From: Acidobacteriota bacterium
GTDB taxonomy: Bacteria > Acidobacteriota > Terriglobia > Acidiferrales > UBA7541
Assembly (NCBI GenBank): GCA_003166795.1
Contig: PMUS01000110.1
Coordinates: 21,020 to 55,680 of the forward strand
Reading direction: 5' to 3'
DNA length: 34,661 nt
The notes under the pieces: generated by a model
Database searches by the model: none
Told to the model about the DNA's origin: nothing
The model's input: the letters and a program-made list of their open reading frames with translations, nothing else
Shown: piece by piece, positions 1 through 34,661 of the stretch
Numbering within the stretch: the stretch's first letter is position 1
How the letters are laid out: the number at the start of each line of letters is the position of its first letter
Position numbers and translations under genes: made by a program

Positions 1-972
1 GGCGGGCTCGATCCGCGCGTCGCGGCGATGACGATCAATAAAGTTTGCGGCTCGGGACTAAAAGCGGTCGGGCTGGCCGCACAGGCTGTGATGCTTGGCG
101 AATCGGAAATCGTGGTCGCGGGCGGCATGGAGTCCATGTCGAACGCCCCCTACCTGATGAAGGGCGCGCGCTCCGGCTTCCGCCTGGGCAATGCCGAACT
201 TCTCGACGCAATGATCGTGGACGGCTTGTGGGACGTTTACGAAAACTTCCATATGGGCCAGACCGGCGAACTCGTGGCCGAAAAATACGGCATCACGCGG
301 CAGGAACAGGACCAGTTCGCGCTCGAAAGCCACCAGAAGGCGGTGCGCGCGATAAAATCCTGCTTCGTCAGCGAGCAAATCGTTCCCATCGAGCTGCCAC
401 AGCGCAAGGGCCCGCCCATCGTCATCAAGACTGACGAATCGCCGCGCGAGGACACGTCGCTCGAGGCGCTAGCGAAGTTGAAGCCCGCTTTTAAGAAAGA
501 AGGCGGCACCGTGACCGCGGGGAATGCGCCGGGCACGAACGACGGTGCCGCGGCGGTTGTCGTCACCAGCGAAAAAAACGCCGCGCGAATAGGAAAGGCG
601 CCGATGGCCCGAATCGTCGCGCAAGCCGTCAGCGGAGTGGAACCGAAATGGGTGATGATGGCGCCGGTGGACGCGGTGGAAAAGCTACTCGCGAAAACCG
701 GCTGGGACCGCGATAAGGACGTGGACCTCTACGAGCTGAACGAAGCGTTCGCCGTCGCCGCGATCGCCGTGACGCGCGTGCTGAAGCTCGATCCCGCGAA
801 AGTGAATGTCAATGGAGGCGCAGTCGCGCTTGGCCACCCGATTGGCGCATCCGGTGCGCGCGTGCTGGTCACGCTGCTCTACGAATTGCAGCGCCGTAAT
901 TTGAAGCGCGGCATCGCCGCGCTGTGTCTTGGCGGCGGGAATGCGGTAGCGCTGGCTGTCGAGCGCCCGTAG
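1..972 (+). CDS. Acetyl-CoA acetyltransferase (thiolase), 5' truncated by window edge
   Basis: Thiolase family enzyme that condenses two acetyl-CoA or cleaves 3-ketoacyl-CoA, acting in the cytoplasm in fatty-acid or hydroxybutyrate metabolism. The frame is open from base 1, so the ATG at 28 is internal. About 323 residues are visible against roughly 390 for the family, so about 70 N-terminal residues lie outside the window. Visible signatures are the nucleophile cysteine in VCGSGLKA (visible residue 16), [17 protein letters not shown], the histidine in [10 protein letters not shown], and the second cysteine in [10 protein letters not shown] near the C-terminus. All catalytic residues expected in this portion are present. 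A 3-hydroxyacyl-CoA dehydrogenase lies about 2.6 kb downstream on the same strand, a usual partner, though minus-strand genes lie between them. Substrate chain length cannot be told from sequence. Confidence 0.93.
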
Positions 973-1017
973 GAATGCTTTCGTGGCGGGCGCTTCGAGT
1001 CCGAAGCTTTTTCCTGC

Positions 1018-1494
1018 CTATAGTCGCGAAGCCAAAAAGAGTCCGCCGCAAACCGCTATTGCATCTTCGAGAAGTGCGATCGGGAAATCCGGCGAGTGCA
1101 GTGCCTTCACCGTTTTCGTGCGTACCTGATAGCCGCCGAACGTGCCGACGAGCGCGCCAATGACGCCGAGCAGCGCGCCGACCCACGGCGAGCCGCCCGC
1201 TCCCACGGTAAGAGTTGCAGCAGAAAGACCTCCCGTGATCATCCTTATCACTACTGAAGGAGGCGCCGTGCGCGGGCCGGTTTTCGGCAGCTTGTCGTTC
1301 ACAATCTCGCCGACCGCGGCGAGCGTGAATATGACGAGGGCGATCATCGTGCCCATGAACGAGAGATGAGTGCCTTGCAGGTTAATCCAGTGCAGATGCG
1401 CGGCCCAGCAAACTACCGCCGGCGCGGTCATGGCCCGTAGCCCGGCGATCACGCCAATCCCGAATGCCAGCGCGAGAACCAAGTTTGAATTCAT
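1018..1494 (-). CDS. DUF4126 family membrane protein
   Basis: 158-residue integral membrane protein that I assign to the DUF4126 family from the N-terminal pattern GLRAMTAPAVVCWAA after a hydrophobic segment. Function is unknown. Hydrophobic stretches lie at about residues 4-22, 46-65, 88-122 (Gly/Ala-rich, probably two helices) and 141-158, so four or five membrane helices are expected. The connecting loop around residues 66-85 is polar and basic (NDKLPKTGPRT). No ribosome-binding site is obvious before the ATG. The gene stands alone between the thiolase (convergent, 45 bp away) and the zinc-ribbon membrane protein (same strand, about 120 bp upstream). Family assignment is from memory of the motif. 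Confidence 0.75.
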   Translation of the reverse strand: MNSNLVLALAFGIGVIAGLRAMTAPAVVCWAAHLHWINLQGTHLSFMGTMIALVIFTLAAVGEIVNDKLPKTGPRTAPPSVVIRMITGGLSAATLTVGAGGSPWVGALLGVIGALVGTFGGYQVRTKTVKALHSPDFPIALLEDAIAVCGGLFLASRL

Positions 1495-1615
1495 GGCGAG
1501 AGATGCCTTTCAGCCGGCCGAAATGAACTTCCGGAAATGTTTCCGTTTCCGGACGGCCAGGCGAGGCCGGAGTATAACTCTTTTTTGCTTTCCGGTGGGT
1601 GAGCGCGGGTTCGCG

Positions 1616-2254
1616 CTAGAAATTCCGGACCGCCGGCTCAGTTCCCGCCGCCGCACCCAGCTCGCACCCGCAGTTCGGGCAAAAGCGGTCGGTTTCGACG
1701 ATCTCTCGCCTGCATTGCGGGCAGGAGGGATGCAGATCGCATTTGCAGCTCGGGCAGAAGTTGAATCGCGGGCCGACTGTCGCGGCGCACTTCGGGCAGG
1801 CATAAGGCAATGGTTCGCGAACTAGGAAATAGATGATGAATCCGAGGGCCAGATACGCTGGCATCAGGATCACGCACAGCAGGGTCCATAAGGTTGAATT
1901 CATGCCGCGGCGCTTCGCATCGCGATTCACGTAGCCGATCAGGAGTATCCACGGCACGATGAAGCACGACACAAGGGCCACTACTAATGCCATCGCAAGC
2001 GATGCGACCACTGCATTGACGTCGTCCGGCCACGGGTGACCGTTGTTTCCCACGCCACTTAAATTGATCAGCAGCGCAGTCGCCTCCGCGATGAGAAAGA
2101 GCGCAATCACGGTGACTACCAGCCACCGCGGAATCAGTTTCAGCTCGTCGCGAAAGCGCGAGTGCTCCTTTCTCCTGCGCAATCGAATCAGCCGTACGCG
2201 CTCGTTCCATGCGCTACTGACGCCCGCGCCAAGTCCCTGTTCGTTCCCGTTCAT
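1616..2254 (-). CDS. Membrane protein with C-terminal double zinc ribbon
   Basis: 212-residue protein of unknown function. It has a basic N-terminal cytoplasmic stretch, then hydrophobic segments at about residues 44-65, 81-109 and 121-145. The C-terminal domain carries four CxxC knuckles (CPKC, CPSC, CPQC, CPNC), enough for two zinc-ribbon modules of the double-zinc-ribbon type. The ATG at 2254 is preceded by a GAGGAG ribosome-binding site, which supports the start. It lies 39 bp downstream of the anti-sigma gene on the same strand and may be in the sigma/anti-sigma transcript. The zinc ribbons suggest protein or nucleic-acid contact at the membrane, but nothing more specific can be said. 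Confidence 0.75.
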   Translation of the reverse strand: MNGNEQGLGAGVSSAWNERVRLIRLRRRKEHSRFRDELKLIPRWLVVTVIALFLIAEATALLINLSGVGNNGHPWPDDVNAVVASLAMALVVALVSCFIVPWILLIGYVNRDAKRRGMNSTLWTLLCVILMPAYLALGFIIYFLVREPLPYACPKCAATVGPRFNFCPSCKCDLHPSCPQCRREIVETDRFCPNCGCELGAAAGTEPAVRNF

Positions 2255-2293
2255 CGCTCCTCACTTCCTTTCGCCCCGTCCGTGCACTGCTTC

Positions 2294-2770
2294 TCAGTCC
2301 AACTCCTGCCCAAATCCTCTTCTTCGGTCGGCGAGCACCGCACCCGCCGCAAACAGCGCGGGGATTGCCCACCACAGGACGAATCCCATCTCCCAGAGTG
2401 TCTTGGGCATGCCGGTGCGTTCTCCCATCCATGCGAATCCGCGCCATACCCAGGGCGCCGAAGCTACCCCTGCGACCCACGAAACGCCACTGACGGCCCA
2501 CAAAAGCTTGTTGCCTATGCCTCGCTCGCGCAGCGCATCCGCGCGCAGCCGGACGCGCAATTGGGTCCGGCTCGCGAGGCCGCGAGGCACTTCGAGACCG
2601 ACGCTCCGCAATGAAGCGAGCGCGCGATTCGTCTCGCCGGCCACGTGAGAGCACTGTTCGCAATCGCGCAGATGCTCCGCCAGCCAGGCATGGTCCGCAT
2701 CGGAGAGAATTCCCTCAATGCGCTCCTCGTCCATCAGTCGCCCTGCTCGCGCGTGCGCGGCTTCGGTCAT
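2294..2770 (-). CDS. Putative zinc-finger anti-sigma factor
   Basis: 158-residue protein with an N-terminal HxxxCxxC element (HLRDCEQC, about residues 33-40). This is the signature of ZAS/zf-HC2 anti-sigma domains, which hold ECF sigma factors inactive. A hydrophobic stretch around residues 88-112 and a clearer helix around 128-146 suggest membrane anchoring. The ATG overlaps the stop codon of the upstream sigma gene by four bases (2767-2770), implying translational coupling and a 1:1 pair. The partner and the motif agree, so the role is well supported as inference. The signal sensed is not visible. Confidence 0.8.
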   Translation of the reverse strand: MTEAAHARAGRLMDEERIEGILSDADHAWLAEHLRDCEQCSHVAGETNRALASLRSVGLEVPRGLASRTQLRVRLRADALRERGIGNKLLWAVSGVSWVAGVASAPWVWRGFAWMGERTGMPKTLWEMGFVLWWAIPALFAAGAVLADRRRGFGQELD

Positions 2771-3336
2771 ACGCCCCCCTCTGGCAACACTTTGCGCAAT
2801 GCCTCAAGGCCTCGGTACAGTCGCGATTTCACGGTCGAGACCGGGGTACTCATCACCGATGCAATTTCCTCGAGCCCCATTTCCTCTTGAAAGCGCAGCA
2901 ACAGCACCTCGCGAAAGACGACCGGAACGCGGCCGAGTGACGTGTGCACCACTGCTTCATTCTGCTGCTGGACCGCTAGCTGCAGCGGAGACTCCTCCGG
3001 CAGCGTCGCGGGCTCGAAGGGGACTGCGTCCTCGCCGGGGTCCATCAGCGCGTCCAAACTTTGCGGTTTCTTCTTGCGCTGCCAGTCGATTACGAGATTG
3101 CGCGCAATGGTGAAGAGCCATGCCTCGAATTTCCATTTCACGTTGTATTGGTGCCCGCGTTCGAGCACGCGTATCCATGTTTCCTGAAAGAAATCTTCCG
3201 CGCGCTCGTGGTCGCCGGTCAGATGAACGAGATATCGAAACAGCCGATATTGATACCGCTCGATCAAGCGGTCGAGCAAGTCGGGATCGCGCCGCTTCAG
3301 GCCGCGGGTGATAGTTGTCGCGTCGTCTTCGATCAT
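2767..3336 (-). CDS. ECF-type RNA polymerase sigma factor
   Basis: Sigma-70 family protein that directs RNA polymerase to a small regulon. Region 2 is seen in LIERYQYRLFRYL and EDFFQETWIRVLER followed by FEAWLFTIARNLVIDW. Region 4 is the C-terminal helix-turn-helix with EEMGLEEIASVM and STVKSRLYRGLEALR. The frame stays open upstream to 3492. I chose the ATG at 3336 because it gives a 189-residue protein of typical ECF length, beginning about 24 residues before the first conserved helix. ATGs at 3396 and 3420 are alternatives, and none of the three has a clear ribosome-binding site. A TATACC lies about seven bases before the 3420 ATG, so a leaderless start there is possible. Its stop overlaps the anti-sigma start. 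Confidence 0.85.
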   Translation of the reverse strand: MIEDDATTITRGLKRRDPDLLDRLIERYQYRLFRYLVHLTGDHERAEDFFQETWIRVLERGHQYNVKWKFEAWLFTIARNLVIDWQRKKKPQSLDALMDPGEDAVPFEPATLPEESPLQLAVQQQNEAVVHTSLGRVPVVFREVLLLRFQEEMGLEEIASVMSTPVSTVKSRLYRGLEALRKVLPEGGV

Positions 3337-3556
3337 CGAGGAGAAAAGGAGGCTGGGCCGCGCTCCGTCCAGGAGCGCATTCAAAGTCCCCGGCATGGCC
3401 GATGTTAGAGTCGCGCTCATTCTACTGGGTATACGTTCCAGGCCGCCAAAAAGACTCACGCCCTTGGCCGTTAGTCTCGACCTGCCCTCCATCCGCGAGT
3501 GGTCCCCAAACCCGCCCTACAACATCCACCGCGGTTCCGCTATCATCACCTCGACA

Positions 3557-4414
3557 ATGTCCGCCGAATCAATCAAGACGGTCGCCGTCCTCGGCGCCGG
3601 GACGATGGGCAACGGTGTCGCCCATGTGTTCGCGCGCGCGGGCCACACCGTAATTCTTCGCGACGTGGAACAGCGCTTCCTCGATCGCGGCCTGGAAACC
3701 ATCGGCAAGAATCTCGACCGCGAAGTGAAAAAGGAAAAAATCACCGCCGCGGAGAAATCCGCCACGCTTTCGAGGATTCAGCCCACGACGGACATGAGCA
3801 GGCTCGCCGCCGCGGAATTCGCCGTCGAGGCCGTTCCCGAGCAGCTCGACCTGAAAGTTCGCGTGCTGAAGGAGGCGGACGCCGTGCTGCGGCCGGGCGT
3901 GATCCTCGCGAGCAACACGTCTTCCATTTCGATCTCGAAGCTCGCCAGTGAGACGAGCCGGGCCGACAAATTCATCGGCATGCACTTCTTTAACCCCGTG
4001 CCCGTGATGGCGCTCGTGGAGGTGATTCGCGGTCGCGCGACAAGCGAGGAGACGTTTCGGACCACGATGTCGCTGTGCGAGAAGCTGGGCAAGAAACCGG
4101 TGGGCGTGAATGACTCTCCCGGCTTCGTGTCCAATCGCGTGCTGATGCCGATGATCAACGAAGCGGCATTCGCAGTGATGGAAGGCGTCGCGACGCCGGA
4201 AGCTGTGGACGCGGTGATGAAGCTCGGCATGAACCACCCGATGGGACCGCTCGAGCTCGCCGATTTGATCGGCCTCGATGTCTGCGTGGACATCATGGAT
4301 GTGCTGCACCGCGGGTTCGGCGCCGCGAAATATGCGGCGTGTCAGCTGCTCAGGCAGTATGTGTCCGCGGGCCGCCTGGGCCGCAAATCGGGGCAGGGGT
4401 TTTACAAGTATTGA
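3557..4414 (+). CDS. 3-hydroxybutyryl/3-hydroxyacyl-CoA dehydrogenase
   Basis: 285-residue NAD-dependent dehydrogenase interconverting 3-hydroxyacyl-CoA and 3-ketoacyl-CoA in the cytoplasm. The N-terminal Rossmann fold has GAGTMG at residues 13-18. The catalytic pair is His143 (GMHFFNPVP) with Glu155 (ALVEV). NRVLMPMINEA and NHPMGPLELADLIGLDV mark the C-terminal helical domain, and GRLGRKSGQGFYKY ends the protein as in the family. The frame is open to 3308, but the 83 extra residues have no family counterpart and overlap the divergent sigma gene, so the ATG at 3557 is the start. Length matches stand-alone Hbd/PaaH enzymes rather than the large FadB fusion. Together with the thiolase it could serve beta-oxidation or C4 metabolism. 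Confidence 0.94.
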   Translation: MSAESIKTVAVLGAGTMGNGVAHVFARAGHTVILRDVEQRFLDRGLETIGKNLDREVKKEKITAAEKSATLSRIQPTTDMSRLAAAEFAVEAVPEQLDLKVRVLKEADAVLRPGVILASNTSSISISKLASETSRADKFIGMHFFNPVPVMALVEVIRGRATSEETFRTTMSLCEKLGKKPVGVNDSPGFVSNRVLMPMINEAAFAVMEGVATPEAVDAVMKLGMNHPMGPLELADLIGLDVCVDIMDVLHRGFGAAKYAACQLLRQYVSAGRLGRKSGQGFYKY

Positions 4415-4542
4415 CGCGGCCGGCCGGGGTTGCGTGTGTTGGCAGGAGAGTGCCAAGTTTGTGCGCCGCGCACGGTATACGGCGCCCCTACGGGAGAAAT
4501 GCCTACCCGGAACGGCTCTAGAAACTCCGCGTAAAAAAAACG
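4415..4542 (+). other. Intergenic hairpin sequence upstream of recA
   Basis: No gene is seen. Bases 4463-4468 (GCGCCG) pair with 4480-4485 (CGGCGC), and the stem is followed by CCCCTAC. A similar GC-rich hairpin, also followed by CCCCTAC, lies on the other side of recA at 5847-5868. It may be a dispersed intergenic repeat or the end of the 3-hydroxyacyl-CoA dehydrogenase transcript; no T-run follows the stem. Confidence 0.4.
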
Positions 4543-4561
4543 CTTTCGCCTTTTGTTCGCC
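4543..4561 (+). promoter_or_regulatory. Candidate LexA operator (recA)
   Basis: The 19-bp element CTTTCGCCTTTTGTTCGCC matches the element in the lexA promoter (23938-23956) at 17 of 19 positions. It contains the direct repeat TTCGC-N6-TTCGC, period 11, which can also be written TTTC-N7-GTTC. That spacing is the same as the alphaproteobacterial LexA box GTTC-N7-GTTC. It lies just upstream of the recA -10 region, where a repressor would block polymerase. Assignment to LexA is inference from the shared element and the two target genes. Confidence 0.65.
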
Positions 4562-4564
4562 ATA

Positions 4565-4573
4565 TGCTAATAT
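4565..4573 (+). promoter_or_regulatory. recA promoter, extended -10
   Basis: TGC followed by TAATAT is a good extended -10 hexamer. At 17-bp spacing the -35 position falls at 4545-4550 (TTCGCC), a poor match lying inside the candidate operator. A weak -35 with an extended -10 is a common arrangement at repressed promoters. The implied transcript starts near 4580, about 90 nt before the recA ATG. Confidence 0.6.
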
Positions 4574-4672
4574 GACGTCCAGAAAGCAAATGGGGCCGGG
4601 CGCTGGGGCAGTCTGGTAGAATCGGGCCGCCCGCCAAGGCGGGACCTAAACGAAAGCCTCTCGAGGTGCAAT

Positions 4673-5764
4673 ATGAACGACGAAAAAACTAAAAATCTGG
4701 AATTGGCAATCTCGCAAATTGAAAAGTCGTACGGCAAAGGCTCGATCATGCGTCTGGGGAACCGCGACGTGCTCGTTCCCGTGAGCGTGATCCCCAGCGG
4801 CTCGATTTCGATTGACGCAGCTCTCGGCGTGGGGGGATTCCCGCGCGGCCGCGTGATCGAAGTGTACGGACCGGAATCGGGCGGCAAGACGACGCTGACT
4901 CTTCACGTGATCGCCGAAGCGCAAAAGCTCGGCGGCATCGCTGCGTTCATAGATGCCGAGCACGCGCTGGATCCCGTCTACGCGCGCAAATTGGGCGTGG
5001 ATGTTGACAACCTTCTCGTTTCGCAGCCGGACAATGGCGAACAAGCCCTCGAAATCGCGCAAGAGCTGATCCGCTCAAACGCCGTGGACATCGTCGTGGT
5101 GGACTCTGTGGCTGCGCTTGTGCCCAAGGCCGAACTCGAAGGCGACATGGGCGATCCGCAGATGGGTTTGCAGGCGCGGCTAATGTCGCAGGCGCTGCGC
5201 AAGCTCACCGGAATCGTGTCGAAATCGCGCACCTGCCTGATCTTCATCAACCAGATCCGCGAAAAAATCGGCGTGATGTTCGGCAATCCCGAAACCACCA
5301 CGGGCGGCCGCGCGCTGAAGTTCTATTCTTCGATCCGCGTGGATATCCGCCGGATCCAAGCGATCAAGGATGGCGACCGCGTCGTAGGGTCGCGCACGCG
5401 CGCGAAAATCGTGAAGAACAAAGTGGCGGCGCCGTTCCGCGAGGCCGAATTCGACATCATCTACGGAGAAGGCGTGTCCCGGGAAGGCGACCTGCTCGAC
5501 CTCGGGGTGGCGAAGGGCCTGCTGGAAAAATCCGGCACGTGGATTTCCTACAAGAGTGAGCGCCTGGGCCAGGGCCGCGAAAATGCGCGCCTGTTCCTCC
5601 GCGAGCATACGGACATCCGCGACAAAATCGAGCACGAGCTGCGCAAAATGCTCGGCCTTCCGTCGGCGCATTCTTCCGACGACTCCAAGAAACCCACCGC
5701 CGCGGAAGCGGAGAAGCCGGCCGTCAAGGCGGCTGCCGCCGGCCAAGCCCGCGCCGCGCGCTAG
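4673..5764 (+). CDS. recA: Recombinase RecA
   Basis: 363-residue DNA-dependent ATPase that forms filaments on single-stranded DNA, performs strand exchange and stimulates LexA self-cleavage. Clear RecA features are the start [20 protein letters not shown], the Walker A loop GPESGGKTT, the [20 protein letters not shown] block, [11 protein letters not shown] (Walker B), and the L2-region stretch ending in [23 protein letters not shown] just before the ATG supports the start. The C-terminal tail after the conserved core (from about residue 335) is rich in Ala, Lys and Glu and ends in basic residues, unlike the acidic tail of E. coli RecA. The gene appears monocistronic, with hairpin elements on both sides, and is probably SOS-regulated through the element at 4543-4561. 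Confidence 0.99.
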
Positions 5765-5824
5765 AATCGACGCTGCGTGCGTTGGTTTTACGGGGAACGG
5801 CGAAGGCTCGCGACGTTCATCTGC

Positions 5825-5899
5825 CGGGCGCAGCCCGACCGAAATCGGCGCGGCAAGCATGCTGCGCCCCTACAAAACCGCGGCGCATTTTCCGCCGCG
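5825..5899 (+). repeat. Three consecutive hairpins after recA
   Basis: Three inverted repeats fill the recA-DinB gap. The first is 5825-5829/5833-5837 (CGGGC, loop GCA, GCCCG). The second is 5847-5851/5864-5868 (GGCGC/GCGCC), followed by CCCCTAC. The third is 5879-5885/5893-5899, a 7-bp stem that ends one base before the ribosome-binding site of the next gene. None is followed by a T-run, so they are not textbook terminators. The second resembles the hairpin before recA at 4463-4485 and is probably another copy of a dispersed intergenic element. Confidence 0.45.
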
Positions 5900-5912
5900 A
5901 AGAGAGGTACAT

Positions 5913-6455
5913 ATGACTCCGGCCGAACGTGAACGGGTTTCATCCTACCTCTTGGAGACGCGCGAGAAGCTTCTCCGCACGGCGAAAGGCCTTTCGCCGA
6001 CCCAACTCCAATACAAACCTGCGTCCGATCGCTGGTCGGTGGCGGAATGCCTCGAGCACATTACCGTTACCGAGGGCTTTATTCTCGCCAACATCAACAA
6101 CACGCTGCAACAGGCGGCGGGTTCTTCCATACCTGGCATGGGTGACGATGGCATCGTGCAAATGGTCGCCGATCGCTCCACTCGCGTGAAAGGCCCCGAG
6201 CGCCTGATGCCTGCGGGTCAATGGGCGCACGACAGGCTCCTCGGCGAATTCGAATCCACGCGCAAACGCACCGCTGATTTCGCCGCCGCTACAGACGTAC
6301 CGCTTCGCCAATATGCATTCCCGCACCCGATGCTCGGCGCGCTCGATTGCTACCAGTGGCTGCTTGTGATTGGCGCGCACGGCGAACGCCACCGCCTGCA
6401 GGCTGAGGAGGTCATGGCCGACGCGGGATTCCCTCGTGCTGCGGCTGCCGAATAG
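5913..6455 (+). CDS. DinB-like four-helix-bundle protein
   Basis: 180-residue soluble protein of the DinB/YfiT-like superfamily, whose members are metal-binding four-helix bundles, some acting as thiol-dependent transferases. Typical features are the N-terminal helix, RWSVAECLEHITVTEG with the first metal-ligand histidine (about residue 51), and the C-terminal HGERHRLQAEEVM segment with two more histidines. The three histidines are spaced as in the family. The frame is open upstream into recA, but the ATG at 5913 has AGAGAGG at 5901-5907 and begins at the natural domain start. The substrate cannot be predicted. The family name recalls an SOS gene, but no operator like that of recA is seen here. 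Confidence 0.85.
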   Translation: MTPAERERVSSYLLETREKLLRTAKGLSPTQLQYKPASDRWSVAECLEHITVTEGFILANINNTLQQAAGSSIPGMGDDGIVQMVADRSTRVKGPERLMPAGQWAHDRLLGEFESTRKRTADFAAATDVPLRQYAFPHPMLGALDCYQWLLVIGAHGERHRLQAEEVMADAGFPRAAAAE

Positions 6456-6648
6456 CGCGCCATCATTAGATGTTCCTCATAGTCCGCGAATCGCGCCCCA
6501 CCAAGGAAATTCCTGTCCTTACGACCAGTTGCGCCGCCGCCATGCCGAGGTGGAAAATGAACGTGGTATTTTAGTTGCGCAGCCACGGCGTGCTTCCATA
6601 GACTGAGCGTGGCTGACGGCCTTGCGGAAGTCGGCATCTAACAAAGAC

Positions 6649-7734
6649 ATGCGACGGACCCCAGCTCTCCAATACGCAGTCTCAATTTTGTGCTTCGTCC
6701 TCATCGGAGGATCGAGCAGTGCATTTGGCGCGCCTCCGCTGCGCCATCGCCACGCGCGCGTCGTCGAAAACGTTGATCCTGCCAAGGACGATGTGACCGC
6801 GAACGACGATCCGGTCGTCCGGCAGGTCGCCGTGGACGCCCTGGGCCATGAAAAGGGATCGGTGGTTGCGGTTGATCCCACGAACGGCCGCATCCTCGCG
6901 ATCGTCAACCAAAAAATGGCGTTCTCCGCCGGCTTCGAGCCTTGCTCGACGATCAAGCCTTTCGTCGCGCTCGCAGGGCTTCAGGAAGGCGTGATCACTC
7001 GCGACACGATGGTTCGAGTCGGCAATCGCCGCTACATGGACCTCACCGAGGCCATGGCGCACTCAAACAACAAATTCTTTGAAGCCGTCGGCTCGCAGCT
7101 CGGCTTTGATCGCTTGATCAAGTACCACGAGCTACTCGGACTTGGCCAGCGTGTGGGATACAACATTCCTGAAGAGCAGCCCGGACATCTGCCATCATCG
7201 CCTCCGCTGTTTGGCGGGGCCGCGCGCATGTCGAGCTTTGGTGAAGGCATCCGCATCACGCCGTTTCAGCTCGCTTCGCTCGTGGGAACTCTCGCCGAAG
7301 GCGGCGAACAGTTTTACTTGCAGTATCCCCGCACGGACGAGGAGCGCCAGAATTTTCAGCCCCGCGTCAGGCAGCAATTGGACATCGCACCGTTGCTTCC
7401 CGATCTACGCGAAGGCATGCTGGCCGCGGTGATGTACGGCACGGCCAAGCGCAGCTACGACCCGGATGGCGAACAGGATCTGGGAAAGACGGGCACGTGC
7501 AACGATGAAGGCGTGGGCGGCCGCCTCGGGTGGTTCGCTTCCTACGCGGATCAGGCTCATCCGAAAATCGTGATTGTGGTTCTGCTTCACGGAGGCAGCC
7601 GGATCATCAGCGGCCCGCACGCCTCGCAAATTGCCGGCCGCATCTACCGAAGCCTCTACGCCCGGAATTATTTCGCCGACGCCAATTCGCCTCATATCAC
7701 GGAGTTCGCCGCTTCATCAACTGGTTCCCGCTAG
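6649..7734 (+). CDS. Secreted penicillin-binding transpeptidase-domain protein
   Basis: 361-residue serine acyl-transferase of the penicillin-binding fold. Residues 1-27 form a signal peptide (hydrophobic YAVSILCFVLIGGSSSAFGA). The three active-site motifs are present: STIK (Ser100, Lys103), SNN (Ser139) and KTGT (Lys280). The protein is little more than the transpeptidase domain. No glycosyltransferase, PASTA or large dimerisation domain is seen, so it is shorter than class A or B PBPs. It could be a compact D,D-transpeptidase, a carboxypeptidase-like enzyme or a beta-lactam-sensing relative. The frame extends to a TTG at 6622; the ATG at 6649 gives a standard signal peptide, though the ribosome-binding site is weak. 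Neighbours give no operon context. Confidence 0.85.
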   Translation: MRRTPALQYAVSILCFVLIGGSSSAFGAPPLRHRHARVVENVDPAKDDVTANDDPVVRQVAVDALGHEKGSVVAVDPTNGRILAIVNQKMAFSAGFEPCSTIKPFVALAGLQEGVITRDTMVRVGNRRYMDLTEAMAHSNNKFFEAVGSQLGFDRLIKYHELLGLGQRVGYNIPEEQPGHLPSSPPLFGGAARMSSFGEGIRITPFQLASLVGTLAEGGEQFYLQYPRTDEERQNFQPRVRQQLDIAPLLPDLREGMLAAVMYGTAKRSYDPDGEQDLGKTGTCNDEGVGGRLGWFASYADQAHPKIVIVVLLHGGSRIISGPHASQIAGRIYRSLYARNYFADANSPHITEFAASSTGSR

Positions 7735-7833
7735 ACTTCATCACCCGAAATCGCGCTCTTGCGCGCCGCGGCGTGCGCGGTGTATACGTCTCTCGCGGCA
7801 TTTTCAATTTGAAAAACCCGGGGAGGCTTTCGC

Positions 7834-9393
7834 ATGCGGCAGCGTCTCATTCTATTTGTGTTCTTGGTTAGTCTCGCGGGATTTGCATTCGTTCCCGCGC
7901 GCACCTCGGCGCAGCAATCCTGCGAAAGCCTGACGTCGCTCCAGATCCCCAACGCCACGGTTACCTCGGCTACCGCCATCGATCCGCCGCCCGACCTCTC
8001 GATACCGCTTCCGCCAAGCCCCATCGGTCCCGCGAGCAATCTCGCCATCGCTAATTCATTTTGCCGGGTGGACGCGTTCTCGACGCCCACCAGCGATTCG
8101 CATATTAATTTCGAACTCTGGCTTCCCGTCGCCGCGCGTTGGAACGGAAAATTCGAGGCCGTCGGCAACGGAGGCTTCATCGGCCAGATCGGCTATGGCG
8201 CTCTATCGGCCGCGCTCAACCGCGGCTACGCCACGGCGAGCACCGACACCGGCCATGCCAGCGGCAACGACGAAAGCTGGGCGCTGGGGCATCCGGAAAA
8301 GCTGATTGACTGGGCATATCGCGCGGTCCACGAAATGACCGTGGATTCAAAGCTCATCGTCGCCGCCTATTACGGCAAGCCGGCGAAGCTCGCTTACTGG
8401 AATGGCTGCTCGACCGGCGGCAAGCAGGGACTCACCGAAGCGCAGCGCTACCCGGCCGATTTCGACGGTATCGTCGCCGGCGCGCCTGCGAACTACATCA
8501 CGCACCTTCAGGCGGGCGGCGTGTACACGAGTTGGGCCAGGCTCAAGGATGGCGATAATGCTCCGAATTTTATCCCGCCCGCAAAATTTCCCTACCTCCA
8601 CAAAGCCGTGCTCGATGCCTGCGATTCAAAGGACGGAGTCACGGACGGGATAATCGCCGATCCTCGGCGCTGCAATTTCGACCCGAAAACAATTCAGTGC
8701 CCGGGCGCGGATGAGGCCACATGTCTCACCGCTGCACAAGTCAAGACAGTTCAGCTGATCTACGCGGGCGCGAAGTATAACGACGGCAAGCAAATTTTTC
8801 CGGGTTTCGAACCTGGCAGCGAGCTCCTATGGGCGCCTGTGAACGCACCGCCCGTTACGACCTCCATCGGTGTGGGATTTTTCAGGTATATGGTCTTTGA
8901 CAATCCGAACTGGGACTTCGCGTCGCTCGACGTGGACCGCGACACGCGCACCGCTGACCAGAAGCTGGGTTCGATCGTGAACGCAATCGATCCCGACTTA
9001 AAAGCTTTTCAGCAGCATGGCGGGAAGATGATCATGTATCACGGTTGGGCGGACCAGGCCATCCAGCCGGAAAACAGCATCAATTATTACAGCAGCGTGG
9101 AGGCAGCGATGGGCGGACCGCAGGAGACGCAGGAATTCCTGCGGCTCTTTCTGGTTCCGGGAATGACTCACTGCCAGGGCGGCGCGGGTCCAAACAGCTT
9201 TGACGCGCTGACGATGCTCGAACGTTGGCGGGAAAATAACACCGCGCCCGACAAGATCATCGCCGCGCATTCCACTGGCGGCGTCATTGATAATTCGCGC
9301 CCGCTCTGCCCGTATCCCCAAGCTGCGATTTACAAAGGCAGCGGCAACACCACCGACGCCGGCAACTACACGTGCGGCAATCCGAACTGGTAA
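7834..9393 (+). CDS. Secreted tannase/feruloyl esterase family hydrolase
   Basis: 519-residue alpha/beta hydrolase of the tannase/feruloyl-esterase family, which cleaves ester bonds of plant phenolics such as galloyl or feruloyl esters. A signal peptide covers about residues 1-26 (ends TSAQQ). The nucleophile is Ser193 in GCSTGGKQGL, the acid is Asp407 in GWADQAI, and the base is His446 in GMTHCQGG. Cys192 and Cys447 flank the Ser and His, giving the CS-D-HC arrangement in which a disulfide joins the catalytic residues, a hallmark of this family. GGGAGG at 7821-7826 sets the start. It faces a convergent secreted NTF2-like gene. The true substrate is unknown; aromatic ester or polymer use is inferred from the family. 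Confidence 0.92.
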   Translation: MRQRLILFVFLVSLAGFAFVPARTSAQQSCESLTSLQIPNATVTSATAIDPPPDLSIPLPPSPIGPASNLAIANSFCRVDAFSTPTSDSHINFELWLPVAARWNGKFEAVGNGGFIGQIGYGALSAALNRGYATASTDTGHASGNDESWALGHPEKLIDWAYRAVHEMTVDSKLIVAAYYGKPAKLAYWNGCSTGGKQGLTEAQRYPADFDGIVAGAPANYITHLQAGGVYTSWARLKDGDNAPNFIPPAKFPYLHKAVLDACDSKDGVTDGIIADPRRCNFDPKTIQCPGADEATCLTAAQVKTVQLIYAGAKYNDGKQIFPGFEPGSELLWAPVNAPPVTTSIGVGFFRYMVFDNPNWDFASLDVDRDTRTADQKLGSIVNAIDPDLKAFQQHGGKMIMYHGWADQAIQPENSINYYSSVEAAMGGPQETQEFLRLFLVPGMTHCQGGAGPNSFDALTMLERWRENNTAPDKIIAAHSTGGVIDNSRPLCPYPQAAIYKGSGNTTDAGNYTCGNPNW

Positions 9394-9414
9394 TTTGGTT
9401 AGGGTTTACATGTA

Positions 9415-9438
9415 GTGCCGCGGTCTTTAGCGCGGCAC
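9415..9438. terminator. Hairpin between convergent genes, possible bidirectional terminator
   Basis: A perfect 8-bp stem GTGCCGCG/CGCGGCAC with loop GTCTTTAG lies 21 bases after the tannase-like stop and about 30 bases past the stop of the convergent gene. There is no T-run on either side, so termination would be atypical. The shape, a GC stem around CTTTAG, also resembles dispersed intergenic hairpins common in related genomes (from memory). Confidence 0.5.
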
Positions 9439-9468
9439 CCGGCACTCCGGTAATCGAGCTCGGGCCCT

Positions 9469-10467
9469 TTATTCCCACCCGGTCTTGGAGTTGTAGGGCA
9501 GCAAATATCCCAGCGCTTCGATTTCATGAATCTTGCCGTCGCGAATCGCGAAAATCTCGGTTGCCTGTAGGTCAATCGGCCCGAAATTCATTGGGATCGT
9601 GTCCACGCCGGGCACGCCGACGATCTTGATCTGCCTCACGTTGCCGCGGTGTACGAACATCGGCAACCCGAAGACCAGGCCGCGCTCCTCGTCAATGATG
9701 ATTAGCCGGCGCGGGCGGATTTTTGTGATGTAGCTGAGCACGCGGGTGTTCATCGAGTCGTGACAGCCCAGCGCCCCGATCTTCGCGAAGGTGGGATTGG
9801 CCGCCGGGCCGGCAGTGGCGGCATCAAGCGGAGTCGGCCGTGGCGTCGTATTCGTGGTGGTCTGCATTCCATTCTCGTGGCGCACGCAGTCGTCGGCATA
9901 GGGCGCGAGATCGCCATTGCTCTGCTCGATCGAATCGAAATAGGAATCGGCGATGCGAAACATTTCATCGCGCGAAACGCGCTGCGCGACCGGAATCGTC
10001 TGCACCAGGCCGGGGCGTGGCGTCACCAGATTCGGCATCCCCGCGGGCCGTATATCGCGAACCACCACGTGCTCGATTTCGGTAATCTTGCCTCCCTCCA
10101 CCTTCAGCCGAAGCCCGAGCATGACGGGCTTGTTGAATTCTTTCATCACGCAGTAGAGGCCCACCTGTTTCGAGACAGGATCGGCCGCGTAAATCTTGAA
10201 GGTCGTGGGCGCTTCCGACGCGCCGACCCACAGTCCGTCGCCGATCTGGATCGCGGCGGTGTTCTCGGTATATTTGTAGCCGGGAGCCAGAGGCAAGCCG
10301 GACGGGTCGTGCTTTACCATCGCGGCGATATATTGATCGGCCAAGTTCGTCAGGCAGGTTGCATTGCATTCGTTCGCCGCGGCGGCCTGGGCGCCTGCCG
10401 TGCGCGTGGAAACCCCAACCAGCAGCAGGATACCCGCAGCAACGCCTTCAAATAATTTTGCACGCAT
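9469..10467 (-). CDS. Secreted tandem NTF2-like protein, copy 1
   Basis: 332-residue exported protein of unknown function, paralogous to the genes at 18008 and 19072. A signal peptide covers residues 1-27 (ends AGAQA). Two similar halves look like tandem NTF2/SnoaL-like domains. The first runs from CNATCL (Cys34, Cys38) through HDPSGLPLA, YTEN and GKITEIE. The second begins SRDEMFRIADSYFDSIE and includes YADDCVRHENG, IRPRRLIIIDEERG and a final GKIHEIEA. Four cysteines are shared with the paralogues (the CxxxC pair, DDC and one in GCHDS), suggesting two disulfides. I chose the ATG at 10467, preceded by a GGGGGG run, over the upstream frame to 10533. It converges on the tannase-like gene. NTF2-like folds are used by isomerases, dehydratases and hydrolases and also as binding domains, so catalysis is not proven. 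A DUF8021-type family name may apply, but I am not certain. Confidence 0.75.
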   Translation of the reverse strand: MRAKLFEGVAAGILLLVGVSTRTAGAQAAAANECNATCLTNLADQYIAAMVKHDPSGLPLAPGYKYTENTAAIQIGDGLWVGASEAPTTFKIYAADPVSKQVGLYCVMKEFNKPVMLGLRLKVEGGKITEIEHVVVRDIRPAGMPNLVTPRPGLVQTIPVAQRVSRDEMFRIADSYFDSIEQSNGDLAPYADDCVRHENGMQTTTNTTPRPTPLDAATAGPAANPTFAKIGALGCHDSMNTRVLSYITKIRPRRLIIIDEERGLVFGLPMFVHRGNVRQIKIVGVPGVDTIPMNFGPIDLQATEIFAIRDGKIHEIEALGYLLPYNSKTGWE

Positions 10468-10630
10468 CACTTTGATCCCCCCCCGAAGTGGAAACTTCGA
10501 ATCCACAATCGCGCGCCCACGACCCCAAACCATTACGCCGATCGCGCGGCAAAAAATAGCACGAATGCGCGGCGGATTCTAGCACGGCATTCTGGGACGA
10601 CCTTCCGGGAGCAGACGGCGGAGGGAATCG

Positions 10631-11494
10631 CTACGGCTTGTTCTTGCCACGGCGAGGACGCTTGATGGGAACTTTTTTCATTGCTTCTTCTACAGCCTCA
10701 TGGATTTTTTCGTCCAGTTGCGCGGCCGTGGCCTGATAGGCTTTGCGGGCGTCTTCCGCGATGGACGCGGACAGCCGTTCGATGGAAGCTTTCACTACCT
10801 GTTCGATGGTTTCATGCAGCCCCGCATCCGGCTTCGGACGTAACAGGCTCAGCGTTTCGACAGCAGCCTCCGCCGCGGCGGCTTTCGCTTCTTGTGCTGC
10901 GGACTTTGCCTGCTGCATGGCTGTCGCCACTTCCTCTTCGTGGCCTTCGGCGCGGCCCGCCATCACCAGGATTTCGCTGGCGTCCCACGACGCCGTCAGC
11001 GTGACAGGCGCGACCGGAGCCGCGATGGGAACTGGCTGGGGCTCGACGATTTCTTCCTCGAATGCAGGTTCACCCGGCAGCGGGAACCAATCTTCCGGCG
11101 CGGATGGGGTGTCCCACACGTTTCCGGCCACCACGAATTCGAGGCCGATGTGGAGCAGATCCTGCGCCTGGCTCGGCCGCTGGACCCAAATGACGTTGCC
11201 CGTGATGATCCGCACGGGAGCGTTCGGATTGCGGCGCGGAATTTCCAGGGTGACGATCGAGCCTTTCGGCACGTAATGTTTGGACTGATATTTGCACCCG
11301 TGGCAGCTCACCATCACGGTCGTGGTGCGTTCGGTGAATGGCTCGCTCAGCGCGTCCACGCCGTGGACCTTGATGGGCATAGCTTGGACGAGGCGCGTGC
11401 TACGGCGCTTGTCTAGGCCGGAGGTGGCCGCTGCCGAAGTCTTTGTCACTCCGTTCTCCGAAGGATGGATTCGAGAGTTCGTTTCGCGCTCCAT
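10631..11494 (-). CDS. PilZ-like domain protein with Ala-rich helical tail
   Basis: 287-residue protein. Residues 30-120 resemble a PilZ domain: DKRRSTRLVQAMPIKV has the R-rich start (RRSTR) and a beta-barrel follows. The usual DxSxxG turn is replaced by VSCHGCKY, so c-di-GMP binding is uncertain. Residues 145-185 are Pro/Glu-rich. Residues 190-275 are Ala/Glu/Lys-rich and should form a long amphipathic helix or coiled coil. The end is strongly basic (KRPRRGKNKP). There is no signal peptide. No ribosome-binding site is evident before the ATG at 11494, so a start inside the first 40 residues is possible. Role may be surface, motility or polysaccharide control through c-di-GMP, but this is inference only. 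Confidence 0.7.
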   Translation of the reverse strand: MERETNSRIHPSENGVTKTSAAATSGLDKRRSTRLVQAMPIKVHGVDALSEPFTERTTTVMVSCHGCKYQSKHYVPKGSIVTLEIPRRNPNAPVRIITGNVIWVQRPSQAQDLLHIGLEFVVAGNVWDTPSAPEDWFPLPGEPAFEEEIVEPQPVPIAAPVAPVTLTASWDASEILVMAGRAEGHEEEVATAMQQAKSAAQEAKAAAAEAAVETLSLLRPKPDAGLHETIEQVVKASIERLSASIAEDARKAYQATAAQLDEKIHEAVEEAMKKVPIKRPRRGKNKP

Positions 11495-11815
11495 TGGGTT
11501 CGGTCAAATGGGGATCAGCCGAGGCCCCGCGGTTCATCGGAAAATCGAGCTTTTCCGCGTCGCCGTGCGTCCCGAGTACGCTTAGTTTCGGCCGAATGCC
11601 GAATAAAAAGCATAGCACTGCCGCCGTTCCGCGAGGGTTTCGTTTGGGAGTGGCGCGTACAAAGAGTGACGATTCCCGCCCTTGACGAGAGTTAACTCAG
11701 GATGTTGCGGGCAAAATCGAAAATCCGGTTCTGCCCCACGGCCCTTTCGATCTCGACACGCGCTTCGACCGAAGATACTATCGGGTCATGAAACTCACCT
11801 TTGGTGCGCTCTAGG
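11495..11815. other. Intergenic region without recognised gene
   Basis: About 320 bases between two divergent genes. Nothing coding was recognised. An inverted repeat TTCGGC-N5-GCCGAA lies at 11587-11603 and is followed by an A-rich stretch. Promoters for both neighbours presumably lie here, but I could not pick hexamers with confidence. Confidence 0.4.
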
Positions 11816-12409
11816 ATGACTGCCTTGCGCGTTTTCGCTCGCGCGATCGGGAACAGCGGGCCAATTCTGCTCGCGCTCGCGGCCTTGTGTTGCGCGTGTT
11901 CCCGCATCTCCGCGCAGACGGCAATGCCGCCCGCCACACCGCCGACCGCGCAAGCAGCGCCCGCCGACTCGAAGACCAATGGCGCGCAGCTCGCCGTTGG
12001 TGGCGACGTTGCAACGCCGCTGTCTCTCTCGGTCGCCGATTTGGGCGGATTTCCGCGCAAGACTCTAAAAGTGACGAACGAGCACACTGGGAAAGAAGAA
12101 ACGTACCAGGGAGTGCCTTTGGCTGAAATATTGAAGCGCGCGGGAGTGCCACAAGGACCGGCGCTGCGGGGCGCCGCCCTGGCAACCTACGTTCGCGCAG
12201 AAGGGGAAGACGGCTACAGCGTCGTGTTCTCGCTGGCCGAGCTCGATACCGGCATCCAGGATTCCGACGTGCTCGTCGCCGATACGATGGATGGCGGGCC
12301 AATTCCGGACAAACTGGGACCGCTTCGGCTGATTGCTCCGCACGAGAAGCGCCCCGCCCGCTGGGTCCGCATGCTCCGCTCCATCACCGTCGTTAAAGCC
12401 GCCCGGTAG
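11816..12409 (+). CDS. Exported molybdopterin-binding-domain protein, cysteine-free core
   Basis: 197-residue exported protein resembling the short oxidoreductase molybdopterin-binding domain of the sulfite-oxidase type. Diagnostic stretches are YQGVPLAEILKRAGVP, GEDGYSVVFSLAELD, and GPLRLIAPHEKRPARWVRMLRSI at the C-terminus. The first 34 residues look like a signal peptide with a Cys-rich hydrophobic end (ALCCACSRISAQ); a lipoprotein is possible, but the lipobox is not standard. After the signal region there is no cysteine, so the conserved Mo-ligand cysteine of true sulfite oxidases is absent. The frame continues to a TTG at 11801; the ATG at 11816 gives the better signal peptide. It may be a periplasmic cofactor-binding or structural relative rather than a catalyst. 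Confidence 0.75.
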   Translation: MTALRVFARAIGNSGPILLALAALCCACSRISAQTAMPPATPPTAQAAPADSKTNGAQLAVGGDVATPLSLSVADLGGFPRKTLKVTNEHTGKEETYQGVPLAEILKRAGVPQGPALRGAALATYVRAEGEDGYSVVFSLAELDTGIQDSDVLVADTMDGGPIPDKLGPLRLIAPHEKRPARWVRMLRSITVVKAAR

Positions 12410-12532
12410 CCGTTCTCTTCAGGTGTTGACGCGCTCGGAGCAGGCGCGATGCTTTTCGCTTTTCTGTCGCGCGGCGATTGAGTTACTCTGCAAACTCTCG
12501 GGCGAGGGGCGTGGCGAAGGCAATGCGAGTTC

Positions 12533-13825
12533 ATGGCGAATCTTAGAAAACTGATATTCTGGCCGAGTTTTGCTGTTGTCGCCGCGGCATGCGTCGGGGC
12601 GTCGTTTTACCTGCGATCCAAAGCGGAACAGCAGATTGTCGCCGAGGTATCCACCGCGCGCGGTGAAGCGCAGCGAATCCAGCGCGAGGTTGTGCTCTTC
12701 ACGAAAAGCATTATCCCTTCGGGACGCCCCTTCGCCGTATTCCTGAACGGACTAGGCATTGATTCACCCACCGCCGCCCGCCTTGTGGCTTCCGCGCAAC
12801 CCGTTTTCGATCTTCGCCACCTGCGCGCCGGAAACGAGCTTTCGCTTGGACGGTCCGTGCTGGGCGAGCTGCGCGAGGTACGCTACAACATTGATACGGA
12901 CCGCGTGCTTTCGATTTCGCCGAGCGGCGATGAGTTTCACTCCACCATTGAAACGATTCCATCTCATGCGGATGAAGTCGGCGTGAGCGGCAAGGTCGAG
13001 GGCTCGCTCTTTCAAGCGGTAACGGATGCCGGCGAGAAGCCGGAACTCGCCATGCGGCTGGCCGAAATTTTCGGCTGGGATCTGGATTTCTACACCGACC
13101 CACGCCCGGGCGATACATTTCGCCTGGTCGTCGAGAAAAAGACTTTCGCGAACGGAGACACGATCGCGTACGGCCGGATTCTGGCCGCCGAGTATGACAA
13201 TGCCGGCCACGCGTATCGCGCCATCCTGTTCCCCGGCCCATCGGGAGTTCCCGCGTACTACACGCCCGACGGAAAATCGATGAAGAAAGCCTTCCTGCAC
13301 TCACCATTGAAATTCGCCGCGCCGATCACGTCGCATTTCAGCTTGCACCGCTTCCATCCGATCCTGAAGGAATACCGCGCGCACCTGGGAATTGACTACG
13401 GCGCGCCCACCGGCACGCCCGTGCAGACGATTGGCGACGGCAAGGTTATTTTTGCGGGAATGAAAGGCGAAGACGGAAATCTCGTCAAGATTCAGCACAC
13501 TAACGGCTACACGACGTATTACATGCACCTATCGAGAATTCTGGTGCGCACTGGAGAGCGCGTCGAGCAGGGCCAGAGCATTGGACTCGTCGGCATGACC
13601 GGCCTGGCGACCGGGCCGCATCTCGACTTTCGCATCCAGCTCCGCGGGGAATTCCTGAACTTCGAGCGGCTTCCCTTGCCCCCGTCCGACCCGGTCGCCA
13701 AGAACGTTTGGAACGAATTCGCCGCCGTGCGCGATCACGCGCTTGCCGAAATGCCTCCGCCGCCTGGGGAACACCCCACCCTGGCCGATAATCAGCCGCC
13801 CGCCGCCAATTCCACGGCGCGCTGA
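12533..13825 (+). CDS. M23 family metallopeptidase, membrane anchored
   Basis: 430-residue cell-wall endopeptidase candidate. An N-terminal membrane anchor (about residues 8-27) precedes an OapA/LysM-like region and a C-terminal M23 domain. Zinc and catalytic motifs are His284 and Asp288 (HLGIDYGAPTGTPV), His332 (YYMHLSR) and His363 (GPHLDFR). The usual third zinc ligand, the second His of HxH, is Asp365 here. The ending, FERLPLPPSDPV and a Pro-rich tail, resembles M23 proteins where this position varies. It would act in the periplasm on peptidoglycan cross-links. No SxxL signal or operon partner is seen; it lies 123 bp after the molybdopterin-domain gene and converges on korB. Confidence 0.88.
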   Translation: MANLRKLIFWPSFAVVAAACVGASFYLRSKAEQQIVAEVSTARGEAQRIQREVVLFTKSIIPSGRPFAVFLNGLGIDSPTAARLVASAQPVFDLRHLRAGNELSLGRSVLGELREVRYNIDTDRVLSISPSGDEFHSTIETIPSHADEVGVSGKVEGSLFQAVTDAGEKPELAMRLAEIFGWDLDFYTDPRPGDTFRLVVEKKTFANGDTIAYGRILAAEYDNAGHAYRAILFPGPSGVPAYYTPDGKSMKKAFLHSPLKFAAPITSHFSLHRFHPILKEYRAHLGIDYGAPTGTPVQTIGDGKVIFAGMKGEDGNLVKIQHTNGYTTYYMHLSRILVRTGERVEQGQSIGLVGMTGLATGPHLDFRIQLRGEFLNFERLPLPPSDPVAKNVWNEFAAVRDHALAEMPPPPGEHPTLADNQPPAANSTAR

Positions 13826-13891
13826 GTTTTCGCGCCGGCACACCACTGCATAAGAAAAATCATTTCTAGCTAAAGTTGTCTGACGCTGAAT

Positions 13892-14920
13892 TTACGGCTG
13901 GACTTCCCACGTATCGCCGGCGTGGAGGAGTTTCGCGAGGTCGCCGGGTCCGCGCTTGGACTGCGCTTCGCGAATCTGCGTAGCAATCAGGTCTTCGTAG
14001 CGTGGGACGTCGCCCCACGCGCGTAGCACGCCGATGGGGGTGGGGAATCCCGGCCGCAGTTCCATCTGCGAGAGCATGAAGGCGTAGGACGGGCGCGGAT
14101 CGTGTTCGTCGTGGACGAGCAAATCTTTTTCGGTAATGCCGTTGCCGAGCGCGACGATTTCAAACTCGAGGCCGTTGAGGCGTATGCCCTTGTCGCGGTT
14201 CTTGCCGAAGATGAGCGGCTTGCCGTGCTCGAGCTGGACGACGTGCTCGCTGCGCGCGTCCTTTTCCGTGATCGTCTCCCAGGCGTGATCGTTGAAGATA
14301 TTGCAGTTCTGCAAAATCTCGATATACGCCGAGCCCTTGTGGGCCGCGGCTTTCTTCAGAGTTTCCTTCAGATGCTGCTGAAACACGTCCACCGAGCGAG
14401 CGACGAACGTCGCTTCCGCGCCGATGGCGAGCGATAGCGGATTGAACGGTCGGTCGGCGGTGCCGTAAGGAGTCGACTTTGTCTTCTTGCCGATTTCAGA
14501 GGTCGGCGAAAACTGGCCCTTCGTGAGGCCGTAAATCCGATTGTTGAACATCAAAACTTTCAGGCCGACGTTGCGGCGCAGCATGTGGATCGTGTGATTG
14601 CCGCCGATCGAAAGTGAATCGCCGTCGCCGGTGATAACCCAAACCTCGAGATCCGGGCGTGCGACTTTCAGACCGGTGGCTACGGCGGGGGCGCGACCGT
14701 GAATCGTGTGAAAACCGAATGTATTCACGTAGTACGGGAAGCGGCTCGAACATCCGATCCCGGAAATGATCACGAATTTTTCGCGGGGAATGCCGAGCTC
14801 GGGGAAAACTGACTGCACGGCCGAAAGGATCGCGTAGTCTCCGCAACCCGGGCACCAGCGAATTTCCTGATCGGTTTGAAAGTCCTTTTTCGTGTAAACC
14901 GGCAATGTGGCCGTGGTCAT
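13892..14920 (-). CDS. korB: 2-oxoacid:ferredoxin oxidoreductase, beta subunit
   Basis: 342-residue thiamine-diphosphate subunit of a 2-oxoglutarate (or related 2-oxoacid):ferredoxin oxidoreductase. Together with the alpha subunit it makes acyl-CoA, CO2 and reduced ferredoxin. The N-terminus has the WCPGCGDYA cysteines, GIGCSSRFPYY, and HGRAPAVATG. The TPP/Mg site is GDGDSLSIGGNH followed by NNRIYGLTKGQ, and QNCNIFNDHAW follows near residue 215. GGGAG precedes the ATG. It begins 17 bases after the korA stop on the same strand, a classic two-gene operon. Substrate choice (2-oxoglutarate versus pyruvate) is inferred from the two-subunit architecture; the symbol rests on that. Confidence 0.93.
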   Translation of the reverse strand: MTTATLPVYTKKDFQTDQEIRWCPGCGDYAILSAVQSVFPELGIPREKFVIISGIGCSSRFPYYVNTFGFHTIHGRAPAVATGLKVARPDLEVWVITGDGDSLSIGGNHTIHMLRRNVGLKVLMFNNRIYGLTKGQFSPTSEIGKKTKSTPYGTADRPFNPLSLAIGAEATFVARSVDVFQQHLKETLKKAAAHKGSAYIEILQNCNIFNDHAWETITEKDARSEHVVQLEHGKPLIFGKNRDKGIRLNGLEFEIVALGNGITEKDLLVHDEHDPRPSYAFMLSQMELRPGFPTPIGVLRAWGDVPRYEDLIATQIREAQSKRGPGDLAKLLHAGDTWEVQP

Positions 14921-14937
14921 TTAGAATCTCCCGCGCG

Positions 14938-16791
14938 TCAATCCAGCATCTCTTCGATCTTCTGCTCGATTTCCGATTGCTTGAAAGGCTTGCCCTGAAT
15001 CTTGTTGTAGCCCTGCGCGTCCACCAGATATTTCGCGCGGAGAACCATCACGAGCTGTCCCATGTTCATTTCCGGCACGAGCACCCGGTCGTAGCGCCCG
15101 ATAAGTTCACCGAGATTTTTCGGCAGGGGATTCAAGTGCCGCAGGTGTACGTGCCCGATGCGGCGCCCCTTGGCTCGCTGGGTTTTCAATGCGGCGGTGA
15201 TGGGACCGTGCGTCGAGCCCCAGGCCACGATCAGCAATTCGCCAGAGTCGTCTCCGGCGGGGACAACGTCCGGCACATCCTGAACGATCGCGGCCACTTT
15301 TGCCGCGCGAAGCCGGACCATGCGTTCATGGTTGAGCGGTTCGTAGTTGACGTTGCCGGTGACGTCCTGCTTCTCGAGGCCGCCGATGCGGTGCTCGAGT
15401 CCCGGAGTTCCGGGAATCGCCCAGGGCCGCGCGAGCGTGTCCGGATTGCGGCGGTAGGGCTGGAAATCTTGAGGGTTCTTTTCGAAGTGCACCGGAATCT
15501 CCGGCAGGTCCGCGACAGCAGGAATCGGCCAGGGCTCGGCGCCGTTGGCGAGATAGCCGTCCGAAAGAATAATGACGGGGACCATATATTTGATGGCGAT
15601 CCGGCTGGCCTCCAGCGCGACCCAGAAGCAATCTCCGGGCGAAGATGGTGCGAGAATCGGAATCGGAGCCTCCGAATTTCTGCCATAGAGCGCCTGCAGA
15701 AGATCCGCCTGCTCCGTTTTCGTGGGGAGGCCGGTGGAGGGCCCGCCGCGCTGGATATCGCAGATCACTAGCGGCAGCTCGACCGCGACGGCCAAGCCGA
15801 GGGCTTCGGTTTTCAGCGCCATGCCCGGGCCGGACGTAGAGGTGATTCCAAGAGCGCCCGCATAGGTGGCGCCGATCGCCGATGTGATCGCGGCGATCTC
15901 GTCCTCGGCCTGAAACGTGATGACGCCGAAATTCTTGTAAGCGGAAAGCTCGTGCAAAATGTCCGACGCCGGCGTGATCGGATACGAACCGAGAAACAGC
16001 GGGATCCCGGCCTTCTGCGACGCGGCCACAAATCCCATGGCGAGCGCCGTGTTTCCGCTGATGTTGCGATACACGCCGGGCTTCAGCTTGGCGGGTGGGA
16101 TTTCATAACTGATTTGAAAAGCTTCCGTGGCCTCGCAATAGCTGTAACCCGCCTGCATCGCCAGGCGATTGGCTTCCACGAGTACCGGCTTGTTCTTGAA
16201 CTTGTCCTCGATCCAACGAATCGTGCCGTCCATCGAACGGTTGTAGAGCCAGTAGCACATGCCTAGCGCGAAGAAATTCTTGCAGCGATCCACGGTTTTA
16301 TTATCGAGGCCCAATTCCTTCAGCGACGCGCGAGTCAGCTTGGTCAGCTCGACCGAAAACAGGCGATAGCCATCGAGCGAATGGTCCTCGAGCGGGTTCG
16401 ACGTCATCTGCGCCTTGCGCAGATCGGTTTCGCCAAAGTCATTGAGGTTGACGATGAGAATCCCGTTCGGCTTCAGATCGGGAAGGTTCATCTTCAGCGC
16501 TGCGGGATTCATGGCGATCAGCGCGTCCACGCTGTCGCCGGGCGTGTAAACGTCGCTCGACGAGAAATGAACCTGGAAACCGCTGACGCCGGGAAGAGTT
16601 CCGGCGGGCGCGCGGATCTCAGCCGGAAAATCCGGGAGCGTGGCCAGATCGTTGCCGTATAGAGCGACGGTGTTGGTGAACTGGCTTCCAGTGATCTGCA
16701 TGCCGTCGCCGGAATCGCCGCAGAAGCGGATGACCGCCTGTTCCCGAATTTCGCGCTTGCGCTCCGAAGGACGGACCGAGGTTGTAGACAT
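14938..16791 (-). CDS. korA: 2-oxoacid:ferredoxin oxidoreductase, fused gamma-alpha subunit
   Basis: 617-residue large subunit partner of the downstream beta subunit. The N-terminal gamma-type domain shows RFCGDSGDGMQITGSQFT and the FPAEIRAPAGTLPGVSGFQV stretch. The alpha (pyrimidine-binding) domain begins near NISGNTALAMGFVAASQKAG and includes GSYPITPASDILHELS, FQAEDEIAAI, TSTSGPGMALK and GPSTGLPTKTEQ. The fused gamma-alpha layout is usual for two-subunit KorAB enzymes, and no separate ferredoxin-like delta subunit is nearby. The frame stays open to 17247, but family homology begins shortly after the ATG at 16791 (MSTTSVRP), which has GGTGGGG upstream. It acts in the cytoplasm in an oxidative or reductive TCA step. 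Translation with korB is probably coupled. Confidence 0.93.
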   Translation of the reverse strand: MSTTSVRPSERKREIREQAVIRFCGDSGDGMQITGSQFTNTVALYGNDLATLPDFPAEIRAPAGTLPGVSGFQVHFSSSDVYTPGDSVDALIAMNPAALKMNLPDLKPNGILIVNLNDFGETDLRKAQMTSNPLEDHSLDGYRLFSVELTKLTRASLKELGLDNKTVDRCKNFFALGMCYWLYNRSMDGTIRWIEDKFKNKPVLVEANRLAMQAGYSYCEATEAFQISYEIPPAKLKPGVYRNISGNTALAMGFVAASQKAGIPLFLGSYPITPASDILHELSAYKNFGVITFQAEDEIAAITSAIGATYAGALGITSTSGPGMALKTEALGLAVAVELPLVICDIQRGGPSTGLPTKTEQADLLQALYGRNSEAPIPILAPSSPGDCFWVALEASRIAIKYMVPVIILSDGYLANGAEPWPIPAVADLPEIPVHFEKNPQDFQPYRRNPDTLARPWAIPGTPGLEHRIGGLEKQDVTGNVNYEPLNHERMVRLRAAKVAAIVQDVPDVVPAGDDSGELLIVAWGSTHGPITAALKTQRAKGRRIGHVHLRHLNPLPKNLGELIGRYDRVLVPEMNMGQLVMVLRAKYLVDAQGYNKIQGKPFKQSEIEQKIEEMLD

Positions 16792-17062
16792 TGGTATGCG
16801 GTATCCCCACCCTCTTAGATGATCGAAGAGATGTTCGAGATGCCGTGCCCGCATTCCCCCGAGCGCAGGCGGCTGAAAAAGGCTCTCGTCTGGGCAAAAG
16901 CGTAGCACAAAGTGCAGCCACGGGCCACAGAGGCACGGAGACGAGGAGCGGGGAAGTAAAGACAGACGATGCAGACGGTGCAAACGAAATAGGGGATGCA
17001 AAGGGCAAGGATCAGCGGCGCCAGGTGCGGCGTGAGTTTGCGAATGCTGTGAATGAAGAGCT
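16792..17062. other. Intergenic region upstream of korA
   Basis: 271 bases with no convincing gene. It holds the korA leader (GGTGGGG near the start) and, around 16918-16945, a purine-rich stretch containing CCACAGAGGCACGGAG. I recognise this only as a type of low-complexity intergenic sequence seen in many bacterial genomes. No promoter could be fixed. Confidence 0.35.
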
Positions 17063-17791
17063 CTACGTCGCAGGTTCGCCGCGGCTGCGGAGGTAGCTTT
17101 GCAGAAAGTAGATCGCCAAGCCGAGGCCGAAGACGAGCCAGAAATAGCGGATGTTTCTTGTTGCCGTGAAGACGGCCATTGCCGCGGCGGCGCCCCACAT
17201 GAAAAGCTCTCCGGTGAAACCGTCGAGCCAGTTTGGCTTCGCTCCACTCGGGGGAACCTGTGGGACCAGCGAAGGCAGAAGGCGCGGCACGGTAGCGAGA
17301 TAACGTCGGTAACGTTCTCCTTGAGAGTGAAGCAGAGTCGTCTCCTCCCGGAGGATCAGGCGATACACGAAGAGCCACATGCCGATGGAAATCATCAGGA
17401 AGCCGGAGCGGCTCGCGAGCATGCCAATTCCGACTGCGAGCAAGAGATTCCCGAGATAGAGCGGATTGCGAACGTAACGATAAGGGCCGTCGGCGACGAG
17501 CTGTTCGCCGTGAAGCGCAGCATCGTGGACGACGGAGCTATGCAGGTACGATTCCGCCCACGAGCGGATCAAAGCGCCAAGCGCCACGCTTAGCGTTCCG
17601 AGCGCGAAGAAACCGATAACGTCGTGGAGGAACCGCGATGAATTTTCGTCCGGGTGACGCAGAACCAGCCGGCTGAGTGCGACAGATACATTCACGTGAT
17701 CAACGTAGTAGAGAAGAAACCCGAGCCAGAAGATCCCGAAGATGAACCAGAAGCGCGTTCGGAATTCGAACTCCGTAGCTTGAAAACTCAT
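17063..17791 (-). CDS. Isoprenylcysteine methyltransferase-like membrane protein
   Basis: 242-residue integral membrane enzyme of the isoprenylcysteine carboxyl methyltransferase/phospholipid methyltransferase-like family, which transfers a methyl group from S-adenosylmethionine to membrane substrates. The key signature is DGPYRYVRNPLYLGNLLLAVG (about residues 100-120), followed by RLILREETTLLHSQGERYRRYL. Helices lie around residues 13-30, 55-75, 112-145, and a C-terminal pair around 197-230. AAGGATC before the ATG supports the start. It is upstream of korA on the same strand but 271 bp away, so probably a separate transcript. The bacterial substrate is unknown; isoprenylated proteins are unlikely. 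Confidence 0.85.
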   Translation of the reverse strand: MSFQATEFEFRTRFWFIFGIFWLGFLLYYVDHVNVSVALSRLVLRHPDENSSRFLHDVIGFFALGTLSVALGALIRSWAESYLHSSVVHDAALHGEQLVADGPYRYVRNPLYLGNLLLAVGIGMLASRSGFLMISIGMWLFVYRLILREETTLLHSQGERYRRYLATVPRLLPSLVPQVPPSGAKPNWLDGFTGELFMWGAAAAMAVFTATRNIRYFWLVFGLGLAIYFLQSYLRSRGEPAT

Positions 17792-17929
17792 CGATGATCC
17801 TTATTCGCGGGTGCGAGATGTCACGACGCCGAGCCTGCGTATGGCTTCACAAATAATGCGCGCGAGTCTGAGCAAGGCCGGGAGCAGCAAGCAGCGCCCC
17901 CAAGCCAGCCAGACGGCCGGGGCGCCGGG

Positions 17930-17958
17930 TTGACGCGCGCCCCAGAGCGCGCTATCGT
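17930..17958 (+). promoter_or_regulatory. Sigma-70-like promoter of the NTF2/PQQ operon
   Basis: TTGACG at 17930-17935 and TATCGT at 17953-17958 are separated by exactly 17 bases. This predicts a transcript start near 17965, about 43 bases before the ATG at 18008. No other good promoter is seen before 23934, which fits one operon of up to five genes. Confidence 0.6.
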
Positions 17959-18007
17959 GCCACCCGTTTGGGTCTAAAACAAGCCATCGATCGGTGGAGA
18001 ATCCTCC

Positions 18008-19045
18008 ATGAAAAATAAATTCCTTTCTGTAGCGATAATTTTAGTTCTCGGCGGCATGGTTGCCATCGTAGCGGCCGCCGCTCCGCGGCCCCAGAGTCGG
18101 GCGCAGGCGGCAGAATGGGATCCGTCCGCGGCCAAACCGTGCGACCGCGCGTGCCTGGTTGGGATCATGGATGGATATATGAACGCCATCTTCGCGCACG
18201 ATCCCAAAGCCGTGCCGCCGCTGGCGCTGGACGTCCGTATGACCGAAAACACCGGCCAAATGGACGTCGGCGAGGGAATGCTTTGGCGATCGCATGTCGA
18301 GCCTACCACCTTCAAGATCCACATCGCTGATCCCGTCGAAGGCCAGGTGGCCCTGCAGACACGCTTGAAAATTGAAGGGCGGAACGCGCTGGTGGCGGTG
18401 CGGTTGAAAATCGACCGCGGCAAGATCGTGGAGATCGAGCAGCTTTGGGATCGAAACATCAATGATGCAGCGATCCCCCTGCTGACGACGCCTCGGGAGA
18501 CTTTGGTGAACGACGTTCCAGTTTCACAACGAAGCTCGCGAGAAGTTCTCATTCGCGCGGCCAACTCATATTTCGACGCGCTGGAGGGCGATGACGGCGG
18601 TATCGCCGCGTTCGCCGACGACTGCGTGCGTCATGAGAACGGCTATCAGACGGTGAACAATCCGCCGCCTGGAGGCCGGATGATGCCCGCGCCGATGTTG
18701 CCGGACCCGAACACCGAACAGGGCAAGTCCATGCTCAAATTCAGCATGATGACGTGCAAACAGCAGATTGACAGCAAGACGTTCGCGTACATGAAGCACA
18801 TTCGGCCGCGCAGGGCGCTGGTGATAGACGAGCAGAAGGGGCTGGTGGCAACGTTCCCGTTGTTCGTGCACGACGGTACGAGGCGCGGTGCTGCGCCGGA
18901 CGCGCCTCCGGGCATGCTGCAGAATCTGGTAACCATGGAGACATTCGGAATCCGCGGCGGGCTGATCCACGAAGTAGAGGCCGCGCCCTTTGTCACGATT
19001 CCTTACGGGCTTGGCAACGGGTGGACCGAAGGGTCGGGTCGCTGA
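18008..19045 (+). CDS. Secreted tandem NTF2-like protein, copy 2
   Basis: 345-residue exported protein, paralogue of those at 9469 and 19072. The signal peptide is residues 1-33 (FLSVAIILVLGGMVAIVAAAA). The first NTF2-like half runs from CDRACL (Cys45, Cys49) through AHDPKAVPPLA, TENTGQMDVGEG and GKIVEIEQ. The second runs from SSREVLIRAANSYFDALE through FADDCVRHENG and IRPRRALVIDEQKG to GLIHEVEAAP. It differs from copy 1 by a longer linker between VNNPPP and the MTCKQQ cysteine. GGAG precedes the ATG, and the promoter at 17930 sits upstream. It is the first gene of a tight cluster with copy 3 and a PQQ/cytochrome dehydrogenase, suggesting a periplasmic accessory or enzyme role in that oxidation. 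The function is unknown. Confidence 0.78.
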   Translation: MKNKFLSVAIILVLGGMVAIVAAAAPRPQSRAQAAEWDPSAAKPCDRACLVGIMDGYMNAIFAHDPKAVPPLALDVRMTENTGQMDVGEGMLWRSHVEPTTFKIHIADPVEGQVALQTRLKIEGRNALVAVRLKIDRGKIVEIEQLWDRNINDAAIPLLTTPRETLVNDVPVSQRSSREVLIRAANSYFDALEGDDGGIAAFADDCVRHENGYQTVNNPPPGGRMMPAPMLPDPNTEQGKSMLKFSMMTCKQQIDSKTFAYMKHIRPRRALVIDEQKGLVATFPLFVHDGTRRGAAPDAPPGMLQNLVTMETFGIRGGLIHEVEAAPFVTIPYGLGNGWTEGSGR

Positions 19046-19071
19046 GAATTTCCGAAGGTCGAGGGGGAGAT

Positions 19072-20067
19072 ATGCGAGCGAAGATCCTGGTGATTGGTGC
19101 GATATGTTGCGTGGCCCTCGCGATGATGGCGGGAAGATTCACTCGTGTAGTTGCGGCGACGGGACCGATTGCGACCGATTGCGATCGCGCTTGCCTTGAG
19201 GGGCTGGCCACGCAATACCTGGCGGCTCTCGTCGCTCACGATCCCAAGACGTTGCCGCTCGCGGCGGACGTGAAGTACACAGAAAACGATCAGGTGATGG
19301 ATGTCGGCGACGGATTTTGGGGCACGGTCTCCGCCGTAGGTGGCTATAAGCACTGCTTCGCCGATCCGGTCGTCGAACAGATCGGCTGCATGGTGACGAT
19401 GCACGAGGGCGACCATATGCTCATCATGGGAATGCGCCTGCGCGTGCAGCTCGGCAGAATCACCGAGATTGAAACGACGTTTTACCGGCAGGGCGGCGGC
19501 GGTCCATCCAACATGGAAGGCTACGACAAAAGCACTCCAGAGCCGATTTGGTTCGAGACAATTCCGGCAGCGAACCGCGTTTCGCGCGCGCAGCTGATCA
19601 ACACCGCGAACATGTACTTCGCGGGCCTGGAGAACAACGACGGGAAGGGCGTGTATCCATTCGCCGATGATTGCGATCGCATGGAAAACGGTGTTCATAC
19701 GACGAACAATCCGACGCTTTCGCCGAACGCGGCCTTCAATGCGTTTGCGATGAGCTGCACGGCGCAGTTCAAAAGCGGTTATTACGCAGTGGTCACGCGG
19801 ATTCATCACCGGCGCTTTCCGCTGGTGGACGAGGAGCGCGGCATTGTGTGGGCGTACGTGATCTTCGATCAGAACGGCACGGTGCACACCATCAAGCTTA
19901 CGAACGGCCAGACAGTGTCAATGGGTAACATTTTCAATCGGCCGTCGAGCCTGGAGGTTACTGAGGCATTCAAGATCGAAAACGGGAAGATTCGGCGGAT
20001 TGAAATGGTGGGATCCGGATTGCAGTATCATTTGAATTCCGCCTGGGGCGGAATCAGCGACAAATAG
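19072..20067 (+). CDS. Secreted tandem NTF2-like protein, copy 3
   Basis: 331-residue exported protein, third member of the paralogous set. The signal peptide spans residues 1-29. The shared motifs are CDRACL (Cys37, Cys41), AHDPKTLPLA, YTENDQVMDVGDG, GRITEIE, SRAQLINTANMYFAGLE, FADDCDRMENG, a lone Cys in MSCTAQ, VDEERGIVW, and GKIRRIEM. A CxxxC pair plus two further shared cysteines agree with two disulfides. The frame is open to a GTG at 19021 that overlaps copy 2, but GAGGGGGAG just before the ATG at 19072 fixes the start. The gap to copy 2 is 26 bases and to the PQQ gene 20 bases. Divergence from copy 2 is large, so the duplication is old and the copies are probably not redundant. Confidence 0.78.
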   Translation: MRAKILVIGAICCVALAMMAGRFTRVVAATGPIATDCDRACLEGLATQYLAALVAHDPKTLPLAADVKYTENDQVMDVGDGFWGTVSAVGGYKHCFADPVVEQIGCMVTMHEGDHMLIMGMRLRVQLGRITEIETTFYRQGGGGPSNMEGYDKSTPEPIWFETIPAANRVSRAQLINTANMYFAGLENNDGKGVYPFADDCDRMENGVHTTNNPTLSPNAAFNAFAMSCTAQFKSGYYAVVTRIHHRRFPLVDEERGIVWAYVIFDQNGTVHTIKLTNGQTVSMGNIFNRPSSLEVTEAFKIENGKIRRIEMVGSGLQYHLNSAWGGISDK

Positions 20068-20087
20068 GGTTCTTCCAAGGGACAACC

Positions 20088-21968
20088 GTGAGGAAAACTT
20101 ACTTATATATGGCGATGGCGGTAGCGTGCGGTTGCTTCGTCTTTGCCGGCGAGGCATGGGCGCAAGCGCCGGCGCAAACACCGCCGCCGGCAGCAGGGGC
20201 GAATCTCGGCGCCGGGACCGAAACCGGCATCGGCACATTTCAAACGCACTGCATGAGCTGTCACGGAAATCCCAACGTGCCGCAGGCCCCGGCCCCTGAC
20301 GCTGTGCGCCAGATGCCGCCCGAAAGAATCTACGACGCGCTGACCACCGGTGTGATGAAACCGATGGGCGATAGCCTCACGGACGACCAGAAGAAAATGC
20401 TCGCCACATTCCTTAGCGGCCGGCCGCTCGGCAGTCTGAAGGAAGGCGATGCGAAGGACATGCCAAACCAGTGCGCATCGAACCCGCCGCTCTCCAATCC
20501 CTCTGCCGGACCCGAATGGAACGGATGGAGCCCCGACGGGGTCAACTCGCGGTTTCAAGATGCGAAGGACGCGGGCCTCACAGCGGATCAGGTGCCGCAA
20601 TTGAAATTGAAATGGGCGTTTGGCTACCCGACCGGACTCTCCGCGTTCGGCCAACCGGCGGTCGCTTCCGGGCGGATTTTCGTGGGGAGCGACATCGGTT
20701 ACGTCTATTCACTCGACGCGCAGACGGGTTGCGTTTACTGGTCCTATCAAGCCAAAGGCTCCGTGCGGAGCGCGGTTAATATCGCGCCGGTGAAGGGCCA
20801 CGGCGCGACGAAGTATGCCGCCTATTTTGGCGACGCTCACGCTAACGTGTACGCGGTGGACGCGCAAAACGGCCAGCAGCTCTGGATGGCAAGAGTGGAC
20901 GATCATTTCGTCGCGCGAATCACAGCCGCACCGAAGGTGTACAAAGGCGTCGTGTATATCCCCGTCTCATCGTCGGAGGAGTTCTCGTCGTCCAACCTCG
21001 ACTACTCGTGCTGCACCGGCCGCGGGAGCGTGGTCGCGCTCGACGCGAGCACTGGCAAGCAAGTCTGGAAGACCTACGTCGTGGACACGCCGAAGCCCGT
21101 GCGTAAAAATTCGAAAGGCGTGCAGCAATACGCGCCGTCCGGCGGCTCGATTTGGAATTCGCCCACGATTGATGCGAAGCGCAACGCGCTCTACGTTGGA
21201 ACCGGCGACGGGCAGACCGAGCCGACCCCCGACACGACCGATGCAATCATGGCGCTCGATCTAAAGACGGGAAAAGTTTTGTGGTTTTATCAAGCACAGG
21301 CCGGCGATGCATTCATGGGCGGATGCAATGGCGACACGAGGACCGACAACTGTCCCAAGGTCAACGGACCTGATCAGGACATTGGCAATTCGCCCATTCT
21401 GCGCAAGCTGGCGGACGGCAAGAGCATCGTCGTTTTCGGGATGAAGAATGGCGCGGTTACGGCTCTCGATCCCGACCGGAAGGGCGCCGTCGTCTGGAGT
21501 GTCCGCGTGGTGGATATCCCCAAGGGCCAGGAGAACTCTTTTGCGGCCCACCTGAACGGCGTGGTTTGGGGCGGGGCGGCCGACGATCAGAATGTCTACT
21601 ATGGGCTGCAATCGGGCGGCATGGTGGCTTTGAAGCTTGCGACCGGCGATGTGGTGTGGCGCGCGGCGTTTCCAAAACCCGAAGGAACTCACGTGATCAA
21701 TTCCGCGGCGGCGACGGCGATGCCCGGAGTGGTGTTCGTTGCAGGATCGGATGGAAAGCTGCACGCAGTCTCGACCGCCGACGGGAAAGTCATCTGGGAG
21801 TATGACACGGCCCGGAAATTCGAAACGGTCAACAATGTCCCTGCGAGAGGCGGCGCAATCGCCTCCATCGGACCTTCGATCGCGAGTGGCATGCTTTTCA
21901 TCGGGTCCGGATATGCTGTGACGGGGAGCAACTCAGGCAACGTCCTCCTGGCTTTCTCGGCTCAGTAG
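20088..21968 (+). CDS. Periplasmic cytochrome c/PQQ beta-propeller dehydrogenase
   Basis: 626-residue exported quinohaemoprotein candidate resembling polyvinyl-alcohol-dehydrogenase-type enzymes, which oxidise alcohol groups and pass electrons to cytochromes. A signal peptide (residues 1-26, ends AWAQA) is followed by a small cytochrome c domain with CMSCH (Cys55, Cys58, His59) and possible axial Met90 or Met93. The rest is a PQQ-type propeller with repeats such as GYVYSLDAQTGCVYWSY, ANVYAVDAQNGQQLW and GSVVALDASTGKQVW. The vicinal pair in YSCCTGRGS is like the PQQ-contacting disulfide of quinoprotein dehydrogenases. The start is GTG at 20088 with AAGGGA upstream. It is in line with two NTF2-like genes. 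The substrate is unknown. Confidence 0.87.
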   Translation: MRKTYLYMAMAVACGCFVFAGEAWAQAPAQTPPPAAGANLGAGTETGIGTFQTHCMSCHGNPNVPQAPAPDAVRQMPPERIYDALTTGVMKPMGDSLTDDQKKMLATFLSGRPLGSLKEGDAKDMPNQCASNPPLSNPSAGPEWNGWSPDGVNSRFQDAKDAGLTADQVPQLKLKWAFGYPTGLSAFGQPAVASGRIFVGSDIGYVYSLDAQTGCVYWSYQAKGSVRSAVNIAPVKGHGATKYAAYFGDAHANVYAVDAQNGQQLWMARVDDHFVARITAAPKVYKGVVYIPVSSSEEFSSSNLDYSCCTGRGSVVALDASTGKQVWKTYVVDTPKPVRKNSKGVQQYAPSGGSIWNSPTIDAKRNALYVGTGDGQTEPTPDTTDAIMALDLKTGKVLWFYQAQAGDAFMGGCNGDTRTDNCPKVNGPDQDIGNSPILRKLADGKSIVVFGMKNGAVTALDPDRKGAVVWSVRVVDIPKGQENSFAAHLNGVVWGGAADDQNVYYGLQSGGMVALKLATGDVVWRAAFPKPEGTHVINSAAATAMPGVVFVAGSDGKLHAVSTADGKVIWEYDTARKFETVNNVPARGGAIASIGPSIASGMLFIGSGYAVTGSNSGNVLLAFSAQ

Positions 21969-21979
21969 GTTCCCCATAG

Positions 21980-22477
21980 ATGAGCTACGTAAAGAAAAAT
22001 CTGATTCCTGGTGAAACGCTCGTCTACCGGACAGGCGTTCACTGGAGTGTGCTGTTCGGGCCCGCAGTCGTTGCGGCGATTATTGCCGCACCGGGGATTG
22101 CGATTTTGGCGTATCGCGACGATATCGCCAGTCATGGAGTCCCCGCAAATGTCATCATCGTCGCGGGCATGGCCCTGATTGTCCTGGCCGGGATCATTCT
22201 CGCTTACAGCGTCATCAAGAAGGACGCCACCGAAATTGCCGTCACGAACAGGCGCGTGATTATCAAGACTGGAATGACAAGCCGCCGATCGCTCGAAATC
22301 ATGATCGCCAAGGTTGAAAGCATTGGAATCGACGAGACCATGATGGGAAGAATGCTCGGATACGGCACGGTCCTGATTCACGGAACCGGCGGGACTCCCG
22401 AACCATTCAGAAAGATCGCACATCCCTCTGAATTCAGGATGGCTGTGCAGCAGCAAGTTGATGGAGCGCAGAGGTGA
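21980..22477 (+). CDS. Bacterial PH-domain membrane protein
   Basis: 165-residue membrane protein of the bPH2/DUF304-like type. Residues 1-15 begin YVKKNLIPGE, as in the family. Two hydrophobic helices at about residues 24-44 and 56-76 are followed by a C-terminal PH-like strand set: TEIAVTNRRVIIKTG, SLEIMIAKVESIGIDETMMGRMLGYGTVLIHGTGG. These proteins sit in the inner membrane with the PH domain in the cytoplasm; function is unknown. It starts 11 bases after the PQQ gene and 34 bases before the transporter, so it may be carried in the same transcript, though the ribosome-binding site is weak. Confidence 0.85.
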   Translation: MSYVKKNLIPGETLVYRTGVHWSVLFGPAVVAAIIAAPGIAILAYRDDIASHGVPANVIIVAGMALIVLAGIILAYSVIKKDATEIAVTNRRVIIKTGMTSRRSLEIMIAKVESIGIDETMMGRMLGYGTVLIHGTGGTPEPFRKIAHPSEFRMAVQQQVDGAQR

Positions 22478-22511
22478 CGGAAGAAAGCTCGCCGGCGCGA
22501 GTTGACAGATC

Positions 22512-23825
22512 GTGAAAGGCAAGCCGGAGATCAGTCGATCGGTTCCTATACGTCATATCGCTGCGGTTGTTGTCGGAAACGCACTCGAGTTCTACGATTT
22601 CCTCACCTACGCTTTTTTCGCGGTCTATATCGGAAGAGCCTTTTTCCCATCCAGCTCCCCGTCGGCAAGCTTGCTGGCGTCTCTCGGCACGTTCGGCGCG
22701 GGTTTCGTCACGCGGCCCATCGGCGGCCTGGTGATCGGCAGGATGGGCGATCGGTTGGGTCGCAAGCCCGCGATGATTCTCTCCTTCTCGTTGATGGGAA
22801 TCGCAATCACCGGGCTCGCGCTGACGCCTCCCCATTCGATGATCGGCGTTGCAGCGCCCGCGCTCGTGGTTTTCTTCCGGATGGTTCAGGGCTTCGCTCT
22901 GGGCGGCGAAGTCGGTCCGACGACGGCATTCCTGTTGGAAGCGGCGCCGCCGGAGCGGCGAGGCTTCTACACGTCATTTCAGTACTGGACTCAGGATCTG
23001 TCAATCATGATCTCCGGGCTGGTGGGTTTTGCCCTCGCAAATCTCCTGAGCGAGCAGCAATTGCAGGATTTCGGGTGGCGCATCGCTTTTCTGGTCGGCG
23101 CGGCCATCGTGCCTTTTGGCCTGATGTTGCGGCGCAGCTTGCCGGAGACGTTTCATGCGTCTGACGCCGGCAAGCGCGAACGAGTATCCTTGCGCCCCTA
23201 CTTGTTTGTAGCCGTGATCGGTTTAGTCCTCCTCGCGAGCTCGACCATCGGCACCTATATCACCAGCTACATGACGACCTATGCGATCGCGACGTTGCAC
23301 ATGCGCGCTAATATCGCGTTTGCCGCAACGGTCGTGGTCGGCCTGACCGGAGTTGTGTTCGATCTCGTGAGCGGCGCGCTGTCCGATAAAATCGGCCGTA
23401 AACCCATGATGCTAATACCCGGCGTTGTCCTGCTTGTGTCGATTCTTCCGGCGTTTGACTTAATCTCGCACTATCGCACGACCCCCATATTGCTGGGAGC
23501 GACCGCCGTATTGACGACTTTGTTGGTGCTGTCCTCATGCCCGATCGTCATCTGGCTGACCGAATCGTTTCCGACGGCTATCCGATCCGGCAGCGTCTCA
23601 GTCGTTTACGCCCTTTCGATCGCACTGTTCGGCGGAACGACTCAATTTTCCGTTACTTGGCTGATCAGGAGGACGGGTAATCCGTTGGCGCCCGCATGGT
23701 ATTGGACCGTAGCGGCAGGCGTCAGTATTGCCGCTATGTGCGCCACGCACGAATCCGCTCCGTGCAAGCTCGCTAAGCGGCGAATCGCGGTTCAAGCTGC
23801 CAGCCTCACCGGCCCAGTCGGCTAA
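22512..23825 (+). CDS. MFS transporter, metabolite:H+ symporter type
   Basis: 437-residue 12-helix transporter of the major facilitator superfamily, metabolite:proton symporter (MHS) branch, which takes up organic acids, betaine or aromatic acids. Diagnostic points are AAVVVGNALEFYDFLTYAFF near the start, GxxxDRxGRK as GRMGDRLGRKP between helices 2 and 3, RMVQGFALGGEVGPTTAFLLE, and a second copy of the loop signature, GALSDKIGRKP. GTG at 22512 is the start; its ribosome-binding site is weak. It follows the PH-domain gene by 34 bases, and coupling to the upstream oxidation genes would fit uptake of an organic-acid product, but this is inference. Substrate not assigned. Confidence 0.88.
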   Translation: MKGKPEISRSVPIRHIAAVVVGNALEFYDFLTYAFFAVYIGRAFFPSSSPSASLLASLGTFGAGFVTRPIGGLVIGRMGDRLGRKPAMILSFSLMGIAITGLALTPPHSMIGVAAPALVVFFRMVQGFALGGEVGPTTAFLLEAAPPERRGFYTSFQYWTQDLSIMISGLVGFALANLLSEQQLQDFGWRIAFLVGAAIVPFGLMLRRSLPETFHASDAGKRERVSLRPYLFVAVIGLVLLASSTIGTYITSYMTTYAIATLHMRANIAFAATVVVGLTGVVFDLVSGALSDKIGRKPMMLIPGVVLLVSILPAFDLISHYRTTPILLGATAVLTTLLVLSSCPIVIWLTESFPTAIRSGSVSVVYALSIALFGGTTQFSVTWLIRRTGNPLAPAWYWTVAAGVSIAAMCATHESAPCKLAKRRIAVQAASLTGPVG

Positions 23826-23933
23826 ATCCCCGCCTGGAATCCCCCGGAACCCACTTGGTCTAGTCCGTTTGCGCCTCACTCGCGCGGCGAAGACCAGGCG
23901 CACCCCATAACGGCCAGCTGTCCCACGGTACCA

Positions 23934-23962
23934 TTGACTTTCGCTTTTAGTTCGCCTACAGT
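23934..23962 (+). promoter_or_regulatory. lexA promoter
   Basis: TTGACT at 23934-23939 and TACAGT at 23957-23962 with a 17-base spacer form a good sigma-70 promoter. The spacer is occupied almost entirely by the candidate LexA operator. The transcript would start near 23969, leaving a leader of about 30 bases. Confidence 0.7.
23938..23956 (+). promoter_or_regulatory. Candidate LexA operator (lexA, autoregulatory)
   Basis: CTTTCGCTTTTAGTTCGCC shares 17 of 19 bases with the element upstream of recA. It carries the direct repeat TTCGC-N6-TTCGC (period 11). Its position, exactly between the -35 and -10 hexamers, is ideal for autorepression. Binding by LexA is inferred. Confidence 0.7.
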
Positions 23963-23999
23963 CAGAGACGCTAAGACAGACCCTCTGGGGGGACTTGCG

Positions 24000-24623
24000 A
24001 TGGCACTTACGAAACGGCAAAAAGAGGTCCTGAACTACCTGGTGGGCTTCATCAATAAGAACGGCTATTCGCCGAGCTTTGAGGAAATCGCCCACGCGCT
24101 GAAGCTGACCTCGCTGGCGACTGTGCACAAGCATCTCTCGACGCTGGAAAAAAAGGGATTCATTCGCCGCGGCTACAACCAGAGCCGCTCCATTGAAGTA
24201 ACTCAATTGCCCAAGCAGGTCCGCGAGGAGATTCTCGACCGGCACGTTGTCGAGCTGCCGCTACATGGACGAATTGCCGCGGGACGTCCCCTGGAAGCAG
24301 TTGAGGAAAACGAAACGATCTCGCTCGCGGATTTTGCGCGCGGACAGAATACGTTCGTGCTGCAGGTGAAGGGCGAGTCCATGCGCGAGGATCACATCCT
24401 CGACGGGGATTACATCGTGGTCGAGCAGACGCAAGTGGCAAATCCCGGAGAAATTGTGGTCGCGCTCGTCGGCGAAGACGAAGCGACCGTGAAGCGTTTC
24501 TATCGCGAACCGGGTGGGAAGATTCGCCTGCAGCCTGCGAATTCGTCCATGGCGCCGATCATGGTTGCGGCGGCGGACGTGAAGATACAGGGCCGCGTGG
24601 TAGGAGTTCTCCGCAAGTACTGA
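24000..24623 (+). CDS. lexA: SOS repressor LexA
   Basis: 207-residue repressor of the DNA-damage response. The winged-helix DNA-binding domain is residues 1-65 (RQKEVLNYLVGFI, then SFEEIAHALKLTSLATVHKHLSTLEKKG). The self-cleavage site is Ala94-Gly95 in GRIAAGRPLEA, with the catalytic Ser127 (KGESMRED) and Lys165 (EATVKRFY). Everything needed for RecA-stimulated autoproteolysis is intact. The frame is open to 23934, but GGGGGGA at 23986-23992 and the family N-terminus place the start at the ATG at 24000. The operator in its promoter predicts autoregulation. It is followed by a dispersed hairpin element rather than by another SOS gene. Confidence 0.97.
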   Translation: MALTKRQKEVLNYLVGFINKNGYSPSFEEIAHALKLTSLATVHKHLSTLEKKGFIRRGYNQSRSIEVTQLPKQVREEILDRHVVELPLHGRIAAGRPLEAVEENETISLADFARGQNTFVLQVKGESMREDHILDGDYIVVEQTQVANPGEIVVALVGEDEATVKRFYREPGGKIRLQPANSSMAPIMVAAADVKIQGRVVGVLRKY

Positions 24624-24680
24624 CGACCCGACCAGGGTCGCCATCCTGAGCGAGCATCGCGAGCCGAAGGATCTCTCTTC
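24621..24680 (+). repeat. Dispersed intergenic hairpin repeat, copy 1 (after lexA)
   Basis: Starts in the lexA stop codon. The first 30 bases match copy 2 (from 30360) at 25 positions. ATCCT at 24643-24647 pairs with AGGAT at 24668-24672 around an inner GCGA/TCGC stem. It is followed by a pyrimidine-rich CTCTCTTCC. It may act as the lexA 3' end or be a mobile REP-like element. Confidence 0.6.
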
Positions 24681-24959
24681 CACTGAAGCTCGCCTGAGTT
24701 GATCCTTTGCAAATATTGAGGACGGCGATCGGTCTCTCCTGAATTTCGCGACCCCTTGCGTCTGGAATCGTTGTTTTCCCCGGTCCCCGCCTTTTGCACT
24801 TCAACTCCTTTGCTCTGGGACCGGACCTTAGGCCGTTGCCTCTAGCGACACAGCTGTACCAATTTAGGATTGGCGTTCGTCACCTCACCGGACTAGATTG
24901 ATAAGCCCGGTCTGCATTTCGTAGGTTGATTCCGGTTCAGTTGGGCCCAAGGAGGGTAA
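24624..24959 (+). other. Intergenic region between lexA and bactofilin
   Basis: 336 bases without a recognised gene. The first 60 bases are the dispersed hairpin repeat. The rest presumably holds the bactofilin promoter, but no hexamer pair stands out. GGAGG at 24951-24955 is the bactofilin ribosome-binding site. Confidence 0.45.
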
Positions 24960-25517
24960 ATGTGGGGAGACAAGAAACCCGACGCTCCCGCTAGGCCGCC
25001 GCTCGCGCAGCAGCCGAGAACGAACGCAACATCTGGTGGAACATCCATTTCTGGGGAGGCTAAGACAATGGCACCTTTGGATTCGTCGTATCCGGCATCG
25101 TCGAGCGGCAGCGGTACAGCACGTCTCGGCGCCAGCCTGCATGTGAAGGGTGAGATTACCGGCAATGAAGACCTGGCCATTGATGGCAGTGTCGAAGGGC
25201 TGGTTCAACTCGAAGACCGCAAGCTGACGATCGGCGCAAGCGCTAAGGTTACCGCCGACGTAATCGCCCGCGAAGTGGTCGTGTACGGCAACGTGAAGGG
25301 TAATCTTCGGGCGCGCGACCGCATCGAGATCAAGAAGGACGGCTCGGTGGTCGGCGATCTGACGACGGCCCGGATCATGATCGAGGACGGAGCTTACTTC
25401 AAGGGCTCGATCGAAATTGACAAGGCCGGCGAAGCTAGCGACAGCCACGATCTCGAGAAGCCCGCATTCTCGCGGACCCCTCGCGCCGCGGCTACGACTG
25501 CCAACTCGTCGGACTAA
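24960..25517 (+). CDS. Bactofilin (polymer-forming cytoskeletal protein)
   Basis: 185-residue cytoskeletal protein that polymerises without nucleotide and often organises cell-wall or surface machinery at the membrane. The core, residues 55-160, is the right-handed beta-helix of the DUF583/bactofilin family: LGASLHVKGEITG, DLAIDGSVEG, KLTIGASAKVTADV, VVVYGNVKGNL, RIEIKKDGSVVGDL, MIEDGAYFKGSIEI. The Gly/Val/Ile periodicity is clear. The flanks (residues 1-54 and 161-185) are Pro/Ser/Ala-rich and disordered, as usual. GGAGG before the ATG fixes the start; a second in-frame ATG at 25069 (MAPLDSSY) is also possible but not needed. No peptidase partner lies beside it. Confidence 0.93.
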   Translation: MWGDKKPDAPARPPLAQQPRTNATSGGTSISGEAKTMAPLDSSYPASSSGSGTARLGASLHVKGEITGNEDLAIDGSVEGLVQLEDRKLTIGASAKVTADVIAREVVVYGNVKGNLRARDRIEIKKDGSVVGDLTTARIMIEDGAYFKGSIEIDKAGEASDSHDLEKPAFSRTPRAAATTANSSD

Positions 25518-25596
25518 GTCACACGCGCTCAAACCAGCGGGCGGGCCGCAGGATTGCGGCTCGCTGCTCGGTCCCCATGTTTTGCGTCCGGACGAA

Positions 25597-25932
25597 TCAC
25601 GCCAGGCGAACGACGTGGTCGCCATCAGCGGATTCAAACCGCAGCTTTTTCTCGCGCGAAAGCCATCCAATCGCCATGAAGAAAAGGCTTTGCGGGGCGT
25701 TAACCTCTTCCATGAGAGCGGCAAACGTGAGAGGCCCCTCTTTCGAAAGAGCATCCCACACAGCGCCTGCGGTTTCCCCAATCTGGTCGTAGCTCACCGT
25801 GAAAGCTCCCTTCGAAGTCTGGCTCCTGAAGCGCTCGAGCCAGCAGTAGGCGGCCGCCCTGCGAAGTAAACGGTTGAAGTTCTCGGGTTCAGATGGGCTC
25901 ACAGTCGCCAAGGAATTGAGGATCGAGATCAT
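25597..25932 (-). CDS. Small winged-helix protein (DUF2582-like)
   Basis: 111-residue cytoplasmic protein. Residues 45-110 match the DUF2582-type winged helix: GETAGAVWDALSKEGPLTFAALMEEV, then FFMAIGWLSREKKLRFES. This suggests DNA or protein binding, but the family is uncharacterised. The N-terminal 40 residues are helical and polar with several arginines. I use the ATG at 25932; the frame goes on seven codons to a TTG at 25953. It converges on the bactofilin gene, 79 bases away, and is divergent from the rplM operon. Confidence 0.65.
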   Translation of the reverse strand: MISILNSLATVSPSEPENFNRLLRRAAAYCWLERFRSQTSKGAFTVSYDQIGETAGAVWDALSKEGPLTFAALMEEVNAPQSLFFMAIGWLSREKKLRFESADGDHVVRLA

Positions 25933-26067
25933 GCTGAATACCCCGTCCGCCAATTTAGTTACGAGTTGTTACGTCCGGGTTATCGAGCGGTAAATGCTGG
26001 CCGAATTTTGTCAGTCGCCCGCGTTCACGAGGTGCCGGGTTTGTTTGCAAGCGTCCGCGACTCATCG

Positions 26068-26096
26068 TTGACAGAAATTCCGTCGTAGCCTACACT
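26068..26096 (+). promoter_or_regulatory. rplM operon promoter
   Basis: TTGACA at 26068-26073 is a perfect -35, and TACACT at 26091-26096 is a good -10, with a 17-base spacer. The predicted start is near 26103, leaving about 33 bases before the rplM ATG. The strength fits a ribosomal protein operon. Confidence 0.75.
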
Positions 26097-26135
26097 TAGC
26101 GTTTGTCTTTAGACGGAAAGGTGTGACTGACGGTT

Positions 26136-26585
26136 ATGGGTACGTATGTTCCAAAGGGCCGAGAGGCCGAAGCGCTGACGGTGGGCAAGGATTGGTTCGT
26201 GATTGACGCGAACGGACAGGTGCTTGGCCGCCTGGCCACGCGCATCGCGCGGATGTTGATCGGCAAGGACAAGCCGACCTATACGCCATTTCTCGATTGC
26301 GGCGACCACATCGTGGTCATCAACGCCGAGCGAGTGAAGTTGACCGGAAACAAGATGGACCAGAAAGTGTACCGGCACCACAGCGGCTGGCCCGGAGGCT
26401 TGAAGGAAGTCTCCATCCGGGCGCTGATGCAACGCCGTCCAGAAGAGGTAATCCGCGAAGCGGTGCTTGGGATGTTGCCGAAGAACAAGCTCCGCGCGCG
26501 TCGCGCCAAGAAGCTGCGTGTCTATGCCGGAAGTGAAGCGCTCGCCCGCCACGCCGGACAGAAGCCTCAGCCGCTCGCGCTGTAA
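26136..26585 (+). CDS. rplM: 50S ribosomal protein L13
   Basis: 149-residue large-subunit protein that assembles early and contacts 23S rRNA. Family blocks are WFVIDANGQVLGRLATRIA, GDHIVVINAERVKLTGNK, and YRHHSGWPGGLKE followed by EEVIREAVLGMLPKNKLRARRAKKLRVYAG. The C-terminus is basic and ends at a usual length. It is first in the cluster with rpsI, the universal rplM-rpsI pair. The promoter at 26068 drives it; the ribosome-binding site (GGAAAGG) is rather far from the ATG. Confidence 0.98.
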   Translation: MGTYVPKGREAEALTVGKDWFVIDANGQVLGRLATRIARMLIGKDKPTYTPFLDCGDHIVVINAERVKLTGNKMDQKVYRHHSGWPGGLKEVSIRALMQRRPEEVIREAVLGMLPKNKLRARRAKKLRVYAGSEALARHAGQKPQPLAL

Positions 26586-26686
26586 CCTCGCGAACAGGGT
26601 TTCGAAATTTGCGCGCCTTGCGGAGTAGTCCGCAACCGCTGTCTTCGGAAGGCGCGATTCGGTATTTAATCGAAGTAGGAGGAAAT

Positions 26687-27109
26687 TTGAGTTCAGCCTC
26701 GAATTCGCTTGCAGAAGCGGCAAAGAAGCACTTCTACGGCACGGGACGCCGCCGGGAGTCCGTCGCCCGCGTGTATATCAAGGTGGGGCCGGCGCTGTTC
26801 ACGGTGAACAAGCGGCCGGTGGATGAATATTTTCGCAACGTCGCGTGGCACACGGCCGCCGTTGAGCCGCTGAAGTTCACGCAGATGCTCGATCAGGTTG
26901 AGGTCAGGGCCCAGGTGAAGGGCGGCGGGGTGGGCGGACAGGCTGGAGCGGTGCGCATGGGAATCTCGCGCGCGCTAGCGAAGCTGAATCCCGAGTTGCG
27001 TCCGGCGCTGCGCAAGAATGGTTTTCTGACGCGCGATCCGCGCATGAAGGAACGCAAGAAATACGGGCAGAAGGGTGCGCGTCGAAGGTTCCAGTTCAGC
27101 AAGCGGTAG
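26687..27109 (+). CDS. rpsI: 30S ribosomal protein S9, TTG start
   Basis: 140-residue small-subunit protein whose basic C-terminal tail reaches the P-site tRNA. Signatures are YGTGRRRESVARVYIK near the N-terminus, KGGGVGGQAGAVRMGISRAL, and GQKGARRRFQFSKR at the end. The frame is open to 26609, but the AGGAGG at 26677-26682 lies four bases before a TTG at 26687, which gives the right length; the upstream codons have no homology. So this ribosomal protein probably begins at TTG. It follows rplM by 101 bases and precedes the structured gap before rpsB. Confidence 0.93.
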   Translation: MSSASNSLAEAAKKHFYGTGRRRESVARVYIKVGPALFTVNKRPVDEYFRNVAWHTAAVEPLKFTQMLDQVEVRAQVKGGGVGGQAGAVRMGISRALAKLNPELRPALRKNGFLTRDPRMKERKKYGQKGARRRFQFSKR

Positions 27110-27118
27110 CAGCACGAT

Positions 27119-27210
27119 CGGCCCGCCCGAAAGGGCTGGGCCGAATTCACGGCCGGTAAGGAACCGGCAGAAAAGGATGCTGTCCCGGTTCGCCGGGATC
27201 CGAAGCATCC
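27119..27210 (+). ncRNA. Candidate structured mRNA leader upstream of rpsB (three hairpins)
   Basis: Three perfect stems follow one another. P1 pairs 27119-27124 with 27138-27143 and continues as GCCC/GGGC around a GAAA tetraloop (27129-27132), with one bulged U at 27137. P2 pairs 27152-27157 with 27163-27168 around AAGGA. P3 pairs 27175-27180 with 27205-27210 and encloses TCCCGG/CCGGGA around TTCG (27189-27192). P3 ends seven bases before GAGGAGGT, the rpsB ribosome-binding site. Nothing resembles a terminator T-run. Candidate role: autoregulation by ribosomal protein S2 or transcript processing. The pairing is read directly; the function is inference. Confidence 0.6.
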
Positions 27211-27228
27211 CTTCAATGAGGAGGTATT

Positions 27229-28104
27229 TTGGGAGTCGAAATTACGATGAAGGAGCTTCTGGAGGCTGGCGTTCATTTTGGCCACCAGACGCGTCGCTGG
27301 AACCCGAAGATGAAGGAATACATTTTCGGCGAACGCAATGGAATCCACATTATTGACCTGCAAAAGACCCTGAAGCTTTTCCGCGAGGCGGCGCGCTACG
27401 TCTCCGAACAGGCAGGGCAAGGCAAGAGCGTTCTATTTCTGGGAACGAAACGCCAGGCGCAGGAAGCCATCTCCGAAGAAGCGCAGCGCTGCGGAATGTT
27501 CTACGTGAACCACCGCTGGCTCGGCGGCACGCTTACCAACTGGGCCACCCTTCAAAAATCCATCAAGCGATTCAAGCTGCTGAAGGCAATGTCCGAAGAC
27601 GGGCGCATGGCGCAGTTTTCAAAGAAGGAAGGCGCGCGCCTGGACCGCGAGCTAAAGCACCTGCAGCAGAATTTTGCCGGCGTCGAGAACATGACCACGC
27701 CCCCGGACACGATGTTCGTGATCGATCCGAATGCGGAAGTGATCGCCGTGCGTGAAGCGCGCCGGATGGGCATTCCCGTGGTCGCCATCGTGGATACGAA
27801 TTGCGACCCGAACCTGGTTGACTGGGTCATCCCCGGCAACGACGACGCTCTGCGCGCCATTCGTCTGTTCACCTCCAAGATTTCCGATGCGGTTGTCGCG
27901 GGCCGGCAGTCGTTCGAGCAATCCCAAATCGCCGATCAGAAGGCGGCCGAGGGCGCGGGCGGTGAGGACGGACCGGAATACGTGGACACGAGCGCGTACG
28001 AACAGTACGAGAAGCAGGAAGGCGACTTCGTCGAAGGCGAGCCCGTTGCCGCCGAAGAAGCCGCGGCGCCCGTAACGAGCGACGAAGAGACTCCTGCCAA
28101 GTAG
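27229..28104 (+). CDS. rpsB: 30S ribosomal protein S2, TTG start
   Basis: 291-residue small-subunit protein. The N-terminus [25 protein letters not shown] and the next block [17 protein letters not shown] are definitive, as are [22 protein letters not shown], and [23 protein letters not shown]. The last 50 residues are an acidic extension ([20 protein letters not shown]), longer than in E. coli. A GAGGAGGT site ends at 27225, three bases before a TTG at 27229; the only other choice, ATG 27247, would drop the residues before MKELLEAG. So rpsB also seems to use TTG. It follows the three-hairpin leader and precedes tsf. Confidence 0.96.
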
Positions 28105-28129
28105 CTCCCAAGCGGCAGCGCACACCCCG

Positions 28130-28148
28130 GGTCCGGCCGAGCCGGACC
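28130..28148 (+). repeat. 8-bp perfect hairpin between rpsB and tsf
   Basis: GGTCCGGC pairs with GCCGGACC around loop CGA. It is GC-rich and stable but has no T-run after it. It may protect the rpsB 3' end, tune downstream transcription or be an attenuator. It ends 35 bases before the tsf ATG. Confidence 0.5.
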
Positions 28149-28183
28149 GATTGAAATCAAACGAAAAGGAATTGAGCATATCC

Positions 28184-28873
28184 ATGGCGACAGCACCCGA
28201 ATCCGGAAAAGGCGGCCCGTCCGCACAACTTGTGAAGGAGCTGCGCGACCGTACCGGCGCGGGCTTTGCGGATTGCCGCGCGGCGCTGGTCGAGGCTGCC
28301 GGAGACATCGAGCAGGCCATTAATGTCCTGCGCAAAAAGGGACAGGCGGCAGCCGCAAAGAAAGCCCAGCGCGCGACGTCGGAGGGGTTGGTTTCCTGCT
28401 ACATACACGCAGGCGGGAAGATCGGTGTGCTCGTCGAAATCAATTGCGAAAGCGACTTTGTGGCGCGCACGGATGATTTTCAGCGCCTGTGCCACGATGT
28501 GGCGATGCACATCGCCGCGCTCGATCCCCGATTCCTCCGGCGCGAGGATGTAACCCAGGAAACGCTCGATCGCGAGCGGGACATTTACAAGGATCAGGCG
28601 AAGCAGACCGGTAAGCCCGAGAACGTGATCGAGAAAATCGTGAACGGCAAGATGGAAAAATTCTACGAAGAAAACTGCCTCTACGAGCAGCATTTCATTA
28701 AAGACGAAGGCACGACGGTTAAAGAACTCGTGGACCAGGCCATTTCCAAGGTCGGCGAGAATATTGCCATCCGGCGATTCTCCCGATTCAAGGTCGGCGA
28801 AATGGATGGCGCTGCGCCGGCGGCCGCTGCGTCCGAAGAGCCGGACGCTCCCGTGCCTGTAGCGAAGCCGTGA
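28184..28873 (+). CDS. tsf: Elongation factor Ts
   Basis: 229-residue nucleotide-exchange factor for EF-Tu. The N-terminal UBA-like module is [40 protein letters not shown]. The core has [25 protein letters not shown]-type sequence (here [20 protein letters not shown]), then [24 protein letters not shown]. At 229 residues it is the shorter EF-Ts form, lacking the long coiled-coil insertion of the E. coli protein, and it has an Ala/Pro-rich tail. I take the ATG at 28184; TTG codons at 28151 and 28172 are in frame, and AAGGA lies nearer to the latter, so the start is not certain. Confidence 0.95.
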
Positions 28874-28942
28874 GCCAAACTCCTCGTTAAAACCAAGGCG
28901 GCTTTTCTGGTTCGCGTGCTGAATCCGCGCGCGACGACAGCC

Positions 28943-28971
28943 GTCACAGGCCGCCGATTCTCTGCTAGAAT
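28943..28971 (+). promoter_or_regulatory. Internal promoter for pyrH-frr
   Basis: An extended -10, TGC-TAGAAT (28963-28971), lies 17 bases after GTCACA (28943-28948), a 4/6 -35. It predicts a start near 28978, about 24 bases before the pyrH ATG. It would let pyrH-frr be expressed apart from rpsB-tsf. Confidence 0.55.
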
Positions 28972-29001
28972 GCCCGCGGGAGAGGGGTTCATCCGGACGC
29001 G

Positions 29002-29757
29002 ATGAAAAAACCACAGAAGGAACGCGGTGTGGAAACAACCGGAAAGAAGCCCGTCTACAGCCGCATCGTCGTGAAGCTTTCCGGTGAATCGCTTTCGGGG
29101 CCGGACGCTTTCGGCATCCACGCGGAAACGATTCAAGGCATCGCGCGGGAAGTAAAGGCGGTCCACGATCTTGGAGTTGAAGTCGCGCTGATAGTGGGCG
29201 GCGGCAACATTTTCCGCGGGGCGCGCCAGCACGGGCTCACGATCGATCGCGCCACCGGGGACTACATGGGCATGCTTGCCACGGTGCTCAACGGCCTGGC
29301 GATGCAAGACGCGCTCGAAAAGGCCGGATGCCACACGCGGCTGATGAGCGCGATCGAAATGAACCAGGTAGCCGAGCCTTTCATCCGGCGCCGCGCGGCG
29401 CGTCATTTGGAGAAGTTGCGCGTCGTGATCTTTGCCGGCGGCACCGGCAATCCCTATTTTTCCACCGATACCGCGGCAGCGCTGCGCGCCATGGAAATCA
29501 AAGCCCAGGTGATCCTGAAGGCCACGCGCGTCGACGGGATCTACGACGCCGATCCCGAAAAGGTCAAGACGGCGAAAAAGTTTGAAAGCATCACGTATCT
29601 GGACGTCTTGCAAAAAGGGCTCTCGGTCATGGACTCGACGGCGATTTCGCTCTGCATGGACAACAAGATGCCGATCGTCGTGTTCAATATGAACGTGCCG
29701 GGGAACCTGAAGCGCGTGGTGGTGGGCGAGCGAGTCGGTTCGACCGTCACCGCGTAA
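29002..29757 (+). CDS. pyrH: UMP kinase
   Basis: 251-residue kinase that phosphorylates UMP to UDP, feeding pyrimidine nucleotides to RNA and cell-wall precursors. Bacterial UMP-kinase features are [75 protein letters not shown] and [14 protein letters not shown]. The first 20 residues, rich in Lys and Glu, extend the N-terminus beyond the usual start; a later start is not available as a good codon. It lies between tsf and frr as in most bacteria, with its own promoter at 28943-28971. Confidence 0.97.
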
Positions 29758-29786
29758 ATCTTTCGACTGCGGAGGCCGATTTTTCG

Positions 29787-30362
29787 ATGAGCACGATTGG
29801 CTCAAGCAAGGATGCTCTCGCTCAGGCGAAGATACGCATGGAAAAGGCTGTTGAGGATTTTCGCAAGGAGCTTTCGGGCGTCCGAACCGGCCGCGCCAAT
29901 TCCTCCGTCCTCGACAACGTGCGCGTGGATTACCATGGTACGCCGATGTCGATCAATCAGCTCGGCGCGCTGAACGTGCCCGACCCGATGACCATCGTGA
30001 TCGCGCCCTGGGATCCGGGCGCGGTTCCTCTGATTGACAAAGCGATTCGCATGGCGGATCTCGGCCTGAATCCCACGAACGACGGGAAGGTCGTGCGCGT
30101 GCCGATCCCGCCGCTCACCGAGGATCGTCGCAAGGACCTGGCTAAGCATATCCACAAAGTGCTCGAAAATCATCGCACCGCGATTCGCAGCGTGCGGCGC
30201 GACATCAAAGAAGCCGTCGAGAAGCTTGAGAAGGAAAAGAAAATCAGCGAGGACGACAAGAAGCGCTCGCTCGATGAACTCGAAAAGGTCACCCACTCCG
30301 AGACCAAGAAGATCGAAGACCTCTCGGCCGCGAAAGAGAAAGAAGTCCTCGAATTAAAGTGA
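29787..30362 (+). CDS. frr: Ribosome recycling factor
   Basis: 191-residue factor that splits post-termination ribosomes with EF-G. Clear family blocks are MEKAVEDFRKELSGVRTGRA, VDYHGTPMSINQLG, IAPWDPGAVPLIDKAI, GLNPTNDGKVVRVPIPPLTEDRRKDL, and EDDKKRSLDELEKVTH. Length is standard. GGAGG lies about 13 bases before the ATG, longer than ideal. It is the last gene of the cluster, 29 bases after pyrH, and its stop codon merges with a dispersed hairpin repeat. Confidence 0.98.
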   Translation: MSTIGSSKDALAQAKIRMEKAVEDFRKELSGVRTGRANSSVLDNVRVDYHGTPMSINQLGALNVPDPMTIVIAPWDPGAVPLIDKAIRMADLGLNPTNDGKVVRVPIPPLTEDRRKDLAKHIHKVLENHRTAIRSVRRDIKEAVEKLEKEKKISEDDKKRSLDELEKVTHSETKKIEDLSAAKEKEVLELK

Positions 30363-30422
30363 CGGCCCGGCAAGGGTCGTCATCCCGAGGTGAGCGGTTT
30401 CAGCTCGCTGAGGGATCTTTCT
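30360..30422 (+). repeat. Dispersed intergenic hairpin repeat, copy 2 (after frr)
   Basis: Begins in the frr stop codon and matches the lexA copy at 25 of its first 30 bases. ATCCC at 30382-30386 pairs with GGGAT at 30412-30416, with an inner stem GTGAGC/GCTCGC (30390-30395/30403-30408). The sequence after the stem is CTTTCTTAG, T-rich enough for it to serve as a terminator of the translation cluster. Confidence 0.6.
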
Positions 30423-30458
30423 TAGTCTGGTCCTTAAGCGTAATTTTGTGAGCGAACG

Positions 30459-31313
30459 ATGATCGAGGCCCGCCCGAGCAGAACCGCACTGCGCGTGGCC
30501 ATGCGACGCGCGGCGCACCAGTTATTCGATCGTCCCAAGGTGCTAGACGATTCGATCGCGCTGCGGATCATTGGGCCCCAAGCGGCCGCAAAGCTCGAAA
30601 CCGAGCGAGGCACCGAGGATGGCCGCATCGCGCTGAGTGTCCGCGCGTTCATGGTTGCGCGCAGCCGTTACGCTGAAGACGCCCTCGCGCGCTCGATCGA
30701 ACGCGGCGCGAAGCAATATGTCGTTCTCGGTGCCGGCCTCGACACCTTCGCGTATAGAAACCCCCACGCCGAATCGGCGCTCCGCGTATTTGAAGTGGAC
30801 TACCCCGCGACGCAGGAATGGAAACGCCGGCAACTGGAAGAGGCGCGAATTGCGGTTCCGCCGTCGGTGACCTACGCACCCGTGGATTTCGAGCGCCAGA
30901 CGCTTGCCGAAGGACTGCGGCTCGCGGGATTCGATTCGGCCAAGCCGACTTTTTTTTCGTGGCTCGGCGTCACGATGTATCTCACCGAGGATGCCGTGAT
31001 GTCCACGTTCGGCTTCATCGCTGCCACACCGCCGGGAGGGGGAGTTGCTTTCGACTACGCCGTCCCGCGGTCTTCGCTGGGCTTGCTCGGGCGAATCGCG
31101 CTCGACGCGGTGTCGCGCCGTGTGGCCAGAGCCGGCGAGCCGTTTCGCACATTCTTTGAGCCTGCAGCGCTCGCGGAACGCCTTCGCGGAATAGGTTTCG
31201 CGTCCGTAGAGGACCTCGGAGCCGACGAAATCAACGCGCGCTATTTCAAGAATCGCCCCGACAAGCTGCGGATTATGGGTCGCATCGGCCGATTGATGAG
31301 CGCGCAAGTGTAG
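30459..31313 (+). CDS. SAM-dependent methyltransferase, leucine-carboxyl-methyltransferase-like
   Basis: 284-residue cytoplasmic methyltransferase of the PPM1/TIGR00027-like type. The SAM-binding region is QYVVLGAGLDTFAYR (about residues 86-100), with FEVDYPATQEWKR as the acidic second motif and FFSWLGVTMYLTEDAV further on, as typical for this family. RAFMVARSRYAED upstream of motif I is also characteristic. Such enzymes often methylate small molecules or carboxylates in secondary metabolism; the substrate is unknown. The ATG at 30459 has a weak site. It converges on the large secreted TPR protein; their stops are 36 bases apart. Confidence 0.85.
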   Translation: MIEARPSRTALRVAMRRAAHQLFDRPKVLDDSIALRIIGPQAAAKLETERGTEDGRIALSVRAFMVARSRYAEDALARSIERGAKQYVVLGAGLDTFAYRNPHAESALRVFEVDYPATQEWKRRQLEEARIAVPPSVTYAPVDFERQTLAEGLRLAGFDSAKPTFFSWLGVTMYLTEDAVMSTFGFIAATPPGGGVAFDYAVPRSSLGLLGRIALDAVSRRVARAGEPFRTFFEPAALAERLRGIGFASVEDLGADEINARYFKNRPDKLRIMGRIGRLMSAQV

Positions 31314-31349
31314 ATGGCTGGATGATGACCGGTGGGGCGGCTCTAGCCG

Positions 31350-34300
31350 TCAATCCGTTGCGCGTGCGTCTTCGGCCCGGCTCAAAATCAGAACGCAATC
31401 GCCGCTTTTCGCTGAACAGGAGAGCGTGCCGCGGCGAACCAGAGTAACCGGTGAAGCGTCCGGGAACATCGCGCCGTAGTCCAGCGCGCGCAGGCGTTCA
31501 GCCAACGGGCGCATTTTCCCCTCGCCGGAAATAAATCGCACGGCGTTCACGTGCGCCGTTTTCTCGCCCGGCGAAAGCGCGATGAAGAAGTCGGCTTTCG
31601 CATCTTCGTCGAGAAGTTTTCCCGCGGGGATCGTGCGAAGCGCCGCCAGCTGGAGAGTCGCATTGCCGACCAGATCATCAATCTGAGAATTTCCGCCAAG
31701 CAGGAGCGTAAGCCGCGCGCGCGTTTCTGGATTGGAGTGGGGTGCGGCCAGCGCAAGCGCATACGCCTCGATCGCCCGGTCCTTTTCTCCGCGTTTCTCG
31801 TAAATCTGCGCGAGATGGTCGTCCATTTCGCCGTTTTGATCGAGCAGCCATGCCGCGCGAATATATCTTTCCGCGATTTCAGTATCGCCCTTTTGGAAAT
31901 GGACCCAACCAAGCGTGTCCCAACAGGCGGCCAGGCTCGTGATCTCGCGCAACTGCCCAATCGTCACATGCTGCAAATCAATTTTTCCAATGCTCTCGGT
32001 GGTTGCGCGGACGGCCGACTCGGCATACTCCTCAGCCTTGTCGAGATCGAATTTGCTCTCAGCAAGATCAAAAGCGATGTCGTTCCACACGGGCGGAGTG
32101 GGAGACAGCGCCACAGCTTTCTCGAACGCGGCAGTCGCTTTTGGCTGGTCCCCAGTATTCAAATAGGCTCGACCGAGGCTGACTTGCAACTCGGCATTCT
32201 CCGGCGAAAGAATCGTGGCCTTGTCGAGTTCGGGGGCGGCCTGGGAATATTCGTGCCGCGTGAGAAGAATTTCGCCGAGCGCCGCGTGAGCGGCGGCATC
32301 GAGCGGATTAATTTCGATCTGTTTGCGGAAAGCGGCGGTGGCTTCGGCAACCTTGTCCTGGCGTTCGAGCGCGAGTCCCAGATAGTCGTTCGAGTGTTCA
32401 TCAGCCGGATTGACTACGAGCTGTTTTTGAAACGCGGCGGCCGCGTCGGCGAGTTTTCCGGTTCGCAGGTAGGCAAGCCCAAGGTCGTTCCAGGCCTGCT
32501 TGTGCTGCGGATCGACCTGAACGGCGCGGTTGAAGAGCGGAATTGACCCGGCAGCATTTCCCGCGTTCAGCGAGGCGAGGCCGGCTTCGACCAGATCGTC
32601 GGCAGTAGCCGATGAAGGAATTGTGGGCTCGCCGGGCGCTGTGTTGATCACGACGAGCGCGCGATTTTCATCGGCCGCAACTGCCCGCGCGAAGTCGCGG
32701 TAGTCGTCAGCGCGCGCGGCAGGGAGCTGGCGCATTTTGAAATCGAGCGATCGATCGGCGGTTACCGTACCGTCGGCAAAGCGATAGCTCGATTTGTATT
32801 CCGCATAATCGCGCGCGATCGAGACGGATGCCGGCGGCTGCGCAACGTAAATTGCCGGCAGCCCGAGCTTGAGTTTCACGGTCACGTCGAGCGGGCTGCC
32901 AAGTTCGATCGGTTTCGCGGCGTCCTCGGGCGGATCGGGCAGCCCGATGGCCAGCAGCGGCAACGGCGCATTCGCTCTCTTGCTCGACCAATCCAGAAAA
33001 TTCGACTCCGTGAAATCAATGTCGAACTCGAAAGGGTCGTGCGTAGCCATGGGATCGCCAGGCTTCACGTTAGTCACCTCGCCGTGGATGCCGTCGAGCG
33101 ACAAAATCGTCTGGCCAAGATCGTTCCACTGCGCTTGAGGGGTGCGGTGAAATGCGAGCCGCAGTACCAATTCAGTGTCGCCGCGCATCGCGTAATGTGC
33201 GCGCGCCACAAGCTTGCCGAGGTCGCTTACATGGCCGTCAATGTCCACATGCTGTGTGGAAACGAACGGCGGGTCGGAAGGCGTCACCACGATTTTTCCG
33301 GATCCGTCCGCCGGGACCAGCAATGCGGATTTGTCGCGCAGCGGAGACGCGAGCAGGCGGAACGGCGCAACTTCCGTGGTTGTATCCATCCAGATGAGTC
33401 CGGAGTCGATCGGCAGTACAGTGATCACGTGATCGAATTGCGCGGGTGATGCCACGGACAAGTCGAGCTTGCGCGTGTAGGGAATTAACACGGCATCGGA
33501 TGAAATCCCGGCAGCCTTGAGCATCGCCGCGAGCAGGATGTGTTCGTCGGCGGAGTCACCGTACTTATTCGACAAAACCTCGGCGGCGAAGTGCGGCTGC
33601 CAGCCGCCCTGGCCGAGCGGCAGTTCGACATTGCGGATATTCTTTGAAACAAAGTCATAAATCGCTTGAGCCTTGCCTGTCGTCTCGGATTCGCCTCGAG
33701 TCAGTTCCTCCGTCTTGGCGCGGATTTCCGGGGTGGGTTCGCTGCGGCCCTGCTCGAGTTTCGCGTACCAGTTGGCTACCGCTTCCCAGTTGGCGAAAGT
33801 GGTCAGTTGGATATCCGGCGATTTTGACTTCGGCTCCGCCGGTTGATTCTTTGAGGAATCGTCGGTTGCAACTGTGAGATTCACGTGCTTCCACCGATAG
33901 ATGACGCGTCCATTTGCGCGTTCGGTTTCGTACGGCGAGCTGGCCGATGATCTGAGAGTCACTTTTCGTGTTTCGGGCACGCTGAGTTCCAACTGCTCGT
34001 CGCGCACGATGGCGCTATTGAGAAAAGTGTGCCCATACCAGAATTCGCCGGGCGCGAAAGGAGTCACCAGGCGTGTTGCGATCTCATACTCAAGTGTGTC
34101 TCCCGCGACAAGCGGCGGAACCGCGATGTGCTTTTCCTTATAGTTCGCGAATGCAGGCGCATCGTGCACGGTGGGCGCGGCCGGTTCCGTCACGGCATCG
34201 GCGGCGCCGTCCACGATCGTGCCGTCGGCTTTCTTCACGCGGACGAAACGAACGTCCATCTGTTCGTTTGCTGAATCGTATCGAAACACCAGTTCACGCA

Positions 34301-34565
34301 ACTGCTGAGCTCCCGCATCGCTTTGCACTCGGACGCGCACCGAGAGATTTTGTTCGCCCGTACCGTCGTTTTCGTAGCGCGCGGTTGTGGCGTAATGTTC
34401 GATGACGAAAGGTTCTTTCGAATACTCCTGCGGACGTTGATTCTGGGCCGAGATTGCGCGCGACGGGTGCGCGGGGGGCGATCCTGCGGAAGAAGGGCGC
34501 GTCTGGCCCAGGCCGGTCCCCGCCAAGCCCAGTAGACAAAGCAGAATCACCCCGAAACGGCTCAT
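31350..34565 (-). CDS. Secreted DUF3857/transglutaminase-like/TPR protein lacking catalytic Cys
   Basis: 1071-residue exported protein. The signal peptide is residues 1-21 (FGVILLCLLGLAGTGLGQ). A DUF3857-type beta domain follows (about 55-230), then a transglutaminase-like domain (about 260-410), a DUF3858-like beta region, and at least five TPR repeats (about 655-830) with further helical repeats to about 960. Typical transglutaminase-like members have GDCKD at the nucleophile, but here the sequence is KYGDSADEH, with Ser338 replacing the cysteine (codon 33552-33554). His (FDHVI) and Asp (WMDTT) of the triad remain. GGGAG precedes the ATG. It probably works as a scaffold at the cell surface or outside the inner membrane. 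It converges with the methyltransferase gene. Confidence 0.88.
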   Translation of the reverse strand: MSRFGVILLCLLGLAGTGLGQTRPSSAGSPPAHPSRAISAQNQRPQEYSKEPFVIEHYATTARYENDGTGEQNLSVRVRVQSDAGAQQLRELVFRYDSANEQMDVRFVRVKKADGTIVDGAADAVTEPAAPTVHDAPAFANYKEKHIAVPPLVAGDTLEYEIATRLVTPFAPGEFWYGHTFLNSAIVRDEQLELSVPETRKVTLRSSASSPYETERANGRVIYRWKHVNLTVATDDSSKNQPAEPKSKSPDIQLTTFANWEAVANWYAKLEQGRSEPTPEIRAKTEELTRGESETTGKAQAIYDFVSKNIRNVELPLGQGGWQPHFAAEVLSNKYGDSADEHILLAAMLKAAGISSDAVLIPYTRKLDLSVASPAQFDHVITVLPIDSGLIWMDTTTEVAPFRLLASPLRDKSALLVPADGSGKIVVTPSDPPFVSTQHVDIDGHVSDLGKLVARAHYAMRGDTELVLRLAFHRTPQAQWNDLGQTILSLDGIHGEVTNVKPGDPMATHDPFEFDIDFTESNFLDWSSKRANAPLPLLAIGLPDPPEDAAKPIELGSPLDVTVKLKLGLPAIYVAQPPASVSIARDYAEYKSSYRFADGTVTADRSLDFKMRQLPAARADDYRDFARAVAADENRALVVINTAPGEPTIPSSATADDLVEAGLASLNAGNAAGSIPLFNRAVQVDPQHKQAWNDLGLAYLRTGKLADAAAAFQKQLVVNPADEHSNDYLGLALERQDKVAEATAAFRKQIEINPLDAAAHAALGEILLTRHEYSQAAPELDKATILSPENAELQVSLGRAYLNTGDQPKATAAFEKAVALSPTPPVWNDIAFDLAESKFDLDKAEEYAESAVRATTESIGKIDLQHVTIGQLREITSLAACWDTLGWVHFQKGDTEIAERYIRAAWLLDQNGEMDDHLAQIYEKRGEKDRAIEAYALALAAPHSNPETRARLTLLLGGNSQIDDLVGNATLQLAALRTIPAGKLLDEDAKADFFIALSPGEKTAHVNAVRFISGEGKMRPLAERLRALDYGAMFPDASPVTLVRRGTLSCSAKSGDCVLILSRAEDARATD

Positions 34566-34661
34566 TCGCGCTCCCAGTCAAGAACCAGCGCCCCGAAGTT
34601 TAGGTTGGATGCTGGTGGGCGTAAAGGGTTGATGGCGAGCCGGTTGAGGAGTTTCCAACCC
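34566..34661. other. Right edge, upstream of the large TPR protein
   Basis: 96 bases to the window end. They hold the ribosome-binding site and presumably the promoter of the minus-strand gene. No other feature was recognised. Confidence 0.4.

What the first reader, a model, noticed from the sequence alone, without database searches (positions are those of the whole stretch)
27119..27210. Three consecutive perfect hairpins in the rpsI-rpsB gap: candidate new ribosomal-protein leader RNA
The 119-base gap folds into P1 (10 bp plus a bulged U, GAAA tetraloop), P2 (6 bp, AAGGA loop) and P3 (outer GGATGC/GCATCC, inner TCCCGG/CCGGGA, UUCG tetraloop). Two of the three loops are stable GNRA/UUCG tetraloops, which chance would rarely provide. 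P3 ends seven bases before the rpsB ribosome-binding site. Established: S2 autoregulates rpsB in several bacterial groups through leader structures that differ between phyla. Inference: this is such a leader in this lineage, or an S2/S9 processing site.
Basis: partly seen in the sequence, partly recalled or inferred. Interest (0 to 1): 0.75.

Follow-up and report, generated by a model that had tools for sequence, protein, structure and literature searches.

The report
Conserved RNA leader before rpsB
Just before the gene for ribosomal protein S2, this group of soil Acidobacteria carries a conserved folded RNA element that matches no family in the RNA library searched and most likely lets the cell turn down S2 production when there is too much of it.

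Summary
The hairpins are real and belong to a conserved RNA. P1, P2 and P3 fold as described, with bulges in P1 and P3, so "perfect" overstates it. No Rfam family reaches its threshold, though Rfam's t44 finds the E. coli rpsB leader. In the window's family, 77 of 77 genomes with a readable rpsI-rpsB gap carry it; the other 12 of 89 lack S2 or its upstream DNA. All 67 model matches lie directly before rpsB, one per genome. No match at E<=0.001 came from at least 310 class genomes of other families or the other 395 of 396 phylum genomes. P2 is nearly invariant. P3 changes by compensation: permuted arms pair far worse (16.3 against 11.2, sd 0.37), and the only column pairs passing a tree-based null are three in P3. 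P3 ends 17-21 nt before the start codon in 76 of 76 leaders, while the distance to rpsI varies from 8 to 301 nt. Best reading: a lineage-specific uS2 autoregulatory leader acting on translation. Structure is nearly certain; the S2 ligand is inferred. Two other families carry different rpsB leaders at this place.

The parts
26687..27109 (+). rpsI (S9) coding sequence, upstream gene
   Evidence: ORF; start codon chosen by its Shine-Dalgarno sequence; found upstream of rpsB in relatives by tblastn
27118..27144 (+). P1 hairpin, variable sequence, GAAA loop here; missing in some relatives
   Evidence: folds; arms covary in a set of 27 leaders; mean z -2.8 over 72 of 76 leaders, z below -2 in 46 of 72
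27143..27151 (+). conserved flank GAATTCACG (A, C and G invariant at positions 2, 6 and 9; mostly UCACG at its end)
   Evidence: column counts over 76 leaders
27152..27168 (+). P2 hairpin GCCGGT-AAGGA-ACCGGC, the most conserved part (consensus GCCGGC AAGGA GCCGGC), candidate protein-recognition element
   Evidence: fold; conservation; both sides of one pair changed in L041 and L115
27169..27174 (+). A-rich linker AGAAAA
   Evidence: 82% A over the linkers of 74 of 76 leaders
27175..27210 (+). P3 hairpin: conserved outer 7-bp stem (GGATGCT/AGCATCC) with variable cap (27182-27203; 11-79 nt in relatives)
   Evidence: swap test; tree-null covariation
27211..27224 (+). possible weak P4: CTTC pairs with the Shine-Dalgarno GAGGAGG (27218-27224)
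   Evidence: folds (z -0.7, not significant alone); group tendency only
27229..28104 (+). rpsB (S2) coding sequence with TTG start, followed by tsf
   Evidence: ORF; S2 found in 58 of 61 genomes searched

Best explanation
A cis-acting ribosomal-protein leader RNA of the rpsB(-tsf) part of the operon, specific to one family of Acidobacteriota (Candidatus Acidiferrales-like). Proposed mechanism: when uS2 is in excess over free 30S subunits it binds the near-invariant P2 element and the adjoining P3 stem. P3 ends 17-21 nt before the start codon, near the upstream edge of the initiating ribosome's footprint. Bound and stabilised P3, perhaps helped by a weak hairpin over the Shine-Dalgarno sequence, then hinders 30S loading on rpsB and lowers S2, and by coupling EF-Ts. 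Shown: conserved, covarying structure at this one locus with a nearly fixed distance to rpsB. Inferred: the ligand uS2, the repression and the steric mode.
For: Conservation: 67 of 89 family genomes matched by model R1, one match each. Of the 22 misses, 8 have no S2, 4 have no upstream DNA, and 10 of 10 readable ones carry the element. All 67 matches abut the S2 start (59 on fetched loci; 8 by coordinates). Covariation: P3 arms pair at score 16.26 against 11.25 (sd 0.37, maximum 12.39 of 2000) when permuted among 74 leaders; 7 of 7 pairs, G-U included, in 85% against 11% for swaps between different cores. Tree-based null over 73 leaders: 3 of 2080 column pairs at E<0.05 (0, 0 and 0.04), all in P3. 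P1 arms in 27 leaders: 10.3 of 12 pairs against 7.8 swapped. Precedent: E. coli uS2 represses rpsB-tsf through its 5' UTR (passage of PMC10931766).
Against: No binding or expression data. In the tree-null test 10 of the 13 structure pairs are not significant, all six of P2 among them (E 25 to 873), because they hardly vary; P2 pairing rests on stability and a few leaders with compensating changes. P3 registers were picked by complementarity; the swap test repeats that picking on swapped arms, the tree test does not. On the 16-leader alignment further pair types were not more than in shuffles (4 against 5.5). No sequence resemblance to 16S rRNA was found. The Shine-Dalgarno hairpin is not significant in the window. 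In E. coli the review passage says the ribosome-binding site is not part of the operator, so a steric mode there is not established. Only leaders with rpsI found upstream were kept, so synteny cannot exclude S9 or L13. P1 is missing in some (L028 and L029 have a gap of only 91 nt).
Confidence: 0.75

Rival explanations
1. Leader of the same kind, but the ligand is another protein of the operon (EF-Ts, S9, L13), S1, or an S2-S1 complex.
For: rpsI is upstream in the 76 leaders kept (a condition), tsf downstream; in E. coli S2 needs S1 to repress effectively (passage of PMC10931766).
Against: The element is tied to the rpsB start (17-21 nt) and not to rpsI (8-301 nt); EF-Ts is not an rRNA-binding protein (general knowledge).
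Confidence: 0.12
2. mRNA processing or stability element that separates the rplM-rpsI part from the rpsB-tsf part, without a regulator.
Against: A near-invariant P2 sequence and loop and a nearly fixed distance to the ribosome-binding site are not needed for a mere stability stem; distance to rpsI is free.
Confidence: 0.1
3. Transcription terminator or attenuator after rpsI.
For: GC-rich hairpins after a stop codon; the scan gives 2 terminator-like sites (shuffles 0.9, sd 1.0), one being the Shine-Dalgarno hairpin followed by TATTTT.
Against: No run of T follows P1, P2 or P3; the other site lies inside rpsI.
Confidence: 0.02
4. Chance hairpins or a dispersed palindromic repeat.
For: GC-rich genome.
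Against: z -3.9; one match per genome in 67 of 67 matching genomes; covariation.
Confidence: 0.01

Closest known systems
t44 RNA (Rfam RF00127), which covers the E. coli rpsB leader
   Same: Lies just upstream of rpsB-tsf; E. coli uS2 represses through this 5' UTR (PMC10931766 passage).
   Different: Rfam's t44 model finds the E. coli leader (83.5 bits) but nothing in the window; model R1 finds nothing significant in the E. coli region (best 6.4 bits, E 0.58).
rpsB motif of Meyer et al. 2009 (PMC2704228, section 6 read)
   Same: Structured RNA preceding rpsB in many bacteria.
   Different: [quoted passage not shown] here P1, P2 and P3 stand side by side in the folds, and no covariation outside P3 was seen. 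Its alignment could not be read here.
L13 leader of Bacteroidia for rplM, rpsI + rpsB (Eckert and Weinberg 2020, PMC7247131; abstract, section list and two passages seen)
   Same: Leader in the same gene neighbourhood.
   Different: Its table row names L13 as ligand and another phylum; a place before rplM is inferred from the gene list.

Membership tests
Ribosomal-protein leader RNA (general kind) | Lies in the 5' UTR of a ribosomal-protein gene, consistently | tested here: met
   67 of 67 matches abut the rpsB start
Ribosomal-protein leader RNA (general kind) | Conserved secondary structure with covariation | tested here: met
   on 16 leaders only partly
Ribosomal-protein leader RNA (general kind) | Bound by the encoded protein, which lowers expression | not testable with these tools
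   no experimental data
t44 / E. coli S2 leader (RF00127) | Match to the Rfam covariance model at its gathering score | tested here: not met
   window 0 matches; E. coli control 83.5 bits against 44
rpsB motif of Meyer et al. 2009 | Long P1 enclosing a three-stem junction | tested here: inconclusive
   the three hairpins stand in a row; the window fold has only a 5-bp outer pairing between the end of rpsI and the start region, and some relatives fold with other outer pairings; their conservation was not tested
rpsB motif of Meyer et al. 2009 | Pseudoknot between the P2-P3 junction and the 3' extension | tested here: inconclusive
   no covarying column pair outside P3, but variable-length parts were left out
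16S rRNA mimic of the uS2 site | Sequence similarity to 16S rRNA beyond chance | tested here: not met
   three leader stretches against the 16S of one same-genus genome, p 0.82, 0.41, 0.84; none found in the window's genome; structural mimicry not tested

The most novel reading that the evidence does not exclude
Within one bacterial class the S2 operator has been replaced outright: at least three unrelated rpsB leader RNAs occupy the same position. Type A is in the window's family f1, type B in family f11, type C in family f7 (66 genomes, plus one in f13); matches of the three models never fell in the same family. Four of four readable gaps of family f3 have no room for a leader. If all three bind uS2, the class is a natural experiment in how a ribosomal protein acquires new RNA partners.
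Probability: 0.4. Interest if true: 0.65.

Novelty: new member of a known kind. Interest (0 to 1): 0.52.

Why it matters
Ribosomal-protein leaders are a known kind, but no rpsB leader of Acidobacteriota turned up in the literature listings seen here (lists capped at 20, open-licence papers only), and no Rfam 15 family reached its threshold. It gives a compact RNA of about 90 nt with strong comparative support for testing how uS2, which the review passage calls a late and not a primary rRNA binder, recognises mRNA, and whether unrelated leaders can evolve repeatedly for one protein.

Tried and rejected
Known Rfam family: rejected (the only weak hit, M23, has 19.1 bits against a gathering score of 41.2, E 0.42). 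Terminator: rejected. 16S sequence mimicry: not found. Shine-Dalgarno hairpin (P4): SD pairing probability 0.41 in 76 leaders against 0.23 in 93 other SD-bearing ORF starts picked mechanically, and 0.39 against 0.29 with shuffled pre-SD bases (higher in 51 of 64 unique tails); the folding energy did not differ (p 0.16); not significant in the window. Kept as suggestive only. Position of the P1 end: 61 of 72 within 4 nt, but shuffles give 70%, so it says little. Common descent of leaders A, B and C: considered from similar flanks (AAUUC, AAAUC), not tested. Leader B: RNAalifold covariation term only 0.06 on 10 of 17 sequences found, so B's structure is much weaker evidence than A or C.

A first pass with a wrong S9 reading frame was discarded and redone. 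One paper search was swamped by viral US2 papers and told nothing. Rows dropped: of 78 non-redundant sequences found by the P2 scan, which asked for rpsI upstream, L079 and L102 were dropped because their P2 lacks the conserved motif and they are distant relatives (76 left, including the order-level L115); 74 of 76 were used in the swap test, 72 of 76 in the P1 energy test, 73 of 76 in the tree test. Type C alignment: 21 of 22 sequences, L068 left out as a near copy of L067.

Full report
What is there. The window lies in an Acidobacteriota genome; the closest named records are Terriglobia and Candidatus Acidiferrales MAGs. The gene order is rplM-rpsI-rpsB-tsf-pyrH-frr (ORFs; names recognised from the protein sequences). 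The rpsI-rpsB gap is 119 bases, 27110-27228. Folded alone, P1 (27118-27144), P2 (27152-27168) and P3 (27175-27210) have z-scores of -4.8, -2.9 and -4.3 against dinucleotide shuffles; the 146-nt stretch has -3.9 with 0 of 200 shuffles as stable.

Not a catalogued RNA. Rfam 15 gives no match at gathering scores in the window, in 20 loci of other families, or in 12 loci of which 8 carry leader A or its order-level relative. The permissive search of the 501 bases 26900-27400 gives only M23 at 19.1 bits, E 0.42, far below its 41.2 threshold. The control works: the E. coli rpsB 5' UTR is found as t44, RF00127, at 83.5 bits, and the window's model does not find that E. coli leader (best E 0.58).

Conservation. 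S2 was located in 58 of 61 genomes, and the best 80 loci of named genomes were taken; gaps were read out. A covariance model R1 was made from 16 leaders. In the window's family it matches 67 of 89 genomes, once each. Of the 22 without a match, 8 have no S2 in the assembly and 4 have S2 without upstream sequence. All 10 with a readable gap have the P2 motif and, mostly with long caps, P3: 7 of 7 pairs in seven, 6 of 7 in two, 5 of 7 in one, the last read on its copy L042. So 77 of 77 readable genomes have it. All 67 matches end at the S2 start: 59 checked on fetched loci (in L174 the S2 match begins only at residue 25), 8 by coordinates. Elsewhere: 399 class genomes gave 67 matches, all in this family, hence none in at least 310 others; 396 phylum genomes gave one, the window's own. 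These large searches use stricter filters that lose weak matches, as the ten misses show. One genome of the same order (L115, family f2) is a sub-threshold relative: its P2 has compensating changes (GCCAGC/GCTGGC) and R1 scores 21.4 bits, E 0.004, over 52 nt. Of five genomes sampled in sister family f3, the four with a readable gap (L112, L113, L114, L138) have only 10-19 nt.

Structure evidence. Seventy-six non-redundant leaders were cut into elements. P2 is almost invariant (GCCGGC-AAGGA-GCCGGC; several positions 76 of 76). P3's outer stem appears as 37 different strand pairs. Because its register was picked by complementarity, a control was run with the same kind of picking on permuted arms: the real mean score is 16.26 against 11.25 (sd 0.37, maximum 12.39 in 2000 permutations), and full pairing is 85% against 11% for swaps between different cores. 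A home-made R-scape-like test, with a tree from rpsB coding DNA and a substitution-preserving null, finds 3 of 2080 column pairs at E<0.05. All three are P3 pairs, with 2, 12 and 8 branches where both sides change and stay paired; the other ten structure pairs, all of P2 included, do not pass. On the 16-leader alignment 94.7% of cells pair against at most 49.8% when slid, and the covariation score is 0.119 against 0.067 shuffled (0 of 500) and at most 0.096 slid; further pair types were not more than in shuffles (4 against 5.5). P1 varies freely in sequence. In 27 leaders picked by their flank (genus g5 as far as traced) its arms pair at 10.3 of 12 against 7.8 swapped (maximum 8.74 of 5000), with GNRA loops in 18; four of the 27 do not pair in that fixed geometry. 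P1 is lacking in some leaders, so it is an accessory element.

Mechanism. The distance from P3 to the start codon is 17-21 nt in 76 of 76 (allowed range 15-22), 18 in 49, whereas the distance from the rpsI stop varies from 8 to 301. This ties the element to initiation at rpsB. It is no terminator and no dispersed repeat. The review passages read (PMC10931766) say that excess E. coli uS2 represses rpsB-tsf through its 5' UTR with help from S1, that the ribosome-binding site is not part of that operator, and that the operator has no visible likeness to the rRNA site, though in-cell probing has revealed a common architecture. The present leader likewise shows no sequence likeness to 16S rRNA. The simplest account is that uS2 binds P2 and P3 and hinders ribosome loading. 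A weak hairpin with the Shine-Dalgarno sequence may add to it, but the support is slight.

Wider picture. Other families of the class have other elements at the same place. Type C, a hairpin closed by variable pairs around AAAUCUCGCUUUGGACC, covaries (score 0.457 against 0.219 shuffled, 0 of 500, and at most 0.233 slid; 67.6% of cells paired; the number of pairs with changes on both sides is no more than in shuffles, 9 against 8.5). It occurs once each in 67 of 399 class genomes, 66 of them in family f7 and one in f13. Type B (AAUUCUUCCC...GGGAAU..CAAUCC...GGAUGCA) occurs in 30 of 399, all in family f11, with weak covariation on 10 sequences. Ten of ten fetched loci of each lie before rpsB. 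No match of the models for B or C fell in the window's family.

Literature. Seen: abstract, section list and passages of PMC7247131; passages and section 6 of PMC2704228; passages of PMC10931766 and PMC2864571; all other papers only as search listings. No rpsB leader of Acidobacteriota appeared; these listings are capped at 20 and cover open-licence papers only. The paper on the spread of E. coli leaders (PMC3616713) is not held.

Noticed in passing
L055, L060, L063, L067, L071, L109, L121, L128 and others (alignment A4): A different rpsB leader (type C) in family f7, Bryobacterales-like by record titles: a covarying stem around the conserved loop AAAUCUCGCUUUGGACC, one per genome in 67 of 399 class genomes, no Rfam match in the loci tested.
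   Followed up: partly
L056, L059, L061, L069, L072, L090, L097 and others (alignment A3): A third rpsB leader (type B) in family f11, Acidobacteriales-like by record titles: two hairpins, the second AUCC.../...GGAUGCA with a cap of variable length.
   Followed up: partly
L112, L113, L114, L138: Family f3, same order: the rpsI-rpsB gap is only 10-19 nt in the four readable genomes, so no room for the leader.
   Followed up: no
L041, L042 (same gap as L203), L209: Caps of P3 hold palindromes around GGCTAAAGCC that look like inserted dispersed repeats; the outer stem is intact in L041 and L209 (7 of 7), weaker in L042 (5 of 7).
   Followed up: no
L040 and L208, between P2 and P3: A stretch of 39 and 35 nt, folding as a hairpin in L040, sits in the otherwise 2-9 nt A-rich linker.
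   Followed up: no
window 27229-27231 and 75 relatives: As called by script, rpsB starts with TTG in 66 of 76 leaders, GTG in 7, ATG in 3: a rare start codon kept on a ribosomal-protein gene.
   Followed up: no
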